Assembly: GCF_001989615.1 (NCBI RefSeq)
Contig: NZ_CP019067.1
Span: 1,860,001 to 1,924,000 of the forward strand
Direction of reading: 5' to 3'
Origin: Halorientalis sp. IM1011
GTDB taxonomy: Archaea; Halobacteriota; Halobacteria; Halobacteriales; Haloarculaceae
Length of the DNA stretch: 64,000 nucleotides
Shown one piece after another: positions 1 through 64,000 of this stretch (positions within the stretch are counted from its first letter, which is position 1; each line of letters opens with the position of its first letter). The notes under the pieces were generated by a model that saw nothing but the letters and a program-made list of their open reading frames with translations, was not told the DNA's origin and made no database searches. The position numbers and the translations under genes are program-made.

Positions 1-356
1 GCACTCTCGGGGACCCGCTCTGTGACCTGGGCTGGCTGCTCTTCTTCTGGCCCGACCCCGAGGACGACCTGACGCCGCTGATGCAGACGATGGCACCCTC
101 CTTCACCGCTGACGAGGACTATCTGACACGGGGCGAACTCGTCGAGCGCTACGAAGAGAAAACGGGCGTCGCCGTCGAGAACCAGCGGTTCTACCGCGTG
201 CTGGCGGTGTACAAGATGGCCGCGCTGGGCGAGATGTTCTTCGCACGGTACCTGATGGGCAACTCGGACAACACGCTCTACCAGATGATGGAGGACGGCG
301 TGCCGACGATGGCCGACCACGCGGTCGAGATCATCGAGGGCGAGCGCCCCCTGTAG
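1..356 (+). CDS. APH/ACAD10-type phosphotransferase, C-terminal part
   Basis: Only the last ~117 residues are in the window; the frame is open from base 3, so the gene begins upstream. The first visible residues read TLGDPLCDLGWLLFFW, the GDPxxDLg signature that follows the catalytic loop of aminoglycoside-phosphotransferase-fold kinases. The helical tail with FYRVLAVYKMAALGEMF resembles the kinase domain of the ACAD10/ACAD11 type, found in many haloarchaea near acyl-CoA metabolism genes. The catalytic HGD loop would lie outside the window, so the substrate cannot be judged. Its stop codon is immediately followed by the ATG of the next gene, suggesting co-transcription. Confidence 0.75.
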   Translation, partial: TLGDPLCDLGWLLFFWPDPEDDLTPLMQTMAPSFTADEDYLTRGELVERYEEKTGVAVENQRFYRVLAVYKMAALGEMFFARYLMGNSDNTLYQMMEDGVPTMADHAVEIIEGERPL

Positions 357-1022
357 ATGTCCGTCCACACCGTCGATCGACTGGAGGACGTGCCAGAGCC
401 CGCGCCCGAGGCGACCTTCGTCGTCGTGGACGTGATCATCTCCTCGACCAGCGTCGTTCGCCTGCTGGAGGCTGGGGCTCGCTACGTCCGCCCGTTCGCC
501 GATGTCGACGCCGCCCGCGCGTTCAAGGCAGACACCGAGAACGCGCTCCTCGTGGGCGAGCAGGGCGGCCAGCCCGTCGACGGCTTCGACTGCTCGCCGC
601 TGCCCTCGCTGATCGCCGAGCGGGACTTCGACGACCGCCCGGTGGGCATCCTCACCTCCAACGGGACCCGCGCGGTCCACCGGATCGGTGACGACGCCGA
701 CGTGCTGATCGGCAGCACCGTCAACGCCGCCGCCGTCGCCGATCACCTGTGCGAGCGCGACGGGGACGTGTGGCTGGTCGCCGCCGGCCGACAGGGCGAC
801 CGCACGCCCGAGGACTCCGCGGGCGTCGAGCTGATCCGCCGACACTACGCCGACGAAACTGCCGCGTTCACGTCCGACGACCTGGCGGCACAGGTCCGCG
901 AGAGCGGCACCGCCGAGTGGTTGCAGGGCCTTGGCTTCGAGAACGAGGTCGAGGATCTCTGTGCGTTCGACACCAGCGACGTGGTGCCGCGACTGCGCGA
1001 TGGGCGGTTCGTCCGGGAGTGA
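357..1022 (+). CDS. comB: 2-phosphosulfolactate phosphatase family protein (ComB-like)
   Basis: The 221-residue product matches the ComB family in length and motifs. It has an N-terminal strand VVVDVIISSTS (about residues 22-32) carrying the acidic metal ligand, then GEQGGQPVDGFDCSPLPS and LTSNGTRAV, the family's conserved blocks. ComB removes phosphate from 2-phosphosulfolactate with Mg2+ in coenzyme M synthesis. Haloarchaea are not methanogens, so here the substrate may be another phosphosulfonate or small acid phosphate; that is inference. The start abuts the preceding stop (TAGATG), so translation is probably coupled. Confidence 0.8.
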   Translation: MSVHTVDRLEDVPEPAPEATFVVVDVIISSTSVVRLLEAGARYVRPFADVDAARAFKADTENALLVGEQGGQPVDGFDCSPLPSLIAERDFDDRPVGILTSNGTRAVHRIGDDADVLIGSTVNAAAVADHLCERDGDVWLVAAGRQGDRTPEDSAGVELIRRHYADETAAFTSDDLAAQVRESGTAEWLQGLGFENEVEDLCAFDTSDVVPRLRDGRFVRE

Positions 1023-1119
1023 CGCGTTTGGCAGCTGGCGAGTGCCCTGTCACACCGTTGCAGGGCGTTCCGGGAGTCGTAACGTATTTCAGGTGCAGAT
1101 GGCTTACGTTGAATTGCGT

Positions 1120-1191
1120 GTCCGGGCTGGGGTAGTGGTATCCTGTATCCCTGTGGCGGATACGACGTGGGTTCAATTCCCGCGCCCGGAC
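1120..1191 (+). tRNA. tRNA-His (GTG anticodon)
   Basis: The cloverleaf folds by eye: acceptor stem TCCGGGC (1121-1127) pairs with GCCCGGA (1184-1190), anticodon stem TATCC/GGATA (1146-1150/1158-1162) encloses loop CTGTGGC with anticodon GTG at 1153-1155, and the T arm carries GGGTTCAATTCCC. G at 1120 is the genome-encoded G-1 opposite C73 at 1191, the histidine identity pair. No intron and no encoded CCA. Confidence 0.93.
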
Positions 1192-1298
1192 CTACATTAT
1201 AATTCATTACAAACACTCGCCGAATAACTCCGTTCTTCACTTTCACTTTCACCGTGGGTGGCGCGGAATGAAGTGTTGTCTTTGTAAAAGAACAGACC

Positions 1299-2204
1299 AT
1301 GCCGGAAGAGGAATGTCCGACGTGCGGGGAGGGGTTCGACAGTCGCCGTGGACTCGCTGTCCATCATAGCCACGCACACGACGAGAAGCTACCGAACCGT
1401 GAGTGTGACGAGTGTGGCGTTCGGTTCTACTCGGAGTGGGAACGCAAGTACTGCTCGGATGCCTGCCGGTACGAGAACCGAGATAACGCAGGCGAGAACA
1501 ATCCGAATTACAGCGGCGGTAAGACGACGACCGAGTGTGACATCTGCGGCACGGCGTTCGAGTACTATCCATCCGACAAGGAGGGGCTGTACTGCGCGGA
1601 CTGTGTCGAAGACGAAGACTGGCGTGATCCACCGAAAATCACGGGCTCGGACCATTACCGCTGGAGGGGTGGCAAGCGCGAACTCGACTGTGAGACGTGT
1701 GGCAAAACAGTTGAGCGTCACCCATGGAACATCACCGGCGAGGCCACGTTCTGTAGCGACGAGTGCCAATACGAGTGGCTCTCCGAATCGTTCACCGGCG
1801 AGGGTCACCCCAACTGGGAAGGCGGCGACACGGGCAACTACGGGAAGGGCTGGAACCGAATCAGGAAACTCGCACTGGAGCGGGACGGCTACGAATGTAC
1901 CCACTGCGGCAAGACGAAAGCAGAGATCGGGCGGAATCCCGACGTGCATCACATCGTCCCGGTGCGCGTGTTCGCGGCGGCGCGTGGTTTCACGAAGGAA
2001 GACGCCCACTACAAAGAGAACGTGGTCTCGCTGTGTGTCGACTGCCACCGGAAGGCCGACTTCGGGGTGATCCCGAAGGCGCGGCTGCTGTCGTACGTGC
2101 CGTTCGGGCGGAGATACGGACCACACACCGGTCTCCCGGAGGGAGCGGGGCGAGTCGAGAGCGGGAGCCGACGGGCACAGCGGCCCGAACAGCCCGTGCG
2201 GTGA
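1299..2204 (+). CDS. Free-standing HNH endonuclease with repeated zinc modules
   Basis: The 301-residue protein begins with a C2H2-like finger (C6, C9, H22/H23, H27). Three zinc-ribbon-like modules follow (CDECGVRF..CSDAC, CDICGTAF..CADC, CETCGKTV..CSDEC). Each is trailed by a short G(E/S)xxPNYxGG-like motif (GENNPNYSGG, GSDHYRWRGG, GEGHPNWEGG) resembling NUMOD-type DNA-binding motifs of homing endonucleases. The C-terminus is a complete HNH domain, with CTHCG, DVHHIVPVR and LCVDCH at about residues 195-250. It sits between tRNA-His and the 3-prime end of the DUF4350-like gene in a relatively AT-rich patch, with a repeated copy of that neighbour's 3-prime end beside it. I infer a laterally acquired selfish or DNA-processing nuclease. 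The exact start is uncertain. Confidence 0.8.
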   Translation: MPEEECPTCGEGFDSRRGLAVHHSHAHDEKLPNRECDECGVRFYSEWERKYCSDACRYENRDNAGENNPNYSGGKTTTECDICGTAFEYYPSDKEGLYCADCVEDEDWRDPPKITGSDHYRWRGGKRELDCETCGKTVERHPWNITGEATFCSDECQYEWLSESFTGEGHPNWEGGDTGNYGKGWNRIRKLALERDGYECTHCGKTKAEIGRNPDVHHIVPVRVFAAARGFTKEDAHYKENVVSLCVDCHRKADFGVIPKARLLSYVPFGRRYGPHTGLPEGAGRVESGSRRAQRPEQPVR

Positions 2205-2228
2205 CTGCCGAAAAGAGAGCGCTCGTCG

Positions 2229-2288
2229 AGTGATTACGGCGAAGTCCCGTCTCCGGGGAGTGACTACGGCGAGGTGCCGTTACCCGGC
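2229..2288. repeat. Tandem 30-bp imperfect repeat spanning the DUF4350-like stop codon
   Basis: Bases 2229-2258 and 2259-2288 agree at 23 of 30 positions by eye. The second unit holds the last codons and stop of the minus-strand gene (PGNGTSP-stop). The first unit, just beyond the stop, still spells GDGTSP-stop in the same sense. It looks like a diverged duplicate of the gene's 3-prime end rather than a terminator. Confidence 0.65.
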
Positions 2289-3346
2289 AGGGTCGGTGTC
2301 GTGTCGGGCTGGGTCGAGTCGCCGAAGCCGCCGGTTCCGGTACCGGGTCCGGTCGCGGAGTCCGTCGGTTCCGGGACGCCGGGCTGTTTGTCGCCGGCGA
2401 CGAGGAAGCTCGCCATGTTACTCACGAAGGCGTCGTTGTCGGCGACGGTCGCGCTGTCGGGCGCGATGAAGTTCGTGTTGCCGACGGCGACGACGCTGTC
2501 GGTCCGGACGGCGACGGGATAGGTGCCGTCGCGGCGCGTCGCGGACGACGTGGCGTCGCTCTCGACGATCGGTGTCGCGTCGCCGTCGGTGGTCAGCGCG
2601 GTCGCGTCGTCGAATACCAGTCGGTCGACGCCGGCGGTGAGGTCGCCGTCGCCGGCCGACTCGGCGTAGATGCGCTGGAAGTTGTTGGCGTTGGTCTCCA
2701 TGTCGTAGAGGTAGCCGGCGCCGAAGGAGATGCCGAAGGTGGCGGCGAGGTTGGTCGGCTGGCCGGGCGTGGTCGTGGTGCCGGTCCCGGTGCCGATCGG
2801 GATGTCGACCGGGAGCGACTGGCTAGCGGAGGACGGTGGGACCGGATCGGCCAGCAGCAGCACGCGGCCGCCGGCGTCGGCGAAGGACTCGATCCCGTTG
2901 ATCTCGCCGGTGGTGTACGCGCTCGCGGGGTTGGCGACGACGAAGGCGTCGGCGGACCGGAGCGTCGCGTTGAGGCCGGAATCGCCGCCCGAGAGGCCGC
3001 CGGTGCCGCTTCCGAGGCCGCTACTGGAGCCGCCGGCGTAGAACCGCACGTCGTGGCCGCTCTCGATCAGGGCGTCGACCAGCGGTTCCATGTCGCTCTC
3101 GCCGATCGCGTTGCCGTGGCTCTGGTCGACGACGACGGTTTTCGTCTCGTCGCTCTGGGGCGATTCGACGGTGCCGTTGTCGTCGACCGCGGTCGGGAGC
3201 AACTCGGTGTCGTAGGCCGGTGCCTCCGTGTCGCCAGCGGGGGACGACCCGGAGAGGAGCGTCCCGGTGGCGGCGGTGGCGCCGAGTACGACGACCACGA
3301 CGACTGCGAAGACGCCGACCCCTTTCAGGAGGTCAGTTCCCGCCAT
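2264..3346 (-). CDS. DUF4350-like membrane-anchored protein
   Basis: A 360-residue protein with one N-terminal membrane segment (about residues 10-28) followed by a large domain presumably outside the cytoplasm. The domain starts TVVVDQSHGNAIGESDMEPLVDALIESGHDV and continues with VLLLADPV and VVAVGNTNF strands, matching the glutamine-amidotransferase-like DUF4350 fold seen next to transporter and protease genes. The last ~30 residues are Gly/Ser/Thr/Pro-rich. A strong Shine-Dalgarno GGAGGTGA lies about 10 bases before the ATG, inside the end of the SppA gene, with which it overlaps by 14 bases. It is the last gene of a three-gene minus-strand operon. Function unknown. Confidence 0.75.
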   Translation of the reverse strand: MAGTDLLKGVGVFAVVVVVVLGATAATGTLLSGSSPAGDTEAPAYDTELLPTAVDDNGTVESPQSDETKTVVVDQSHGNAIGESDMEPLVDALIESGHDVRFYAGGSSSGLGSGTGGLSGGDSGLNATLRSADAFVVANPASAYTTGEINGIESFADAGGRVLLLADPVPPSSASQSLPVDIPIGTGTGTTTTPGQPTNLAATFGISFGAGYLYDMETNANNFQRIYAESAGDGDLTAGVDRLVFDDATALTTDGDATPIVESDATSSATRRDGTYPVAVRTDSVVAVGNTNFIAPDSATVADNDAFVSNMASFLVAGDKQPGVPEPTDSATGPGTGTGGFGDSTQPDTTPTLPGNGTSP

Positions 3347-4235
3347 CGGCGCTCACCTCCGTTACGTTCCCGCTGTCGGGAGTTTTCAGTTGTCCGTGGA
3401 GCATGAGGTACTGGGTCGTCTCGACGGTGACGCCGTCGCTGGCCGTCCCGCCGGAGCCGTTCAGTCCGATCGAACTCAGCGTACTCGGGGTCGGTGACTC
3501 CTTCCGGACGGTCCGGTAGTCGGAGAGGCCGGCGTCCTCGGCCGCGGCATTCACGGCCGCGTCGAGCCCGCCGACCTCGTCGGCGAGTCCGAGCTCGACG
3601 CTGCGGGTGCCGGAGTACACTTTCGCGTAGGACAACTCGGTCGCCGAGAGGTTGAGTTCGTCCTCGCGTTCGGCGACGACGCTGTCGACGAACGCGCGGC
3701 GGAGCGCTTCGACGCGCTGGCGGGCCTCGTCCTCGGTCGCGCCGGTGACCTTGTCGGGACCGGTCGTGATCTGGTTGTCCGGCGCGCCGGTCTGGGGGAC
3801 GACCGCCCGGACACCGACGCTGCCGACGGTGCTGGCCGGCGTCACGTAGATGCCGTCCGCAGGGGCGCTCATGTAGTAGGCTCCCGAGGCCGCCATCCCG
3901 GTGACGGCGACTTTCACGGGCATCTGCTCGCTGGTCCGCTTGACCGCGAGATAGAGCTGCTCGCTGACGGAGGCCAGCCCGCCGCCGCTGTTGATGTCGA
4001 GGACGACGGCTTCGATCGAGTCGTTCTGGCGAGCCTCGCGCAGGTCCTCGATGGCCGCCGTGGCGGTGTCACCGTTGATGGTGCCGTGCATCTCGACGAC
4101 GGCGACGGTGCCGTCGGGGTCGGTCGTCGCGCCCCACGCGTACGGGACGAGCGCGGCACCGACGACGAGACCGACGACGCCGAACACGACGACGGGGCCG
4201 CCGAGGCGGTCGAGGAGACCGGGATCGCGGCTCAC
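3333..4235 (-). CDS. sppA: Signal peptide peptidase SppA-like serine protease (S49)
   Basis: A 300-residue product with an N-terminal membrane anchor (residues 13-35) and an S49 protease domain. Key motifs are VAVVEMHGTI, LDINSGGG (oxyanion region), VTGMAASGAYYMSAPAD with the nucleophile Ser117, and a candidate general-base lysine near residue 162. This is the short archaeal/SppA36 form. It probably degrades leftover signal peptides or membrane fragments. The start is GTG at 4235, preceded by GGAGGTGG at 4242-4249. It overlaps the LolA-like gene by 4 bases upstream and the DUF4350-like gene by 14 bases downstream, so the three are likely one mRNA acting at the cell envelope. Confidence 0.88.
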   Translation of the reverse strand: MSRDPGLLDRLGGPVVVFGVVGLVVGAALVPYAWGATTDPDGTVAVVEMHGTINGDTATAAIEDLREARQNDSIEAVVLDINSGGGLASVSEQLYLAVKRTSEQMPVKVAVTGMAASGAYYMSAPADGIYVTPASTVGSVGVRAVVPQTGAPDNQITTGPDKVTGATEDEARQRVEALRRAFVDSVVAEREDELNLSATELSYAKVYSGTRSVELGLADEVGGLDAAVNAAAEDAGLSDYRTVRKESPTPSTLSSIGLNGSGGTASDGVTVETTQYLMLHGQLKTPDSGNVTEVSADGGN

Positions 4236-4903
4236 GCCGTCCCACCTCCGGTGACCGGGGCCGTCCCGGCGTCGGGGGTCTCGGCGGGCGCGCCCAGCGA
4301 GACGTTCCGGAAGCGGATCGTCTCGGTCACCTGCTCGCCGTCCTCGGTCCAGTTCGACTCGATCCGGAGCGGGACCACTCGCTCGGCGTCGACCCAGACC
4401 CGTCGTTCGGGCTGGCTCTCGGTGGCGTCCTCGGGCGGCGTGATCGAGAAGACCGCGGCGGGGCGGCCGTCGAGTTTGTCGGTGCCCTCGAAGACGACCT
4501 CGTTGTCGCGCACGAGGTCGGCCGCGACCGTGCCGAAGCGTGCGCTGGCTTCAGCCTCGGTGTCGACACGCTCGCCCGCGAACAGCTTCGTCGACGGGTT
4601 CTCGATCACGGCGACCTCGCCGGCGTTCGGGCCGGTGTGGTAGGCGATCGCGAGCGAGTCGCCCTTGTCGAAGGCGACGGTCGCGCGGGTCGTCCGGGTC
4701 TCCGTCCCGACCGCGACCCGCTGGATCATCGTCGCCTCGAATCCGTCGAGGGTCTCGTAGCGCGATTCGACCTGGTCCGCGACGGCGTCCGGATCGTCGA
4801 CCGCTGTCCCGGGGGCCCCGAGACAGCCGGCTGTCACGAACACGAGTCCGACGACGCCCATGAGGGCACGCCGCCGGGTTCGACCTCGTAATAATGATGA
4901 CAT
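4232..4903 (-). CDS. LolA/DUF2092-like lipoprotein
   Basis: I choose the ATG at 4903 because it gives an arginine-rich signal followed by a lipobox, VFVTAGCLG, with the modified Cys at 27; longer frames upstream lack a signal. The mature ~195 residues have the outer-membrane-lipoprotein carrier pattern: an N-terminal helix VADQVESRYETLDGFEATM, then strands including VWVDAERVVPLRIES and VTETIRFRNVSLG. Archaeal members are thought to bind lipids or lipoproteins at the cell surface. It is the first gene of the operon with SppA and the DUF4350-like protein. Confidence 0.75.
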   Translation of the reverse strand: MSSLLRGRTRRRALMGVVGLVFVTAGCLGAPGTAVDDPDAVADQVESRYETLDGFEATMIQRVAVGTETRTTRATVAFDKGDSLAIAYHTGPNAGEVAVIENPSTKLFAGERVDTEAEASARFGTVAADLVRDNEVVFEGTDKLDGRPAAVFSITPPEDATESQPERRVWVDAERVVPLRIESNWTEDGEQVTETIRFRNVSLGAPAETPDAGTAPVTGGGTA

Positions 4904-4978
4904 GCGTCGCTTCCGTCTACACTTACCGACACTTTGGTGTCCCGTGGAGAGTTTCTGATTCAGCACACGGGCCACAAG

Positions 4979-4986
4979 ATTTATAT
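4979..4986 (+). promoter_or_regulatory. TATA box for the 5059 gene
   Basis: ATTTATAT at 4979-4986 in an otherwise GC-rich stretch predicts transcription starting near 5008. That leaves a leader of about 50 bases before the ATG at 5059, longer than most plus-strand genes here. Confidence 0.5.
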
Positions 4987-5058
4987 GTTGGTTGTGGCAC
5001 ATCCGATCGACCGATGGCAGACGGTGTGTTTTAACCCGTCTCGTGACAACCCTGCCAC

Positions 5059-5499
5059 ATGGTCGAGACCTACGACGCTGCGGGGTGGGCGGAGGCGCTG
5101 GCCCGTGTGCGACAGGTGGGCCACGAGAACCGCGTCGTCGTCTCGAAGACTGTCGAGCCTGGGCTCCCGGACTCGGTCGAGGTGCGGCCCTCGAACTTTC
5201 CGTGGTCGATCCACGGCGGTGCGGTCCGGGTCTACCGGGAGGACAGCCCGGGCGAACACGTCCAGATCAAGGAGTTCCGGGATCGGTGGGAGGTGTCGCT
5301 CGACCGGGTGAACCCCCACTATCAACCGCTGGGCCACGCCCGCAACGACGTGCCGGTGGCGTCGCTGGTCTCGCTGCCGCTGTTCGCGGCCACGCAGTCC
5401 GTCAGCCTCGTCGGAGCGCTCGCGTCGACAACCGTCGAAAAACAGGGATCGCTCGTGAACGACCGACTCGTCCCGCTGGCCGGGAAGGTCCTGATCTGA
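5059..5499 (+). CDS. Conserved haloarchaeal protein of unknown function
   Basis: A 146-residue soluble protein that I do not recognise as a named family. It opens VETYDAAGWAEALARVRQVGHENRVVVSKTVEPGLPDSVEVRPSNFPWSIHGG; the middle carries REDSPGEHVQIKEFRDRWEVSLDRVNPHYQPLGH. The C-terminal 40 residues are more hydrophobic (VASLVSLPLFAATQSVSLVGAL) but contain no clear membrane helix. It stands alone on the plus strand behind its own TATA box and ends just before the convergent OsmC gene. Confidence 0.65.
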   Translation: MVETYDAAGWAEALARVRQVGHENRVVVSKTVEPGLPDSVEVRPSNFPWSIHGGAVRVYREDSPGEHVQIKEFRDRWEVSLDRVNPHYQPLGHARNDVPVASLVSLPLFAATQSVSLVGALASTTVEKQGSLVNDRLVPLAGKVLI

Positions 5500-5503
5500 C
5501 CGT

Positions 5504-6100
5504 TCAGTCGCCGCGGACGGTCACCGAGGGCTCGTTCGGGTGCGCGTGAGTCAGCATGCCGTACACCGGCGATTGTCGGTAGTAGGCCGCCAGTTTCTCG
5601 CGCTCGTCGTCGTCGAGGCCCGTCCCGTCGATCTCGATTTCGATCTCGGGATCGCCCACCACGTCCTCGAACGCGTCCGAGTGGCCGAACAGGACCTGCG
5701 TGTCGACCGGGAGGCTGACGGTGGTCTCGGTGTCACCGACGTCGATCCCGTCCCGGAGCGCGTTGTAGGCGACCGTGGCGTTGATGCAGGCGGCGACCGC
5801 CGACAGGGCCGTCTCGACGGCCTCGATCCGGTCTGCCGGCTCGGAAAAGCCCATCTCCGCCTCGATCTCCGGTGGGACGCCGAAGCTAAATTCGTGCTCG
5901 CGGTCCGCGCCCATCTCCTCGCCGCCGAGCGACCACTCGCCGACGGACGCGGCGGTCCGGGCGGCCACGTCCTCGCTCTCGCCGCGTGCCCTGAACTCCA
6001 GTCTCGCTTCCTCGGGTTCGTCGCCGACCCACTCGACGAACTCGTGATACGTGTCGAGGTCGACGCCCATGCGCTGTCGTGTCGGTTCTTCGGATGCCAT
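5504..6100 (-). CDS. OsmC/YhfA-family protein lacking the second cysteine
   Basis: The 198-residue protein has the OsmC fold order, ending in the helix ETALSAVAACINATVAYNAL with the redox Cys105. In peroxidase-active OsmC/Ohr proteins a second Cys sits in a CPVxxxL motif; here it reads QSPVYGML with Ser177. So the two-cysteine hydroperoxide mechanism is not available, as in YhfA-type relatives whose role is unclear. Met11 (MGVDLDTYHEF) is a possible alternative start. Monocistronic, convergent with the 5059 gene. Confidence 0.85.
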   Translation of the reverse strand: MASEEPTRQRMGVDLDTYHEFVEWVGDEPEEARLEFRARGESEDVAARTAASVGEWSLGGEEMGADREHEFSFGVPPEIEAEMGFSEPADRIEAVETALSAVAACINATVAYNALRDGIDVGDTETTVSLPVDTQVLFGHSDAFEDVVGDPEIEIEIDGTGLDDDEREKLAAYYRQSPVYGMLTHAHPNEPSVTVRGD

Positions 6101-6320
6101 ACGAGGAGGGACACTATCCGGATCCGTAGTTATGAGCCGCCCACCTGCGCCCCCGACGCGGTAGGGTCGCCGACTCTCGTCGAGGCTCGTCTCCCGCCGG
6201 CACCTGTCCGCGACGCTACCGGTGAGACGCCGGAGTCGGGTAGGTCGTCGTTAGTGCTGGTGGCCGCCACGACTGTCGTGCCCCGTTACCTCTTTTGTGT
6301 GTGGGGTCCTCTCCTCGGTC

Positions 6321-7055
6321 GTGCAGGTCGCACTGGTCACGGTCGGGGACGAGTTGCTCGCGGGGGACACGGTGAACACGAACGCCTCGTGGCTGGCAGA
6401 ACGACTCGCCGAGCGGGGCGTGTCGGTCCGGCGCGTACTGGTCGTGCCCGACGAGCGCGCGGAGATCGCCGAACGCGTGCGGGCCTACAGTGGGGCCTAC
6501 GACGCCGTCCTGGTCACCGGCGGGCTCGGGGGGACGCCCGACGACGTGACGATGGCGGCCGTCGCCGACGCCTTCGACCGTGGCCTCGCGGTAGACGAGC
6601 TGGCGCTGGCCGACGTGGAAGAGACCCTCGAAGCCATCGCCGGCGACTATCCCGACCTCGAGGTCGACGCCGAGGCCGAGGCCACGATCCCAGAGGGGAG
6701 TCGGCCCCTGCTCAACCGCGCGGGACTGGCCCCGGGCTGTGTGGTCGAGAACGTCTACGTCCTGCCGGGAATCCCCGACGAGATGAAGACCATGTTCGAG
6801 GACGTGGAAGACGAGTTCGAGGGCGACGCGATCTCGGAGTTCCTCTACACGGAGAAACCGGAGGCCAACCTCGTGGACGCCCTGACCGACGCGGGCGCAC
6901 AGTTCGACGTGACCGTCGGCTGTTATCCCGATCGGGACGCGGGCCACAATCGGCTGAAAGTGACCGGTGACGACCCCGAACAGGTCGACGCCGCGACGGC
7001 GTGGCTCGCAGAGAAAGTGGACGCGAGCGAGGAGCCACCGGCTGGCGAGGACTAG
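6321..7055 (+). CDS. CinA/MoaB-like molybdopterin-binding domain protein
   Basis: The product starts MQVALVTVGDELLAGDTVNTNASWLAERLAERG, the classic CinA N-terminal (MoCF-fold) signature, and continues with VLVTGGLGGTPDDVTMAAVADAF and LPGIPDEMKTMFE. It has no C-terminal nicotinamide-nucleotide amidase domain, so it is the short archaeal form. Homologues act as nucleotide pyrophosphatases on ADP-ribose or as molybdopterin-related enzymes; which applies here cannot be told. I use GTG 6321; an in-frame GTG at 6297 would add eight unlikely residues. Its stop overlaps the convergent arfA stop by four bases. Confidence 0.8.
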   Translation: MQVALVTVGDELLAGDTVNTNASWLAERLAERGVSVRRVLVVPDERAEIAERVRAYSGAYDAVLVTGGLGGTPDDVTMAAVADAFDRGLAVDELALADVEETLEAIAGDYPDLEVDAEAEATIPEGSRPLLNRAGLAPGCVVENVYVLPGIPDEMKTMFEDVEDEFEGDAISEFLYTEKPEANLVDALTDAGAQFDVTVGCYPDRDAGHNRLKVTGDDPEQVDAATAWLAEKVDASEEPPAGED

Positions 7056-7837
7056 TCGTCGGCCGCGACCGCGGGCGGCTCGGTGAACTCGACCGTCGTC
7101 CCGTCCTCGCGACACTCCTCCAGCGCGTGTTTGGCGGCCATGCCGGCGGCCTGTGCGACGCCGGCCTGTCCGACCCCCACTTTCAGGTCCACGTCGACTG
7201 CCTCGCGGACGTGGTCGATGGCGTCGCGGTAGTCGGCCGTCGAGAGGTCCGCACAGACGGCGATGATGTTGTCGCCGCCGACGAAAAAGGAGAGGGAGTC
7301 GTGGGCCTGTCGCATGTAGCGCATCAGTTCGGCGTAGCCCTGTTCGATCCGGATGAACGTGTCGAACTCGTTGAGTTCGTCCGTGTACTTGCCCGTCGCG
7401 TCGTTCACGTCGAAGTGGGCGATCTGTACGTCGTCGTCCGTCCGCTCGTCCTCGGCGAGGGTCTCGCCCCGAAGGATCTCCCGTCGGGTCTCGTCCTGTG
7501 CGCTGCCGGCCTCCTGGAGGCGATCCGAGGCACGGCCCAGCGCGGCGACCGGCGAGGCGTCGACTGCGACGCTCACGCTCGCGGTGACGGGGTAGCGGTT
7601 CCCGATGGACTCCTGGACCAGTGCGAGGTCCTCGGCGTCGAGTCCGTTGGTCACGGCGACCATGTTGTCGAATCGGCCGAAGAAGGCGTATCCCTGGCGG
7701 TTACCGACGAGCTGGGACACGTCGGCGTACAGCCGCGACTGCATCGTCTGGAGGTCGACCTCCCGGCGCGGCGTCGGCGTGACTGTCCAGGGCCCGTAGT
7801 TGTCGATCTGGATCAGCGTAACCTGCGTGTTAGTCAC
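7052..7837 (-). CDS. arfA: GTP cyclohydrolase III (GTP cyclohydrolase IIa)
   Basis: The 261-residue sequence matches ArfA over its length: TLIQIDNYGPWTVTPTPRREVDLQTMQSRLYADV at the N-terminus, FFGRFDNMVAVTNG, and a repeated second half with FFVGGDNIIAVCADL. The protein is two diverged nucleotidyl-cyclase-like halves. It converts GTP to formamidopyrimidine phosphate, the archaeal entry into riboflavin and coenzyme F420 synthesis. It lies next to, but on the face of it is not part of, the pterin-synthase cluster that follows; 79 bases separate it from the methyltransferase gene upstream on the same strand. Confidence 0.92.
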   Translation of the reverse strand: MTNTQVTLIQIDNYGPWTVTPTPRREVDLQTMQSRLYADVSQLVGNRQGYAFFGRFDNMVAVTNGLDAEDLALVQESIGNRYPVTASVSVAVDASPVAALGRASDRLQEAGSAQDETRREILRGETLAEDERTDDDVQIAHFDVNDATGKYTDELNEFDTFIRIEQGYAELMRYMRQAHDSLSFFVGGDNIIAVCADLSTADYRDAIDHVREAVDVDLKVGVGQAGVAQAAGMAAKHALEECREDGTTVEFTEPPAVAADD

Positions 7838-7916
7838 GATACCCGTTGTACGGGGTAGAGGAGTATTGTTCTTTGGAAGACGGTCGGATGAGCCGAGAGG
7901 TCTGCGCCCCCGCTCC

Positions 7917-8837
7917 TCACTCCCCGCCCGTCCACTGCCCGAGCAGGTCCAGCTGATGGGTCACGTAGACGAGTTCGCCGGACGTGACCTGCTTCCGGCG
8001 CGTCCGGAGCCAGTCGTCGAGCGTGTCGTCGTCGAGCCCCGCACCCCTGTCGACCTCCCCGAGTGCGCCCTCGATCGTCCGCAGGACGTACTGCAGGAAG
8101 TACGCCTCGTCGTCGGGATACCCGCTCTCGTCCGGGTAGACGACCCAGTCCGATCCCGCGACGCCCGACACCGTCGCCCCGTCCAGGTCCCGGAGTCGCG
8201 TCAGTGCGTGGTGACCCGCGCGGCTGTCGCCACCCGGCTTCGCGTCCATGTGGTCGTGGTACGCGCGCTCGACGGCGTCGTCGGCCGGGTGGTCCGGGGT
8301 GAACCGCGTCCCGCCGTCGAAGGTGATCGGGAAGTACCAGTGCCCGCCGGGCGCGAGCCCGGACAGAAGCGTCGGTAGTGTCTCCAGTCCGAGTACGTCG
8401 AGGACGGCCAGGCCGACGAGCAGGTCCCAGGTCCGGTCGGCGTCGGCGACGAAGGCCCCGGCCTCGGCGGTCACGGGCCGCACAGCGATGGTTCGCTTCG
8501 GCCAGACGAGGTCGATCCCGTCGTCGCGTTCGCTGACCTCGACGGGGCGGTCGGCCGCCCAGTCCGCGAGGCGGTCGGAGATCGTCCCGACGACCTCCGC
8601 GTCCCGGTCGACGGCGGTGTAGACCACGTCCCGGTCCCCGGGGAAGAGGTCCCACTCGACGGCCCGTTCGATCATCGTCCCGACCCCGGGTCCGACCTCC
8701 AGCACGCGGAACGGTCCCTCGTCGTCGGCCGCCGTCGCGAGGGTCATGCGGAGCTGTCGCCAGAGTCGCCGGTCGAGACTCCGGTCGTCGACGGACCGCT
8801 TGGCGTCGAGGTACCGCCGGAAGTCGTCGGCCGTCAT
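7917..8837 (-). CDS. SAM-dependent methyltransferase-like protein
   Basis: A 306-residue Rossmann protein with FRVLEVGPGVGTMIERAVEW (SAM motif I, about residues 43-62) and VVYTAVDRDAEVV (motif II acidic residue). The C-terminal half is specific to this group. The target is unknown. It is the last gene of a tightly packed series (PTPS, glycosyltransferase, methyltransferase); its ATG overlaps the glycosyltransferase stop by 4 bases and has GGAGGGG 8 bases upstream. The context suggests it methylates a product of the neighbouring glycosyl/pterin enzymes. Confidence 0.75.
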   Translation of the reverse strand: MTADDFRRYLDAKRSVDDRSLDRRLWRQLRMTLATAADDEGPFRVLEVGPGVGTMIERAVEWDLFPGDRDVVYTAVDRDAEVVGTISDRLADWAADRPVEVSERDDGIDLVWPKRTIAVRPVTAEAGAFVADADRTWDLLVGLAVLDVLGLETLPTLLSGLAPGGHWYFPITFDGGTRFTPDHPADDAVERAYHDHMDAKPGGDSRAGHHALTRLRDLDGATVSGVAGSDWVVYPDESGYPDDEAYFLQYVLRTIEGALGEVDRGAGLDDDTLDDWLRTRRKQVTSGELVYVTHQLDLLGQWTGGE

Positions 8838-9904
8838 GCGGCGACCCCTCCGTCGCCGGCCACTCCGTGCAGGAACTCACGGACCCGGGCGGTCGTTTCG
8901 GGCCAGTCGGGGTGGGCCTCGTATCGCTCCCGCGCCGCCCGCCCCATCCGGGCGAGGCGGTCGCGGTCCCGGGCGAGTGCGCCCAGCACTCGCGTCACGC
9001 CCTCGGAGTCGTCGGGGTCGACCAGCGCGCCCGTCTCCCCGGGTGTCACGAAGTCCCGCGCTCCGCCCGCGGCCGACGCGACCGCCGGTAGCCCGAAGCT
9101 CATCCCCTCCAGATAGGCGATGCCGAAGCCCTCGTGGCGGGCGGGGATCGCCAGGACGTGACTCCGCCGGAGCACGGCCGCGAGCTCGTCGTCCGGGAGT
9201 CGCCCGCGCATGTCGATGCGGTCGCCGGCACCGCTGCGGGCGATCTCGTTCTCGACCCGCCGGACGTACGACGGATCTTCCGCCCGCCCGACCACCGTCA
9301 ACTCCCATGGTTCGTCGACCTCGGCCAGCCCGTCGACGAGCGTGTCCAGCCCCTTCCGGGGCTCGATGTTGCCGACGAAGGCAACTCTCAGTGGCCCCTC
9401 GTGCGCCCGCGTGTCGATGGTCGCGGCGTCGATGTCGGGATCGAAGCGGTCGCCGGCGGGTGGGGCGACGACCGTTCGATCTTCCGGGGGGCCGCCGGTC
9501 TCGGTCACTGTGGCCCGGGTCGCGGTGCTATTGCAGACGGCGGCGTCGACGCCGCCGAGGTAGCGGCGCTCGACGGCACGGTAGAGGCCGGCGAGGTGGC
9601 GACCCTCGCTGGCTCGCAGGTGGTGGACGACGCTGACGACCGGATACGGCAGGTCGCGGTTCACCCGGAGGAGTGACGGGTGGGCGAGTTCGTCCTGTAA
9701 CATTACGTCCACGTCGACCTGGAGTCGGTCGCGCAGCGAGGGCGAGAGATTGTCGAGCAGGCCGCGAGTGTACCGGCGGCGCGGGAGTTCGATCACGTCG
9801 ACGGTTTCGCCGGCGTCACGGAGCCCGTCGACGAGTCGCCGATCGTACCGGAATCCGCCCGACTGCCCGTCGAGACTCCCGTACAGGGTCAGGCCGACGC
9901 GCAT
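8834..9904 (-). CDS. GT4-family glycosyltransferase
   Basis: A 356-residue GT-B enzyme. Near the N-terminus is a glycine-rich acceptor loop (LDGQSGGFRYDRRLVDGL). The donor half has VAFVGNIEPRKGLDTLVDGL, the retaining GT4 signature HEGFGIAYLEGMSFGLPAVAS (E-x7-E) and GARDFVTPGETGALVDPDD. It transfers a sugar from a nucleotide donor to an unknown acceptor. The gene overlaps the PTPS gene by 16 bases and the methyltransferase by 4, so all three are co-translated. Confidence 0.9.
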   Translation of the reverse strand: MRVGLTLYGSLDGQSGGFRYDRRLVDGLRDAGETVDVIELPRRRYTRGLLDNLSPSLRDRLQVDVDVMLQDELAHPSLLRVNRDLPYPVVSVVHHLRASEGRHLAGLYRAVERRYLGGVDAAVCNSTATRATVTETGGPPEDRTVVAPPAGDRFDPDIDAATIDTRAHEGPLRVAFVGNIEPRKGLDTLVDGLAEVDEPWELTVVGRAEDPSYVRRVENEIARSGAGDRIDMRGRLPDDELAAVLRRSHVLAIPARHEGFGIAYLEGMSFGLPAVASAAGGARDFVTPGETGALVDPDDSEGVTRVLGALARDRDRLARMGRAARERYEAHPDWPETTARVREFLHGVAGDGGVAA

Positions 9905-10281
9905 GGAACGGACGCCTCGTACGCCGCGTGGGCCTCGTCGTCTTCCCAGATCGTTACTGCGACCTCCGTCACCGTGTCGTCGGTCACATCTTCGGTGACC
10001 CGCTCCCAGACTGCCTTTGCGAACCGCTCGACGCTCGGATTGTGCCCCTCGAACTCCGGCAGGTCGTTGAGCATCGTGTCGGCGTAGCGACTGTGGAGTC
10101 CGTCCAGCGCCGCCTCCACGTCGTCGATGTCGACGAGGTAGTCGAACTCGTTCAGTTCCGGCCCCCTGAACGTGAGTTCGACCTCGTATCGGTGGGAGTG
10201 TGGCTCCCCCTCCGGCCCCGCGTCCGGGACAGTGAGAAAGTGCTGTGCGACGAACGACTCCAGCACCGTGACCGTGTACAT
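9889..10281 (-). CDS. 6-pyruvoyl-tetrahydropterin synthase/QueD homologue lacking the catalytic Cys
   Basis: A 130-residue protein of the PTPS/QueD fold, read from ATG 10281 (MYTVTVLESFVAQHFL). An in-frame GTG at 10308 gives nine extra residues not expected in the family. Zinc ligands are present as H14 (AQHF) and H28/H30 (EPHSHRYEVEL). The Cys that normally stands five residues before the HxH pair is missing, with Glu24 and Glu26 nearby, recalling PTPS-III enzymes that use Glu and make 6-hydroxymethylpterin. The later DYLVDIDDVEAAL and GHNPSVERFA motifs are intact. It is embedded between dehydrogenase and glycosyltransferase genes rather than with queC/queE. Confidence 0.85.
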   Translation of the reverse strand: MYTVTVLESFVAQHFLTVPDAGPEGEPHSHRYEVELTFRGPELNEFDYLVDIDDVEAALDGLHSRYADTMLNDLPEFEGHNPSVERFAKAVWERVTEDVTDDTVTEVAVTIWEDDEAHAAYEASVPCASA

Positions 10282-10377
10282 GTAGAACCTACCACGGTCC
10301 GTCGCCACCTAAGTGTCCCGCCGCTGCCGAGAGGCTGTGGCCGCGTCGTCTGGGGGTCTCCCGTCGGTCGTTGCTCC

Positions 10378-10482
10378 CCGTTCGGCCAGTCGGTGGCTCT
10401 CCCGCTGGTCGAGCCGCCCGGTTCACGGCGTCTCCGTCGCCGTTCGGCCAGTCGGTGGCTCTCCCGCTGGTCGAGCCGCCCG
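10378..10482. repeat. Two perfect 43-bp direct repeats, period 62
   Basis: Bases 10378-10420 and 10440-10482 are identical (starting CCGTTCGGCCAGTCGGTGGC, ending GAGCCGCCCG), separated by 19 bases. Each holds an imperfect hairpin (GGTGGCTC...GAGCCGCC). The second copy touches the stop codon of the minus-strand dehydrogenase gene, so in the transcript the pair lies between that gene and the PTPS gene. Confidence 0.9.
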
Positions 10483-11487
10483 CTACTCGTACGTCAACAC
10501 GACACCCAGCGCGCGCTCGGGGGCGTCGTCGAGCAGTTCGTAGGCGTCGTCGGCCTGCTCGACGGGGAACTCGTGGCTGAAAAGCGCTGACACGTCGATC
10601 TCGGCCAGCAGGTCACGCACCAGCGAGAGCCGTCGTTCCTTGTCCCAGCGGCCGGCGTGATCCGGGTCGATGCGGCTGACCTGACTGCTCTGGACCCGGA
10701 CGTGGCTCCGGTGGAACTCCCCGCCGAGGTGCAGGGTCGCCGGCTTGTTGCCGTACCACGAGCCGACGATCACCTGCCCGGCGTAGCCCGTCGCGTCGAT
10801 GGCGTCGTCGAGCGCGTCCGGGTTGCCCGAAAGCTCGAAGGTCAGGTCAGCGCCGTCGACGTGTTCGGTCGCCACCGCATCGCCGAGCGCATCGGCGTCG
10901 GCCACGGCCCTGTCCGCGCCGAGTCGCTCCGAGATCTCCCGTCGCCGCGCGTAGGGGTCGACGGTCACCAGTTCGCCCAGCGGGAACTCCGAGAGGACGG
11001 CGGTCGTCAGCAGGCCGACGATCCCCTGCCCGAAGACGGCGACCCGGTCACCGACCCGCGGGCGGCCGTCCATCACGAAGTTGACTGCGGCCTCGGCGTT
11101 GGCCAAAAGCGTCGCGCGCTCGGCGGGCTGATCGACTGGGATCAGTTCCGAGGGGGTGGCGAGGAAGTGACTCTCGTGGGGGTGGAACGCGAACACGCGC
11201 CGCCCCTCCCAGTCGGCGTCGACGTTCGCGCCGGTCGCAGTCACGCGGCCGACGGCCGCGTAGCCGTACTGGAGCGGGTACGAGAGGGTTCCGTCGAGCG
11301 CGTCGATGGTCTCGTCGATCTCGATGCCGGCCGGCGCTTCGTCCCGGTAGAGCAACAGTTCCGTGCCGGGGCTGATGGCCGAGCGTTCCGTCCGAACGCG
11401 AACCTGGTCAGGTCCGGGGTCCGGGACCGGTCGCTCACGAACCGCTACCTCACGCGGGCCGGTGAAATACAGCGAGCGTGCAGCCAC
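10483..11487 (-). CDS. MDR-superfamily dehydrogenase
   Basis: A 334-residue medium-chain dehydrogenase/reductase with the GroES-like N-terminal half (RSAISPGTELLLYRDEAP) and a Rossmann half VGDRVAVFGQGIVGLLTTAVL. The SAISPGTE segment resembles the threonine-dehydrogenase/BchC-like subgroup rather than typical alcohol dehydrogenases. The usual GHExxG and structural four-Cys zinc motifs are absent, so zinc binding is doubtful. It probably oxidises or reduces a sugar or polyol in the cluster's pathway. A 26-residue leaderless reading frame lies directly in front of it. Confidence 0.82.
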   Translation of the reverse strand: MAARSLYFTGPREVAVRERPVPDPGPDQVRVRTERSAISPGTELLLYRDEAPAGIEIDETIDALDGTLSYPLQYGYAAVGRVTATGANVDADWEGRRVFAFHPHESHFLATPSELIPVDQPAERATLLANAEAAVNFVMDGRPRVGDRVAVFGQGIVGLLTTAVLSEFPLGELVTVDPYARRREISERLGADRAVADADALGDAVATEHVDGADLTFELSGNPDALDDAIDATGYAGQVIVGSWYGNKPATLHLGGEFHRSHVRVQSSQVSRIDPDHAGRWDKERRLSLVRDLLAEIDVSALFSHEFPVEQADDAYELLDDAPERALGVVLTYE

Positions 11488-11493
11488 GGTCGC

Positions 11494-11574
11494 TCACCCC
11501 CGGACGCGGTAGCGACGGTCGTCGATCCGATTCGTGCGCTCGGGCCGGAACGTCGACGGGGGCTGAATCGCCAT
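11494..11574 (-). CDS. Possible leaderless 26-residue leader peptide
   Basis: An ATG at 11574 opens a frame MAIQPPSTFRPERTNRIDDR... that stops at 11494, six bases before the dehydrogenase ATG. A TATA-like TTTTATC (minus strand, about 11597-11604) sits 26 bases upstream, exactly the distance used by leaderless genes in this window. The peptide is basic and polar. It could be a short leader ORF coupling translation to the dehydrogenase, or simply untranslated leader. No family recognised. Confidence 0.35.
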   Translation of the reverse strand: MAIQPPSTFRPERTNRIDDRRYRVRG

Positions 11575-11654
11575 GGCAGTGCCAAGGGCTGTAGCTGATA
11601 AAAGCTGTGTGTGGCGGAAATCCAGTACAGACGCCTCGTTGCGCGTATGCATAG

Positions 11655-12554
11655 TTAGCGATACCCAAGCGCCGCCAGCCGGTCGGTCGCGTCCCCGTCC
11701 CCGTACACGCGCCCCACAGGCAGGGGTTCCGGCGGGGACAGCGTCGGTTCGTACGTCCCCCGATCCCGCCCGTCGGTCTCGACCCACGGGACGGTCACCA
11801 GCGCCGGTACCGGCGTGTGCATCGGGTGCCCGTACAGCCCCCATTCCCCGAAGAGGTTGGCGTGATCGGCCGTGATCACCGCGCGGTCGGTACTGACGTT
11901 GTCGAGGAGGACCGCCACCGACTCCAGGACGTACCGGAGGTTCGCCTCGTAGGCCCGCCGCACGCGCTCGACGGAGACCTCGCCGCGCCGGAGCGCCACC
12001 CACGGGTTCGCGTCGCTACTCCGTGCGCCGGTCCGGGCCATCCCCTCGTCACCCGCGACAGGGTCCGGGACGAACGGATGGTGGGGCTGCATGTAGTGGA
12101 CGACCAGACGCTCGGGGTCTCGATCACGGGCCAGCGCGACCGCTCGGTCGGTGATCGCTCCGGCAGGGACGGTCCCGAGTCCCCCGTCCCACGCGTACTT
12201 CCAGACCTCGTCGAGGGCGGCGAAGGCGTCGGCGTCGAGGTACCGGTCGGTCCAGGTGTTGCCCGTCACCATGGCCGTCCCGGCGACGGCGTCGACCCGT
12301 TCCGGGTCGAACGTCCGGGTCAGCCACTCCGAGGAACAGCTGCCGACAGACCGCACTCGGTCGACCTCGCCGACGAACGCGAACGAGGGAGCGACGGTCG
12401 CCAGCGCGTCGGGTCGACAGCCGTCGAGGACGATCAGCAGGTCCCACTCGCGTTCGTAGACCGAGGTACCGTAGTCGAGCCGGTGCCCGACCGTCTGGAT
12501 CGCCCGGAGGACAGACTGCCGGAGCGGGCCGCGGCCCGCGTCGTCGGCGAGCAC
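11655..12554 (-). CDS. Alkaline-phosphatase/sulfatase-superfamily protein
   Basis: A 299-residue protein with the superfamily's ordered metal motifs: WDLLIVLDGCRPDAL (nucleophile strand), VGSCSSEWLTRTF, VVHYMQPHHPFVPD and AVITADHANLFGEWG with the Asp-His pair. Haloarchaeal members are often encoded near cell-surface glycosylation genes and may transfer or hydrolyse phospho- or sulfo-groups on glycans or lipids. No signal peptide is evident. It follows the small membrane gene at 12561 by six bases, and an isolated promoter separates it from the dehydrogenase downstream. Confidence 0.82.
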   Translation of the reverse strand: MLADDAGRGPLRQSVLRAIQTVGHRLDYGTSVYEREWDLLIVLDGCRPDALATVAPSFAFVGEVDRVRSVGSCSSEWLTRTFDPERVDAVAGTAMVTGNTWTDRYLDADAFAALDEVWKYAWDGGLGTVPAGAITDRAVALARDRDPERLVVHYMQPHHPFVPDPVAGDEGMARTGARSSDANPWVALRRGEVSVERVRRAYEANLRYVLESVAVLLDNVSTDRAVITADHANLFGEWGLYGHPMHTPVPALVTVPWVETDGRDRGTYEPTLSPPEPLPVGRVYGDGDATDRLAALGYR

Positions 12555-12560
12555 GACCGG

Positions 12561-12929
12561 CTACCCCTCGCGTCGGTACAGCACCACCAGCACGACGACG
12601 AAGACGACCTGTACGGCCTTGTCGAGGTAGCCGAGCGGCGAGAAGTCGGGCGCGTTCACCAGGTACCAGGCGACGATCTGGACGGCGGTGAACGGGATAC
12701 CGACGGCGTAGACGAGCCGACGGCGGTAGTCGACCGCGACCAGCGCCGCGCCCACGAAGAACCCGATTCCGGCCAGCAGGAAACTGATACCCACCGGCGA
12801 CGTGACGAACTGCACCCCGAGCCAGAGGTGGAGGACACCCGTGATCGCCGCGAGGCCGAACGCCACCCAGTGCAGCGGCGACAGCGATGCCGTGTCGATC
12901 GCGAGTCCGCCCGAGGCTGTCTCTGTCAT
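12561..12929 (-). CDS. Small four-helix membrane protein
   Basis: A 122-residue polytopic protein with hydrophobic segments at about residues 20-41, 46-66, 71-91 and 100-118, and the acidic N-terminus expected of haloarchaea. No enzymatic motif is visible. It is the first gene of the minus-strand operon; a minus-strand TATA-like CAAAATTGA at 12950-12958 lies 25 bases upstream of the ATG. It is divergent from the fusion gene at 13012, with just 82 bases between them. Confidence 0.75.
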   Translation of the reverse strand: MTETASGGLAIDTASLSPLHWVAFGLAAITGVLHLWLGVQFVTSPVGISFLLAGIGFFVGAALVAVDYRRRLVYAVGIPFTAVQIVAWYLVNAPDFSPLGYLDKAVQVVFVVVLVVLYRREG

Positions 12930-12980
12930 AGCCCTAGTGGGGACGCGAGTGGCTTCAATTTTGGCCGCGACCCGGCCGTG

Positions 12981-12988
12981 AATTTATG
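12981..12988 (+). promoter_or_regulatory. TATA box of the 13012 operon
   Basis: AATTTATG is centred 27 bases before the GTG at 13012, predicting a leaderless mRNA. The 82-base divergent region also carries the opposite-strand box at 12950-12958, so both halves of the cluster could be controlled together. Confidence 0.6.
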
Positions 12989-13011
12989 CCACTCAATCCC
13001 TGTCTAGGGAT

Positions 13012-14997
13012 GTGAACTGCCTGTTCGTGGGTGCGGGGGCCGTCGCCGACCGGTACGCGGCCGGGCTCGCGGACGGCCCGCTCACGCTCGCGGGCGTCTG
13101 TGACACCGACGGCCGCCGGGCCGAGCGGCTGGCCGCCCGCCACGACGCCGCCGCGTTCGCCGACCTCGACGACGCACTCGCCGCCTGTGACGCCCCGGTG
13201 GTCGTGAACCTCACGAGTCACGGTGCCCACGCGACCGTGACGCGGCGCTCGCTCGCCGCCGACCGCCACGTCTACAGCGAGAAACCGCTCGCGCTCGACG
13301 CCGACACCGCCCGTGACCTGCTGGAACTGGCCGCCGACCGCGACCGCGCGCTGGGCTGTGCGCCCGTCGCGCCGCGATGTCCGGCACAGCGACTCGCGGG
13401 GCGCGCCGTCGCCGACGGGCGACTCGGCCGGGTCGGACTGGGCTACGCCTACGCCCACGTCGGCCGGGTCACCGAGTGGCACCAGAGTCCGGATGGCTTC
13501 CTGTCGGTCGGGCCGCTGTACGACGGCGCGGTCTACCCGCTCACCGTCCTCGTCGCGCTCTTTGGCCCCGTCGAACGGGTCCGCACCGCAGACGCGCTGG
13601 ACGTGTGGCCGGCCCGCGAGTCCGCGACCCCGGAGGCCCCGACCCACGTCGAGGCCACTCTCGAATTCGTCTCGGGGCCGGTCGTCCGCCTGACCGCGAG
13701 TTTCTACGCGCCCCACCGGAGCCGGGAGTTCTACGGCGTGGAACTCCACGGCGACGACGGCTCCCTGCGACTGCAGGACGCCGGCGCGCTCGACGCCGAC
13801 ATCGACGCCGTCTCCTTCGGCCGGCAGGGCCGCGAGTACACCCCCATGCCCGTCCAGCGGCCGACCAGCGCCGGCACCTACCCTGACGGCGTCGAACGGC
13901 TGGCGGCCGCGGTGGCCGACGGGCGACGGCCCCGGGCGACCGCCCGCCGCGGTGAACACGTCGTCGCCGTCTGTGAGGCCGTCGAACGCGTCGCGACGGG
14001 GACCACAGCGGGCCCCCTGCCGGTTCCCGATCCGGGCGTGACACCCACCAGACCCTCGCGACCGATCTTCCGGCCGCGGCGAGACGCGTCCGGCGGGACG
14101 ACCGAGCCAGTGAGCCGGTCGCTCCGCCTCCCACCGATCGGGTTCGGCTGTTCGCGCTACCGCGGCGGCGACGAGTACGTGGATCGGGTCGAGTCCATCG
14201 CGACGGCGCTCGACGCCGGGTACCGCCTGCTGGACACCGCGGAACTGTACGGCAACGAACACCGGATCGGGGACCTGCTGGCCGCGCCCGGGACGCCGGA
14301 TCGCGAGACGCTGTTCCTGTTCGGGAAGGTCTGGAACACGAACCACGGCCACGTCGAGGAGGCGTGTGCCGGGAGCCGCGCCGAACTCGGGATCGAGACC
14401 TTCGACTGCTACGCCCTGCACTGGCCCGACTCGTGGGCCTATCAGGGGCCGCTCGAACGACTGGCGGAGAAACCGGTCGCCGAGCAGGAGGCCATCGCCT
14501 TCCCGGAGGACGAGACCGGCGAGACCCCCACCGTCGATCGGTCGCTCACCGACTCGTGGGCCAATCTGGAGGCGATCCACGACCGGGGGTGGGCGCGGAC
14601 GCTCGGGCTCTGTAACGTCACCAGAGCGCAGATCGAGACCGTACTGGAGACGGGTTCGGTGAAACCCGCGGTCGTGCAGGTGGAGCGCCATCCCTACCGG
14701 CCGCGGACGGAACTCGTCGACTTCTGCCACGAGCGGGGGATTCGCGTCATCGCCCACTCGCCGCTGTCCGCCCCCGGCCTGCTCTCGGAACCGGTCCTCG
14801 ACGAGATCGCGGCCGACCGTGGGCTCTCGCCCGCCGCGGTCGTCCTCGCGTGGAACGTGACCGAGGGAGTCGTACCGATTCCATCGAGCAACGACGCGGC
14901 CCACGTCGTCGCCAACCTCGCAGCGGCCGGCGAACGACTGGACGCCGAGGCCAGAAACCGGATCGCGACCCTCGAAGATCCGGAGTTCGAGCGATGA
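13012..14997 (+). CDS. Fusion of Gfo/Idh/MocA oxidoreductase and aldo/keto reductase
   Basis: A 661-residue two-enzyme polypeptide. Residues 1-~340 are a Gfo/Idh/MocA dehydrogenase (CLFVGAGAVADRYAAGLADG NAD loop, YSEKPLALD with the catalytic-type Lys, SPDGFLSVGPLYDGAVYPL). After a short Pro/Arg-rich linker, residues ~375-661 are an aldo/keto reductase with its full tetrad: Asp and Tyr in LLDTAELYGNE, Lys in FLFGKVWNTNHG, His in CYALHWPDSW, then the cofactor segment VVPIPSSN. Both halves look active. I start at GTG 13012 from the TATA spacing. The product probably processes a sugar or polyol substrate; its stop overlaps the next ATG. Confidence 0.88.
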   Translation: MNCLFVGAGAVADRYAAGLADGPLTLAGVCDTDGRRAERLAARHDAAAFADLDDALAACDAPVVVNLTSHGAHATVTRRSLAADRHVYSEKPLALDADTARDLLELAADRDRALGCAPVAPRCPAQRLAGRAVADGRLGRVGLGYAYAHVGRVTEWHQSPDGFLSVGPLYDGAVYPLTVLVALFGPVERVRTADALDVWPARESATPEAPTHVEATLEFVSGPVVRLTASFYAPHRSREFYGVELHGDDGSLRLQDAGALDADIDAVSFGRQGREYTPMPVQRPTSAGTYPDGVERLAAAVADGRRPRATARRGEHVVAVCEAVERVATGTTAGPLPVPDPGVTPTRPSRPIFRPRRDASGGTTEPVSRSLRLPPIGFGCSRYRGGDEYVDRVESIATALDAGYRLLDTAELYGNEHRIGDLLAAPGTPDRETLFLFGKVWNTNHGHVEEACAGSRAELGIETFDCYALHWPDSWAYQGPLERLAEKPVAEQEAIAFPEDETGETPTVDRSLTDSWANLEAIHDRGWARTLGLCNVTRAQIETVLETGSVKPAVVQVERHPYRPRTELVDFCHERGIRVIAHSPLSAPGLLSEPVLDEIAADRGLSPAAVVLAWNVTEGVVPIPSSNDAAHVVANLAAAGERLDAEARNRIATLEDPEFER

Positions 14998-15758
14998 GCG
15001 GGACCGAACGCGCCCGTCTCGCTCGGCGACGCCGACGGTGGCTGTTCCTCGGCTGTGGAACCGTGCTGGTGCCGACGGTCGGCGCGGCCGCGCTGGCACG
15101 GCTGGTCGACCCCGCCGGGGCGGCCGCGTGGGCGCTCGTCGTGGTCCCGATCGTGGGGTACGAGGCCTGGTTCTACCACTCCCGGCACGACCGGGTGCCG
15201 ACGGCGGGACCGGCGTTGCGGGTCGCCGACGCCGTCACGCTGGTCCGCGGGTGGCTCTACGCCGCCGTCGCCGGCTTCGCCGTCCTGTCGCCGACGGCGC
15301 TGGTCGCCTGGCTCCCGGGGCTCTGCTACGGCACCGGCGTCGCTCTCGACTGGCTCGACGGGCGGATCGCCCGCCGGACGGGCGGGGGCACGCGGCTCGG
15401 CGAACGACTCGACATGGCGTTCGACACGCTGGGCTTTCTCGTCGCACCGGTCGTCGCCGTCGTCTGGGGACGGCTCCCGGTCTGGTACCTGTCGCTGTCG
15501 GCCGCCCGGTACCTGTTCAAGGCCGGGCGCGGGCTCCGCCGCTGGCGGGGCCAGCCGGTCCACGACTTGCCGCCCAGCGAGCGGCGCCGACAGCTGTCGG
15601 GCCTGCAGATGGTGTTCGTCACCGTCGCGCTGGTCCCGCTCGTCCCGCGGGAGCCGCTCGCGGTCCTCGCCGCCGTGGTGCTGACGCCGTCGCTGGCGCT
15701 GTTCGCCCGGGACTACCTGCTCGTGGCCGGCTACCTGCCGCGAGCGGCGGAACAGTGA
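14994..15758 (+). CDS. CDP-alcohol phosphatidyltransferase
   Basis: A 254-residue integral membrane protein with several hydrophobic segments. The diagnostic signature begins at residue 119, DWLDGRIARR, and continues ERLDMAFD, matching D-x2-D-G-x2-A-R...G-x3-D-x3-D of CDP-alcohol phosphotransferases. Such enzymes link CDP-archaeol or CDP-alcohols to a polar hydroxyl compound, making phospholipid head groups. The ATG at 14994 overlaps the preceding TGA (ATGA). Given its partners, the acceptor could be a polyol or pterin-derived head group; that is inference. Confidence 0.9.
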   Translation: MSGTERARLARRRRRWLFLGCGTVLVPTVGAAALARLVDPAGAAAWALVVVPIVGYEAWFYHSRHDRVPTAGPALRVADAVTLVRGWLYAAVAGFAVLSPTALVAWLPGLCYGTGVALDWLDGRIARRTGGGTRLGERLDMAFDTLGFLVAPVVAVVWGRLPVWYLSLSAARYLFKAGRGLRRWRGQPVHDLPPSERRRQLSGLQMVFVTVALVPLVPREPLAVLAAVVLTPSLALFARDYLLVAGYLPRAAEQ

Positions 15759-15798
15759 TACCCGCGCCGTGCCAACTCCCGGGCCGGACCGCACAGGC

Positions 15799-16356
15799 AT
15801 GATGGCACCGACGCACGTCGTGGTCGGGCTCGCACTCGGGGCAGCCGTCGCGACCGTCGAGCCGGCGCTGGGGACCGCCGCCGCGGTCGGCGGCGCGATC
15901 GGCGGTGCCGCGCCCGACGTGGATCTGTTCGTCGGCCAGCACCGCCGGACGCTCCACGCGCCCGCACTGCTGTTCGTCCCCGCGGCGCTGGCCGTCGGCC
16001 TCGCGCTGGCCGCACCGACGCCGCTGTCGGTCGCGGTCGCGGTCGCCTTCCTCGCGGCGGCCGTCCACTCCGCCAGCGACGCGCTCGGGGCCGGCGAGGA
16101 ACTGCGACCCTGGGAGCGGACCAACCCAGACGCCGTCTACTGCCACGCCGCTGGCCGCTGGCTGCGTGCCCGGTACGTCGTCCCCTACGACGGCTCACCG
16201 CGTGACTTCCTCGTCACGGCCGCGTTCGCCGTGCCGGTCGTCCTCGTCTTCTCGGGGCCGATCCGCTGGGTGACGCTCGCGCTCGTCGCCGGTGCCGGCG
16301 TCTACACCGCCCTGCGCAAGCGGCTCCCGAAGTACTTCGAACCCATCGTCGCGTGA
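15799..16356 (+). CDS. DUF457/YdjM-like membrane-bound hydrolase family protein
   Basis: From ATG 15799 (or 15802) the product is ~185 residues with four or more membrane segments. It opens MMAPTHVVVGLALGAAV, carrying the early His of the YdjM/DUF457 family, followed by GGAIGGAAPDVDLF and AAVHSASDALGAGEELRPWERTN with further Asp and His residues that could bind metal. The molecular activity of the family is not established. It follows the phosphatidyltransferase by 40 bases and closes the plus-strand operon. Confidence 0.75.
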   Translation: MMAPTHVVVGLALGAAVATVEPALGTAAAVGGAIGGAAPDVDLFVGQHRRTLHAPALLFVPAALAVGLALAAPTPLSVAVAVAFLAAAVHSASDALGAGEELRPWERTNPDAVYCHAAGRWLRARYVVPYDGSPRDFLVTAAFAVPVVLVFSGPIRWVTLALVAGAGVYTALRKRLPKYFEPIVA

Positions 16357-16620
16357 TCAGGTGTCGGCCACCGGGGCATCGCTCTCCGCGAGCGCCTGCC
16401 CGGCGGCCGCGAACGCGTCGGTGGCGGTCTCGAACTCCCCTTCGTGGATCCAGTCGCCGTCGGCGTACGTGAACACGTCGAACGCACCGCCGCGATACTC
16501 GTGGGACTCGACGTACAGCTCTCGCTCGACCGCGCCGCCGTCGATCAGAAGCCAGATGCCGAGTTCCTTCCCGCCTTCGAGGTCCCGTCGGCGCTGCCAG
16601 TGCCGTTCCGTGTCCTCCAT
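16357..16620 (-). CDS. Small conserved protein of unknown function
   Basis: An 87-residue acidic protein with alternating strands (KELGIWLLIDGGAVERELYVESHEYRGGAFDVFTYADGDWIHEGEFETATDAFAAAGQAL). The aromatic and acidic pattern resembles the small haloarchaeal DUFs that form beta-sheet dimers. No catalytic motif. It ends exactly where the convergent membrane gene ends. Confidence 0.6.
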   Translation of the reverse strand: MEDTERHWQRRRDLEGGKELGIWLLIDGGAVERELYVESHEYRGGAFDVFTYADGDWIHEGEFETATDAFAAAGQALAESDAPVADT

Positions 16621-16744
16621 ACGTGCCCTCCGTGGGCTGTCGTTCGGTCGCCACCGAGGTCACTGTATTTGCCGGTCGGCTTTCGCTCGCTTTCCGGTGG
16701 CGGGCACCGCCGTCGCTTTGTGTGCCCGGGTCATGCCTTCGGTC

Positions 16745-17122
16745 ATGAGCGACACCGACGCCGAGCCCCTGATCCGTCGGGGCGACGAGATCGACTACGA
16801 GACCGTCGACGCCGCCGAGGGCGTCGAGAAGGGTGTCCTGATCGACGAGGACGACGGCGCACCGAACTTCGCGATCCGCCGGTTCACCATCGCGCCCGGG
16901 GGCGAGATTCCCGAACACACCAACGAGATCGAACACGAACAGTACGTCCTTCAGGGGACCTACACGGTGGGTATCGGCGACGACGAACACGAGGTTTCCG
17001 CGGGTGACTCGCTGTTCATCCCCGCCGGCGTCGTCCACTGGTACCGCAACGACGGTGACGCCGAGGGCGCGTTCGTCTGTGCGGTGCCCAACGGCGACGA
17101 CGAGATCGAACTCGTGGACTGA
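16745..17122 (+). CDS. Single-domain cupin
   Basis: A 125-residue cupin. Motif 1 is GGEIPEHTNEIEHEQYVLQGTYTVGIG and motif 2 is EVSAGDSLFIPAGVVHWYRNDG; His and Glu metal ligands are present (EHTNEIEHE, VVHW). Likely a small metal-binding sensor or enzyme, but the substrate cannot be inferred. Start at ATG 16745; an in-frame ATG at 16733 adds four residues. Confidence 0.85.
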   Translation: MSDTDAEPLIRRGDEIDYETVDAAEGVEKGVLIDEDDGAPNFAIRRFTIAPGGEIPEHTNEIEHEQYVLQGTYTVGIGDDEHEVSAGDSLFIPAGVVHWYRNDGDAEGAFVCAVPNGDDEIELVD

Positions 17123-17184
17123 CCCGCCCGGCGACCTGTTCGGTTTCCGAGCGACTGAAATACCTCAACCGAGTACCCAAGGCC

Positions 17185-19224
17185 GTGTCACGGCAGGTCG
17201 CGCAGGTCGATACGCTGTTCCTCCACGAGGACGGCGACGACTACCGGACGGTCGTCGAGCGGGACGGCCAGCGGCTGTTTCAGGCCGTCCTCGAACTGAA
17301 AGAGACCGACGCCGGCCCCCGGCCGGGCCGGTTCCGGATCAAGGAGGGGACCAGCGAGGAACCGCGCAGCCCCGACGAGTTCGTCGACATCGCCCGGCGA
17401 GCCACACGCATCCGCATCTCACAGCAGACCTCGCAGGCGGGTCGCCAGCGGTTGCTCGACATGCTCGACGGCTATCAACTCGACGCCAAGGTCGTCCGGA
17501 CCTGTCGGTTCTGCGCCCGCGACGGCCGGTACTCCCCGATAACGAGCGAGACGGCCATCGAGACCGACGACGAGGCGATCTGTCCCGACTGTGCCAGAGA
17601 GGAACTGGACCGACAGATCACGATGCAGGGGTCGATGAGCGCGAGCGCCCGCGAGCGCCTCGAAGAACTCCTGCTCGACGTGCAGGACCTGGATCGGATC
17701 ACCAACCTGCTTGAGGGGCGACTCGACCCCGACCTGACCAAGTTCGACGAGATCAGCGCGACGCTGGACGACGTGGATCCCGTCCCCGTCGACTCCCTGT
17801 CGCTACACCCGGGCATCCAGTCGAAACTCGAGGGGCGGTTCGACGAACTGCTCCCCGTCCAGAGTCTCGCCGTGGAGAACGAGGTGCTGAACGGCCGCGA
17901 CCAGCTCGTCGTCAGCGCCACCGCCACGGGGAAGACCCTGATCGGCGAGATGGCGGGTCTCGACCGGGTCCTCAACGGCGAGGGGAAGATGCTCTTCCTC
18001 GTCCCCCTCGTGGCGCTGGCAAACCAGAAACACGAGTCCTTCGAGGAGCGCTACGGCGACATCGCCGACGTGACGATCCGGGTGGGTGCCAGCCGCATCA
18101 ACGACGACGGCAACCGCTTCTCGCCGGACGCCGACATCATCGTCGGTACCTACGAAGGTATCGATCACGCGCTCCGGACGGGGAAGGACCTCGGGGACAT
18201 CGGCACTGTCGTCATCGACGAGGTCCACACGCTCGGGGAGGAAGAGCGGGGGCACCGGCTGGACGGGCTGATCTCGCGGCTGAAGCATTACACCGAAACC
18301 CATCAGAGCCCAGCCGATACCCAGTACATCTACCTCTCGGCGACGGTCGGCAACCCCGGCCAACTGGCCGAGAAGCTCCGCGCGCAGTTGATCGAGTTCG
18401 AGGAGCGCCCGGTGCCGATCGAACGGCACCTCACCTTCGCGGACGGGCGGGAGAAACTCGACGTGGAGGACAAACTGGTCAAGCGGGCGTTCGACCAGGA
18501 GTCCTCGAAGGGGTATCGCGGGCAGACGATCGTCTTCACCAACTCCCGGCGGCGGTGTCACGAGATTTCCCGGAAGTTGCAGTACGATTCGGCCCCGTAC
18601 CACGCAGGGCTGGACTACAAACGCCGCAAGACGGTCGAGCGGCAGTTCGCCGACCAGGACCTCGCGGCGGTCGTGACGACCGCGGCGCTGGCGGCGGGGG
18701 TCGACTTCCCGGCATCACAGGTGATCTTCGACTCGCTGGCGATGGGCATCGAGTGGCTCACCGTCCAGGAGTTCGAGCAGATGCTCGGCCGGGCGGGCCG
18801 GCCGGACTACCACGACCAGGGGACGGTGTACATGCTGGTCGAACCGGACGGCGTCTACCACAACAGCATGGAGATGACCGAGGACGAGGTGGCGTTCAAG
18901 CTCCTGAAAGGCGACATGGAGGCGGTGATCACCCGCTACGACGAGGGTGCGGCCGTCGAGGAGACGCTGGCCAACGTCACCGTCGCGGGCAAGGGAGCAA
19001 AGCGGCTCAACGACCGGATGGTCGGGGAGGTCCCCACGAAACACGCCCTGGGGAAACTCCTCGAATACGAGTTCATCGACGGGCTGGAGCCGACGCCGCT
19101 GGGGCGGGCGGTGACTCGCCACTTCCTCGCGCCGGATCAGGCCTTCCTGATGCTCGACGGGATCAGGAAGGGCAGGGATCCGGCCGGCATCGTCGCGGAT
19201 CTGGAGTTGCGCGACGAGGAGTGA
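17185..19224 (+). CDS. Ski2-like DEAD/DEAH helicase with N-terminal zinc motif
   Basis: A 679-residue SF2 helicase. The N-terminal ~200 residues are family-specific with a CRFC...CPDC zinc motif (about residues 109-136). Then come the helicase motifs: VVSATATGKTLIGEM (I), VIDEVHTLGEEERGHRL (II, DEVH), IYLSATVGNP (III), TIVFTNSRRRC (IV) and QMLGRAGRPDYHDQG (VI), and a short C-terminal winged region. This is a haloarchaeal group distinct from Hel308. The role is probably in nucleic-acid remodelling or repair, but this is not established. Start GTG 17185. Confidence 0.88.
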   Translation: MSRQVAQVDTLFLHEDGDDYRTVVERDGQRLFQAVLELKETDAGPRPGRFRIKEGTSEEPRSPDEFVDIARRATRIRISQQTSQAGRQRLLDMLDGYQLDAKVVRTCRFCARDGRYSPITSETAIETDDEAICPDCAREELDRQITMQGSMSASARERLEELLLDVQDLDRITNLLEGRLDPDLTKFDEISATLDDVDPVPVDSLSLHPGIQSKLEGRFDELLPVQSLAVENEVLNGRDQLVVSATATGKTLIGEMAGLDRVLNGEGKMLFLVPLVALANQKHESFEERYGDIADVTIRVGASRINDDGNRFSPDADIIVGTYEGIDHALRTGKDLGDIGTVVIDEVHTLGEEERGHRLDGLISRLKHYTETHQSPADTQYIYLSATVGNPGQLAEKLRAQLIEFEERPVPIERHLTFADGREKLDVEDKLVKRAFDQESSKGYRGQTIVFTNSRRRCHEISRKLQYDSAPYHAGLDYKRRKTVERQFADQDLAAVVTTAALAAGVDFPASQVIFDSLAMGIEWLTVQEFEQMLGRAGRPDYHDQGTVYMLVEPDGVYHNSMEMTEDEVAFKLLKGDMEAVITRYDEGAAVEETLANVTVAGKGAKRLNDRMVGEVPTKHALGKLLEYEFIDGLEPTPLGRAVTRHFLAPDQAFLMLDGIRKGRDPAGIVADLELRDEE

Positions 19225-19291
19225 GCGGTCGTCTCGACGAGGTGACGGGTCCCCCGTAACACATATTCACACTGCGACCGGAGGACGTGGT

Positions 19292-21388
19292 ATGGGGCTT
19301 TTCGACTCCGTCCGCGGGCTCGTTTCGGGGGACGACGAGCCGGGGGACGACGACGCCGACGCGGGCGCACCCGAGCGCCCGGATCCCACGCCGACGACGT
19401 TCCGGAACAAGGCCGCCGACGCCGTCGCCGACTGGGACGCCCACGAACTGGACTACTCGCTCGACTCGCTCTCCAGACTAGACGACTTCGCCGCGAAGCA
19501 GGGCGCGAAACTCGACGTGCTCCACGACGAAGGCGACGACTCCGTCGCCGACCTCCACACCCGCTACACGATCCAGGCGGGCAGCTACCTCGGTGAGGTG
19601 CTCGTCCGCCAGCGCGACGGCGAGTGGGTGGAAGACGGCGAGCGCTGGGCGGTCTCGCTGATCTACGAGGGCGAACCAGCCACCGTCGACGTGTTCGAAC
19701 TGGCCGGCCACTCCTTCGCGGAGGAACCGGTCTTCGGTGAGGTGGCCGACCGGTTCACGGCGGACGAGGAGGAGCCGGACGATCCGGAACCGACTCCGCT
19801 CGACACGAGCGACATGGCGGCCCACGCCGAGGAACTCGCCGAGTTCTGGGACGGCTACGATCTGAACTTCGCCCCGCGCTCGCTGGCCCGACTGGACGAA
19901 CTCGCCGACAGCGAGTGGGACACGGATCGCTTCGAGGACACCGAACTCGGTGGCGAGGACATGGACTCGGGGATGTACACGGAACTGGTCAAACAGCTCG
20001 GCAGCTACTACGGCGAGGTGCTGGTCCGGAGCCTCGACGCCGAGTGGACCCGCCGGGACGACGACATCGTCGTTGCCGTCGAAGGCAATACCAGCGCACC
20101 GCCGATTCCCGTTCCGGTCTTTTCGGTCGCCGCGGAGTCGCTGACCGGTCCCGCGGTCTTCGCCATGCGGTTCAACGACCTCACCGATCGGGCGAACCTG
20201 GAAATCCCGGAGGTGGCCACGACCGCAGGTGTGACACCTACGACGGAGACGCCCGCCGCGACCGACCGGGAGGACGAGGACCTCACCGCTGTACGGCCCG
20301 ACGAAGACGACGGTGGTGAGGACGCGGCCGACGACACGTCAGCGATGGCCGGCTCGGCTGATGCGCAGGCGGGAGACGACGCGGACGACCCGATCTCGGC
20401 GACCGAAGCGGCTGGCGATGGATCGGTGTCCGCCGACGACGGATCGGACGAGCACGACGGCACCGACCCGCTGGCCGAATCGGTCGTCGGCGGACGGGCG
20501 GACGTGGCGGTCGCAGACCCCGCCGAGCCGGACTCTGCCGATGCCGAGGCAGTCGACGAGTCCGATACTGCTGCGCCAGACACTCCCGAACCCGCCGCTA
20601 CCGATGTCACTGCATCCGATCCGGGGGACCGCACTGGCGAGGACGGCGAGACCGAAACCGGGCACGCCGACGCGGGCGACGAAGCCACCGAGGACGATCA
20701 CGACCCGACCGTCGATCCGGAGGGGAAGTCGCCGGTGGAGACCGCCATCGCGGAGACGGTCGCCGCCGGGCTGGTCGACCGCTCGGACGAGGACGGGATG
20801 GACACGCCGGACGCAGCGGACGCATCTGCGGCCGGCGCGGCCGAGCCTGCAGACGCCACGGCCGCCGACGACGAACCTGCGGAGACACCCGCCGAGCGGT
20901 CGACCGATACGGCCGAAAACGACGCGGACGCCGAACGCGACGCCCTCGCCGCGGAGATCAGCGACAGCGGACCGGCGGAGTCGGGCCCGACGCTCCCGGC
21001 CCCCGACGAGTTACGCGAGAACGCCGAGGCGTTCGCGGCGACCTATCCCGGCTACGATCTGGACTTCTCGCCGGACTCGCTGGACCGCCTCGACCGCCTC
21101 GTCACCGAGGAGTACGACGCGGCGATGTTCGCGGACTTCTCCCTCGAGGACCCGGACTCGCAGTTCGGGATCGACCGCGTGACAGAGGCCGGCGGCTACT
21201 TCGCGCTGGTGATCGAGGGGACCGTCGGCGGCGAGTGGGGGCGTACCGACGAGGGCCTGCAGTTCGTCGTCGAGGGAGCCAACGGCGTCGCGCGGCTGGA
21301 CCCGCTCGGCGTCGCGGCCGGCTGTTTCCGCGGTGACGACTCCTTCGCTGCCACCTACGCGGCCATCCGGAACCGACTGGACGCGTGA
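19292..21388 (+). CDS. Acidic protein with three copies of one domain
   Basis: A 698-residue protein. Three related ~120-residue domains occur at about residues 35-155, 175-305 and 570-698. Each opens with a pattern like YDLxFxPxSLxRLDxL and contains a GxYxGEVLVR-like strand (GSYLGEVLVR, GSYYGEVLVR, GGYFALVIEG), then WxxxDxxxxVxVEG. Between copies two and three lies ~260 residues of Asp/Glu/Ala/Thr-rich low-complexity linker. No membrane segment or signal is seen. Function unknown; the domain may be a haloarchaeal adaptor or binding module. Confidence 0.75.
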   Translation: MGLFDSVRGLVSGDDEPGDDDADAGAPERPDPTPTTFRNKAADAVADWDAHELDYSLDSLSRLDDFAAKQGAKLDVLHDEGDDSVADLHTRYTIQAGSYLGEVLVRQRDGEWVEDGERWAVSLIYEGEPATVDVFELAGHSFAEEPVFGEVADRFTADEEEPDDPEPTPLDTSDMAAHAEELAEFWDGYDLNFAPRSLARLDELADSEWDTDRFEDTELGGEDMDSGMYTELVKQLGSYYGEVLVRSLDAEWTRRDDDIVVAVEGNTSAPPIPVPVFSVAAESLTGPAVFAMRFNDLTDRANLEIPEVATTAGVTPTTETPAATDREDEDLTAVRPDEDDGGEDAADDTSAMAGSADAQAGDDADDPISATEAAGDGSVSADDGSDEHDGTDPLAESVVGGRADVAVADPAEPDSADAEAVDESDTAAPDTPEPAATDVTASDPGDRTGEDGETETGHADAGDEATEDDHDPTVDPEGKSPVETAIAETVAAGLVDRSDEDGMDTPDAADASAAGAAEPADATAADDEPAETPAERSTDTAENDADAERDALAAEISDSGPAESGPTLPAPDELRENAEAFAATYPGYDLDFSPDSLDRLDRLVTEEYDAAMFADFSLEDPDSQFGIDRVTEAGGYFALVIEGTVGGEWGRTDEGLQFVVEGANGVARLDPLGVAAGCFRGDDSFAATYAAIRNRLDA

Positions 21389-21466
21389 GCCCACGGGCCG
21401 ACCGACCCCGCGGTCCGGCGCGTCGGACCCTGTAGTTTTTCGTATCCGGGCCCAGAGAGGTCGACC

Positions 21467-23365
21467 GTGGCACTCGCGCCGATCACGCCCGAGATGGCGT
21501 TCGTCTTCGCGCTGATCTTCGTCGCGCTGGTCCTGTTCGCGACGGAGCCGGTGCCCATCGACATCACCGCCATCGGCGTGATGGTCGCGCTCTTGCTCGT
21601 CGAACCGCTCTCCGTGGTGGCCGCCGATCTCGGCCTGCTCGCGGACCCGATGGTCGTCCTCAGCGACCCAGAACGGGGCATCTCGGCCGTCGAGCGCGGC
21701 ATCTCCGGCTTCGCGAACCCGGCGACGATCACCGTCCTGGCGATGTTCGTCCTGAGCGCGGGCGTCCAGCGGACGGGCATCATCCAGATCGTCGGCCGGA
21801 AGATCGCCGCGTTCACCCGCGACAGCGAGCCGCGCCAGCTCGGGGCCACCATCGGCTTCGTCAGCCCAATCTCGGGCTTCATCAACAACACCGCGGCGGT
21901 CGCGATTCTGTTGCCGATGGTGACCGATCTGGCCCACGAGGGCAAGAACTCGCCGTCGAAACTCCTCTTGCCGCTGTCCTACGCCTCGATGTTCGGCGGG
22001 ATGTTGACGCTGATCGGGACCTCGACGAACATTTTGGCCTCCGACATCGCCGGCCGGCTGGCCGTGCAGTACCCGTCGCTGGATCTGCACGCCTTTTCCA
22101 TGTTCGAGTTCACACAGCTCGGTCTCGTGCTGACCGTCGTCGGCGCGGCCTACCTCATGACCGTCGGCCGGTGGCTCACGCCCGCCCGGATCAAGCCCGA
22201 CGAGGACCTCACCGAGGAGTTCGAGATGGGCGAGTACCTCACCGAGGTCGTGGTCCGCGAGGACTCGCCGGTCGTCGGCCGAACAGTGAAGGAGGCCATG
22301 GCCGAGTTCGACTTCGACGTGGACCTGATCCAGTTGATCCGGGGCGAGGAGGTCTTCCTCGAACCGCTGGGCCAGAAGACGATCCGGGCTGGCGACGTGT
22401 TCGCGATCCGGACCGACCGGGACACGCTCGTCGAGGTCAGCGACGCCGAAGGCCTCGATCTGCTCCCCGAGGTGGACGTGGACGAGGCCGAACTGGAGGC
22501 CGCCAACGAGCGCCAGAACCTCGTCGAGGTCGTCGTCGCACCCGGTGCCGCGCTGGTCGGCGAGACTCTCGTCAGTTCGGAGTTCCGTCAGCAGTTCGAC
22601 GCGACCGTCCTGGCGCTCCGGCGGGGCGGCGAGGTGTTCCGCAAACGTATGGACCACGTGCCCCTGCGTGTGGGCGACACCCTGCTCGTCCAGGGATCGC
22701 CGGACTCGCTGAAGCGACTGGATCGCAACCGCAACTTCATCGTCGCCGGGGAGATCGAACGCCCCGACTTCCGGCAGTCGAAGATCCCTGTCGCGCTGGG
22801 GATCGTCGCCGGGGTCGTCCTGCTGGCGGCTGTCGACGTCTTGCCCATCGTCACAGCAGCACTCGCTGGCTCGCTCGGGATGGTCGTGACGGGCTGTCTG
22901 CGCCCGCCCGAGGTGTACGAGTCCGTCCAGTGGGACGTGATCTTCCTGCTGGCCGGCGTCATCCCGCTCGGCATCGCCATGGAGCAGACCGGCGGCGCGG
23001 ATCTGATCGCGGACCTGATCGTCCTCGCCGCGGCCGCACTGCCCGCCATCGCCGTCCTCGGGCTCATGTACGTCGTCACCGCCCTGTTGACGAACATCAT
23101 CAGCAACAACGCCAGCGTCGTCCTCATGATCCCCGTCGCGGTGACCGTCGCCCAGGACCTCGGTGCCTCGGCCTTTTCGTTCGTCCTCGCCGTCACCTTC
23201 GCCGCCTCGACGGCCTTCATGACCCCCGTGGGCTACCAGACCAACCTCTTCGTCTACGGCCCCGGTGGCTACCGCTTCACCGACTACATCCGCGTCGGCG
23301 GCCCGCTCCAGTTGGTCTTCGCCGTCGTCACCACCGTCGGCATCGCCTTCTTCTTCGGGCTTTGA
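21467..23365 (+). CDS. SLC13-type transporter with two TrkA-C (RCK_C) domains
   Basis: A 632-residue polytopic permease. The N-terminal transport half starts MAFVFALIFVALVLFATEPVPIDITAIGVMVALLLVEPL and includes SPISGFINNTAAVAILLP and LTLIGTSTNILAS, matching the SNT motifs of the DASS/SLC13 fold. Two cytosolic TrkA-C domains (about residues 258-335 and 345-420) precede the second membrane half with TNIISNNASVVLMIP. Such proteins import anions such as sulfate, phosphate or dicarboxylates with Na+. The substrate is not decidable here. Start GTG 21467. Confidence 0.9.
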   Translation: MALAPITPEMAFVFALIFVALVLFATEPVPIDITAIGVMVALLLVEPLSVVAADLGLLADPMVVLSDPERGISAVERGISGFANPATITVLAMFVLSAGVQRTGIIQIVGRKIAAFTRDSEPRQLGATIGFVSPISGFINNTAAVAILLPMVTDLAHEGKNSPSKLLLPLSYASMFGGMLTLIGTSTNILASDIAGRLAVQYPSLDLHAFSMFEFTQLGLVLTVVGAAYLMTVGRWLTPARIKPDEDLTEEFEMGEYLTEVVVREDSPVVGRTVKEAMAEFDFDVDLIQLIRGEEVFLEPLGQKTIRAGDVFAIRTDRDTLVEVSDAEGLDLLPEVDVDEAELEAANERQNLVEVVVAPGAALVGETLVSSEFRQQFDATVLALRRGGEVFRKRMDHVPLRVGDTLLVQGSPDSLKRLDRNRNFIVAGEIERPDFRQSKIPVALGIVAGVVLLAAVDVLPIVTAALAGSLGMVVTGCLRPPEVYESVQWDVIFLLAGVIPLGIAMEQTGGADLIADLIVLAAAALPAIAVLGLMYVVTALLTNIISNNASVVLMIPVAVTVAQDLGASAFSFVLAVTFAASTAFMTPVGYQTNLFVYGPGGYRFTDYIRVGGPLQLVFAVVTTVGIAFFFGL

Positions 23366-23417
23366 GATAGATCCGCAACGAAACGCTTACTTCCGGGCGG
23401 GCAGGAAATACAGTCGC

Positions 23418-23490
23418 GGGACCGTGGGTTAGCCTGGTATACTTCGGGCCTTGGGTGCCCGTGACCCCGGTTCAAATCCGGGCGGTCCCA
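23418..23490 (+). tRNA. tRNA-Pro (TGG anticodon)
   Basis: The acceptor stem GGGACCG/CGGTCCC, anticodon stem CGGGC/GCCCG (23445-23449/23457-23461) around loop CTTGGGT with anticodon TGG at 23452-23454, and T arm CCCGGTTCAAATCCGGG give a complete 73-base cloverleaf with discriminator A. No intron. It marks the left border of the accessory islet that follows. Confidence 0.94.
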
Positions 23491-23541
23491 TCCCACTTTT
23501 TACTGCAGGGAGATTCGCCTTCGGTGAACCCCCTTCTGCTC

Positions 23542-23560
23542 ACGGGCGCGTAGCGCCCGT
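23542..23560. repeat. Perfect hairpin, 8-bp arms
   Basis: ACGGGCGC-GTA-GCGCCCGT. Together with the second hairpin 11 bases further on it resembles the paired palindromes at the ends of IS200/IS605-derived elements in haloarchaea; this is inference. Confidence 0.8.
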
Positions 23561-23570
23561 TCGCATGGTA

Positions 23571-23591
23571 TGAGGGACCTCCGGTCCCTCA
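23571..23591. repeat. Perfect hairpin, 9-bp arms
   Basis: TGAGGGACC-TCC-GGTCCCTCA. It could also serve as a bidirectional terminator for the degraded frame, but there is no T-run on either side. Confidence 0.8.
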
Positions 23592-23915
23592 CTATTGCAA
23601 AAAACGTGGGGAAAAACATCCTTCACGCTCACTACGTTCGCGCGTATGCTTGCCTGTTCCGACCGGCCGCTTGCGTCGGCTGCCCCCAGCGGGGCCACCG
23701 AGACTTGGGTCACGAAGGAGATGGTGGTCTTGTAGCCCTTGCCAGTGGACTGGAGTGCGGTACTGGCGAAGTTGAAGCCCATGAACTGAAAGCCTGATGA
23801 GTCCCGTCGTAATTGCCGACGAGAGCACGAACAGTGGGCTCACGACGACGTTGTCGGGGTTGAACTCTTGCTTTTTGGAGATAACGGAAACCCGGGATTC
23901 GACCGGCCAGTTCAC
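23592..23915 (-). pseudogene. Decayed frame of unknown origin
   Basis: The frame from ATG 23915 reads sensibly for ~42 residues (ESRVSVISKKQEFNPDNVV, then hydrophobic PLFVLSSAITTGLIRL). After that the credible continuation shifts to another frame (GFQFMGFNFASTALQSTGKG, then TTISFVTQVSVAPLGAADA). This looks like a frameshifted remnant of a membrane or virus/plasmid-type gene. I do not recognise the family, and the call rests only on the switch of sensible sequence between frames. Confidence 0.35.
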
Positions 23916-24001
23916 CTCATAATTGCAGGGTCGAACGGGTCGTTCGTGGTGGTCGGGGCGGTCGGGACGGTTGAGGGGAAAGTCCTAACCTTTCTCGTCG
24001 T

Positions 24002-24235
24002 ATGGGTACACCCATGGGAACGACGCCTCGGGCACCAGATAACAGTGGGACGGTCACTGTGTTCGAGAGTGACGGCCTCATCGTTGCTCGGGATGAAGAA
24101 ACAGGAGTAGCGAGCCAGGGGAGTTCGAAACCAGAGGCTTTGTCAAACCTTGCAGAGGCACTGAATCTCCATTCTCGCCCGGATCCTGATGACGAAGATA
24201 TTCAGGAACCAGACGCACCTTGGTTTGATTCCTGA
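24002..24235 (+). CDS. hicB: HicB-type antitoxin
   Basis: A 77-residue protein with the short HicB fold: VTVFESDGLIVARDEETGVASQGSSKPEALSNLAEALNLH. The GVASQGxSxxEAL segment is the typical partially degraded RNase-H-like HicB core. It lacks a separate DNA-binding domain. Start is ATG 24002 or ATG 24014 (MGTTPRAPDNSG), the latter closer to homologue style. It lies 86 bases before hicA, together making a type II toxin-antitoxin pair on the islet. Confidence 0.85.
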   Translation: MGTPMGTTPRAPDNSGTVTVFESDGLIVARDEETGVASQGSSKPEALSNLAEALNLHSRPDPDDEDIQEPDAPWFDS

Positions 24236-24278
24236 GGTATTTTTCCGACGTAACTCAATGCAAACCCCGCTTTCACCG

Positions 24279-24296
24279 CGCGTTGCGAACCTTCTT
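24279..24296 (+). promoter_or_regulatory. Promoter-like 18-mer before hicA, identical to one before mcm
   Basis: CGCGTTGCGAACCTTCTT here recurs exactly at 26542-26559 upstream of mcm, in the same orientation. In both places it ends about 26-31 bases before the start codon, the place of a BRE/TATA element. It suggests hicA has its own promoter separate from hicB. Confidence 0.5.
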
Positions 24297-24321
24297 GGGA
24301 AGTCCCCTCCTTGCGCTATCC

Positions 24322-24567
24322 GTGTCGCGACGGACGTACTCCGGTAAAGAAATCGTGAAAGCCCTCGATAAGTGGGACTACAAGCGTATCGACCAGACTG
24401 GTAGTCACGCCAAACTCCGCTATATTCACCCGGATACTGGAGAGAAACGGACGGTCATCGTCCCGATGCACGACGAGATTGCGACTGGAACGCTCCGTGA
24501 TATCGCAGATCAATGTGGAGCAAATGACTTTCAGAAATTTCTGGACGCTATTGAGGATCTTCTTTAG
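24322..24567 (+). CDS. hicA: HicA-type mRNA interferase toxin
   Basis: An 81-residue dsRBD-fold protein: YSGKEIVKALDKWDYKRIDQTGSHAKLRYIHPDTGEKRTVIVPMHDEIATGTLRDIADQ. It contains the catalytic-type His in GSHAKLR and the VPMHDEIATGTL segment of HicA. I choose GTG 24322 (MSRRTYSGKE) over an upstream TTG at 24283, because family members begin just before the YSGKE-like segment and the promoter-like element at 24279-24296 is 26-29 bases before it. HicA would cleave mRNA when HicB is lost. Confidence 0.88.
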   Translation: MSRRTYSGKEIVKALDKWDYKRIDQTGSHAKLRYIHPDTGEKRTVIVPMHDEIATGTLRDIADQCGANDFQKFLDAIEDLL

Positions 24568-24606
24568 TTCCGTAGAATCGGGCTGTCGACACCCGTACGT
24601 GACCAC

Positions 24607-24882
24607 TTACTCCCGAATCTTCGCGACGATCTCGTCGGCCAGTTCCCGCGCGTCGTCCTCGTTTTCGGCCACGTCGACGGGAACCAGCACGCTCTGGACG
24701 AGCCAGTCCTCGTCGCCTTCGCGGTCGCCGGTCCGCACCTCGCTCCCGTCGGCGACGGAACTCGCGGCGTTTTCGGCCCAGTCGGGTGTCCGGATCTCGT
24801 CGAACTCGTCGGGGTCGCGGTAGCGGACGTGGAAGAAGTCCTCGGTCGTCTCGACGTCGCTGATCGAGGGGGTCTGTGCCAT
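24607..24882 (-). CDS. Small acidic protein of unknown function
   Basis: From ATG 24882 the product is 91 residues: TPSISDVETTEDFFHVRYRDPDEFDEIR, then SSVADGSEVRTGDREGDEDWLVQSVLVPVDVAENEDDARELADEIVAKIRE. It looks like a single compact alpha/beta domain. Longer upstream frames are basic and unlikely. Divergent from the thioredoxin gene across 87 bases. No family recognised with certainty. Confidence 0.6.
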   Translation of the reverse strand: MAQTPSISDVETTEDFFHVRYRDPDEFDEIRTPDWAENAASSVADGSEVRTGDREGDEDWLVQSVLVPVDVAENEDDARELADEIVAKIRE

Positions 24883-24969
24883 ATCGTCGCTTGGCCGCCG
24901 GGGGCCAAGAGGGGACTGCCGGCAGGTGCCGGCCGCCGAGGCTAAACGGCTCGAACCCCTCGATAGAGT

Positions 24970-25299
24970 ATGAGCGAGCAGACAGAGAACCGACCGGAAC
25001 ACCTGGCCGACGAGGCGGAACTGGACGCGTTCGTGGGCGACCACGACCGTGCGCTGGTGGAGTTCTACACGGACGGCTGTACGATCTGTCAGAGCATGGA
25101 GCCAGTACTGGGGAACGTGGCGCGGGCGACGGGAATCCCGGTCGGACTCGTCAATCCGCGGGACGATCCGCCGCTGGTCGACCGGTTTCGGGTACAGAGC
25201 GTCCCGTTGCTGGTCCTGTTCGAGGATGGCGAGCCCGTCGCGCGGAAAGCGGAGGGGTTCGTCGGCGCGGACGAACTCGAAGGGTTCGTCGAAGCGTAA
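24970..25299 (+). CDS. Thioredoxin-fold protein with CTIC active site
   Basis: A 109-residue thioredoxin: ALVEFYTDGCTICQSMEPVLGNVAR with Cys37 and Cys40, the cis-Pro in VQSVPLLVLFEDGEPV, and GFVGADELEGFV. The CTIC pair instead of CGPC implies an altered redox potential. Likely a cytosolic disulfide reductase. Its stop is directly followed by the stop of the convergent lipoprotein gene. Confidence 0.9.
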   Translation: MSEQTENRPEHLADEAELDAFVGDHDRALVEFYTDGCTICQSMEPVLGNVARATGIPVGLVNPRDDPPLVDRFRVQSVPLLVLFEDGEPVARKAEGFVGADELEGFVEA

Positions 25300-26430
25300 C
25301 TACCGGTTCAGGAGGCGCTGGACGACCTCGAGGCGCTCGACGGCCACCTCGGACTCGCGCAGGTGTGCCCTCGCGTCGGCGAGAGCAGCGTCGCGTTCCT
25401 CGCGCTCGCCCCGGGATCCCGTGTCGGCGGCGGTCTCGAGGTCGACGGCGGCCAGCGCGAGCGCGTCGGTGACACTGGCCAGATCCGCGATTGCGTCGGC
25501 CATCGGTTCGGGTGCATCGAGATTCGCCAGCGTGTCGGTCGCCGAGCGGAGTTCGTCCCGGGCCGTCGGGAACGCCCGTTCCGCCGAGAGGTATCGCTCG
25601 TTCCGGTAGTCTTCGGATCCGTTCCTGAAGGCGTCGAGACCGCGCTTGACGTTGGCGAGCGCGTCGGGGAGCGTCTCGAAGGCCGAGACGGCGCGTCTGA
25701 GCTGGGCGACCTTCGCCTCGTAGGCCGATTGGTCGAGTCGGTCGAACGCGTCGACGTCCTCGACAGCCGTCTCGGTCTCGATGGTGTTCAGGTGGTCGGC
25801 GGCGTCCGACCGATTGGTGCGCATTCTGCCGAGGGCGTTGGGGACGGTTCCGGTGCTGTCGGCGTAGATCCGACCGAGGACGTAATCGAACTCCTCGTAA
25901 GCGTCCCGGAGGTCGTCCTGACAGCGGATCCCCTGGTCGAGGACGGTTGCGACGCCCCGGAGCCGACGCTCCGCTTCGATCTGCTCGCCGCTGGCCCGAC
26001 GCGGGAGGTCGTCGAGCGTACTGCGAGCTTTGCTGACGGGACTGGCCACGTGCGAGAACGTCACCTCGGTCGTGACGGTCACGTCGAGCAGCGTGGCCGG
26101 TTCGCCCTCGCCGCTGTCCTCGCCGGCGTCGGCGAAGGCGACGTACGCGTCGTATGCCTTGCCGAGCTGTTCGCGGGCGTTCCCGACGACTTCGGCACCG
26201 CGGCGCTCGGCCCGGTTCGGCGTCTCGGTCTCGGTGGGTTCCTCGGTGGGCTCGGCGTCAGTCGCGGTCGACTCGGCTGTCTCGGTCGGCGGTGATTCGG
26301 AGGGCGACTCGCTATCCTGTGGCGTGGACTCGGTGTTCGCGGGGGTCTCGTCGCCGAGCAGCGGAATCGACTCCGAACAGCCGGCCGCGAGTCCGGCACC
26401 GACGGTCGCGAGGAGGGTACGGCGGCGCAT
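25300..26430 (-). CDS. Lipoprotein with helical repeat-like body
   Basis: From ATG 26430 the 376-residue product has a signal MRRRTLLATVGAGLAAGC (lipobox Cys18). A Ser/Thr/Glu/Pro linker to about residue 75 probably spans the S-layer. The ~300-residue helical body has evenly spaced acidic helices (REQLGKAYDAYVAFADAG, ATVLDQGIRCQDDLRDAYEEFDYVLGRIY). No enzyme motif. It resembles the 41479 lipoprotein in overall design, though I see no clear homology. Function unknown. Confidence 0.75.
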   Translation of the reverse strand: MRRRTLLATVGAGLAAGCSESIPLLGDETPANTESTPQDSESPSESPPTETAESTATDAEPTEEPTETETPNRAERRGAEVVGNAREQLGKAYDAYVAFADAGEDSGEGEPATLLDVTVTTEVTFSHVASPVSKARSTLDDLPRRASGEQIEAERRLRGVATVLDQGIRCQDDLRDAYEEFDYVLGRIYADSTGTVPNALGRMRTNRSDAADHLNTIETETAVEDVDAFDRLDQSAYEAKVAQLRRAVSAFETLPDALANVKRGLDAFRNGSEDYRNERYLSAERAFPTARDELRSATDTLANLDAPEPMADAIADLASVTDALALAAVDLETAADTGSRGEREERDAALADARAHLRESEVAVERLEVVQRLLNR

Positions 26431-26541
26431 GGGTTCGAGAACGTGTGGATGTCGTGTTAACTCTGTCCATCCGACCGATCCGACGGCCGGCACGCGGTCG
26501 GCCCTTGATCCGACCGTCCCGGGCAGCGTTCACTTCCACCC

Positions 26542-26559
26542 CGCGTTGCGAACCTTCTT
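26542..26559 (+). promoter_or_regulatory. Promoter-like 18-mer before mcm
   Basis: Identical to 24279-24296. It ends 31 bases before the mcm ATG at 26590 and probably contains the BRE/TATA element. Confidence 0.5.
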
Positions 26560-26589
26560 AGGCGAGTGGGCACAACCCGGTGACGACAG

Positions 26590-29500
26590 ATGGCGCGCGC
26601 GGAGGATACGGAGGTCATCGATCTCTTCGAGGAGTTCTATCGCAACTACTACCGCAACGAGATCGGTGAACTCGCCCAGAAATACCCCAACGAACAGAAG
26701 TCCCTCTACATCGACTGGCAGGACCTCTACCGGTTCGACCCGGACCTGGCCGACGACTACCGCAACCACCCCGGCCAGTTCCAGGACTACGCCGAGGAGG
26801 CCCTGCGACTCTACGATCTCCCCGTGGACGTGAAACTCGGCCAGGCCCACGTCCGCGTCCAGAACCTGCCCGAGACCACGGGAATCCGCGACATCCGCGC
26901 CGACCACCGCGGCAAGTTGATCGCCGTGACGGGAATCGTCCGCAAGGCCACGGACGTCCGCCCCAAGGTGACCACCGCCGCCTTCGAGTGCCAGCGCTGT
27001 GGCACGCTCACCCGCATCCCCCAGACCGCCGGCGACTTCCAGGAACCCCACGAGTGCCAGGGGTGTGAACGCCAGGGTCCCTTCCGCATCAACTACGACC
27101 AGTCGGAGTTCGTCGACGCCCAGAAACTCCGGGTCCAGGAGAGTCCCGAAGGTCTTCGGGGCGGCGAGACGCCCCAGAGCATCGACGTGAACATCGAGGA
27201 CGATATCACGGGGGAGGTGACCGCCGGCGACCACGTCCGGGTCAGCGGCGAACTCAACCTCGATCAACAGGGTGGCCAACAGGAGAAATCGCCCATGTTC
27301 GACGTCTACATGGACGGCTCCGCGGTCACCATCGAGGACGAGCAGTTCGAGGACATGGACATCACCGACGAGGACAAAAAAGAGATCGTCTCCCTCTCGG
27401 AGGAGGAGGACATCTACGAGACGATGGTCGACTCCATCGCCCCCTCCATCTACGGCTACCGCCAGGCCAAACTGGCGATGATCCTCCAGCTCTTTTCCGG
27501 CGTCACCAAACACCTCCCCGACGAATCGAGGATTCGCGGCGACCTCCACATGCTGCTGATCGGGGATCCGGGTACGGGGAAGAGCCAGATGTTACAATAT
27601 ATCCGAGAGATTGCACCTCGGTCTGTTTACACGTCTGGGAAAGGTAGCTCCAGCGCGGGGTTGACTGCTGCAGCTGTGAGGGACGACTTCGGCGACGGCC
27701 AGCAGTGGACACTGGAAGCTGGAGCGCTCGTCCTCGCTGACCAGGGAATCGCAGCCGTCGACGAACTTGACAAGATGCGCTGTGTGACGGGCGACACACT
27801 GGTTCATCTCGGGGACGGGCGAATTTGCCGTATCGGAGAATTGGCAAAAGAAAAATACGAAAACGGACAGATAGAACAACTGCCCAACGGCCAGACGATC
27901 CGAGATCTCGATATCGAGGCTTGGACGATGACGGACGACGGGCAGTTGGTCCGTCGACCGGTGACGGCGATCCACGAATATGACGCGCCCGAGGGACTGA
28001 CGCGAGTGACGCTCCAGAGCGGCGAGCGACTGACGGCGACTGAGGACCATCCGTTCTTCGTGTTCGAGGACGGAGAGCGCGTCGAGAAACCAGCGGGAGA
28101 ACTCAAATCCGACGATTGGGTTTACGTGCCACGTCGGTTATCCGAACCGGCAGCGGACGGTGGCGTCGCGACGGCTTCGGATCTGGCAGTGGATACGAAG
28201 TCACAACTTTCCCCGTCACTGGCTGCCGTTCTCGGTTACCTCTCCGGGGACGGAAACGTATACTACGATCGGAGTGAGGGGGTCTACGGAATTCGGTTTA
28301 CGAACGCCGAAGAAGAACTGCTGACGGACTTCGAACGAGCCTGTCGCGACGCCTTCGACACGCAGCCGATTCGACCGGTAAGTGAGCAGCGTGCGGACGG
28401 CGTCGAGACGGTTCGTGTGTCCGGCAAAGAGTACGCCGATGCGGTACTCGACGCCGGCATGAATCTCGAAACGTACGACGGGAAGCGTCTCCCTGCGGGC
28501 GTTTCCACGGCCGGAGGGGCTGCGAAGGCTGCATTCATCCGTGCGTTCGCCGATAGCGAGGGCACGGTCGACGACAGGAACGTGAAGTTGCACTCGGCCA
28601 GTTACGAACTCCTCCTGGGGACCAAGCATCTCCTCTTGGAGTTCGGAATTTCCAGCCAGATTCAGACACGCGAACGGGACGATCGTCGTGACCTCTACGT
28701 GCTGGCGATCACTGACGCCGAGTCGTTGGCCGCGTTCGATCGGTACGTCGGATTTACGCTAGACAGGAAACAACAGGCCCTCGAAGACGTTGTCGAGGCC
28801 GTCTCCGGCGACCGGACGATCCTTGATGTCGTTCCTGATGTCGGGGAGACACTCCGAGAGATACGAGAATCCCTTTGCCTCTATCAGTCGGAGTGTGGAA
28901 TCGACGATGCGACCTACTGCAACTTCGAGAACGGCGATGCCAATATTTCACTCCGTGCAGCCCGGACAGTACTGGAGACGTTCAAAGAGCGCAAGCAGGA
29001 GGGACAAGCCGATAGACAACGCATCGAAAACGCCGACTGGTCACGGCTTGTTGAGTTGCGAGAACGGTATCACGTCTCTCAGCGACAGATCGCAGACGGA
29101 ACACGATACAGCCAGCAGCAGGTGTCGCGACTGTGGGGGGTCGATGAGGCACTCCGGGAATGTGTCCGCGAGCGCCTCTCGAAGTTTGTCACTGCCGTCG
29201 CAGAGACTGATTTGAGCGGACTGCAATCCCTTGTTTATGGCGACGTGAAATGGCGAAAAGTCCAGACGGCCGAGACTGTTTCGTCTACGAAAGTTAACGA
29301 GGACCAGATTCTTCTTCAGAAACAGCAACTCGCAGATCTACTGGGCTGTGACACCGACGTTGCTGAACAGCGCGCTCGTCAGCTACTGTCCGCCGACCCG
29401 GCTACTGACACGTGGGACGATTTGGATTCGACACTCGATACGTACGGTATTTCGTATCAGGATATCGCAAACGATCTAGGTGTCGCAGGGTCGACCGTTT

Positions 29501-30603
29501 CTCGCTGGTTCAATGATGTCGTCGAAACGGACCGGATCGATGACGTTCGTCAGGCTGTCGAGGATCGAACCGCCCAGATCCGAGAGGAAGCGACCGAATT
29601 ACTCGACTCCATAGAATACCATCAAGAACCGAAAGTGTACGATTTGACTGTCGAAGGTACACATAATTTCGTTGCCAACGGGATGGTCATTCACAACTCA
29701 GAAGACCGATCAGCAATGCATGAGGCGCTAGAGCAGCAGTCGATTTCGGTTTCTAAGGCTGGTATTAACGCCACATTGAAAAGTCGCTGTTCACTCCTGG
29801 GCGCGGCCAACCCCAAGTACGGTCGCTTCGACCAGTACGAACCCATAGCCGAGCAGATCGACCTCGAACCCGCCCTCATCTCCCGGTTCGACCTGATCTT
29901 CACGGTGACGGACAAGCCCGACGAGGAGGAGGACCGCAACCTCGCGGAACACATCCTGACGACCAATTACGCCGGGGAGTTGAACACCCACCGCACGGAA
30001 ACGAGCGCTTCCGATTACACGGAGGAGGAGGTCGAGCGGGTCACGGACGAGGTCGCGCCGGAGATCGACGCGGAACTCCTCAGGAAGTACGTGGCCTACG
30101 CGAAACGGAACGTCTTCCCGACGATGACCGAGGAGGCCAAAGCCGAGATCCGGGAGTTCTACGTCGACCTGCGCTCCCAGGGGTCCGACGAGGACGCGCC
30201 GGTGCCGGTGACGGCCCGGAAACTGGAGGCGCTGGTGCGGCTGGCGGAGGCGAGTGCTCGCATTCGCCTGTCCGATACCGTGGAAGTCGACGACGCCCGA
30301 CGGGTGATCGAGATCGTCCAGCGAACCCTCGAAGACATCGGGATGGACCCGGAGACGGGCGAGCTCGACGCGGACGTGATCGAGACGGGAACCTCGAAGA
30401 GTCAGCGCGACCGGATCAAGAACCTGAAGACGTTGATCGGGGAGATCGAAGAGGAGTACGACGAGGGGGCACCGGTCGAGCGCGTGCTCGAACGCGCCGA
30501 GGAGGCGGGCATGGAGCGTTCGAAGGCCGAACACGAGATCGACAAGCTCAAACAGCAAGGTGAGGTGTACGAGCCTCGCAACGACCACCTCAGGACGACA
30601 TAA
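26590..30603 (+). CDS. mcm: Replicative helicase MCM with an intein
   Basis: The 1337-residue precursor contains a 639-residue intein; splicing would leave a 698-residue MCM, the normal haloarchaeal size. Extein features: N-terminal DNA-binding region with CQRCG...CQGC zinc motif (residues ~135-160), Walker A GDPGTGKS (from 325), Walker B/DELDKM just before the intein, then SEDRSAMHEALEQQSISVSKAGI and the arginine finger SRFDLIF after it, and a C-terminal winged-helix region. MCM unwinds DNA at replication forks. The stop overlaps the next ATG (TAATG). Extein codons within ~190 bases upstream and ~100 bases downstream of the intein are unusually AT-rich. Confidence 0.97.
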   Translation: MARAEDTEVIDLFEEFYRNYYRNEIGELAQKYPNEQKSLYIDWQDLYRFDPDLADDYRNHPGQFQDYAEEALRLYDLPVDVKLGQAHVRVQNLPETTGIRDIRADHRGKLIAVTGIVRKATDVRPKVTTAAFECQRCGTLTRIPQTAGDFQEPHECQGCERQGPFRINYDQSEFVDAQKLRVQESPEGLRGGETPQSIDVNIEDDITGEVTAGDHVRVSGELNLDQQGGQQEKSPMFDVYMDGSAVTIEDEQFEDMDITDEDKKEIVSLSEEEDIYETMVDSIAPSIYGYRQAKLAMILQLFSGVTKHLPDESRIRGDLHMLLIGDPGTGKSQMLQYIREIAPRSVYTSGKGSSSAGLTAAAVRDDFGDGQQWTLEAGALVLADQGIAAVDELDKMRCVTGDTLVHLGDGRICRIGELAKEKYENGQIEQLPNGQTIRDLDIEAWTMTDDGQLVRRPVTAIHEYDAPEGLTRVTLQSGERLTATEDHPFFVFEDGERVEKPAGELKSDDWVYVPRRLSEPAADGGVATASDLAVDTKSQLSPSLAAVLGYLSGDGNVYYDRSEGVYGIRFTNAEEELLTDFERACRDAFDTQPIRPVSEQRADGVETVRVSGKEYADAVLDAGMNLETYDGKRLPAGVSTAGGAAKAAFIRAFADSEGTVDDRNVKLHSASYELLLGTKHLLLEFGISSQIQTRERDDRRDLYVLAITDAESLAAFDRYVGFTLDRKQQALEDVVEAVSGDRTILDVVPDVGETLREIRESLCLYQSECGIDDATYCNFENGDANISLRAARTVLETFKERKQEGQADRQRIENADWSRLVELRERYHVSQRQIADGTRYSQQQVSRLWGVDEALRECVRERLSKFVTAVAETDLSGLQSLVYGDVKWRKVQTAETVSSTKVNEDQILLQKQQLADLLGCDTDVAEQRARQLLSADPATDTWDDLDSTLDTYGISYQDIANDLGVAGSTVSRWFNDVVETDRIDDVRQAVEDRTAQIREEATELLDSIEYHQEPKVYDLTVEGTHNFVANGMVIHNSEDRSAMHEALEQQSISVSKAGINATLKSRCSLLGAANPKYGRFDQYEPIAEQIDLEPALISRFDLIFTVTDKPDEEEDRNLAEHILTTNYAGELNTHRTETSASDYTEEEVERVTDEVAPEIDAELLRKYVAYAKRNVFPTMTEEAKAEIREFYVDLRSQGSDEDAPVPVTARKLEALVRLAEASARIRLSDTVEVDDARRVIEIVQRTLEDIGMDPETGELDADVIETGTSKSQRDRIKNLKTLIGEIEEEYDEGAPVERVLERAEEAGMERSKAEHEIDKLKQQGEVYEPRNDHLRTT
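27781..29697 (+). mobile_element. MCM intein with LAGLIDADG endonuclease and extra HTH modules
   Basis: The splice junctions are clear: Cys398 begins CVTGDTLVHLGDGR and the end is VEGTHNFVANGMVIHN before extein Ser1037. Two LAGLIDADG-type blocks occur: VLGYLSGDGNVYY (about 547-559) and AAFIRAFADSEGTVDD (about 644-660). Beyond them are ~290 residues not needed for splicing, containing several helix-turn-helix-like stretches (SLCLYQSECGIDD.., YHVSQRQIADGTRYSQQQVSRLW, YGISYQDIANDLGVAGSTVSRWF). The insertion interrupts the Walker B region after DELDKMR, a conserved MCM sequence suited to homing. GC content is below that of the host gene. Confidence 0.95.
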
Positions 30604-30908
30604 TGGACCGGATCTCGGCCCTTCGGAACCTCGAGGACGCGCTGGCGGCGTTCGAGGACGGTGAGACGGATCTCGACGGGCTGGAGCGGGACGTTCGCGG
30701 TATCTTGCGGACGTACGCGACGGAGTTCGAGGGTGACCTGGCGGCCTATCGGGTCAGTGGACCCGACCGGGTGTCGGGGGCGGTCGTGATGGCGACCGGT
30801 GAGCAGGACGCCCGCGAGCGGGTTCGGTCGCTGTTCGACGGCGTGTCCGACGGGGCGGTCGGCGTCGAGCGGGTCGCTGACGGGGGAGTGGGCGGGTCCA
30901 GCGACTAG
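30603..30908 (+). CDS. Small acidic protein translationally coupled to mcm
   Basis: A 101-residue protein: DRISALRNLEDALAAFEDGETDLDGLERDVRGILRTYATEFEGDLAAYRV, then VVMATGEQDARERVRSLFDGVS. The first half is an amphipathic helical hairpin; the rest is a small alpha/beta unit. Its ATG overlaps the mcm TAA, so expression follows MCM. No known family; a replication-accessory role is only suggested by position. Confidence 0.65.
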   Translation: MDRISALRNLEDALAAFEDGETDLDGLERDVRGILRTYATEFEGDLAAYRVSGPDRVSGAVVMATGEQDARERVRSLFDGVSDGAVGVERVADGGVGGSSD

Positions 30909-30973
30909 ACAACACCCGAAGGGTTTTAGCGGGGTCTCCCAAATAGGCAGACAGAGCGCCGGTGACAGCCGAA

Positions 30974-31573
30974 ATGTCTGATATCAACGAGCGAATCGGG
31001 GACGCGACGACGATCCTGTTCGGCGCGCCGTCGATGAGTGGGGGGGCCGACGGGGCCTGCGTCGACCTGCTCACACAGGACGCTCCCGGCGACGTGAGCG
31101 TACTCTGGGTGTCGTTCACCAAGCCGGCAGGGGCCTGTCTCGACCGGTGGCGGTCGGTTCACGGCACGGACCCGTCCGATTTCGGCGTGATCGCCGTCGG
31201 CGAGACCGTCGGCGGTGGCGGCGGGAACGCCGATATCGACCCGAACGCTGTCCAGACCGTCTCGAACGCCAGCGATCTCACTGGTATCGGAATCAAGGTG
31301 GGGGAGTTCATCTCGGGGCGTGACGAGCGGATCGCGGTCTGTTTTGACTCGGTGACCGCCCTCTTGCAGTACGTGGATCTGGAAACCGCCTACGAGTTTC
31401 TCCACGCGCTGACCGGCCAGCTGTACTCGGTCGGCGCAGTCTCGCACTTCCACATCGACCCGAACGCTCACGACCAGCAGACCATCGACACGCTGCTGTC
31501 GCTGTTCGACGCCGAGGTCCGACTCCGCGAGGACGGCGGGGCCGATGTGCGCACCCGCAACCTCGTCGGATAG
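30974..31573 (+). CDS. RecA/KaiC-like protein with a degenerate Walker A
   Basis: A 199-residue protein beginning MSDINERIGDATTILFGAPSMSGGADGACVDLL. The fold order fits the RecA/KaiC-like haloarchaeal signalling proteins: a P-loop position, then VLWVSFTKPAGACLDRW, VKVGEFISG, and a Walker-B-like strand RIAVCFDSVTALLQYVD. But GxxxxGKT is replaced by GAPSMSGGAD with no Lys, so ATP hydrolysis is unlikely. Start at ATG 30974. It begins the series of conserved unknown genes between mcm and tfb. Confidence 0.7.
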   Translation: MSDINERIGDATTILFGAPSMSGGADGACVDLLTQDAPGDVSVLWVSFTKPAGACLDRWRSVHGTDPSDFGVIAVGETVGGGGGNADIDPNAVQTVSNASDLTGIGIKVGEFISGRDERIAVCFDSVTALLQYVDLETAYEFLHALTGQLYSVGAVSHFHIDPNAHDQQTIDTLLSLFDAEVRLREDGGADVRTRNLVG

Positions 31574-31586
31574 CGCGACCGGTTTG

Positions 31587-31597
31587 GATACTTTTTT
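31587..31597 (+). promoter_or_regulatory. TATA box before the 31623 gene
   Basis: GATACTTTTTT is centred 31 bases upstream of GTG 31623, which supports that start over the longer frame from 31545. Confidence 0.5.
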
Positions 31598-31622
31598 GAC
31601 GTGTTGGGCTGGCGGTTCCGAT

Positions 31623-31961
31623 GTGCTGCTGGTGGTCACCTACTCCCGGGCGGCTCGGCAGACGCTCCGGAACGCCTGTGGGGCCCACGAGGAGACGGTC
31701 GTCCGGCGATTCGGTCGCGCGGCGCTGCTCGAGGAGTCCGAGTTCGGAGCCTTCCTCGCGCTCAGGCTCCGGGCGGAGTACGGCGTCGACGTGCAGGTCG
31801 AGCGGACGGAACCGCTCAACGAGTTCGAGGCGGTACCCGAGACGGTTCGGGAGGCCGCGAAGGCCTACGCCGATCGGGAGCACGCCAGCACGCCGTACGC
31901 GAAGTTCGCGAGCGGCGAGGCGCATCCGGACCCGGCGGCGATGAAAGACCGCGAGCTATGA
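31623..31961 (+). CDS. Conserved small protein of the mcm-tfb cluster
   Basis: With the GTG start at 31623 the product is 112 residues: VLLVVTYSRAARQTLRNACGAHEETVVRRFGRAALLEESEFGAFLALRLRAEYG. The first ~50 residues contain a helix rich in Arg and Ala that might bind nucleic acid; the C-terminus is a helical acidic tail. The longer frame overlaps the RecA-like gene and ignores the TATA box. The stop overlaps the next ATG (ATGA). No family recognised. Confidence 0.65.
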   Translation: MLLVVTYSRAARQTLRNACGAHEETVVRRFGRAALLEESEFGAFLALRLRAEYGVDVQVERTEPLNEFEAVPETVREAAKAYADREHASTPYAKFASGEAHPDPAAMKDREL

Positions 31962-32773
31962 GGGTCGAGTGCGGGGGTGTGGTTCGGACGGGCCGGGTCG
32001 TCGACGCTCGCGATCTGGACGTGTCGCGGGCCGACGCCGTGGCGGCAGTCCGGGGGGACGCCGCGCCCGTCACTGTCGACTGTCCTGACCCCGGCCTGGC
32101 TCACGAGCGGGTCGGCGACGTTCACCCGGAGATGGCCGTCTCGACTCGGGCTGTGCTCGCTGTAGCGGCGCGCTCGCGGGGGCAGACGGCACCGGAGGAC
32201 GACCGGATCGCCGAGGTGGAGTCGAAGCTGGCCGAACTGACCGTGCCGGCGGCGTCGACGCGGTCGGCACGGGAAGCCGTCGCCGAGCAGGCGGAGGAGG
32301 TCGAGCGACTCGACGAGCGGGTGGCGGAGTTGCGGGGGCGGGTCCAGGTGCTCCGCGAGCGGGACGCCGAGACGGCCGACGTTGAGGCCGAACTGGCGGC
32401 GGCTATGCGGGACCTCACCGACGTACGGACCGACCTGATCGCCGCTCGCGAGGCCCACGAGGCTGCGACCGAGGCTGCCCGGACTGCACGGGACGCCCGC
32501 GAGCGCCGGATGGAACTGGAAGACAGGCTGGCGAACCTCCGGCGGGCGGCCCGCGCGTCGCTCGCGGACGCGGTCGCCGACGCGTACCGGGACGCGGTCG
32601 CGGCCGCGCCGTGGACCACGCCGACCGACCCGTTCGAGGCCGGGGACGTGACGACGGCGCTGGCGGCGGCCCGGATCGCCGATCTACGTGCGCCGGTGGT
32701 GCTGTCCTGTGATCGGTTCGCCGACCCGGCGACGGCTGCGGACTGGCTCGAAGCAGCGGTACTTCGCCTGTAG
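31958..32773 (+). CDS. Coiled-coil protein
   Basis: A 271-residue protein. Residues ~1-65 form a small alpha/beta domain (RVECGGVVRTGRVVDARDLDVSRADAVAAV), residues ~80-215 a long charged coiled coil (EQAEEVERLDERVAELRGRVQVLRERDAE..), and the end a globular domain with APVVLSCDRFADPATAADWLEAAV. It overlaps the gene before it by 4 bases. The layout (head, long coil, head) invites comparison with scaffold or SMC-like partner proteins, but there is no ATPase motif. Confidence 0.7.
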   Translation: MRVECGGVVRTGRVVDARDLDVSRADAVAAVRGDAAPVTVDCPDPGLAHERVGDVHPEMAVSTRAVLAVAARSRGQTAPEDDRIAEVESKLAELTVPAASTRSAREAVAEQAEEVERLDERVAELRGRVQVLRERDAETADVEAELAAAMRDLTDVRTDLIAAREAHEAATEAARTARDARERRMELEDRLANLRRAARASLADAVADAYRDAVAAAPWTTPTDPFEAGDVTTALAAARIADLRAPVVLSCDRFADPATAADWLEAAVLRL

Positions 32774-32780
32774 TTTAAAT
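32773..32780 (+). promoter_or_regulatory. TATA box of the 32805-34285 genes
   Basis: GTTTAAAT is centred ~28 bases before ATG 32805, predicting a leaderless transcript for this gene and the MinD-like ATPase. Confidence 0.65.
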
Positions 32781-32804
32781 CCGAAGCCGAGACCAGGTCG
32801 TCTC

Positions 32805-33605
32805 ATGGTGACGCTTTCCTGTACAGCGTCGCGCGAGAACGGCGTGACGCTCGTGACCGGTCGCGTCGAGAACACGGGCGACGCCTGCCGCGTCCGACTG
32901 ACGAGTCGTCTCGACGGCCCGCTCTGGCCGCCGCGTCGACAGGGCGTACCCGCCGACGGCTGGGACGACGACGGGTTCGAGTGCGTTCTGGCGGCCGAGG
33001 AGGTCCGGCCGGTGGGTGTCGCGAGCCCGGCACCGCCGGCCGACCCGCCCCTGGCCGTCGCGGAGACCGAACCCGTCGACGCCGACGACGACGGCGTCGA
33101 GCCACGGGTCGCCGTGCCGACCGTAGACGCGACGGCCGACGGCGTCGTCCGCACGCTCGGTGTGCCCCGCCCGCCGCGGGACGCCGTACCGACACCCGAT
33201 GTCGACAGCGGCGCGCAGTCGTCCGGTTCCCGAGAGACCGAACCCCACTCGTCCGGGTCTTGCGACGCCGAGCGCTCGGCGGCCGTCGCGGACCCCGGCG
33301 GCGACGAGGGTGGCGTATGCCGCTCCGGTACGAGCCTGAAACCCGGGGCTGCGACGGTCGACGCGGAACTGGACGCCGTAGCGGACCGGATCGAGGCGGC
33401 CGACCGGCTCTCGGCGACGACGCGGGTCCCGGCGGCGACCGAGACGCTCCGGGAGGTCGGTGGCGTCGCGGGCGTTCGCGATCTGGAGGCACAGCTGTCC
33501 CGGGACGCCGAGCGGCTGTCGCGGCTGGCGGCCCGGGCGTCGGACCTGGCCGATCGCGCCGAGGCGGCGAGGGTGCCGGTCGAGCGGCTGGACCGGGTGC
33601 GATGA
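32805..33605 (+). CDS. Unknown protein with beta-domain and helical tail
   Basis: From ATG 32805 a 266-residue protein. The N-terminal ~65 residues form a beta domain (VTLSCTASRENGVTLVTGRVENTGDACRVRLTSRLDGPLWPPRRQGVP), reminiscent of small immunoglobulin-like modules. The middle 100 residues are acidic and disordered, and the last ~75 are helical (ELDAVADRIEAADRLSAT.., LEAQLSRDAERLSRLAARASDL). Its TGA overlaps the ATG of the MinD-like gene, so the two proteins are probably made together and may interact. Confidence 0.65.
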   Translation: MVTLSCTASRENGVTLVTGRVENTGDACRVRLTSRLDGPLWPPRRQGVPADGWDDDGFECVLAAEEVRPVGVASPAPPADPPLAVAETEPVDADDDGVEPRVAVPTVDATADGVVRTLGVPRPPRDAVPTPDVDSGAQSSGSRETEPHSSGSCDAERSAAVADPGGDEGGVCRSGTSLKPGAATVDAELDAVADRIEAADRLSATTRVPAATETLREVGGVAGVRDLEAQLSRDAERLSRLAARASDLADRAEAARVPVERLDRVR

Positions 33606-34285
33606 TCCTCGCGGTCACCGGTGGCAAGGGCGGCGTCGGGAAGTCGACGGTGGCGTACAATCTGGCCGCCGCGCTCGACGCCGTGGTCGTCGACGCCGAT
33701 CTGGGGATGGCGGACCTGCCGGCCGCGCGCGGGCCGGACCTCCACGACGTGCTCGCCGGGCGGGCCGACCCGGTCGAAGCGGTCCGGGAGGGGAACCCCG
33801 TCGCCATCTTGCCCTGTGGCCGGTCGCTGGCGGGGGCGCGGGCGGCCGAACCGACGCGGCTGGTGTCGGCCGTGGAATCGGTCGCCGCGGAGTACGGCCG
33901 GGTGGTCGTCGACTGCCCGGCCGGGCTGGGCGGTGACGTTGGACTTGGGCTCTGCGTCGCCGAGGCCTGCGTGCTGGTGACGACGCCGGCCGAGCCGGCG
34001 GTCGCCGACGCGGTCCGGGCCCGGGCGCTGGCGCGGGAACTCGACGCCGGGCTGGCGCGGATCGTCCTGAACCGGGCCACGGACGGGGGGACTGCCGACG
34101 CGCTGGCCCGCGAACTCGGCGCGCCGGTGACGACCATCCCGGAATCCGCAACTCTGGCCGACGCGCAAGACCGGGGCGAGCCGGTCACCGCAGTCGCGCC
34201 GGAGAGTACTGCGGCGACACGCGTCGCGGAGCTGGCCACGGCCGTCGAGTCGACCGTCGGGTCGGCGACGAATCCGGGAGGTTAA
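33602..34285 (+). CDS. MinD/ParA-family ATPase
   Basis: A 227-residue deviant-Walker ATPase: MILAVTGGKGGVGKSTVAYNLAAALDAVVVDADLGMADL, with the signature Lys of KGGVGKST, the switch aspartate in VVVDADLG, and RVVVDCPAGLGGDVGLGL. At 227 residues it is shorter than MinD and has no C-terminal membrane-targeting helix in view. It likely dimerises on ATP and positions or activates partners. The coupled upstream gene is a natural partner candidate. Confidence 0.9.
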   Translation: MILAVTGGKGGVGKSTVAYNLAAALDAVVVDADLGMADLPAARGPDLHDVLAGRADPVEAVREGNPVAILPCGRSLAGARAAEPTRLVSAVESVAAEYGRVVVDCPAGLGGDVGLGLCVAEACVLVTTPAEPAVADAVRARALARELDAGLARIVLNRATDGGTADALARELGAPVTTIPESATLADAQDRGEPVTAVAPESTAATRVAELATAVESTVGSATNPGG

Positions 34286-34312
34286 TTCGGGACCCCTGTG
34301 TCGGCCACACGC

Positions 34313-35047
34313 ATGGCCGATGACGAGTTCCGGGTCGAGGTGAAAGCGTCGGCGATCGACCGGAACTCCGCGGTCGCGGAGCTGGTCGCGTCGGCGGGCG
34401 ACCGGCTCTCCTACGACGCCGAGGGGGACGCTCGGGCGGACGCCGCCGAGCTGACGCGACGCGGCGAGAGCCCGGTGCGGATTCAGTCGGTGGCACCGCA
34501 GGACGACACCGACGCCGACGCGTATCTGGTCGGGGCGAGCGCGACCCGGGCGACCATCCCGGCGGCCGAACCGGACGACGGCTGGCAGTTCGGCGTCGAT
34601 GCGAGCCAGTACGGTGCGCTGGGGGAAACTTTGCTCACGGCGGGCGATGGGACGACCCGGCCGCTGGCACTGTACGTCCGCCACGATCTGGACGTGGACC
34701 CGGACACGTCGCTGGCGATCGACGTGGACGAGTCACCACCGGCCGTAACCCGCCCCGGGACACCCGGGCGCTGGCAACCCGACTGCGCGCTGTCGGTGGC
34801 GATCGCTGGGCGAACGGTGGCGCGGTACCGCTGTGAGATCAAGACGGGTGGTGGCTCGCTCGAACGCTCCCAGCGGGAACTGATCGAGTATGCGGCCCGG
34901 GAGACGCCGGTGATCTACGCTCGCGTCGACGTCTCCGGCCTGCCCCGGGAGTACGAGGTCTCCTTCGAGCAGTTCGGAGACACCTCGCGGGACACGCCGA
35001 CGGATGCGAACCAGCGCTCGCTCGACGACTGGGCCGATCCGGAGTGA
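34313..35047 (+). CDS. Conserved protein, possible PD-(D/E)XK nuclease fold
   Basis: A 244-residue protein from ATG 34313, supported by an AT-rich TTAATT box at 34282-34287. The region around residues 160-200 reads CALSVAIAGRTVARYRCEIKTGGGSLERSQRELIEYAARETPVIYARVDVSG. That is a strand with E-x-K followed by a Gln-containing helix and another strand, the E/Q-x-K...Q layout of PD-(D/E)XK nucleases; an aspartate earlier (D156 region) could complete it. The N-terminal 150 residues are acidic and unlike anything I recognise. Confidence 0.6.
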   Translation: MADDEFRVEVKASAIDRNSAVAELVASAGDRLSYDAEGDARADAAELTRRGESPVRIQSVAPQDDTDADAYLVGASATRATIPAAEPDDGWQFGVDASQYGALGETLLTAGDGTTRPLALYVRHDLDVDPDTSLAIDVDESPPAVTRPGTPGRWQPDCALSVAIAGRTVARYRCEIKTGGGSLERSQRELIEYAARETPVIYARVDVSGLPREYEVSFEQFGDTSRDTPTDANQRSLDDWADPE

Positions 35048-35056
35048 TCGGATCGG

Positions 35057-35917
35057 TCACTCCCGCAGGTCCTGATAGGTGGATCGGAGCGTCACCGGCG
35101 TCACGTCGGCGGTCTCGGCCGCCTCGGCCTGTGTGAGATCACACTCCAGTTCCCGCGCGGCGAGATAGAGACAGCCGGCGGCGACGCCCGAGGGGTCCCG
35201 ACCGGAGACCAGCCCGCGCTCCCGGGCGGCGTCGACGAGCGCGTCGGCGCGGCGCTCGACGGCCTGCGGGAGATCCAGCCGGCTGGCGAAGCGGGGCAGG
35301 TACTCCGCGGGGTCGATGGGGCCGGTCGAGAGCCCCAGCTCGCGGTTGAGGGCGTCGTAGGCGGCCGTGAGCTCGCCCTCGGAAGCGCGGGCGGCGTCGA
35401 CGACTTCGTCGAGCGTCCGCGAGACCGAGGCGGTCCGGCAGGTCGCGTAGACGACGGCCGCGGTGAACCCCTCGATGGAGCGGCCCCGGAGCAGATCCTC
35501 GGACTGTGCGGACTCGAAGAGGACACACGCCTGATCGCGGACGTGATCGGTCAGGTCGAGTGCGCTGACCAGCCGGCGGATCTCGCCGAAGGCGTACACC
35601 CGGTTGCGCTCGGCCTTGGACTTGATGCGGGCGCGGTTGTGCTGGCGGCGCATCCGAGCGAACCGGCGGCGCTTGCGCCCCTTGAGCCGGGTCGAGCGCC
35701 CGATCTCGGTGGTGAGCCCGCGGTCGTGGCGCGACCGCGTCAGCGGCGCGCCGGTCCGTTCCTTCTCGGTCTCGTCGTCCGCGAAACTGCGCCACTCGGG
35801 CCCGTGGTCGATGGCGTCCTCGGCGACGACGAGGCCGCACTCCCCACAGACCGTTTCGCTCTCGCTCTCGCGGAGTCTCCCCTCACATTCCGGACAGCAC
35901 TGCGTTGACGTAGCCAT
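35057..35917 (-). CDS. tfb: Transcription initiation factor IIB (TFB)
   Basis: From ATG 35917 a 286-residue TFB. Zinc ribbon CPEC...CGEC at residues 9-31, B-reader/linker region EWRSFADDETEKERTGAPLTRSRHDRGLTTEIG, then two cyclin-like repeats (GEIRRLVSALDLTDHVRDQACVLFESA; AVERRADALVDAARERGLVSGRDPSGVAAGCLYLAA) and a recognition helix near the C-terminus (TAEVTPVTLRS type, here ETADVTPVTLRSTYQDL). It recruits RNA polymerase to TBP-bound promoters. Haloarchaea carry several TFBs. TATTTAAA at 35947-35954 lies ~33 bases upstream, and an array of palindromes lies behind it. Confidence 0.95.
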   Translation of the reverse strand: MATSTQCCPECEGRLRESESETVCGECGLVVAEDAIDHGPEWRSFADDETEKERTGAPLTRSRHDRGLTTEIGRSTRLKGRKRRRFARMRRQHNRARIKSKAERNRVYAFGEIRRLVSALDLTDHVRDQACVLFESAQSEDLLRGRSIEGFTAAVVYATCRTASVSRTLDEVVDAARASEGELTAAYDALNRELGLSTGPIDPAEYLPRFASRLDLPQAVERRADALVDAARERGLVSGRDPSGVAAGCLYLAARELECDLTQAEAAETADVTPVTLRSTYQDLRE

Positions 35918-35946
35918 CTTACAGTCGAAGGTTGGCCCGCGATCAC

Positions 35947-35954
35947 TATTTAAA
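35947..35954 (-). promoter_or_regulatory. TATA box of tfb
   Basis: On the minus strand TTTAAATA is centred ~33 bases before the ATG at 35917. Immediately upstream come two GAACCGCCCGG direct repeats (35963-35973 and 35983-35993). Confidence 0.7.
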
Positions 35955-35962
35955 GAACGCTC

Positions 35963-36057
35963 GAACCGCCCGGAGAAGTCCGGAACCGCCCGGTACAACG
36001 TACCGGTAACCGGTACGTTTCTGCGTGGCGTCCCGCGGGAACCGGCAACGTTGCCGG
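35963..36057. promoter_or_regulatory. Palindrome array between tfb and the divergent 36113 gene
   Basis: Within 95 bases there are: two direct repeats GAACCGCCCGG; a 23-base perfect palindrome with 11-bp arms (AACGTACCGGT-A-ACCGGTACGTT, 35997-36019); the palindrome TCCCGCGGGA (36031-36040); and CCGGCAACGTTGCCGG (36042-36057). Such density in a divergent promoter region points to operators for one or more dimeric regulators. Confidence 0.75.
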
Positions 36058-36082
36058 CCGGGTTCGTTCGCGTTCACGAACA

Positions 36083-36090
36083 TTTATTTA
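36083..36090 (+). promoter_or_regulatory. TATA box of the 36113 gene
   Basis: TTTATTTA is centred 27 bases before ATG 36113 but only ~9 bases before ATG 36095, so it decides the start in favour of 36113. Confidence 0.65.
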
Positions 36091-36112
36091 GGAGATGGCA
36101 GAACCGCCGCGT

Positions 36113-36619
36113 ATGGGGTTGTCGGACATCGCCGCGGGGGTGGAGGTGACGACGGAGCAGCGCGACCGCGGTGTCGCGACCGTCGACGAGACCGACGCGG
36201 ACCTCGCCGAGCGACTGGAAGAGCACGCCGACGCGCTCCCCTGCGAGCCGGCTGTGGCGGCGACAGTCGTCGAGGTGTACGCCGAGGGTCGCGCCGTCGA
36301 CACCGCGGCCAGCGTCGCTGAAGTCGCGCCGATGACGGCTGCAAAGACGCTGCACCTGCTCGGCGAACAGGTGTCACCGCTCGGCCGGACTGGCCGCGAG
36401 ATCGTCAGAGACTGGCTCAACGCGGAACTGTCCCGCACGGAGGCGATGGAACTGACGGGCGCGAGCGAGCGGGCGTTCGACCTGGCGGCGTACGTCGAAT
36501 CCCACGAGCCGATTCCGGAGGCCCAGGAGGCCGTCGCTGCGACGTTCTCGACGGGACTCGGTGGAGAGGAGCCGTTGGCGGAGGCGATGAGCAGCGTGAG
36601 CGACCTGCGCGAGCCGTAG
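36113..36619 (+). CDS. Haloarchaeal conserved helical protein
   Basis: A 168-residue acidic helical protein (MGLSDIAAGVEVTTEQRDRGVATVDETDADLAERLEEHADALPCEPAVAATVVEVY...). The middle, SVAEVAPMTAAKTLHLLGEQVSPLGRTGREIVRDWLNAELSRTEAMELTGASERAFDLAAYV, suggests two helix-turn-helix-like units. It is divergent from tfb across the palindrome array, so it could be a regulator of that region; this is positional inference. Two diverged copies of its last nine codons lie downstream of its stop. Confidence 0.65.
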   Translation: MGLSDIAAGVEVTTEQRDRGVATVDETDADLAERLEEHADALPCEPAVAATVVEVYAEGRAVDTAASVAEVAPMTAAKTLHLLGEQVSPLGRTGREIVRDWLNAELSRTEAMELTGASERAFDLAAYVESHEPIPEAQEAVAATFSTGLGGEEPLAEAMSSVSDLREP

Positions 36620-36742
36620 GTGAAGCGCTCGTCGCTCACACTGCGAGTGAGTGATGTTGCTGACCTTCGCGAGTCGTAGACGAGCGATAGACAGCAACAT
36701 CACGAGTGAGTGATGTCGCCGACCTTCGCGAGTCGTAGACGA
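36594..36742. repeat. Gene 3-prime end repeated twice downstream of its stop
   Basis: The gene ends ...SVSDLREP-stop (to 36619). Bases 36653-36679 spell DVADLRES-stop and 36712-36738 spell DVADLRES-stop again, with different codons. The two extra copies sit in a ~40-base direct repeat (36644-36683 and 36703-36742, period 59). An 11-bp inverted repeat, GTGATGTTGCT (36651-36661)/AGCAACATCAC (36693-36703), overlaps them. Confidence 0.8.
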
Positions 36743-36788
36743 CCGAATTCTGGGGACCAATTAAGGGACATCGGGCCTTGCATGGGGT

Positions 36789-37718
36789 ATGCGCGTGCTG
36801 GTGACCGGTGCGACGGGGTTCGTCGGCGGCCACCTCGTCCCGGCGCTGCTGGCGGCCGACCACGAGGTGTCGGTGCTGGTCCGGGATCGGGACGGCTACG
36901 ACGGCCCCGACGAGGTCGCGGTATTCGAGGGTGACCTGCTCGAACCCGGGAGTTTCGACGACGCCCTCGAAGATATCGAGGCGGCGTACTATCTGGTCCA
37001 CTCGATGCGGGCCGGCGCGGACTACGCCGACCGTGATCGGCGGGCGGCCCGTACCTTCGTCGCCGCGGCCGAGGACGCCGGCGTCGAACACGTCGTCTAT
37101 CTCGGCGGCCTCGGCGAGGAACGCGACACGCTCTCGGAGCACCTCCGGTCGAGACGCGAGGTCGAACACATCCTCGAGGACGCGGACTTCCAGTTGACGA
37201 GCCTGCGGGCGGCGATCATCGTCGGCGACGGGAGCGCCAGCTTCGAGATGGTTCGCCAGCTCGCGGTCCGGTTACCGGTGATGATCACACCACAGTGGGT
37301 CGACACGCCCTGTCAGCCCATCGCCATCGACGACGTGGTGGCGTATCTGGTGGGCGTCCTCGATGTACCGGAACTCGCCGGGCGGACCGTCGAGATCGGC
37401 GGGCCAGAGGTGATGAGCTACAGGGAGGTGATGGCCCGGACGGCCGAGATCGTCACTGGACGTCGGCCCGTGATCGTTCCGGTTCCCGTACTGACGCCGA
37501 AGCTCTCGGCCTACTGGGTGAACCTCGTGACGGACGTACCACGGTCGGTGGCCCACCCGCTGATCCTGGGGCTGAAAAACGCGGCCGTGGTGCAGGACGA
37601 CAGCGGCCGGGAGCACCTCTCCATCGAGCTGACGCCGTTCGAGACGGCGGTCCGGCGGGCGGTCGACGGCGGGACGGACACCGTCGCGTCGAACTCCGCC
37701 GCCCCGGAGGAGCGGTGA
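36789..37718 (+). CDS. NAD(P)-binding epimerase/NDUFA9-like protein
   Basis: A 309-residue extended SDR. RVLVTGATGFVGGHLVPALLAADHEVSVLVRD is the GxxGxxG NAD loop; the Asp of VFEGDLLEP follows. The YxxxK motif is not conserved (HVVYLGGLGEE), as in NDUFA9-like atypical SDRs that bind nucleotide without classical epimerase chemistry. The C-terminus has PELAGRTVEIGGPEVMSYREVM. A TATA-like CCAATTAAG lies ~26 bases before the ATG. It is coupled to the membrane gene downstream (TGATG). Confidence 0.85.
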   Translation: MRVLVTGATGFVGGHLVPALLAADHEVSVLVRDRDGYDGPDEVAVFEGDLLEPGSFDDALEDIEAAYYLVHSMRAGADYADRDRRAARTFVAAAEDAGVEHVVYLGGLGEERDTLSEHLRSRREVEHILEDADFQLTSLRAAIIVGDGSASFEMVRQLAVRLPVMITPQWVDTPCQPIAIDDVVAYLVGVLDVPELAGRTVEIGGPEVMSYREVMARTAEIVTGRRPVIVPVPVLTPKLSAYWVNLVTDVPRSVAHPLILGLKNAAVVQDDSGREHLSIELTPFETAVRRAVDGGTDTVASNSAAPEER

Positions 37719-38437
37719 TGGAGGTCGAGTACGGGGAGACCTGGACCTACGAGAGTATCGTCGGGGCGCTCCCGGGCATCGACGTCTCGACGCGGGCGGC
37801 CGTCGCGATCCAGTTTCTCGTCTTCGAGGCCGCGATACTGGCCCTGGCGGCGATCTACGACCTCTGGGCGGCGGCCCTCGCTGGCACCGCCGCGGTCGTC
37901 GTCGCGACCGTCGGTAGCGTCGAGATGCTCCGGATCAGCCAGCTGGTCCGTGGGGAAGCGGTTCCGGAGAGCTACCGGCGCCTCCTCTTCGGGTCGAGCG
38001 TCGAAGTCGTCCTCTCGGTACTGGCGTACGTGGCGCTGATCACGCACCTGTTCGTGTACGCGCCACGCTCGGGGGCGCCGCTTCTGGCTGCGCTGTTCGG
38101 TCCGGAGCCGCCGATCCTGGTGGTCTATCTCGTCTTGCTGGTGCTGTGGGACGTGTGTTACCGCATCGGCACGGGCTGGTGGGCCAGCGTCGTGGCGCTG
38201 TGGCGGTCGGCCCGCTATCGGTTCGATCCGGCGACGGCCCGGACACTCCAGCGGGCGGATCTGGAGACGATGGGCTTTGGCATCTTGCAGCTAGCGCTGG
38301 TCCCGTTCCTCTCGTCGTCGCCGGTCCTCCGGACGGCGGTCGTCGGGCACGTCGTGGCCGTCACTGTCGTGACTGGGGCGTCGGTGCTCCTCCTGTGGAT
38401 CAGGACAGAAACAGCTACTCGGAGTTCATCTCCTTGA
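37718..38437 (+). CDS. Polytopic membrane protein of unknown function
   Basis: A 239-residue protein with five or six membrane segments (about residues 25-50, 52-68, 92-115, 125-145, 180-200, 205-225). It starts with an aqueous EYGETWTYESIVGALPGIDVS. No transporter signature. Its ATG overlaps the stop of the NAD-binding protein, so the two are likely to work together. Its 3-prime end overlaps the opposite-strand gene at 38415 by 23 bases. Confidence 0.7.
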   Translation: MEVEYGETWTYESIVGALPGIDVSTRAAVAIQFLVFEAAILALAAIYDLWAAALAGTAAVVVATVGSVEMLRISQLVRGEAVPESYRRLLFGSSVEVVLSVLAYVALITHLFVYAPRSGAPLLAALFGPEPPILVVYLVLLVLWDVCYRIGTGWWASVVALWRSARYRFDPATARTLQRADLETMGFGILQLALVPFLSSSPVLRTAVVGHVVAVTVVTGASVLLLWIRTETATRSSSP

Positions 38438-38588
38438 ACTGGTCGAGCAGGTCCTCGGCGGACTCGCCGCTGTCGTACTCGACCTTCCCGTGGTAGTTCG
38501 TCCGCTCGTCGTCGAAGTCGGCGTCGACCTCGCTGTTTTTCCGCTCACGCCGCTCGTGCTCTTCCTCGTCGTAGGCACCCATCGACAT
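38415..38588 (-). CDS. Small acidic haloarchaeal protein (DUF5786-like)
   Basis: A 57-residue frame too short for most callers, from ATG 38588: MSMGAYDEEEHERRERKNSE, then DADFDDERTNYHGKVEYDSGESAEDLLDQFKEMNSE. The MGxYDExE start and the acidic middle with a C-terminal LLDQ helix match a family of tiny haloarchaeal proteins of unknown role. ATG 38582 (MGAYDEEE) is an equally good start. Upstream sits a 12-bp palindrome AATAGTACTATT (38641-38652). Confidence 0.75.
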   Translation of the reverse strand: MSMGAYDEEEHERRERKNSEVDADFDDERTNYHGKVEYDSGESAEDLLDQFKEMNSE

Positions 38589-38822
38589 TGTTACTCACAC
38601 TCACGCTTGGTGATAGCTGACTATGAATGTAACGGTAACTAATAGTACTATTGACAGGTAGTGGGGGCGCAGTGGCTGTCGACTCCCGCTCGGACTGTAC
38701 GGTCGTCGCGCTGCCGGTGGTTCGCTGTCGTCGCCCCTTCGGCAAGCGGTTCCATCCGCGTGACCGCTCTTCGAGGTAGAAAAACGGGTGGATCGACGAC
38801 TCGAACGGCCGCTCGGGTCGCC
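38589..38822. other. Intergenic region with palindrome and short repeats
   Basis: Between two same-strand small genes. It holds AATAGTACTATT (38641-38652), a nearby GTAACGGTAACTAATAG run, and a GC-rich half with no frame I can support. The AT-rich part is probably the promoter and operator of the 38415 gene. Confidence 0.5.
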
Positions 38823-39110
38823 TCAGAACGAGACCTGGTCGTGGCCGTCCTCGCCGATGGCAGAGGGGTCGCGGTCGCTGTAGCCCTTCCGGCCGATGGC
38901 GTTGCTGCTCACGGCCGACAGCGTCGCCAGCCGCAGGTCCTCGGCCGTCTCGAAGGTCTCGCCCTCGAGTCGCCCCAGCACGTCCCCCAGCTGTTCGTCG
39001 CCGTTGGGGAGTTCGAGTTCGAGGTCCCCGTACTCCTCGATGACCTCCTCGGTCGTCGCCGGGTACGCCTGCGCACCGATCCGTTCGTTCAGCCCACTCA
39101 GTAGTCGCAT
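38823..39110 (-). CDS. DUF5789-like small protein
   Basis: From ATG 39110 a 95-residue protein: MRLLSGLNERIGAQAYPATTEEVIEEYGDLELELPNGDEQLGDVLGRLEGETFETAEDLRLATLSAVSSNAIGRKGYSDRDP. The pattern (YP.TtEElie.yGd.el.lp.G...l...l..l....y.s.eeA..al...v) is that of the haloarchaeal DUF5789 family. Role unknown. Confidence 0.8.
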   Translation of the reverse strand: MRLLSGLNERIGAQAYPATTEEVIEEYGDLELELPNGDEQLGDVLGRLEGETFETAEDLRLATLSAVSSNAIGRKGYSDRDPSAIGEDGHDQVSF

Positions 39111-39217
39111 ACAATCAGATCCTTCAGGGTCGTTCATAAACGTTCGCCATCCAGTCTTCTAGTGCGATTAAGGACCACGACCGCAAGCGCGATGGGGGCG
39201 GCGGTGCCAGCCCCGGC

Positions 39218-39994
39218 ATGGTCGTCGCGGATCTACACGTGCACACGACGCGTTCGGACGGGACACTGACGCTCGATGCAGTGCCGGACGCGGCCCGTTC
39301 GGCGGGTGTCGAGGTCGTGGCGGTGACCGATCACGACCGGCTCCAGCCCGCGCTCGACGGACCGGTCACCGAGCGCGACGGGATCACACTGGTCCACGGG
39401 ATCGAACTCCGGGTCGACGCCGGGAGCCAGCGGGTCGATCTGCTGGGCTACGGTGTCGTACCGACGCCCGCTCTCACGACTCTGGTCGAGGAAATTCAGC
39501 TGAATCGGGCCGAGCGCGGCCGTGCCATCGTCGAGTGCGTCGAAGACCGACTCGGTGTTTCCCTCGGCGTCGAACCTCGGCCGGGACTGGGTCGCCCGCA
39601 CATCGCGCGAGCTATCGCGGAGAGTCCAGCGGAGTACGACTATCAGGGTGCGTTCGACCACCTCATCGGCGACGATTGCCCCTGCTACGTCGCCCGCGAC
39701 ATCCCTTCCTTCGAGCGCGGCCGCGAGGTGCTGGCCGAGACCTGCGGCGTGGTCGGACTGGCCCACCCGCTCCGCTACGACGACCCCGTGGCCGCCCTCG
39801 AACTGACGGCCGACCTCGACACCGTCGAGCGGTACTACCCCTACGACCACGATGTCGATCCGGAGCCAGTTGAGCGAGCCATCGAGACCCACGACCTGCT
39901 CGCGACCGGGGGCAGCGACGCCCACGACGAGGTGCTGGGGCGGGCGGGGCTGGACCGGGCAGGGACCGACGGATTTCTCGCCGCGCTCGGGTGA
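39218..39994 (+). CDS. PHP-domain phosphoesterase
   Basis: A 258-residue PHP protein. Metal motifs in order: DLHVHTTRSDG (I), VTDHDRL (II), GIELRVD (III), VGLAHPLRYDD and ATGGSDAHDE (C-terminal ligands). This set fits the YciV/RnaAm-like or 5-nucleotide-3-phosphate phosphatase group (substrates such as pAp or short RNA). A trinuclear metal centre is expected. Monocistronic. Confidence 0.88.
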   Translation: MVVADLHVHTTRSDGTLTLDAVPDAARSAGVEVVAVTDHDRLQPALDGPVTERDGITLVHGIELRVDAGSQRVDLLGYGVVPTPALTTLVEEIQLNRAERGRAIVECVEDRLGVSLGVEPRPGLGRPHIARAIAESPAEYDYQGAFDHLIGDDCPCYVARDIPSFERGREVLAETCGVVGLAHPLRYDDPVAALELTADLDTVERYYPYDHDVDPEPVERAIETHDLLATGGSDAHDEVLGRAGLDRAGTDGFLAALG

Positions 39995-40055
39995 TCGTCA
40001 GACGGCCGGCTGACGAGTTCGCAGGGTTCAAAGCCGCGCACGTTCTAGTGAGAGT

Positions 40056-40220
40056 ATGCGGTGTCACTACTGCGACCGCGAGGCGGACATCGCGGTCGAG
40101 AAAGACGGCGTCAAGGTCGGCGTGTGTGAGACGCACTTCCGCGAACAGATGGAAGAACTCGCGGACAGCGACGCCCTCGCCAACCTCGAAGAGGAACTCG
40201 ACATCGACGGCCACGAGTAA
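40056..40220 (+). CDS. Tiny zinc-binding protein (DUF6757-like)
   Basis: A 54-residue protein: MRCHYCDREADIAVEKDGVK, then VGVCETHFREQMEELADSDALANLEEELD. CHYC and CxxH form a Cys3His zinc site, followed by an acidic helix. Too short for most gene callers but with normal haloarchaeal codon use and a clear start. Role unknown. Confidence 0.8.
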   Translation: MRCHYCDREADIAVEKDGVKVGVCETHFREQMEELADSDALANLEEELDIDGHE

Positions 40221-40292
40221 GTCCTCGCGCCCGCCCGGCTGCCGACCACACCGACCGCGTAGACTTTTCCCGCCGGCACCACAAGCGGACCT

Positions 40293-40760
40293 ATGGATCG
40301 AACCACCGTCGACGACGTGGACGACCGGATGAGCCCGGCCGACACGAAGCGCAAAGTCGGCGACGCAATCGGTGCGACCGACATGGCGCTGAACTACTAC
40401 GAACTCGAACCCGGCGACAGCTTCGGCTTCGGCTACCACCGCCACAGCGACCAGGAGGAAGTGTTCTACATCGCCGAGGGCACCGTCACGTTCGAGACCG
40501 AAGACGGCGAGATCGAGGCGACCGCCGGCGAGTGCGTCCGCTTCGAACCGGGCGAGTGGCAACTCGGCACCAACGAGGGGACGGATCGGGTCGTCGCGCT
40601 CGCCATGGGCGCACCGAAAGAGATGGGCGAGACGGAGATGCTCCGCCACTGCGAGGACTGTGGCGGCCGGACCGAACAGGATCTGGAACTCACCGACGAC
40701 CGCGACGCGATTCTGACGATCTGTGTGGAGTGCGGTGCCGAGACCGGCCGCTTCGACTGA
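40293..40760 (+). CDS. Cupin with C-terminal zinc ribbon
   Basis: A 155-residue protein. Residues ~35-105 are a cupin (FGFGYHRHSDQEEVFYIAEGTVTFETEDG, motif 2 GECVRFEPGEWQLGTNEG). Residues ~118-152 hold CEDCG...CVECG, a zinc ribbon. The ribbon suggests nucleic-acid or protein binding coupled to ligand sensing. No identifiable partner. Confidence 0.85.
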   Translation: MDRTTVDDVDDRMSPADTKRKVGDAIGATDMALNYYELEPGDSFGFGYHRHSDQEEVFYIAEGTVTFETEDGEIEATAGECVRFEPGEWQLGTNEGTDRVVALAMGAPKEMGETEMLRHCEDCGGRTEQDLELTDDRDAILTICVECGAETGRFD

Positions 40761-40813
40761 CGCGTCCGCTCCTCGCCGCCGTCTTTATCACTGTTTGCTC
40801 GCTTGTCAGGTCT

Positions 40814-41482
40814 ATGGTCGCCCGAACGCGACGCGCCCTCCTCGGGTGCTCGACCGCCCTCATCGCGACCCTCGCGGGCTGTGGGGCCCGGTTTCGGAAG
40901 ACGCCGACAGAAGAAACAGACGACGTCGAGTCGGGGTCGGTACGTCACCCCGAACACCTTCGTCTGCGCCGGCCCGGATCGGACCCACCGGTCAGGCTCC
41001 CGTCGGGTGAGACGACGAATAGGTCCGGAATCGTCGCCTCGGCGGACCGGGCCGAGCGCCTCGAATACGCCGACGACGTGAACGCCGACGCGGCGGGGGC
41101 GTTCGTCGCCGACACGGACTTCGAGACGGCGTCGATCGTCGTCGACCAGGCCCCGGTAGAGGAGTGTTACCGGATCGAACTCTGTTCGGTCTCGTGGTCA
41201 CGCGAGGGCGTTCACACGAACTACGGTCGCGTGCTCCGGGACGCCGACGTTCCATGCCGTGCCGACGCGTGGGTATCGGCGACGACGCTCGTCCGTGTTC
41301 CCGTCGTACTGGATCCCGAGACTGTGTCCCTGAGCGGTGGCAGTACCCGCCCGGGTCGATGTAGTCCCCGCACCGAACCCGACGACTCGCCGACCGGTCC
41401 GGGAACGGCGACTGCGACCGACACGACGACAGCCAGCGGAACGACGACCGACGGCGCCCGGGATGACGCGGGGGAACGATGA
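40814..41482 (+). CDS. Lipoprotein of unknown function
   Basis: A 222-residue secreted protein with the lipobox ALIATLAGCG (Cys23) behind an arginine-rich start. The mature part has one compact domain with paired cysteines (VEECYRIELCSVSW, VPCRADAW) and a Thr/Asp-rich C-terminal tail that is probably disordered. Overlaps the following lipoprotein gene by 4 bases (ATGA), so the two are co-translated. Confidence 0.7.
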   Translation: MVARTRRALLGCSTALIATLAGCGARFRKTPTEETDDVESGSVRHPEHLRLRRPGSDPPVRLPSGETTNRSGIVASADRAERLEYADDVNADAAGAFVADTDFETASIVVDQAPVEECYRIELCSVSWSREGVHTNYGRVLRDADVPCRADAWVSATTLVRVPVVLDPETVSLSGGSTRPGRCSPRTEPDDSPTGPGTATATDTTTASGTTTDGARDDAGER

Positions 41483-42801
41483 CCGATTCCGTCGACCGGA
41501 CCCGCCGCGAACTACTCGCGGCTGCCGGCGTCACTGGCGCCGCGGCGGTCGCTGGATGTGGGACGCTCGACGATCTCCTCGGTGGCGACCCGACAGTCGA
41601 TGGCGGGGAGCTCGTCGACGTGGTTTCGGAAGACGACCTCGGCGTCGGGGAGACGGTCCCGGTCGGTATCGAACGCTCGTTTGCGGCGACGCATCGCGAC
41701 CGCGCCGAGTCGCTCCTGTCGTCGGTCCCGGTCCCGCTTGACGAGACGGACGTTCCCAACGGCGCGGTCCGCGAGGGTATCGCCCATCGGTACGAAGAGG
41801 CACGGAAGGCTCTCGATACGGTGAGGGTGGACGAACCGGTCGCCGAGACGGTCGACGAGTTCGCTCGCGTGCGCGGTCTTGCACGGACGGTGGCGGTTTC
41901 GTGGGCCGCGGTGGGTGGCAACGTTGCCGCCGCCGACGTTCGTGAAGAGATGACGGCGATCCGTGCGGATCTCGACGCGTTCCAGGACCGGTTTCGCTAC
42001 GTGGGCACCGACCCCGTGGACGCCGTCGTCACCTTCGGCGTTCTGGAGGGGTGGCACGAGGACGCTATCGACGCCCTCTACACGCCGGACGGGGCGACCG
42101 GCGCGTTGTGGCTCGGTGAATTCGCCGGCACCGTCGAACGTGCTCGCACCCACTCTAGAAACCTCCGCTATCTCTTCGACCGTCACCGCGAGACCCTTCC
42201 CGAAGAACGGTCGTTCCGGGAGCGGTTCGTCGACGCGACCGACCGGCTGACCGAGACGGTCGAGCATCGGGAAGGAAACCTGCCAGCGAACGTGCTCGAC
42301 CAGCCGCGGACCGCCATCGGTGCGGACGCCGCCGAGTCGCCCGCCGGCACCGCGCTCGCCGAACTCGCCGACGGGATCCGATCGCGGAACTTCGGGTCGT
42401 ATAAGGGTCTCGATCAGATTGCCACGCCAGTCCTCGAGGCCCACCGGATGCTGACGGAGATCGGTGCGGTCGAGCGGCTCGATCTGCGAATCGGAGCCGA
42501 CGAGTACGCGACGCCGACCGATATCGAGGACGTACGGCAACTCAGGACGACTGCGATCGAAGCGATCCGGGCGGCCGACGGCGGTCCCAGGCGGCACCTG
42601 ACGCGACAGGTGCTGAACTCGGCCGCGGGGTGGATCGAGTACACCGACGAGAAGCTCCGCGAGGAGGGCGAGACGGACGACGACGGCGTCTCGCTGGACT
42701 CCTTGAGGTACGATCTGGCCAGATATGTCCGCGCCCGGGAGATGTCGAAGGTCGTGGCGGACACGAGTGAGACGGTCGCGGCAGAACTCCAGTCGGCCTG
42801 A
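41479..42801 (+). CDS. Large helical lipoprotein
   Basis: A 440-residue protein with a twin-arginine-like start RTRRELLAAAGVTGAAAVAGC (lipobox Cys27). The body is almost entirely helical with regular heptad-like stretches (EEARKALDTVRVDEPVAETVDEFARVRGLA; FAGTVERARTHSRNLRYLFDRH). No enzyme motif. Its tight link with the 40814 lipoprotein suggests a surface complex. Confidence 0.7.
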   Translation: MTDSVDRTRRELLAAAGVTGAAAVAGCGTLDDLLGGDPTVDGGELVDVVSEDDLGVGETVPVGIERSFAATHRDRAESLLSSVPVPLDETDVPNGAVREGIAHRYEEARKALDTVRVDEPVAETVDEFARVRGLARTVAVSWAAVGGNVAAADVREEMTAIRADLDAFQDRFRYVGTDPVDAVVTFGVLEGWHEDAIDALYTPDGATGALWLGEFAGTVERARTHSRNLRYLFDRHRETLPEERSFRERFVDATDRLTETVEHREGNLPANVLDQPRTAIGADAAESPAGTALAELADGIRSRNFGSYKGLDQIATPVLEAHRMLTEIGAVERLDLRIGADEYATPTDIEDVRQLRTTAIEAIRAADGGPRRHLTRQVLNSAAGWIEYTDEKLREEGETDDDGVSLDSLRYDLARYVRAREMSKVVADTSETVAAELQSA

Positions 42802-42897
42802 AACGGTCCGGTATCGACTGTTTCCGGCCCGATTCAACTGTATGCCTCGAACCCGGTCACTGCCCGGGTTCGCACCGATCTCGCCCCGCCTGCGGCG

Positions 42898-44061
42898 TCA
42901 CTCGTAGGCCGCGAAGCCGGTCAGGTCCTCACCGAGAATCAGGGTGTGGATGTCGTGGGTGCCTTCGTAGGTATAGACGGTCTCCAGATTGGCCATGTGG
43001 CGCATCGGCGAGTAGTCCGCCGTAATTCCGTTGCCGCCGAGCATCTCGCGGGCGATCCGAGACTGATTGCGCGCCATCCGGACGTTGTTGCGCTTGGCCA
43101 TCGAGACGTGCTGGGGACGCATGTCGCCGCGTTCCTTGAGGTCGGCGAGGCGGTGGGCGAGCAGTTGCGCGAGCGTGATCTGGGTGGCCATCTCCGCCAG
43201 CTTGTCCTGCTGGAGCTGGAAGCGGGCGATGGGACCCCCGAACTGGTCGCGGTCGGTGGCGTACTGCCGCGCGGTCTCGAAGGCGTCACGGGCCGCACCG
43301 ATCGCGCCCCACGCGATACCGTAGCGGGCCTGCGTGAGACAGCCCAGCGGACCGCCCATCCCCTCGACGCCGGGGAGGATGTTCTCCTCGGGGACGAACA
43401 CGTCGTTGAGACCGATTTCGCCTGTGATGGACGCACGTAGCGAGAGCTTCTCGGTGATCTTGTTGGTGGAGACGCCATCGCGGTCGGTCTCGACGAGGAA
43501 GCCGCGAACCGGTGTTTCCGGATCCGTGCGGTCTCGTGCCCAGACGATCGCCACGTCCGCGATCGGTGAGTTCGTGATCCACGTCTTCGACCCGTTGAGT
43601 CGGTAGCCGCCGTCGGCCTCCTCGGCGCGGGTCTCCATCGCCGTCGGGTTCGAGCCGTGTTCGGGTTCGGTCAGGCCGAAACAGCCGACCGCTTCACCCG
43701 AGCCGAGTTTGGGCAGCCACTCCTCTTTCTGCTCCTCGCTGCCGTAGGCGTGGATCGGGTACATGACGAGCGCGCCCTGGACGCTGGCCATCGAGCGCAG
43801 GCCGGAATCGCAGGCTTCCAGTTCCTGCATCAGGAGGCCGTAGGCCGTCTCGCTGACGTTCGGCGAGCCGTAGCCCTCCAGATTCGGCGCGTAAAACCCC
43901 ATCTCGCCCATCTCGGGGATCAGGTCCGTCGGGAACGTGCCCTCGATCCAGTGCTCGCCGATATCGGGTCGCACTTTCTCGTCGACGAACTCCCGGGCCG
44001 ACTCCTGAATCATCCGCTCTTCTTCCGACAGGTCCGCTTCCAGACCGAAGTAATCGAGCAT
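42898..44061 (-). CDS. Acyl-CoA dehydrogenase, glutaryl-CoA dehydrogenase-like
   Basis: From ATG 44061 a 387-residue flavoprotein. FAD-binding motifs GCFGLTEPEHGSNP and WITNSPIADVAIVWARD; catalytic Glu in LETVYTYEGTHDIHTLILGEDLTG, a segment typical of glutaryl-CoA dehydrogenases, which oxidise and decarboxylate glutaryl-CoA to crotonyl-CoA. A TATA-like GTTTTTACC lies ~27 bases upstream, with a 26-base inverted repeat (44112-44137) behind it as a likely operator. Confidence 0.88.
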   Translation of the reverse strand: MLDYFGLEADLSEEERMIQESAREFVDEKVRPDIGEHWIEGTFPTDLIPEMGEMGFYAPNLEGYGSPNVSETAYGLLMQELEACDSGLRSMASVQGALVMYPIHAYGSEEQKEEWLPKLGSGEAVGCFGLTEPEHGSNPTAMETRAEEADGGYRLNGSKTWITNSPIADVAIVWARDRTDPETPVRGFLVETDRDGVSTNKITEKLSLRASITGEIGLNDVFVPEENILPGVEGMGGPLGCLTQARYGIAWGAIGAARDAFETARQYATDRDQFGGPIARFQLQQDKLAEMATQITLAQLLAHRLADLKERGDMRPQHVSMAKRNNVRMARNQSRIAREMLGGNGITADYSPMRHMANLETVYTYEGTHDIHTLILGEDLTGFAAYE

Positions 44062-44111
44062 ACTCCAGGCTAGGTTTCCAGTGGTAAAAACACTACTCAA
44101 CTGAATCGCTG

Positions 44112-44137
44112 TTGTTAACCTTGCGGTAGGTTAACAA
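44112..44137. promoter_or_regulatory. Inverted repeat operator upstream of the acyl-CoA dehydrogenase gene
   Basis: TTGTTAACC (44112-44120), 8-base spacer, GGTTAACAA (44129-44137): a perfect 9-bp dyad with half-sites centred about 1.5-2 helical turns apart. It ends about 20 bases upstream of the minus-strand TATA box, a place used by activators or by repressors in archaea. Confidence 0.7.
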
Positions 44138-44231
44138 TCCCACCGCTCGGACGACCGGGGTCTCGCTCCGTCGCCGGTGTGAGACGCCGGCTTCCTGCAC
44201 GGTCGGAGACGCCGCTGTGCTCGCCCTCGCG

Positions 44232-44957
44232 TCAGTCGTCCGCGGCACCCGTCGCCGGGTCGCCGGACCGATCGGCCTGTACCTCGCGGACGAAGGCGGT
44301 GAAGTTGTCGAACAGGCGCTTGGCCTCGCAGGCGGCGTCGTAGTTGTCGGCGTGGATGCCGTCGAGTACCTGCTGGATCCGCTCGTCGCTCAACTGGTCG
44401 TCCTTGCCCTTCGTGACCGATTCGGCCGTCTCCATGTCGTACTCGGGGTGGAACTGGACGGAGAACACGCGCCCCTTCCGGAAGCCGTGGATGCCGTAGT
44501 CGTTCTCCGCGAAGACGGTCGCGCCCGGCGGGGCCTCGACCACGCGGTCGGAGTGGGTGGTGAAGACGGTGAAATCGGTGTCGACGCCGTCGAGCAGGCG
44601 GTTCTCGCCGTCCTGTTCGACGGTGCGGTAGCCGATCTCGTACTCGTCCATGTCCTCGACGCGCCCGCCCAGCACGTCCCCGAGCAACTGGTGGCCGTAA
44701 CACACGCCCAGCGCGGGGAGCCCCGCTTCGATCGCGTCGCCGACCCAGGCCTTCAGCTGGCCGATCCACTCCCGCTCCCAGTAGACCGAGGCGCGCGAGC
44801 CCGTGACGACGAACCCGTCGTAGCGGAAGCCCTCGGGCAATTCGCCCTCCGGACAGTGGAACTCGACGAGGTCCGCGTCGAGTTCGCGACGGAAGTTCCG
44901 TCGGGTGTCTGCGCCGTCGTGGGCCGCGTTCAGCAGGGCGATGCGTGGCCGCGTCAT
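44232..44957 (-). CDS. Class I glutamine amidotransferase-like protein
   Basis: From ATG 44957 a 241-residue single-domain GATase. The nucleophile elbow is LGVCYGHQLLGD (Cys86), and the catalytic His and Glu lie in FSVQFHPEYDMETA. This stand-alone group (GuaA-like N-domain) includes gamma-glutamyl hydrolases as well as true ammonia donors; no synthetase partner gene is adjacent. Between it and the acyl-CoA dehydrogenase is the operator region. Confidence 0.82.
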   Translation of the reverse strand: MTRPRIALLNAAHDGADTRRNFRRELDADLVEFHCPEGELPEGFRYDGFVVTGSRASVYWEREWIGQLKAWVGDAIEAGLPALGVCYGHQLLGDVLGGRVEDMDEYEIGYRTVEQDGENRLLDGVDTDFTVFTTHSDRVVEAPPGATVFAENDYGIHGFRKGRVFSVQFHPEYDMETAESVTKGKDDQLSDERIQQVLDGIHADNYDAACEAKRLFDNFTAFVREVQADRSGDPATGAADD

Positions 44958-45041
44958 CACTGGCTAGCAACGGCTCCAGCCTCAAATGCCCGTCCGTTTC
45001 GACACGTCTTGCCGCCCCGCGTCCGTCTTCGATCGCCCCGC

Positions 45042-45221
45042 TTACGATTCGTCGCTTTCGCTGTCGACGACCTCCTCCCACGACGACGCGCCGAAAAACG
45101 ACTGGAGCGCCACGAGGACGCCGACGTAGGACCCGAAGGCGACGACGAGGACCGGAACGACGAGCAGGAGGACCAGCCGACCGAGACCGTATCCGCCGAG
45201 CATCTGAAGCACGACAGCCAT
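45042..45221 (-). CDS. Small single-span membrane protein
   Basis: From ATG 45221 a 59-residue protein: MAVVLQMLGGYGLGRLVLLLVVPVLVVAFGSYVGVLVALQSFFGASSWEEVVDSESDES. One long hydrophobic stretch (possibly two short helices) and an acidic tail. Convergent or divergent partners give no hint of function. Confidence 0.6.
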   Translation of the reverse strand: MAVVLQMLGGYGLGRLVLLLVVPVLVVAFGSYVGVLVALQSFFGASSWEEVVDSESDES

Positions 45222-45264
45222 GTGCGAAACACACACTACTGGCTGATAACTGGTACGGTCTCGC

Positions 45265-46053
45265 TCAGTACTCGCTGTCCACATACTCGTCCAGATGGCC
45301 GGCCAGCAGGTCCGCGACGACGGCTGGTTCCTCGGCGGCGACGAGGTTCCCGGCGTCGATACCCTCGAAGGTACCTCGGGGAAGGTCGTCGGCGAGATCC
45401 CGCCCCGCCGCGACCGGGACCACGGCGTCTTCGCGGCCGTGGACCACGAGTGCGGGCGTCGTCACCTCGTAGAGGGCGTCAGCCTCGAACTCGGTCATCG
45501 CCGCCCGCTGAGCGTCCCACTCCGCGGCGTCGGCGTCGTCCTCGGCCCGCCACTCGACGATCCGGTCGACGGCCTCGGGGTGGTTCTCGACGACACCGGA
45601 CGAGAACGCCCCGCGCAGCGACGCCCGCAGCGCCTCGGGGTCGTCCCGCGGAGCCTGCAGGGCCGCGAGGGCGTCGGCGTCGACGCGGCTCCCGTCGGCA
45701 GTGGTTCCGAGCAGTGCGAGTGAGGCCGCCCGGCCGTGCTTGCGAGCATACTCCAGCGCGACCATTCCGCCGAGCCCCGCGCCGACGAGGTGGGTGGTTC
45801 GAGCGCCGTGATCGGACAGGACGGCCTCGAAGTCGGCAGCGAGCGTCGCCACGTCGTAGGGGCCCGGGGGTGCGTCCGAGCGGCCGGTCCCCCGGAGGTC
45901 CCAGACCAGCGTCTCCACGGGGCCGGCGAGTTCCTCGACGAGCCACGACCAGCACCACGCGCCGTAGCCCGCCGGATTCACGAACGCGACCGTCGGTCCG
46001 TCGCCGGCGGTCTCGTAGAACAGCTCGACGCCGTCGTTGGTCGCGGTCGGCAT
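45265..46053 (-). CDS. Alpha/beta-hydrolase-fold protein lacking catalytic residues
   Basis: From ATG 46053 a 262-residue protein of the alpha/beta hydrolase fold (FVNPAGYGAWCWSWLVEELA, WDLRGTGRSDAPPG). The nucleophile elbow reads THLVGAGLGGMVALEYA: Gly93 stands where Ser is expected. The catalytic His position reads AGNLVAAEEP with Asn236, while the acid Asp209 in VVHGREDAVVPV remains. It therefore looks like a pseudoenzyme or ligand-binding protein rather than a hydrolase. It follows alaS with a one-base gap, so it is co-transcribed with the synthetase. Confidence 0.85.
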   Translation of the reverse strand: MPTATNDGVELFYETAGDGPTVAFVNPAGYGAWCWSWLVEELAGPVETLVWDLRGTGRSDAPPGPYDVATLAADFEAVLSDHGARTTHLVGAGLGGMVALEYARKHGRAASLALLGTTADGSRVDADALAALQAPRDDPEALRASLRGAFSSGVVENHPEAVDRIVEWRAEDDADAAEWDAQRAAMTEFEADALYEVTTPALVVHGREDAVVPVAAGRDLADDLPRGTFEGIDAGNLVAAEEPAVVADLLAGHLDEYVDSEY

Positions 46054-46054
46054 C

Positions 46055-48838
46055 TCAGGCGTTCTGGACCTGTTTGAGCACGTCCGGCGCGTCGTCGAGG
46101 GCGTCGTCCAGTGCGTCGCCGTCGGGGCCGCCGCCCTGGGCGAAATCGGGCGGGCCGCCGCCACCGCCGCCGACCTTGCTCGCGAGTTCGCCGACGACCT
46201 CGCCGGCGTCGACCCCCGCGTCGTCGGGGACGGCGACGACGAACTGCGCGCCATCCCGGCCGCTGCCGATGACGGCGATCTTGCCCTCCTCGACCAGCGC
46301 GTTCGCGGTCGCCCGGAGTTCGTCCATATCGGCGTCGAGCCGCTGGATCACCGCGGGTGTCCCGCCCACGTCGACTTCCTCACCGTCGTCGGCGGCCGCC
46401 CGGACCTCCGCGAGTTCCTCTTTGAGCTGTTCGATCTGCTTGCCGCGGGCCTTCCACTCCTCGAAGAACCGCTCGGCGGTCTCGGGCACGTCCTGCGGGC
46501 TCACGTCGAGGGTGTCGGCGGCGCCGTAGAGGGCGTCCTCGGTCTCCTGTGTCGCCTCGATGGCCGCCGCCCCGGCCGCGAACGTGAGCCGCTCGACGCC
46601 GTCCTGGATGCGCTCGGTGTTCAGGAGCTTGATCGCGCCCACGTCGCCCGTTCGTGAGACGTGTGTCCCACCGCAGGCCTGTACGTCCTCGTCGACGTGG
46701 ATCAGCCGGATCTGCTCGCCGGCCGGGATGCCGCCCTGGTAGAGGTCGAAGCCGTGTTCGGCCTCCGCTTCGTGGCGGTCGGGCCACTCCTGACTGACCG
46801 ACGTGTTGTCCCGCACGATCTCGTTGGCGATCCGCTCGATCTCCCGGACCTGCTCGCGGGTGATCGGCTCGTAGTGGCGCACGTCCAGCCGGGCGCTGTC
46901 GACGTGTTTCTGCGCGCCGGCCTGCCGGATGTGCTCGCCCAGTACCTGCCGGGCGGCGTAGCCCACGATGTGGGTGGCGGTGTGGTGGGCCATCAGCCGG
47001 CGTCGCCGGTCGGCATCGATCTGGCCGCGGACGAACTCGCCTTTGCCCGGGTCCTCGTCGGCCCGGTGCAGGACGACCCCGTCGACGATCTGGACGTCCT
47101 CGACCTCGGCGGTCACGTCGTCGGCTGTGATCGTCCCGTGGTCGGCGGGCTGCCCACCGCCTTCCGGGTAGAACATCGTCTGGTCCAGCACCACGTCGTA
47201 GTCGCCGTCCTCACGCTCGAACACGTCCAGCACCATGGCCTCGAACTCCATGCGCTCCTGATCCTCGTAGTAGAGCCGGTCGGTCTCGGGCAGGTCGGCC
47301 TGCCGCTCGCGGTGTCCCGACTCCCCGACTTCGGCGGCGGCTTCCGCCGCGTCGTGCCGGTTGGCGACCAGCGCGTAGAAGTCGTCCGGCACGTCCACGT
47401 CGACCCCCTTCTCCGCGGCGATCTCCTCGACCATGTCCGGCTGGATGCCGTGGGAGTCGTACAGCTCGATCAGTTCCTCGGTCGGGATCGGCTCGTCACG
47501 CTCGGCGTACTCCTCCGCGAGCTGACGGACCTTCCGGCCGCCACGGTCCAGCGTCTCCCGGTACTTCTCGACCTCGGTGCGGACGATGTCTCGGATGGTG
47601 TCGCGGTTCTCGTAGTCCAGCCGTTCGGCCTGCATGTCGACGAGTTCGTCCAGCGGCGCGTCCACGCCGACGTTGTCACAGAGCCGCTTGGTCCGACGGA
47701 GGACCATCCGCGCGAGATAACCCGTGCCGACGTTGCTGGGCACGATCCCGTCCCCGAGCATGTACGCCAGCGTCCGGCAGTGGTCCGAGATGGCGTAGAT
47801 GTCTTCCAGGGGCTCGACGAGGTCGCGCAGGTGGTCCACGTCGACCCCGAGTTCGGCCGCGATGTCCGCGCGGGCGGCCTCCACGTCGTCCACGTCGTCG
47901 ATGTCCAGACTCCCCGAGAGCCGCGCGGCGTCGTGGACGATGGCCGCCTCCTCGTCGGTGAGGTCGACCCCGGCGTTGTCCTTCAAAAAGTCGATCATGT
48001 CCGGGTAGATGGCCTCGTAGACGGTGGGCGTGCCCTGACTCATCCACGTCCAGCGCTCCAGCCCGTAGCCGGTGTCGACGACGTAGGTGTCCATCGGGCT
48101 GTAGCGGTTGCCGTCTTTCATCTCGTACTCGCCGTCGGGATCCTGCTCTAAGGACATGAAGACGAGCGTGGCGAGTTCGGCGCCGCGGTAGATGACCTCG
48201 ATTGCCGGGCCGGCGTTGCCCCCGCCCACCCACGGGTCCTCGATGTAGGTGATCTCGTCCAGATTCGCGCCCAGCTCCTCGAACAGTTCGTCACAGAGCT
48301 GCACAGTTTTGTCCTTCCAGTAGACTTCGCCCTCGTAGGCGTACCGGTCGGGGTCCTCGATGTCCTCGCGGGCGTTGAACGCGTGGTGGGCCATCATCTC
48401 GAAGGCCATCGTGTGCCGGCCGGTCTTGCCCACGTTGTCGATGTCCTGCATCCGGATGCAGGGCTGGCTGATAGTCAGAGGGTTGGCCGGCGGCGGCGTC
48501 TCCCCGGAGGTGACGAGCGGCTGGAAGTCGTAGATCGACGCCTGCGTCAGGAGGACGTCGTCGCGCCAGCGGTTGGCCGCCACGGGATAGGGGTCGATCC
48601 GTTCGTGGTCGTGACCCTCGAAAAAGGAGAGAAACCGCTCGCGCATCTCCGACAGCGACAGCGCCTCGTCGAACCCCGGATCGTCGATGAAACTGTACTC
48701 CGCACACGGCGGTTCGCCACACGTCTCCCGACCGCCGTCCCGGGTCCAGAAGTGGTCCCCACACTCCGAACACTCCAGGCGATGAAACCCCTCGTCTTCG
48801 AAGTACTGGAGCTGGTACTCCTCTTCGAGCTCACTCAT
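46055..48838 (-). CDS. alaS: Alanyl-tRNA synthetase
   Basis: A 927-residue archaeal-type AlaRS. N-terminal zinc-ribbon extension ([23 protein letters not shown]), class II catalytic core ([46 protein letters not shown]), editing domain with HHTATHIV (about residue 617) and [13 protein letters not shown] (about 724), and a C-terminal C-Ala domain ending [29 protein letters not shown]. It charges tRNA-Ala and clears mischarged Ser and Gly. Normal length for the archaeal branch. Confidence 0.97.
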
Positions 48839-48975
48839 TCGTTGCTCTAATGTGGCAAACCGGGCGGTAAAACAGTTCCGAACAGCCGGCGAGATTCGCC
48901 GCGGTCTGGGGGGTCCGATTCCGCGGCCGGCCGCCCGCCCCCGTTCCTTTTGCCCCTCGCCGGCCTGTATCAGGT

Positions 48976-49488
48976 ATGGCCGAGAACCCAGTCAGCACGG
49001 CGTCGCGACTCCCCGAGCGCCGCCCGATAACCTCGCTCGTCCTCGCCGTCCTCGCCTCGGAACTGGTCGGCAGTCTCGGCAACCTCCTCTCGCTCTCCGG
49101 CGTCACGACGTGGTACCCCACGCTGACGACACCGGCCTTCAACCCGCCGGGCTGGGTGTTCGGCCCGGTCTGGATCACCCTCTTCGCCCTCATGGGTGCG
49201 GCCGCGTGGCTGGTGTGGCGGGCCGGGCTCGACCAGCGGGCAGTGCGGGTGGCGCTCGCGCTCTTCGGCGTCCAGTTCGCCTTCAACGTCGCGTGGTCCG
49301 GGGCCTTCTTCGGCCTGCGCTCGCCGCTGGCCGGACTCGTCGTCATCGTCGCGCTGTGGCTCGCCATCGTCGCGACCGTCTGGGCCTTCGACCGGGTGGA
49401 CCGCCGGGCGGCGCTACTGCTGGTCCCGTATCTGTTGTGGGTGAGCTTCGCCACACTGCTGAACTTCGAACTCTGGCGATTGAACTGA
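48976..49488 (+). CDS. tspO: TspO/MBR family membrane protein
   Basis: A 170-residue five-helix protein with the family's Trp/Pro signatures ([62 protein letters not shown]). TspO proteins bind porphyrins or cholesterol-like ligands and affect light or stress responses. Convergent with rfcS; six bases separate the stops. Confidence 0.9.
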
Positions 49489-49494
49489 GGCGAG

Positions 49495-50472
49495 TCAGTC
49501 GTCGAGCGCCAGCGAGGCCAGCAGTGCCTCTAGCTGGATGCGCTCGTTGGCGCCCTCGGTGATCCGGTAGTCGGCCTCGCCGATACGATCCAGGAGAGTG
49601 ACGGCGGCCTCGTCGTCCAGATCGAACTCCCAGACCGAGCGGTGGAGCTGGTCGATCACGTCGCCGCCGGCGATCCCCTCGTTGGTGAGCAGGTCGTCCA
49701 GCGTCGATCGGGCGGCCAGAAAGTCGCCGTCCAGCGCCTGGGTGACCATCTCGTGGATCTCCTCGGGTCGGGCGGTGGCGGTGATCTCGTAGACGGCTTC
49801 CTCGTCGACCACGTCGCCGGTGACCGCGGCGGCCTGCAGGCCGTTGATCGCTCGGCGCATGTCGCCGTCGGCGGCGTAGACCAGCGCCTCGACCCCGTCG
49901 TCGGTGACCTCGATGTCCTCCTCCTCGGCGATCAGGCGGACCTGCTCGGCGACGGCCTCGTCGGAAAGCGGGTTGAAACGGAAGACGGCACAGCGGGACT
50001 GGATCGGGTCGATGATCTGGCTGGAGTAGTTACAGGAGAGGATGAAGCGGACGTTGTTCGAGAACTCCTCCATGGTACGGCGGAGCGCCGCCTGCGCGTC
50101 ACTCGTGAGGGAGTCGGCCTCGTCGAGGAAGATGATGCGGTAGTTCGCGCCGCCGAAGGACGAACGGGCGAAGTTCTTGATCCGTTCGCGGACCACGTCG
50201 ATCCCGCGCTGGTCGGAGGCGTTGAGTTCGAGGAAGTGCTCCTCCCAGTCCTCGCCGTACAGTTCGCGGGCGATGGCCAGCGCGGCGGTGCTCTTGCCGA
50301 TGCCGGCCTCGCCGGAGAACATGAGGTGGGGGAGGTCGTCCCGGGAGACGTAGCTCTCGAGGCGCTCGACGATGGTATCCTGCCCGACGATGTCCGCGAG
50401 CGTCTGCGGGCGGTACTTCTCGATCCAGATCTCGTCCCGCCCGGCCCGCGACTCGGTGTCGGCCTCGCTCAT
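49495..50472 (-). CDS. rfcS: Replication factor C small subunit
   Basis: A 325-residue AAA+ clamp-loader subunit without intein. Motifs: [18 protein letters not shown], Walker [14 protein letters not shown], Walker [24 protein letters not shown], sensor 1 [12 protein letters not shown] and the SRC motif QSRCAVFRF. It loads PCNA onto primed DNA with the large subunit, which is not in this window. Confidence 0.96.
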
Positions 50473-50584
50473 GGTCCGGGCAACGAGTGGCCGCGCAATA
50501 AACTGACCGGGACCGCTCCGGACTCGCGCCGACCGACGCCGGTAAGCCCACGGTAACTACTACCCTGCGAACCCGGGGACCGGT

Positions 50585-50686
50585 ATGGATCGCAAACTGG
50601 ACTTCGCCTTCGTCACAGCGGTCGGGTTCGCGCTCTCGGTCTGGGTCCTCGCGAGCGTCATCCGGAATCGCCGCTCCGACCCGTGA
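50585..50686 (+). CDS. 33-residue single-span membrane peptide
   Basis: ATG 50585 to TGA 50686: MDRKLDFAFVTAVGFALSVW, then VLASVIRNRRSDP. A charged N-terminus, one hydrophobic segment of ~20 residues and a basic C-terminus fit a tail- or signal-anchored mini-protein. It lies between the rfcS start and SAMP2 on the opposite strand from rfcS. Too short for routine gene calling, so confirmation by proteomics or conservation is required. Confidence 0.5.
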   Translation: MDRKLDFAFVTAVGFALSVWVLASVIRNRRSDP

Positions 50687-50695
50687 ACGACACGC

Positions 50696-50703
50696 TCAAA
50701 TCC
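50696..50703 (+). promoter_or_regulatory. Promoter element of the SAMP2-type gene
   Basis: TCAAATCC lies ~26 bases before ATG 50725 and supports that start over the GTG at 50683. Confidence 0.4.
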
Positions 50704-50724
50704 GGTCAGGCCCCTCCCTCGAAC

Positions 50725-50931
50725 ATGGTCACGGTGGAGGTAGTCGGCGAGGGAACTCACGAAATCGACCCCGCGACTCTCGGGGCCGACCCGACCTACG
50801 CGGATCTGGTGCAGGCCGTCGACTACAGCCCCCACGAGGTGTCCGTGCTGGTCGACGACCAGCCGGTACCCGAGGACCGACCGATCGACGCCGATCACGT
50901 TCGCGTCCTGCGACTGATCAAGGGCGGGTAG
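50725..50931 (+). CDS. samp2: Ubiquitin-like small archaeal modifier protein (SAMP2 type)
   Basis: A 68-residue beta-grasp protein from ATG 50725: MVTVEVVGEGTHEIDPATLG, then YADLVQAVDYSPHEVSVLVDDQPVPED and the terminal VLRLIKGG. The C-terminal diglycine is the conjugation and thiolation site. In Haloferax, SAMP2 serves both in protein modification and in tRNA wobble-uridine thiolation. The gene order with rfcS and alaS nearby is typical of haloarchaea. Confidence 0.9.
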   Translation: MVTVEVVGEGTHEIDPATLGADPTYADLVQAVDYSPHEVSVLVDDQPVPEDRPIDADHVRVLRLIKGG

Positions 50932-50989
50932 CCTGCCAGATGTGTCCACTCCCGCGGGTTCTTCACCTACGAGTACTTACACTGGGCCA

Positions 50990-51355
50990 ATGGAGGTCCG
51001 CGAGGCGACCGTCGAGGAGCTTCCGACGGTGATGACAGTCTTCGACGGGGCCATGCTGGCGACTGGGGCGGACGCCGTCCGGGCGTCCATCGACCGCGGT
51101 GAGCTGCTGGTGGCCGCGGCCGAGGGGCGCGTCCTCGGGGCCTGTCTCCTCGCCGGCGAGGAGATCGAGGCGGTCGCGGTCCGGCGCGCGCGGCGGGATC
51201 AGGGGATCGGCCGGGCGCTGGTCGAGGCCGCCGCCGACCGCCGGGAGCGCCTCGTCGCCGAGTTCGACCCGCGCGTGCGGCCGTTCTGGGCGTCGCTCGG
51301 TTTCGAGATCGAACCGGCCGCCGAGTCGGAGCGCTACCGCGGTACACGGGAGTGA
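50990..51355 (+). CDS. GNAT-family acetyltransferase
   Basis: A 121-residue protein from ATG 50990. The acetyl-CoA site is EIEAVAVRRARRDQGIGRALVEAAADRR (V-x2-RRDQGIGRAL, motif A), followed by LVAEFDPRVRPFWASLGFEIEPAAES. It is a small, single-domain N-acetyltransferase with unknown substrate. A TATA-like ACTTACACT sits ~20 bases upstream. Confidence 0.85.
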   Translation: MEVREATVEELPTVMTVFDGAMLATGADAVRASIDRGELLVAAAEGRVLGACLLAGEEIEAVAVRRARRDQGIGRALVEAAADRRERLVAEFDPRVRPFWASLGFEIEPAAESERYRGTRE

Positions 51356-51356
51356 G

Positions 51357-52229
51357 TCACCCCTCCAGGGTGCGAACGCGGTTGAGGAGCCGTTCGAGCC
51401 CGTCGCTCGCCCGGTAGTCGAGTTTCCGGTCGGACTCGTCGTAGTCGACGACGCCGGCGCTGACCAGTTTCGGGACGTGTGAGTGGACCAGGGCGATCTC
51501 GACGCGCTCGGGTTTCTGTCCGGGGACGCCGCTCGTGTTCGCGAGGTAGGCCGCGGCTTCGGTCACGCTGATGGGACCGTCGACGGTCGCGAGATACGGG
51601 AGCAGTTCCCGGCGGGTCCGGTCGGCGAGCAAGTCCAGCGCCGTGTCGACCTTGGTCGCGTCGACCGGTTCGGTGAACGTCGCTAACTGGGTGCGGTCCG
51701 ATTCGGACTCCGTTCGGCCGGTCCGGTGTGCCAGTTCGTAGCTCGCCCAGCGCGCCAGCAGTCCGACGAGTTCGACCTCGAACTCGCCGAGGGGCTCGTC
51801 GCGGGCCTCTTCGCCCGCGAGACAGACGGTCCCCCGCCGATCGCCGTCGAACTCGACCGCCGACCCGACGTAACTCTCCAGCCCGAATCGCTCGTAGGCG
51901 GGGTCTCCTGCCCAGCCTTCCTCGCCAGCAGCGTCGACCGCCAGTCGCCCCTCCTCGGTCGCGATCGTCTTCCGGCAGTACGTCTCCGAGAGCGGGATCG
52001 TCTCGCCCTCCTCGACGACCGTCTCCATGCCGGTCGTGAGGACGATCTCCTGTCGCCCCGCCTCCCGGTCGATGTACGAGAGAAAGCCGTACGGGAGGTC
52101 CAGGTGCTGGCTCTCGAGCTCCAGCGCCGCGGCCAGGCGCTCGGCGAACGCCCTCTCCGGTTCGAACACGATCGTCGAGAGATCGAGGAGGTGTTCGAGG
52201 TGTCCGTTCGCGGCTCGTTGTGCCGCCAT
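51357..52229 (-). CDS. GAF-domain regulator with winged-helix output
   Basis: A 290-residue protein. Residues ~15-165 form a GAF-like sensor (YGFLSYIDREAGRQEIVLTTG, ESYVGSAVEFDGDRRGTVCLAG). Residues ~195-290 match the haloarchaeal DUF7344-like winged helix (VDTALDLLADRTRRELLPYLATVDGPISVTEAAAYLAN...ERVEIALVHSHVPKLVSAGVVDYDESDRKLDYRA). Likely a one-component regulator reading a small ligand or redox state. Convergent with the acetyltransferase. Confidence 0.85.
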   Translation of the reverse strand: MAAQRAANGHLEHLLDLSTIVFEPERAFAERLAAALELESQHLDLPYGFLSYIDREAGRQEIVLTTGMETVVEEGETIPLSETYCRKTIATEEGRLAVDAAGEEGWAGDPAYERFGLESYVGSAVEFDGDRRGTVCLAGEEARDEPLGEFEVELVGLLARWASYELAHRTGRTESESDRTQLATFTEPVDATKVDTALDLLADRTRRELLPYLATVDGPISVTEAAAYLANTSGVPGQKPERVEIALVHSHVPKLVSAGVVDYDESDRKLDYRASDGLERLLNRVRTLEG

Positions 52230-52326
52230 AGCGAGTAGTATTACCCGGTCGTTTCCTTATGCCTTGGGGAGAAAACTCGGGTATATGACTCTCTTACTGC
52301 AGAAATTTACGGCTTCGATACCACAC

Positions 52327-53772
52327 TCACACGAGAGGTTCGACCAGGTCGCGGCCGGCCGTGAGCAACTCCCGGACACGTTCGTCGTCCGTCGCCTCGG
52401 CGTACACCCGGAGTTTCGGCTCGGTGCCGCTGGGCCGGACCAGCAGCCAGGACCCGTCCGCGAGGAAGATCTTGAACCCGTCTACGTCGTTGACGCGCTC
52501 GACGGCGGCCCCGGCGATCTCCTCGGGTAGCGCGCCGTCGAGATCCGCGACGACCGCCGCCTTCCGGTCGTCGGGACAGTCGACGCTGATCCGGTCCTGG
52601 TGGACCTCGCCGTGGGCGTCCTCTAGCGCCGAGACGCGCTCGTCCAGCGGTCGCTCGACGGCCGCCGCGGCGGTCAACAGGGCGAGCGTCACGCCGTCCT
52701 TGTTCCGGAGGTGCCCGCGCACGCCGAACCCGCCGCTCTCCTCGCCGCCCATCAGTGCGTCGGTCTCTTTCATCGCCTCGGCGACGTGCTTGAACCCGAC
52801 GGGCGTCTCGGCGACGGTCTCGCCGTGGGCCTGGGCCACCCGGTCGACGATGGCGCTGGTCGAGACCGTCCGGACCGCCGACCCCGACTCGGATTCGAGC
52901 AGGTGGTCGTAGACGGCGGCGAAGAACAGGGAGGGGTCCAGCATCCCTCGCTCGGGCGTGACGACGCCGATCCGGTCGGCGTCCCCGTCGTTGGCGATCC
53001 CCAGATCGGCGTCGCCGCTCTCGACCCGCTCGATCAACGCGTCGAGTTTCTCGGCGCTGGGTTCGGGCGATTCCCCGCCGAACTCGGGGTCGGTCTCACA
53101 GCGCAGGCGGAGCACGTCCGCGCCCGCGGCTTCCAGCAGGCGGTCGGTCACGTCGCGGCCGCTCCCGTGCATCGCGTCGTAGGCGACCGTCAGCCCGTCC
53201 AGATCGGCGTCGACGAAGTCAAGCGCGTGGTCGAGGTACGGGCCGACGAAGTCGGTCTCCTCGACGCGGCCGTGTTCGGACTCGGGCAGGGGATCGGGTT
53301 CGGCCAGGTTCGCCTCGATTCGGTCGGTCACGGCCGCCGGGGCCGGCGATCCGTCGGCGGGGACGAACTTCACGCCGTTGTACTCCGGCGGGTTGTGTGA
53401 GGCGGTCACCACGAGCGCGCCGGCCAGGCCCCGGTCCCGGACGGTCCAGGCCGTGACCGGCGTCGGGCAGTCCCGAGCCGGGAGCAGTACGTCGAACCCG
53501 TTGGCACAGAGGACCCGGGCGAGTTCCTCCGCGAAGCCCCGCGAGTGTTCGCGGGCGTCGTAGCCGATGGCGACGGTCCCAGCGGCGTCTGTCTCCCGTC
53601 GGTCGTCCTCGCTCGCGGGTCCGTCCTCCCCGCTCGTTCGTTTGGAGGACTCCCGTCGGTCGTCCTCCCGCAGTACGGTGGCGACGCCCTGTCCGACCAT
53701 CCGGACGCGGCGGTCGGTGAACGTCTCAAGGGTGGCCCGCCAGCCGTCGGTACCGAACGAAATCTCGTCCAT
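52327..53772 (-). CDS. Phosphohexomutase (phosphoglucomutase/phosphomannomutase family)
   Basis: A 481-residue alpha-D-phosphohexomutase: FGTDGWRA start, active-site TASHNPPEYNG with the phosphoserine Ser125, metal loop GIANDGDADRIG, sugar loop GGEESGGFG and phosphate-binding RPSGTEPKLRVYAEA. Residues 36-62 are an extra polar insert with EDDRRE twice (36-41, 55-60), encoded by an 18-base repeat at 57-base spacing. Substrate specificity not resolved. A second mutase gene is at 56555. Confidence 0.9.
   Translation of the reverse strand: MDEISFGTDGWRATLETFTDRRVRMVGQGVATVLREDDRRESSKRTSGEDGPASEDDRRETDAAGTVAIGYDAREHSRGFAEELARVLCANGFDVLLPARDCPTPVTAWTVRDRGLAGALVVTASHNPPEYNGVKFVPADGSPAPAAVTDRIEANLAEPDPLPESEHGRVEETDFVGPYLDHALDFVDADLDGLTVAYDAMHGSGRDVTDRLLEAAGADVLRLRCETDPEFGGESPEPSAEKLDALIERVESGDADLGIANDGDADRIGVVTPERGMLDPSLFFAAVYDHLLESESGSAVRTVSTSAIVDRVAQAHGETVAETPVGFKHVAEAMKETDALMGGEESGGFGVRGHLRNKDGVTLALLTAAAAVERPLDERVSALEDAHGEVHQDRISVDCPDDRKAAVVADLDGALPEEIAGAAVERVNDVDGFKIFLADGSWLLVRPSGTEPKLRVYAEATDDERVRELLTAGRDLVEPLV
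53593..53667. repeat. In-frame 18-bp direct repeat inside the mutase gene
   Basis: CTCCCGTCGGTCGTCCTC occurs at 53593-53610 and 53650-53667, exactly 57 bases (19 codons) apart. The second copy is part of a hairpin GGAGGAC..GTCCTCC (53644-53668). A 14-base core, CTCCCGTCGGTCGT, occurs again at 10358-10371 near the 43-bp repeats. Confidence 0.8.
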
Positions 53773-53854
53773 ACGCCCTCTCCCTCGTGGCCCTGCAAAA
53801 AGTCACGGTTTTTGACAATCCAGCGGGGGTTCCGGGATCGGTCCCCGATAGCGG

Positions 53855-54100
53855 TCACTCCTCGATCAGCCGCTCCTTCTCGGCCCGGGAGTACTGTTTG
53901 ATCTCGTGTTCGCGGCTCATGGCCGCCGATTTCGAGTCGAAGGACTCGACGTGGACGAGGTCGACCGGCGTGCGCCCGCGGGTGTACTTGGCACCCTCGC
54001 CAGCGTCGTGTTCGGCGACTCGCCGGTCCACGTCGGTCGTGTAGCCCGTATAGAGGGTGTCGTCGGCACAGCGCAACACGTAGACGTAGTGGTCCGACAC
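53855..54100 (-). CDS. GIY-YIG nuclease family protein
   Basis: An 81-residue domain: [78 protein letters not shown]. The YVYVLRC...YTGYT (GIY-YIG), the catalytic-type Arg (DVDRRVAEH) and the Glu in REHEIK are all present. This is the small UPF0213/YhbQ type, implicated in DNA repair in bacteria. Confidence 0.92.
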
Positions 54101-54241
54101 GTCCGGACGGAGCGCGTGGGGGACGGTGAGCGTTGCGTTCGCTGGCGCGGTTGAGTCGTCTGGAGAAGGGCAGTGTCGTCCGGCGCGCTGCCGGCGCAGT
54201 GCCGCAGAGATGGGCTTCGCGTGGTAGCTATGCGACGGTTC

Positions 54242-54391
54242 TCACGCTTTGTGGGCGCGCTCGCGTGCCACCTCGGCGATGCCAGCGTTCGCCGAGCAAC
54301 TCGGGCAGGCGTGGACTTCGCCGTACTCGTCCGCAAAGACCCGAGCGAACTGGTCCGACACGTGTGCACCACAGTGATTACAGTCTGGCAT
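54242..54391 (-). CDS. Tiny zinc protein, paralogue of the 57904 gene
   Basis: A 49-residue frame from ATG 54391: MPDCNHCGAHVSDQFARVFA, then EVHACPSCSANAGIAEVARERAHKA. CNHC and CPSC form a four-Cys zinc site. The first ~40 residues align with the 57904 product (MPECQNCGAFVTAAYARVFT...CPQCEDK). Both are below usual gene-calling length. Possibly a nucleic-acid-binding accessory; function unknown. Confidence 0.75.
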   Translation of the reverse strand: MPDCNHCGAHVSDQFARVFADEYGEVHACPSCSANAGIAEVARERAHKA

Positions 54392-54509
54392 TCGTCACTG
54401 CCGGCAGCGACCGACTGCCGACATCCCTCCTAGGGGTCGTGTGTACATATCCTCCATACCGAACCAGTAAGGCATCCCCGGCGACGGCCCGCTCTCGGGT
54501 GGGTTTCCG

Positions 54510-55271
54510 CTACTCCGGCCGTGCGGCGTCGATGGTGCGGGCGATCAGCGCGGCCTGTGCGCCCGCGGTGAAGCCGGCGTCGACGTTGACCGCGGTCAGG
54601 GCGGTACAGGACTGGAGCATGCCGTCCAGCGCGGCTTCGCCCGCCCCGGCGTGGCCGTAGCCCGTCGAGACGGGGAGCCCGATGACCGGCGTGTCGACGA
54701 GGCCGGCGACGACGGTCGGGAGTGCGCCCTCGCGACCGGCGGCGACGATCAACACGTCGAGTTCCCGGAGGTGGGAGAGCTGGTCGAGCAGGCGGGCGAT
54801 GCTGGCCACGCCCACGTCGTCGACGCGTTCGATCTCTGCGCCCATCTCCCGGGCGATGACCGCCGCCTCCCCTGCGGGTTCGGCGTCGGACGTGCCGGCG
54901 GTGACGACGCCGACAGTCGCGTCGAGTTCCGGACGCTCGAACTCGTCTGTGTGAGCCACCAGCACGCGGGCCCGTTCGTGGTACGTGTCCTCGGCGTCGT
55001 GGCTTCTCAGCCGCTCTCTGACTGTGGCCAGTGCGTCGGCGTCCAGTCGGGTCACGATGGCTCGCCCGGTCGTCTCGATGGATGTGGCCGCCAGATCGGC
55101 CACCTCTGACGGCGTCTTCCCGTCGGCCAGAATCGCCTCGGGGACGCCCGACCGCGTCACCCGTGCGGCGTCGAACCGCCCGGCGTCGCCGGTCGCGTAG
55201 CCTGCAAGTTCCGCCTCGGCCTCGGCGGGGCTCGTCTCGCCCGCCGCGACCGCTTCGAGCAACTCGCGCAT
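54510..55271 (-). CDS. larB: LarB-type nickel-pincer cofactor carboxylase
   Basis: From ATG 55271 a 253-residue protein. The LarB-specific N-terminal part has RSGVPEAILADGKTPSEVADLA; the C-terminal AIR-carboxylase-like part has TVGVVTAGTSDAEPAGEAAVIAREMG and STGYGHAGAGEAAL. LarB carboxylates and hydrolyses nicotinic acid adenine dinucleotide to start the nickel pincer nucleotide, cofactor of LarA racemases. LarC, LarE and LarA are not seen here. ATG 55295 is an in-frame alternative. Confidence 0.88.
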   Translation of the reverse strand: MRELLEAVAAGETSPAEAEAELAGYATGDAGRFDAARVTRSGVPEAILADGKTPSEVADLAATSIETTGRAIVTRLDADALATVRERLRSHDAEDTYHERARVLVAHTDEFERPELDATVGVVTAGTSDAEPAGEAAVIAREMGAEIERVDDVGVASIARLLDQLSHLRELDVLIVAAGREGALPTVVAGLVDTPVIGLPVSTGYGHAGAGEAALDGMLQSCTALTAVNVDAGFTAGAQAALIARTIDAARPE

Positions 55272-55555
55272 ACGCCCCCTCCACGCTCGACTCACTCCTA
55301 CCCATCGACTCGGCCACAGAAAAGAAGGATTGATGACACATATGCTTCCAAACCAAAGCGCGCGCGAGCGCCCGGCTGACGGGTGTACACGACCAGTTCA
55401 CCGATTCGAGGGGGTCGACGTGGGGTGACGGTTAAATACCGGCCAGTGCCTTTATAAGGGGAACTCCGCGAAACCGGCTCAGACCCCCGTGAGTACCGGC
55501 GAGAAACTGCACAAACGGGAAAGTATTTAAACCACCCTCTGGAAAGGCCGCGTGT
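55272..55555. other. Intergenic region with three TATA-like boxes
   Basis: No supported gene. TATA-like GTTAAATAC (55431-55439) and CCTTTATAAGG (55449-55459) lie 70-100 bases upstream of the box that fits the histone-fold gene (TATTTAAA, 55524-55531). They may drive a longer leader or a small RNA across 55475-55555. Confidence 0.5.
55524..55531 (+). promoter_or_regulatory. TATA box of the histone-fold gene
   Basis: TATTTAAA is centred ~28 bases before ATG 55556, so this transcript would be leaderless. Confidence 0.7.
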
Positions 55556-55723
55556 ATGGCAGACCTGATCGTCAAAGCCGCCGTGAAGGAAGCGCTCGAT
55601 GACATGAACGTCGCATCTGACTTCTACGACGCACTCGACGACGAAGTCGAAGAACTGCTCGAGGACGCAGCGCGTCGTGCCGAGGAGAACGACCGCAAGA
55701 CCGTCCAGCCGCGCGACCTGTAG
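55556..55723 (+). CDS. Histone-fold-like small protein (DUF1931 family)
   Basis: A 55-residue protein: MADLIVKAAVKEALDDMNVA, then SDFYDALDDEVEELLEDAARRAEENDRKTVQPRDL. The helix-strap-helix pattern and the closing RKTVQPRDL are those of archaeal histone-fold proteins of the DUF1931 type, but the DNA-contact Arg/Lys set is reduced and the protein is very acidic. It may dimerise without packaging DNA. Often highly expressed in haloarchaea; the strong TATA box here agrees. Confidence 0.85.
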   Translation: MADLIVKAAVKEALDDMNVASDFYDALDDEVEELLEDAARRAEENDRKTVQPRDL

Positions 55724-55781
55724 GCTGGGACTCCGATTCCGTTTTTTACCGGGCGCAACGACCGCCAGCCACAGCTATCGG

Positions 55782-56462
55782 CTACGGTTCTCGGACCGTC
55801 ACGTCCTCGTCGGTCCCGACGTAGATCGCGTCGGCCAGATCGACGAACAGTCCGTGTTCGAGGACGCCCGGGATCGCCGAGAGATCGGCAGCGAGCCTTC
55901 CGGGATCGTCGACCTCGCCGAAATCGCAGTCCAGCACGAGGTTCCCGTTGTCGGTGACGACCGGCCCGTCCTTCCGTTCGGCGGCCCGCAGTTCGGGGTC
56001 GCCTTCTAGCTCGCGAACCCGGGCGGCGACCGGTTCGCGGGCGTCGGGCATGACTTCCACTGGAACGGGGACCGACAGCCGGTCGGCGAGCTTGGAGTCG
56101 TCGGCGACCACGAGGAGGCGGTCGGCGGCGGCGTCGACCAGTTTCTCGCGTGCGTGGGCCGCCCCGCCGCCCTTGATCAGGTCGCCGTCGGCCACCTGGT
56201 CGGCCCCGTCGATGGCGATATCGGGGGTCGCTTCGTCCAGCGTCGTCAGGGGAATCCCGGCATCGCGGGCGAGTTCCCGCGACTGGTAGGAGGTGGGGAC
56301 GCCCTCGATGTCGAGGCCGGAGTCGACCGCCCGGCCGAGCGCCCGGATGGCGTGGGCCGCGGTGCTGCCGGTGCCCAGTCCCACGACCTGTCCGTCGTCG
56401 ACAGCGTCGGCGGCGGCCTCGCCGGCCCGTCGCTTCTGCTCGTCGCTCCCGCCGCGTTTCAT
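55782..56462 (-). CDS. rpiA: Ribose-5-phosphate isomerase A
   Basis: From ATG 56462 a 226-residue Rpi[48 protein letters not shown] with the active-site Asp, Lys and Glu cluster, and [21 protein letters not shown]. It interconverts ribose-5- and ribulose-5-phosphate for nucleotide and pentose metabolism. Divergent from the mutase gene at 56555. Confidence 0.94.
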
Positions 56463-56520
56463 GCCCGGGGGAACCGCACCCGCGGACAAAAAGACGTGGG
56501 ATCGCCGGGCCTAGGAGGTG

Positions 56521-56529
56521 GATATTTTT
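56521..56529 (+). promoter_or_regulatory. TATA box of the 56555 mutase gene
   Basis: GATATTTTT is centred 30 bases before ATG 56555; it favours that start over the ATG-like frame beginning 27 bases earlier. Confidence 0.65.
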
Positions 56530-56554
56530 GAGGGATACACCCGTCGCCTCGGGT

Positions 56555-57862
56555 ATGTTCGGAACCAGCGGCATCAGGGGACCGGTGGGCGAGACCGTGA
56601 CCGCAGACCTGGCGCTCTCTGTCGGCCGGGCCCTCGGCGTCGAGGCCGAGCGAGTCGTCGTCGGTCGCGACCCCCGCGAGAGCGGCGAACTGCTCACCGA
56701 CGCCCTGTCGGCCGGGCTGCGAGAGTCGGGAACCCACGTGCTGGATCTCGGCCTCGCGGCCACACCGACCGTCGCCCGCGCCGTGGCGTGGGAGGACGCC
56801 GACGCAGGCGTCTCGATCACCGCCTCGCACAACCCGCCCGAGGACAACGGGATCAAACTCTGGCAGGCGAGCGGGCAGGCCTTCGACGCCGAGCGCCGGG
56901 AGACCATCAGCGAGCGCGTCCGGGAGGACGCCGCCGACCTGCGGGCATGGGACGACCTCGGGACCCGCCGGGACGCCGACGCCCGGGAGCGCCACCTGGA
57001 GGCGCTGGTCGACGCCGTCGACATAGCGGATCCGCCGTCGGTCATCGTCGACGTGGGCAACGGCGCAGGCGGCCTCACCGTCGACGCCCTCCAGGAACTG
57101 GGCTGTTCGGTGGAAACGCTGAACGCCCAGCCCGACGGCGCGTTCCCGGGCCGACCCAGCGAGCCGACCGCCGAGAACTGCGAGTCGCTAGCGACGCTCG
57201 TGGCCGAGACGGACGCCGACCTCGGGATCGCCCACGACGGCGACGCCGACCGGATGCGCGCCGTCGCGGGGGACGGTACCTACCTCTCGGGCGACGTGAC
57301 CCTCGCGCTGTTCGCCCGTGCGGCCGCCGACACCGGCCAGCGCGTCGCCGCGCCCGTCGACACGAGTCTCGCGGTCGCCGACCACCTCGCCGAGATCGAC
57401 GTGACCGTCGAGCGGACGAAGGTCGGCGACGTGTACGTGGCGGATCGGGTCGCCGACGACGGCGTGGCCTTCGGCGGCGAGCCCAGTGGCGCGTGGATCT
57501 GGCCCGACGCGACGCTGTGTCCCGACGGCCCACTGGCAGCGTGTCGGCTGGTCGAACTCGCCGCCGAGCGCCCGCTCGCGGCGCGTGCCGCCGAGATCGA
57601 CACCTACCCGATCCACCGCGACAGCGTCGAAGTCGCGGAGAAGGCCGCCGTCATGGAGCGGGTGCAGGACCTCGTCGCCGACCGCTACGACGCGGTCGAG
57701 ACGCTGGACGGGGTGCGCGTGGATCTGGGCGACGGCTGGTTCCTGCTGCGCGCCAGCGGGACCCAGCCCCTGGTCCGGATCACCGCGGAGGCACGCGATG
57801 CTGGGCGGGCCGAGACCATCGCTGCCGACGCTCGGGACCTGCTGGAGACCGCGAGAAGTTGA
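56555..57862 (+). CDS. glmM: Phosphohexomutase, phosphoglucosamine mutase-like
   Basis: A 435-residue mutase: FGTSGIRGPVGE start (GlmM/archaeal type), TASHNPPEDNG with phosphoserine Ser91, metal loop GIAHDGDADRMR, GGEPSGAW sugar loop and RASGTQPLVRITAEA. The GTSGIRG opening and GGEPSGA loop fit archaeal phosphoglucosamine/phosphomannomutases. It would supply UDP-GlcNAc or activated hexoses for glycosylation. Specificity is inference. Symbol tentative. Confidence 0.88.
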   Translation: MFGTSGIRGPVGETVTADLALSVGRALGVEAERVVVGRDPRESGELLTDALSAGLRESGTHVLDLGLAATPTVARAVAWEDADAGVSITASHNPPEDNGIKLWQASGQAFDAERRETISERVREDAADLRAWDDLGTRRDADARERHLEALVDAVDIADPPSVIVDVGNGAGGLTVDALQELGCSVETLNAQPDGAFPGRPSEPTAENCESLATLVAETDADLGIAHDGDADRMRAVAGDGTYLSGDVTLALFARAAADTGQRVAAPVDTSLAVADHLAEIDVTVERTKVGDVYVADRVADDGVAFGGEPSGAWIWPDATLCPDGPLAACRLVELAAERPLAARAAEIDTYPIHRDSVEVAEKAAVMERVQDLVADRYDAVETLDGVRVDLGDGWFLLRASGTQPLVRITAEARDAGRAETIAADARDLLETARS

Positions 57863-57903
57863 GGGGTGGTTCCTGACGACGGGGCCGTCCCGCCGGGGGT
57901 GGG

Positions 57904-58062
57904 TTATCCGCGCCGCGTCGACCGTGCCTGTCGGACGTCCGCACCGTCGCGGATCTTGTCCTCACACTGCGGACAGACCCGTGGTGCTTGGATGCCGTTC
58001 GGTGTAAAGACACGTGCATACGCGGCAGTGACAAAAGCGCCGCAGTTCTGACATTCCGGCAT
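57904..58062 (-). CDS. Tiny zinc protein, paralogue of the 54242 gene
   Basis: A 52-residue frame from ATG 58062: MPECQNCGAFVTAAYARVFT, then APRVCPQCEDKIRDGADVRQARSTRRG. Four-Cys zinc site with spacing like its paralogue 3.7 kb away, differing mainly in the middle loop and the basic tail. Unknown role. Confidence 0.75.
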   Translation of the reverse strand: MPECQNCGAFVTAAYARVFTPNGIQAPRVCPQCEDKIRDGADVRQARSTRRG

Positions 58063-58316
58063 ACACCCGGTACGTAGGATGGTGTTGTCTTAACTTTGGG
58101 TGGTGATTGTGACACTCTCCCGCGCCGAGAAACCGCTCGGACACCGCCACGTACAGTCGATCCCGACGAAACCGGAACGGTTTGCCGATTCGTCGCGTCC
58201 GCGACGTGTCGACTCACGGTCACCGCTCCTCGCGCGCGGCCTCTCGCTCGACTGTCACGATCGGGGACGGGCACGGCCGACACAGCCTTTTTCCGGCCCC
58301 GGTCGTACACCGTGGC
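58063..58316. other. Intergenic region before the SDR gene
   Basis: No supported gene in these 254 bases. A T-rich CCTTTTTCC (about 58287-58295), ~26 bases before ATG 58317, is the likely promoter of the SDR. Confidence 0.5.
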
Positions 58317-59015
58317 ATGGCATGTACTGTCGTGATAGCCGGCGTCGGCCCCGGTCTCGGCGAGTCGATCGCCCGTCGGTTCGCCGCCGAAGGTTGCCGG
58401 GTCGGCCTGTTCGCCCGCTCTGCGTCGTACCTCGACGACCTCGCCGCCGACCTCGATGGGACCGCCGGTGCGGGACTGGCGGTCCCGACCGATCTGACCG
58501 ACCCCGACGAGATCGCCGCCGGGTTCGAGGGCGTCCGCGACGCGTTCGGTCCCGTCGACGTCCTCGTCAACCACGCCAGCGCCGCGTCGTGGGACGGCCT
58601 CACGGATATCTCGACCGAGTCGTTCGACCGCGCGCTCGCGGTCGGCCCGAAGGCTGCGCTCCACTGCTCGCAGGAAGCCGTCGGGGATATGCGAGAAACT
58701 GGAGGCGGGACCGTCATCTTCACCGGTGCGACGACCTCTGTCCGCGGCCGGGAGGGCGCGGTCGGGTTCTCCGCCGCGAAGTTCGCCAACCGGGGGCTGG
58801 CCGAATCGATGGCCCGCGAACTCGGTCCCGAGGGGATCCACGTCGCTCACGTCGTCCTCGACGGCGGGATCCTGCCGCCCGACCGCGATGTCGAGAACGA
58901 CGAGGACTACCTCGATCCCGACGCCATCGCCGACAGCTACTGGCACCTCGTCGAACAGGACGAGTCGGCGTGGACGCTGGAACTCGACCTGCGCCCCCAC
59001 ACGGAAGATTTCTGA
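58317..59015 (+). CDS. SDR-family protein with Tyr-to-Phe change
   Basis: From ATG 58317 a 232-residue classical-SDR fold: VVIAGVGPGLGESIARRFAAEG (TGxxxGxG variant), VDVLVNHASAA, and TVIFTGATTSVRG. The YxxxK motif reads FSAAK (Phe151, Lys155), so the usual catalytic Tyr is missing. Related haloarchaeal and bacterial proteins with FSAAK exist, which suggests a conserved subfamily binding NAD(P) but with changed chemistry. Monocistronic. Confidence 0.85.
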   Translation: MACTVVIAGVGPGLGESIARRFAAEGCRVGLFARSASYLDDLAADLDGTAGAGLAVPTDLTDPDEIAAGFEGVRDAFGPVDVLVNHASAASWDGLTDISTESFDRALAVGPKAALHCSQEAVGDMRETGGGTVIFTGATTSVRGREGAVGFSAAKFANRGLAESMARELGPEGIHVAHVVLDGGILPPDRDVENDEDYLDPDAIADSYWHLVEQDESAWTLELDLRPHTEDF

Positions 59016-59018
59016 GAG

Positions 59019-60638
59019 TTACCGGTTCCGGCCGAGTTCCTCGTGACTGGTCACCCAGTCCGAGGCCGAGATGGCCGAGGCCAGTGACAGTTCCCCAGCC
59101 AGCACGACGCCGGCGGCGATCTCGGCGAACTTGTTGACGTTGCCCGCACCGTCACAGTCCAGCATCCCCAGGGCTTCCTTCTGGGTCGGCAGGCCCGTCC
59201 CGCCGCCGTAGGTCGCGACGATGAGCGACGGGATGGTGACCGAGACGTGGACCGAGTCGTCCTCCAGCAGGGTCGCGTTGACCAGCGCGGCGGACGATTC
59301 GGCGACGTTGGCCTCGTCCTGTCCCGTGGCGATGTACAGCGCCGCCAGCCCGTTGGCCGGGTGCGCGCCGTTCGTGTTCGCCCCGGCCAGCATCGACCCG
59401 AGGTTGGCGACCTCTCCGTGATGGACCAGACTCTCCGGGTCGGCCCCGAGATGGTGGGTGAACACCTCCTCGGGGATGGTGGCCTCCGCCGTCACCCGCT
59501 TGCCGCGGGTCATCATGTCGTTGACCTGCGAGTGTTTCTTGTCCGTCGCGAAGTTCCCCTCCAGATAGAAGTTCTCGACGTAGCCGGGGAACTCGCTGAG
59601 GATCCAGTTACAGGCCGCGAAGGTGGCCTTCCCGACCATGTTCTGCCCGGCGGCGTCCCCGGTCTTGAAGTCGAACCGGAGGAAGGCGAGGTTGTTGGTG
59701 AGGTAATCTTCGATCTCGACCAGTTCGGCGACGCTGGAGGTCTCTTCGGCTTTCGCCTTGACCGTGTCGTAGTGATCGAACACCCAGTCCCGGAAGTCAC
59801 GGGCGGTACGGGCGTCCTCGAAGACGAAGACGGGCGCGCGGTTCATCCGGTCGTCGACGACGGTGGTCTTCACGCCGCCCGCGAGGTTCAGCGCCTTCAT
59901 CCCGCGACTGTAGGAGGCCACGAGGGTGCCCTCGGTGGTCGCCAGTGGGATCGGGTACTCGCCCTCGGCGTGTTCGCCCTCGACCTTGAGCGGGCCGGCC
60001 AGTCCCATCGGCATCTGGGCCACGCCGACGAAGTTCTCGATGTTGCCCTCCAGTTCCCCCGGATCGACGGAGTACTCCGCGATGTGGTCGAGGTCGGTGT
60101 CGGTCTGCTCGGCGACGTACTCGTGGCGCTCGGCGATGGCGTCCTCGCTGTAGTTGTCGGTCTCGTCACGGGGGACGCTCGGAATCGTCTCCTCGTCGCG
60201 GATGGTATCCGTGACCGACAGCGACAGCGAGCCGAACGGATGGGCCACGAAGTCGATCTCGATTTCGTGGTCGCCGGTCGGCAACTCCAGGTCCGCGACG
60301 GTGACGTACACCGTGCGCCCGACCGGGAACCCGATGGAACTGTCCTCGTCGACCTCCGTCAGCGCGTAGGTCTCCCCCTCCGAGGTTTCGAGGGTCACGT
60401 CACCGGGGAGTACCTCGTCCCCGTTGATCGTCAGGCGCTCGACGCCGCCGAACTCGGCGTCCTGCAGCCTGTTTTTCACCTCGAAGCGCACCCCCTCGTC
60501 GGTGTTCGTGAGACTCCCGTAGGTGTAGAGCCGCTTCAACACCTTCTCGGGTACGTCGAGCGAAACGACGCCGTTTCCGCCGACGAGGTTCGCGTAGAGC
60601 CTGTTCAGTATGCCGCTGTCGGGCTTCGGGACGACCAT
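59019..60638 (-). CDS. HMG-CoA reductase with an extra N-terminal domain
   Basis: From ATG 60638 a 539-residue protein; ordinary haloarchaeal HMG-CoA reductase is ~400. The C-terminal ~385 residues have all class I landmarks: NIENFVGVAQMPMGLAGPL (catalytic Glu), FKTGDAAGQNM (Asp), GNFATDKKHSQVND (Lys), TYGGGTGLPTQ and SHEELGRNR (His). The N-terminal ~150 residues (KRLYTYGSLTNTDEGVRFEVKNRLQDAEFGGVERLTINGDEVLPGDVTL) form a beta-rich domain recalling DUF6379. Probably a paralogue whose extra domain binds a partner or ligand. The real mevalonate-pathway enzyme may be encoded elsewhere. Confidence 0.88.
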   Translation of the reverse strand: MVVPKPDSGILNRLYANLVGGNGVVSLDVPEKVLKRLYTYGSLTNTDEGVRFEVKNRLQDAEFGGVERLTINGDEVLPGDVTLETSEGETYALTEVDEDSSIGFPVGRTVYVTVADLELPTGDHEIEIDFVAHPFGSLSLSVTDTIRDEETIPSVPRDETDNYSEDAIAERHEYVAEQTDTDLDHIAEYSVDPGELEGNIENFVGVAQMPMGLAGPLKVEGEHAEGEYPIPLATTEGTLVASYSRGMKALNLAGGVKTTVVDDRMNRAPVFVFEDARTARDFRDWVFDHYDTVKAKAEETSSVAELVEIEDYLTNNLAFLRFDFKTGDAAGQNMVGKATFAACNWILSEFPGYVENFYLEGNFATDKKHSQVNDMMTRGKRVTAEATIPEEVFTHHLGADPESLVHHGEVANLGSMLAGANTNGAHPANGLAALYIATGQDEANVAESSAALVNATLLEDDSVHVSVTIPSLIVATYGGGTGLPTQKEALGMLDCDGAGNVNKFAEIAAGVVLAGELSLASAISASDWVTSHEELGRNR

Positions 60639-60718
60639 GGTGCTCAATTATTCCAGAAATGTCGGGATTAAAATTTTCCAAACACCTAATGAATGACCGA
60701 AGATTTACGCACTGACAC

Positions 60719-60726
60719 GTAAAATA
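60719..60726 (+). promoter_or_regulatory. TATA box of the 60754 gene
   Basis: GTAAAATA is centred ~32 bases before GTG 60754. The opposite-strand TTTTAAT of the HMG-CoA reductase gene lies at about 60672-60680. Confidence 0.55.
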
Positions 60727-60753
60727 CCCCGAACGCATCCGGGTGGGGAAGTC

Positions 60754-62064
60754 GTGGGGACCGAACCAGCGAGGCTCCGGACCGACCCGGAGGCAACCGG
60801 CAACCGTCCCGTCACGACGGCTATCCGTCCGGCGACCGAAGGTTCGGGAGTGACGACGCTCCAGACGCTCGTCCGTGACGAACGCGTCAACGCCGCGCTG
60901 GGCTGGACGGCTGTCGCCGCCCTCGCCGCCACTGCCGGCTGGAGTCTCGCCCAGGGCGACGTTCTCTGGGCCGTGTTCGGGCTGTCGAGCGCTACCGTCA
61001 CGGTGTTGCCGGCGGTCTGGGGACGCGATCCGCTCCGGATGCTGCCCGCGGAGGTGCTGGCGGTGCTGGCCGCGCTCGTCGTCCTCCGCGTCGTCGGTGT
61101 GACAGAGGCGTTCGCCGGATACGGGGCGACGGCGGCGCTCGCGCTCGTCATCGCCGTCGAGATCGACGTGTTCACCCGCGTCGAGTTGACCGGCTGGTTC
61201 TCCGTCCCCTTCGTCGCGATCACGACCGCAGCGCTGGCCGCCGTCTGGGGGATTCTGGAGTATACGTCGGACCTGTTTCTCGGCACGTCGATGCTGGCCG
61301 ATACGGCCGACCTGATGTGGGATCTGGTCCTCGCGACGGCCGTGGGTGTCGTCGGAGGGCTGGTCTTCTGGGCGTACATCCACCGGTACCACGACGGTCT
61401 GGACGGCCCCGACGGCGACCGTCGGCGACCGCCGGACCGCGACGTGGTTCCGGTCTCGGAGTCGCGGCTCCGCTATCCCGTCCACGGCATGCGGGCCGTC
61501 CTCCTGCTGATCGTCGCGGGCGGACTGGTCACCGGACGGTTCGCCCTCGTGTTCAACACGGCCATGGCGCTCGCCGTGACGCTGGCCCCGGCCGCGGTCC
61601 GCTGGCGGTACGACCGCCCGCTCGCGGCCGGGCTGACCTTCTGGCTCACGACCGCCGCCTTCCTCCACGCCGTCGGGTCGCTCGGCCCCTACGAGATGTT
61701 CGGCTGGTACGACCAGGTGACCCACGTCCTCTCGGCCGCGCTGGTCGCCGGTCTCGGCTACGCCACCGTCGAGGCGCTGGATCGCTACTCCACGTCCGTC
61801 GCCTTCCCCTCGGAGTTCCGGGTCCTCTGTACCGTGCTGATCGTCCTCGCCTTCGGCGTCCTCTGGGAGGTCATGGAGTTCGCGACGGGCGGACTCTCCA
61901 CGCTGCTGGGCGGCGAACCGGTGCTGGCCCAGTACGGCCTCTCGGACGTGGTGCTCGACCTGCTGTTCGACGGCCTCGGCGGACTGGCGGTCGCGCTCTG
62001 GGGCACCCGGTACTTCGACGGCGTGTCGACCTTCCTCACCCGCCGGCTCCGCACGGGCGACTAG
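60754..62064 (+). CDS. Polytopic membrane protein with two related halves
   Basis: A 436-residue protein with about ten membrane segments. The C-terminal half has FLHAVGSLGPYEMFGWYDQVTHVLSAALVAGLGY and FGVLWEVMEFATG, the YDxxxHxLS...LWEhxEh pattern of DUF2238/YjdF-like proteins. The N-terminal half contains a looser copy (FVAITTAALAAVWGILEYTSDLFLG...LMWDLVLATAVG), suggesting internal duplication. Start GTG 60754 fits the TATA box; GTG 60850 is an alternative. Function unknown. Confidence 0.75.
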   Translation: MGTEPARLRTDPEATGNRPVTTAIRPATEGSGVTTLQTLVRDERVNAALGWTAVAALAATAGWSLAQGDVLWAVFGLSSATVTVLPAVWGRDPLRMLPAEVLAVLAALVVLRVVGVTEAFAGYGATAALALVIAVEIDVFTRVELTGWFSVPFVAITTAALAAVWGILEYTSDLFLGTSMLADTADLMWDLVLATAVGVVGGLVFWAYIHRYHDGLDGPDGDRRRPPDRDVVPVSESRLRYPVHGMRAVLLLIVAGGLVTGRFALVFNTAMALAVTLAPAAVRWRYDRPLAAGLTFWLTTAAFLHAVGSLGPYEMFGWYDQVTHVLSAALVAGLGYATVEALDRYSTSVAFPSEFRVLCTVLIVLAFGVLWEVMEFATGGLSTLLGGEPVLAQYGLSDVVLDLLFDGLGGLAVALWGTRYFDGVSTFLTRRLRTGD

Positions 62065-62083
62065 CCCCCGCCGGCCGAGCCGG

Positions 62084-63220
62084 CTACGTTTCCAGTCGGT
62101 CGAGCACGGCGTCGGCGTCGTAGTTCAGCGTCAGCTCCCGCGAGCGACCCCGGCCGTCCACGTCGGTGTAGGTGGCGTCGATGATCCCCAACCGATCGAG
62201 TTTGTTGATGATCTCCGAGTACCGGGTGTAGCCCAGATCGGTCCGGTCGTTGAAGGTGTCGTAGACGTCGCCGGCCTGTTCGCCGGAGTGTTCGGCGATC
62301 ACCGCGACGAGGGCGGCCTCGCTGTCCGAGAGCCCCTGTAGCGCCCGCGAGAGGTGGACGAACTTCGATTTGTCGTAGGCCTCTTCGACGTCCTCGACGC
62401 TGACCTCCGTCGAGGCGCGCATCTCGGCGTTCAGCCCAGCCCGGCGGAGCAGATCGATCCCGACCCGCAGGTCACCGTTGGACTCGGCGGTGAGTTCGGC
62501 CACCCGGTCGAGTTCTCTGGGCGAGATCACGCCGTCGTGGAAGCCGCGGTCGACGCGTTCGTTCAGGATGTCGACGATCTCGCTCTCGTCGTATTTGGGG
62601 AAGTAGACCTCCTCGGGGCGGAACACCGACTGGACGCGCCCGTCGAGTTCCTCGATCACGTCCAGATCCAGATCCGAGGAGATACAGATGACGCCGATCT
62701 TCGCGCCGGCGTGTTCCTCGTGGGCGCGCAGAAGCGAGTACAGCGTATCGGAGGCCTCGTTCTCGTAGAAGAGGTAGTTCACGTCGTCTAGGGCCACCAC
62801 GAGGACCTCCTCGTCGTCGACCAGGCGGTCGGTCACCTGCTCGAACAGCCGCTTGAAGGAGATGCCCGAGGAGGGCGGTTCGTAGTCGAAGATCCCCTCG
62901 AACAGTCTGGAGAAGACGGAGTAGCGGGTGCCGTTGACCTGGCAGTTGACCCGGACCGCTCGCACGTCGGTGGTCTCGGCCCGGAGTTCGGTGAACAGTT
63001 TCTGGATCGCCGTCGTCTTCCCGGTCCCGGGCGGGCCGCGGGCGACGACGTTCAGCGGCCGCGAGCCCCGGACCGCCGGCCGGAGGGCGTACTTCAGGCT
63101 CTCCATCTGCGAGTCGCGGTGGTGGAACGTCTCGGGCAGGTAGTCGATCTCGAAGACGTGCTCGTCTCGAAACACCGACTCGTCCCACGAGAGCATCCCC
63201 TCCTCGGGGTCGTCGGTCAT
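62084..63220 (-). CDS. orc: Orc1/Cdc6-family replication initiator
   Basis: From ATG 63220 a 378-residue AAA+ protein: MLSWDESVFRDEHVFEIDYLPETFHHRDSQMESL, Walker A VVARGPPGTGKTTAIQ, Walker B VVALDDVNYLFYENEASDTLYSLLRA, sensor IGVICISSDLDL, then a C-terminal winged helix (GLSDSEAALVAVIAEHS...GYTRYSEIINKLDRLGIIDATYTDVDGRGRSREL). Haloarchaea have many such genes; only some mark origins. I see no origin-recognition-box repeats near this one. The frame continues upstream as a GTG-started longer ORF, but homologues begin near residue 1 or 9 here. Confidence 0.92.
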   Translation of the reverse strand: MTDDPEEGMLSWDESVFRDEHVFEIDYLPETFHHRDSQMESLKYALRPAVRGSRPLNVVARGPPGTGKTTAIQKLFTELRAETTDVRAVRVNCQVNGTRYSVFSRLFEGIFDYEPPSSGISFKRLFEQVTDRLVDDEEVLVVALDDVNYLFYENEASDTLYSLLRAHEEHAGAKIGVICISSDLDLDVIEELDGRVQSVFRPEEVYFPKYDESEIVDILNERVDRGFHDGVISPRELDRVAELTAESNGDLRVGIDLLRRAGLNAEMRASTEVSVEDVEEAYDKSKFVHLSRALQGLSDSEAALVAVIAEHSGEQAGDVYDTFNDRTDLGYTRYSEIINKLDRLGIIDATYTDVDGRGRSRELTLNYDADAVLDRLET

Positions 63221-63264
63221 CAGTTTCACCACGCTCCCCGTCGCACTTAGTGTTTCGCCAGCAC

Positions 63265-64000
63265 TCACGTCCCAGTTACGGGCAACTCGACGACGAACAC
63301 GGCCCCGGACTCGTCGTCGGCCCGGTCCTCGACCCACACCGATCCGCCGTAGCTGTCGACGAGACTGTAGACGAGATAGAGGCCGATCCCCGACCCCGGA
63401 CTCTCCAGCCCCTTCTCGTCTTTCCCGAAGATCGTCTCTTTCTGCCCGTCGGGGACGCCGGGGCCGTCGTCGGCCACGCGGACACGGACCACCTCGGCGT
63501 CGCGCTCGGCCGAGACAGTGACGGTCGGCGACTGGCCGTCGTTGTGCTGGACCGCGTTGTTCAGCAAATTCCGGAACACCGAGGGGAGCATGCCGTCGGC
63601 AGCGACCCGGGTGTCGGGCAACTCGCCCTCGATCTCGACGGTCGCGTGCGGATAGGACTCGCGGTGCTTCTCGATCTCCGTCCCGAGGGTGTCGGCGAGG
63701 TCGGTCGGCTCGGGTTCGATCTCGCCGTCGCCGACGACCACGTCGACGTGATCGCGCGCAATCTCGGTGAGTTCGACGACGTGCTCGCTGGCTCGCGCGA
63801 TCCGCTCCAGTGCGTCCCGACCGTCCTCGCCGACGTGGGCTTCGAGCGCCTCCAGCCACGCCAGCACGACGGTCATGTCGTTGCGGATGTCGTGGCGCAC
63901 GACGCGGTTGAGGACCTCCAGCTGTTCGGTCCGCTCGGCCAGCTGTCGCTGGTGTTCGACCCGCTCGGAGATGTCCCGGACCGTCCCGATCACCTTCCGC
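63265..64000 (-). CDS. Histidine kinase, C-terminal part (runs off the window)
   Basis: The frame is open to the window edge; the visible ~245 residues start RKVIGTVRDISERVEHQRQLAERTEQLEVL, the end of a PAS/PAC domain. Then comes the H box RVVRHDIRNDMTVVLAWLEAL with the phosphoacceptor His, N box RNLLNNAVQHND, G1 VADDGPGVPDG, F and G2 (GIFGKDEKG-like, GSGIGLYLVYSL). This is the haloarchaeal PAS-HisKA-HATPase class, often cytosolic and lacking an adjacent response regulator gene. The sensor part lies outside. Confidence 0.92.
   Translation of the reverse strand, partial: RKVIGTVRDISERVEHQRQLAERTEQLEVLNRVVRHDIRNDMTVVLAWLEALEAHVGEDGRDALERIARASEHVVELTEIARDHVDVVVGDGEIEPEPTDLADTLGTEIEKHRESYPHATVEIEGELPDTRVAADGMLPSVFRNLLNNAVQHNDGQSPTVTVSAERDAEVVRVRVADDGPGVPDGQKETIFGKDEKGLESPGSGIGLYLVYSLVDSYGGSVWVEDRADDESGAVFVVELPVTGT

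Follow-up and report, generated by a model that had tools for sequence, protein, structure and literature searches.

SCO6650, a PTPS-family protein of Streptomyces coelicolor, reportedly had its structure solved in 2008 without a function being assigned. Pterin glycosides such as cyanopterin and solfapterin provide an analogy for a glycosyltransferase that acts on a pterin. A gene neighborhood of RibA, RibD_C, and PTPS-IV has been described in bacteria by AGeNNT analysis (561 sequences; PMC5445326), and like the cluster considered here, it places a PTPS homologue beside GTP cyclohydrolase II (GCH II) and RibD_C; the paper mentions neither an MDR-PTPS-GT4-MT-CDP core nor a sulfatase, an archaeal counterpart, or a pathway. 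A review defines PTPS-III by the motif ExxHGH and states, as unpublished, that the PTPS-IV subfamily takes part in F420 synthesis (PMC5041015). In haloarchaea, arfA of Haloferax volcanii is needed for riboflavin, and dihydroneopterin is made via MptA (PMC8305020). The ArfA-ArfB-ArfC route into riboflavin shares the GTP cyclohydrolase III (GCH III) family with the cluster.

The locus studied here lies in a 64,000-nucleotide stretch of the Halorientalis sp. IM1011 genome (contig NZ_CP019067.1), hereafter the window. With a probability of about 0.55, we consider it a haloarchaeal version of a gene cluster that bacteria also have and that directs the synthesis of a metabolite derived from GTP, probably pterin-like, and bearing a sugar and a methyl group. 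A literature search for the cluster, phosphohalopterin, glycosylated pterins, or SCO6650 returned nothing usable in the collection searched.

Gene content of the locus

A first-pass annotation of the window had described two divergent gene sets sharing an 82-base gap, with overlapping PTPS, GT4, and methyltransferase (MT) genes. Sequence and family searches placed every gene that it named, as well as the gap, where it had put them (Table 1), and the overlaps were indeed found: 4 nt between the MT and GT4 genes and 16 nt between the GT4 and PTPS genes. On the other strand, the stop codon of the Gfo/Idh-AKR fusion gene overlaps the start of the CDP-alcohol transferase gene in the sequence ATGA. 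The annotation had, however, overlooked an ArfA-type GTP cyclohydrolase, whose gene lies downstream of the MT gene in the same orientation, at a distance of 79 nt. Its gene names held except that those of the MT and the phosphatase-like protein, neither of which matched a Pfam family, have weaker evidence. The latter owes its name solely to a low-confidence AlphaFold model (pLDDT of 47; 8 sequences), for which a fold search gave no match at an E value of ≤0.001 and the best, nonsignificant matches were proteins of the alkaline-phosphatase superfamily.

Table 1. Features of the locus (positions in the window)
Feature	Position	Strand	Basis
GTP cyclohydrolase III (ArfA/GCH IIa) paralogue, 261 aa	7052-7837	-	NCBIfam NF002587
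Class I SAM methyltransferase (MT)	7917-8837	-	homologues carrying a class I SAM methyltransferase annotation; no Pfam match among archaeal members
GT4 glycosyltransferase	8834-9904	-	PF00534 above cutoff
Cys-less PTPS-family (T-fold) protein, 130 aa	9889-10281	-	PF01242, 92 bits
MDR dehydrogenase, BchC/threonine-dehydrogenase-like, S-x-GTE motif	10483-11487	-	95/113 loci and motifs common with bacterial MDR
Putative alkaline-phosphatase/sulfatase-superfamily hydrolase, accessory	11655-12554	-	weak, nonsignificant PDB and fold matches to sulfatases and their relatives
DUF7475 small membrane protein	12561-12929	-	PF24287 above cutoff
Divergent intergenic region, 82 nt	12930-13011	.	sequence
Gfo/Idh/MocA oxidoreductase-aldo/keto reductase fusion, accessory	13012-14997	+	PF01408, PF22725, PF00248 above cutoff
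CDP-alcohol phosphatidyltransferase	14994-15758	+	PF01066 above cutoff
YdjM-like membrane protein, accessory	15769 (or 15799)-16356	+	PF04307 barely above cutoff

Conservation in Halobacteria

Neighbors within 8 genes were counted at 113 PTPS loci of Halobacteria. The MDR dehydrogenase was present at 95 of these, the MT at 91, GT4 at 82, the CDP-alcohol transferase at 74, and DUF7475, on either strand, at 73; ArfA was found at 36 loci and in every case on the same strand as the PTPS gene. As a chance control, 20 random 19.5-kb regions of the same genomes were compared with 118 PTPS loci at equal thresholds. MDR (101), MT (92), GT4 (84), CDP-alcohol transferase (72), and DUF7475 (76) were frequent at the PTPS loci, versus 0/20 random regions, and their association with PTPS is thus far above chance. 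The gene unit is kept in at least nine family groups of Halobacteria, and the PTPS family is present in about 142 of 242 genomes, with roughly 40% of Halobacteria lacking the gene.

The core is MDR-PTPS-GT4-MT, joined by the CDP-alcohol transferase, DUF7475, and a GTP cyclohydrolase. The Gfo/Idh-AKR fusion (37/113 loci), the phosphatase-like protein (25/113), and the YdjM-like protein (9/113) are variable, lineage-specific accessories; a PAP2 phosphatase family occurs at ten archaeal loci. The first-pass annotation had argued from their overlaps that the PTPS, GT4, and MT genes act together, and it would have taken its pathway as refuted if the genes were not conserved neighbors in other haloarchaea. 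We ran this test and the unit held, supporting a functional unit, but the counts for the three accessories make its expectation of "all seven families" too strong.

A bacterial counterpart of the cluster

The core order MDR>PTPS>GT4>MT is common to both domains, which the first-pass annotation had missed. Many bacteria of soil and sea carry it as well. It was found in Rhizobiales, Rhodobacterales, Thiodictyon, Streptomyces, and Microbacterium, and the four-gene order is identical in Rhizobium, Methylosinus, Thiodictyon, Streptomyces, and Microbacterium. In bacteria, the core is accompanied by GCH II, a RibD_C reductase that stands alone, a sulfatase, and a CDP-alcohol transferase. At 67 bacterial loci with both flanks, we found MDR at 67, MT at 66, GT4 at 57, RibD_C at 52, CDP-alcohol transferase at 38, GCH II at 35, and sulfatase at 31. 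The RibD_C and RibA proteins of these clusters are stand-alone domains, without a deaminase or RibB.

Homology across the domains extends to the individual proteins. The archaeal GT4 is 30% identical to the bacterial cluster GT4 over the full length (E value, 4e-32), and the MT is homologous to its bacterial counterpart in the C-terminal part (E value, 6e-7), with invariant residues in common; a profile search of the MT against the PDB returned only the generic SAM-binding part. The invariant motifs S-x-GTE, PxxYGY, and PH are common to archaeal and bacterial cluster MDR enzymes. The CDP-alcohol transferase (PF01066, 53.4 bits), in which the motif DxxDGxxARx8GxxxDxxxD is complete (DWLDGRIARRTGGGTRLGERLDMAFD), scored 68.6 bits against the Streptomyces cluster enzyme and at most 36.6 bits against the two paralogues from its own genome. 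Queries with bacterial RibD_C, cytochrome b561, LPG_synthase_TM, and sulfatase had no counterpart in the haloarchaeal loci, FkbM gave one weak match, and creatininase gave five. Orphan copies of the cluster-type PTPS, without the cluster, are present on some Streptomyces plasmids. An uncharacterized haloarchaeal operon is now tied to the bacterial cluster that holds SCO6650.

The PTPS-family protein

The PTPS-family protein of the window (AQH..LTVP.PGPEGxxHSH) is Cys-less, as the first-pass annotation had it, with EGEPHSH in the place of the cysteine motif. ExxxHSH was present in 110/113 aligned members, and in the alignment the Cys/Asp/His catalytic triad is missing, whereas the pterin-anchoring Glu (E113) is invariant. 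The nearest solved structure is SCO6650 (PDB 3d7j; E value of 3.5e-16 with archaeal sequences only; fold TM of 0.87). SCO6650 and PTPS-IV likewise lack the triad and keep the ring-binding Glu, and homologues share their operons with genes for MDR, GT4, MT, and CDP-alcohol transferase. PTPS-IV was the nearest type by profile, fold, and tree, the support for the join being moderate (95/84, with long branches and a midpoint root), and its operon order MDR>PTPS>GT4>MT was found in the window and in bacteria. The two are nevertheless separate sister clades: the archaeal proteins have GPEGxxHSH and three His metal ligands, whereas in PTPS-IV the motif reads FGPAQxxHGA and one His is gone. The FGPAQ signature is absent from the window protein, which has (P)GPEG and only GP in common with it. 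Where PTPS-IV neighborhoods have a GTP cyclohydrolase (PF00925) and RibD_C, the window has the nonhomologous GCH III, and RibD_C is encoded only elsewhere in the genome.

If relatedness to the PTPS-IV-type SCO6650 is taken as a guide, the protein could have a role related to F420/FO, the more so as GTP cyclohydrolase and ArfC supply riboflavin and F420 alike. However, CofG, a core enzyme of F420 synthesis, is encoded in 242/242 Halobacteria genomes and the PTPS family in about 142; therefore, F420 is made without PTPS. Moreover, F420 requires a deaminated uracil and the clusters are without a deaminase, and GT4 and MT are outside the known F420 route. We rejected F420 as the main role because CofG is universal and PTPS is not, and any F420-related role is very unlikely.

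The name given by annotation pipelines, 6-carboxytetrahydropterin synthase, would make the protein a QueD (PTPS-I) that supplies preQ0 for archaeosine/queuosine without the usual Cys. It does share the T-fold, the His metal ligands, and the ring-binding Glu with QueD, and in genus g39 (five genomes checked), the Cys-less form is the only PTPS-family member and adjoins queC-queE in the four loci read. This adjacency was seen in that genus only and not in the window, in line with the first-pass annotation, which had seen no queC or queE nearby; about 196 kb from the locus, the genome has a complete queD-queE-queC set of its own, whose QueD bears CSRPHGH. The window protein, unlike QueD, has no CxxxHGH motif, and the catalytic D70-H71 of Escherichia coli QueD is replaced (YADTMLND versus LDHHYLND), so that Cys, Asp, and His are all exchanged. 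Furthermore, the cluster occurs in two genomes (G006 and G147) without a full-length queC match, the first of which has no second PTPS. The separate queDEC set and the clusters in genomes without queC led us to reject archaeosine synthesis as the main role, and this reading is hardly credible. Genes of the Cys-less type, about 140 in haloarchaea and hundreds in bacteria, carry the name "6-carboxytetrahydropterin synthase" in those annotated records that were examined and are probably misannotated.

A Glu in place of the Cys is also found in PTPS-III, and the processing of the dihydropterin side chain is only partly assigned in haloarchaea (PMC8305020), both of which would suit a PTPS-III- or PTPS-VI-like enzyme supplying 6-hydroxymethyl-dihydropterin for folate. 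But the Glu occupies the PTPS-I Cys position (ExxxHSH), one position further upstream than in ExxHGH, and HGH is replaced by HSH. The wrong motif position was our reason for rejecting PTPS-III-type folate synthesis as the main role. With the gene missing from so many Halobacteria and GT4, MT, and CDP-alcohol transferase foreign to folate synthesis, a folate function is unlikely indeed.

GTP cyclohydrolases of the clusters

The ArfA of the window scored 410.7 bits against NCBIfam NF002587 (GTP cyclohydrolase IIa; cutoff, 306). It is a second copy, another ArfA being encoded elsewhere in the genome, which sets the locus apart from the ArfA-ArfB-ArfC riboflavin route. Two or more copies were found in 27/142 genomes with the PTPS gene versus 5/100 without it (P = 9e-4). 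In the ArfA tree, a deep clade consists almost entirely of cluster copies; these copies do not form one clade but at least two groups, and recruitment was therefore repeated. In genus g6, GCH II is present in 5/5 genomes; the four without PTPS also lack ArfA, and in the one with PTPS, the sole ArfA sits in the cluster. Riboflavin synthesis could use the bacterial GCH II in this genus, with ArfA going with the cluster only. We regard the window ArfA as the probable entry enzyme. In other genomes, the ArfA near PTPS is often the only copy and must then serve riboflavin too.

In the GCH II of bacterial clusters, the switch residue is Met in Streptomyces, where a creatininase adjoins (2/2), and Tyr in proteobacteria (43/43). 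Since the nonhomologous GCH II (bacteria) and GCH III (archaea) were recruited to one core, the pathway should start from GTP, via a formylamino- or diamino-pyrimidine; this starting point is well supported.

These enzymes also bear on a pathway to a lipid head group or polyol without any pterin, in which Gfo/Idh, AKR, and MDR would make a polyol phosphate, the CDP-alcohol transferase would join it to CDP-archaeol, GT4 and MT would decorate it, and the PTPS-fold protein would be repurposed. The frequency of the CDP-alcohol transferase in both domains, the PAP2 phosphatases, and the lost PTPS triad agree with such a pathway. It would leave the GCH II/III, RibD_C, and creatininase of the clusters unexplained, however, as well as the invariance of the ring-binding Glu, and the Gfo/Idh-AKR fusion is found at only about a third of the loci. 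Altogether, we think it improbable.

Proposed pathway and product

For the GTP-derived, probably pterin-like metabolite, we propose the following route, its GTP-opening, reduction, glycosylation, and methylation steps being suggested by the enzyme families. GTP would be opened by ArfA in archaea or by GCH II in bacteria, and if that enzyme leaves the formyl compound, a creatininase-type formamidase would remove the formyl group. The ribosyl chain would then be reduced to ribityl by the stand-alone RibD_C of the cluster in bacteria or by ArfC, encoded elsewhere, in archaea, where this enzyme must be borrowed because searches detected no RibD_C in haloarchaeal clusters. The 2-amino group typical of pterins would be kept, since the cluster is without a deaminase. 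Next, the MDR dehydrogenase may oxidize one of the side-chain hydroxyls. The 2-amino-4-oxo ring may be bound by the Cys-less PTPS-fold protein, which may close or rearrange the second ring. GT4 would add a sugar and the MT a methyl group. Finally, in most lineages, the CDP-alcohol transferase and the accessory phosphatase-like proteins might join the product with a phospho-alcohol or a lipid.

In a more specific and tentative version, which we hold to be possible but doubtful, the pterin ring would arise without GTP cyclohydrolase I (GCH I) or MptA. GCH II/III and RibD_C/ArfC would yield 2,5-diamino-6-ribitylamino-4(3H)-pyrimidinone 5'-phosphate, MDR would turn the 2'-hydroxyl into a ketone, and ring closure by the 5-amino group on the Cys-less PTPS would give 7,8-dihydroneopterin 3'-phosphate. 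After glycosylation and methylation, the CDP-alcohol transferase would attach it to a lipid of the membrane, and archaea and bacteria alike would use the resulting membrane-bound glycopterin.

Several points count against the proposed pathway as a whole. Haloarchaea already use MptA for dihydroneopterin, so that another route to a pterin would have to be justified. The other points are the modest share of loci with ArfA nearby, the lack of RibD_C in the haloarchaeal clusters, and the orphan PTPS copies of Streptomyces plasmids.

The first-pass annotation had proposed a polyol/sugar/pterin-linked lipid head group or a membrane-bound glycopterin. A GTP-derived, pterin-like, glycosylated, and methylated compound is the best fit to our data; its lipid link, in contrast, is suggested by the CDP-alcohol transferase only. 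The product is probably phospho- or lipid-linked and anchored in the membrane, but the transferase is missing at about a third of the archaeal loci, and a lipid link can therefore not be universal. A glycosylated, methylated, membrane-linked pterin would, if real, be a cofactor or lipid type common to both prokaryotic domains, and the pathway can be tested in tractable organisms. Unlike cyanopterin and solfapterin synthesis, the cluster adds a dehydrogenase and a CDP-alcohol transferase and has GCH II/III in place of GCH I.

A conserved gene neighborhood in Halobacteria

The window is part of a haloarchaeal chromosome (G000:C1:1860001-1924000), and every gene named in the first-pass annotation was found at the coordinates claimed, as were the gene overlaps and the 82-nt divergent gap. 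The CDP-alcohol transferase gene begins with an ATG that overlaps the stop of the AKR gene. Absent from that gene list was the gene of the archaeal GTP cyclohydrolase ArfA, located 79 nt downstream of the class I SAM methyltransferase (MT) gene on the same strand. The gap between the genes of the Cys-less pterin-synthase-fold protein (PTPS) and the dehydrogenase (MDR) is occupied by a direct repeat whose two copies are 98% identical (spacing, 62).

Features located in the window and its genome (positions counted from the window start unless a replicon is given)
Feature	Position	Strand	Remark
GTP cyclohydrolase III (ArfA/GCH IIa)	7052-7837	minus	NCBIfam 410.7 bits (cut-off, 306)
46-nt direct repeat	10375-10482		
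CDP-alcohol transferase, start codon	14994		
QueC-like protein, other replicon	G000:C2:188349-188918		84 bits

A relative of the window PTPS was present in 145 of 242 sampled Halobacteria genomes, two of which (G046 and G236) had weak, QueD-like matches only. Genes were called and clustered into families in 118 loci of about 15 to 20 kb each around PTPS, and neighbors within 8 genes were counted over the 113 loci in which PTPS was recovered; since the sampled genomes are related, these are not 113 independent events. At least nine family groups are represented, with numerous rearrangements among the loci, and MDR-PTPS was the most stable gene pair. When the same thresholds were applied to 20 regions picked at random from these genomes, MDR, MT, the glycosyltransferase GT4, the CDP-alcohol transferase, DUF7475, Gfo and AKR were all found in 0/20. 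The recurrence of the core genes as neighbors therefore favors a functional unit, as the first-pass annotation had proposed; the Gfo/Idh-AKR protein, the phosphatase-like protein and YdjM, which it had listed with the other genes, are accessories.

Genes found with PTPS in Halobacteria and in bacteria
Gene	Halobacteria, within 8 genes (113 loci)	Halobacteria, above threshold (118 loci)	Bacteria (67 loci)
MDR	95	101	67
MT	91	92	66
GT4	82	84	57
CDP-alcohol transferase	74	72	38
DUF7475	73	76	
Gfo/Idh-AKR	37	Gfo 37, AKR 35	
ArfA	36		
Phosphatase-like protein	25		
YdjM	9		
RibD_C			52
GTP cyclohydrolase II			35
Sulfatase			31
LPG_synthase_TM			29
FkbM			29
Cytochrome b561			29

In four loci (L046, L143, L144 and L149), PTPS and MDR are encoded on different strands, without GT4 or MT, and the genes beyond MDR (family f33) appear to be of the ABC transporter type; in L143, a DAO-type oxidoreductase gene adjoins PTPS. 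PTPS is split across two frames in H2 and H3 (Haloarcula marismortui ATCC 43049 plasmid) and in L112, whose clusters are otherwise intact, and is therefore probably broken or frameshifted in those sequences.

The same core in bacteria

Bacterial loci were reached by tblastn of MDR and PTPS against plasmids. The order MDR-PTPS-GT4-MT was found in Methylosinus, Rhizobium, Thiodictyon, Streptomyces and Microbacterium, and MDR-PTPS-MT in Rhodobacteraceae SC52. When GTDB genomes were searched with the bacterial PTPS alignment, at least 587 relatives were found. The bacterial neighbor set (67 loci with both flanks) was drawn from the 80 relatives nearest to a Rhizobium query and from the plasmid loci, which is why Alphaproteobacteria predominate in it. 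Judged by sequence, the archaeal and bacterial cluster genes are homologous: GT4 (30% identity over the full length; E, 4e-32), the CDP-alcohol transferase (6e-13), PTPS (4e-8), MT (6e-7) and MDR (33 to 35% identity, with invariant motifs in common). The window CDP-alcohol transferase scored 68.6 bits against the Streptomyces cluster enzyme but at most 36.6 bits against its two paralogues in the same genome and is therefore a member of the shared set. The association noticed initially is confirmed and now extends to a cross-domain cluster; the interpretation first given to it is supported in part.

Identity of the PTPS protein

In the archaeal family, almost no variation is seen at the three metal-ligand histidines (H14, H28 and H30) or at the Glu that binds the ring (E113), but Glu (ExxxHSH) stands in place of the catalytic Cys and the Asp-His pair is lost; the PTPS triad is thus gone. 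A role in folate synthesis is very unlikely in view of the motif position and the patchy distribution of the gene. The best match of a profile of the archaeal sequences alone was SCO6650 of Streptomyces coelicolor (PDB 3d7j; E, 3.5e-16, whole length); QueD matched at 2e-10 over a partial length. The AlphaFold model of the window protein (pLDDT, 94.7) likewise gave 3d7j as its top predicted fold match (TM, 0.87). SCO6650 reportedly has no PTPS activity, contains no zinc and retains a pterin-like pocket. Orphan SCO6650-type copies on Streptomyces plasmids (L274 to L276) lie away from the cluster, with cupin, BTAD regulator and sigma-70 genes nearby and frequently also MBL-fold and MEKHLA genes.

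In the tree, the archaeal and bacterial groups (99/99 each) were sister clades set apart from QueD and rat PTPS (95/84), a join that is only moderate because of long branches and the midpoint root. Motifs have been described for PTPS-I, II and III, PTPS-IV has been tied to F420 (unpublished) and PTPS-V called unclear (PMC5041015). PTPS-IV has an FGPAQ signature and GTP cyclohydrolase II and RibD_C as neighbors (PMC5445326); the window protein lacks FGPAQ and is therefore termed a relative of PTPS-IV rather than a member. An F420 role for the cluster PTPS is highly improbable, since CofG was present in 242/242 genomes but PTPS was not. Parts of the bacterial PTPS-IV neighborhood had been reported earlier, with no product assigned; in the literature searched, we found no description of an archaeal counterpart with GCH III, of a shared core that includes the CDP-alcohol transferase or of the case for a GTP-derived start.

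That the protein is QueD is highly unlikely: the window genome has queDEC elsewhere, and in G006 and G147 the cluster is present although full-length queC is not. In genus g39 (L056, L058, L059 and L147), however, the Cys-less protein is the sole PTPS and adjoins queC and queE, and a secondary QueD role is therefore possible there; either it replaces QueD or QueD was lost. The window genome also encodes a second, distant QueC-like protein.

Connection to GTP cyclohydrolase

Several independent observations connect a GTP cyclohydrolase with the cluster. The window ArfA is a second genomic copy, the other being 1 Mb away, and at least two copies were present in 27 of 142 PTPS-positive genomes versus 5 of 100 PTPS-negative genomes (p, 9e-4). 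A deep clade in the ArfA tree comprised 13 copies from clusters and a single other; the window ArfA fell into a different, cluster-associated subclade and was not sister to the second copy of its own genome. In genus g6 (G078, G088, G139, G144 and G050), bacterial-type GCH II was present in 5/5 genomes and ArfA in 0/4 of those without PTPS, and the sole ArfA of G050, which has PTPS, was inside the cluster. Apart from that copy, the genus has lost GCH III and has the bacterial type instead.

In bacterial clusters, the non-homologous GCH II takes the place of ArfA. At the GCH II switch position (Tyr105 in E. coli), 43 cluster enzymes have Tyr and the two from Streptomyces have Met; with Met, SCO6655 reportedly stops at the formyl intermediate, like GCH III. 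A creatininase gene adjoins exactly these two Met-type enzymes, although two loci are too small a number, and too closely related, for statistics. A creatininase-family protein of Sinorhizobium meliloti removes the formyl group from that intermediate (PMC9478397), and four Haloarcula-type loci and L086 likewise have creatininases close to the cluster. In the Rhizobium cluster, RibD_C and GCH II each stand alone, with no deaminase or RibB domain attached, and this points to a pterin-like 2-amino compound rather than riboflavin. A lipid head group without pterin, which we consider unlikely, would leave the cyclohydrolase and RibD_C without explanation.

Possible pathway

From the protein families, we infer that GTP would be converted to the diaminopyrimidine ribotide by GCH II or by GCH III plus formamidase, and this to the ribityl form by RibD_C/ArfC. 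MDR and PTPS might then form a pterin-like bicycle, which GT4 and MT, again judging by their families, would glycosylate and methylate, and the CDP-alcohol transferase and phosphatase-like proteins could yield a putative phospho- or lipid-linked product. In one variant of the putative MDR/PTPS chemistry, oxidation of the ribityl chain at C2' would allow the 5-amino group to close the ring, giving 7,8-dihydroneopterin phosphate, which is also the product of GCH I, via an Amadori rearrangement.
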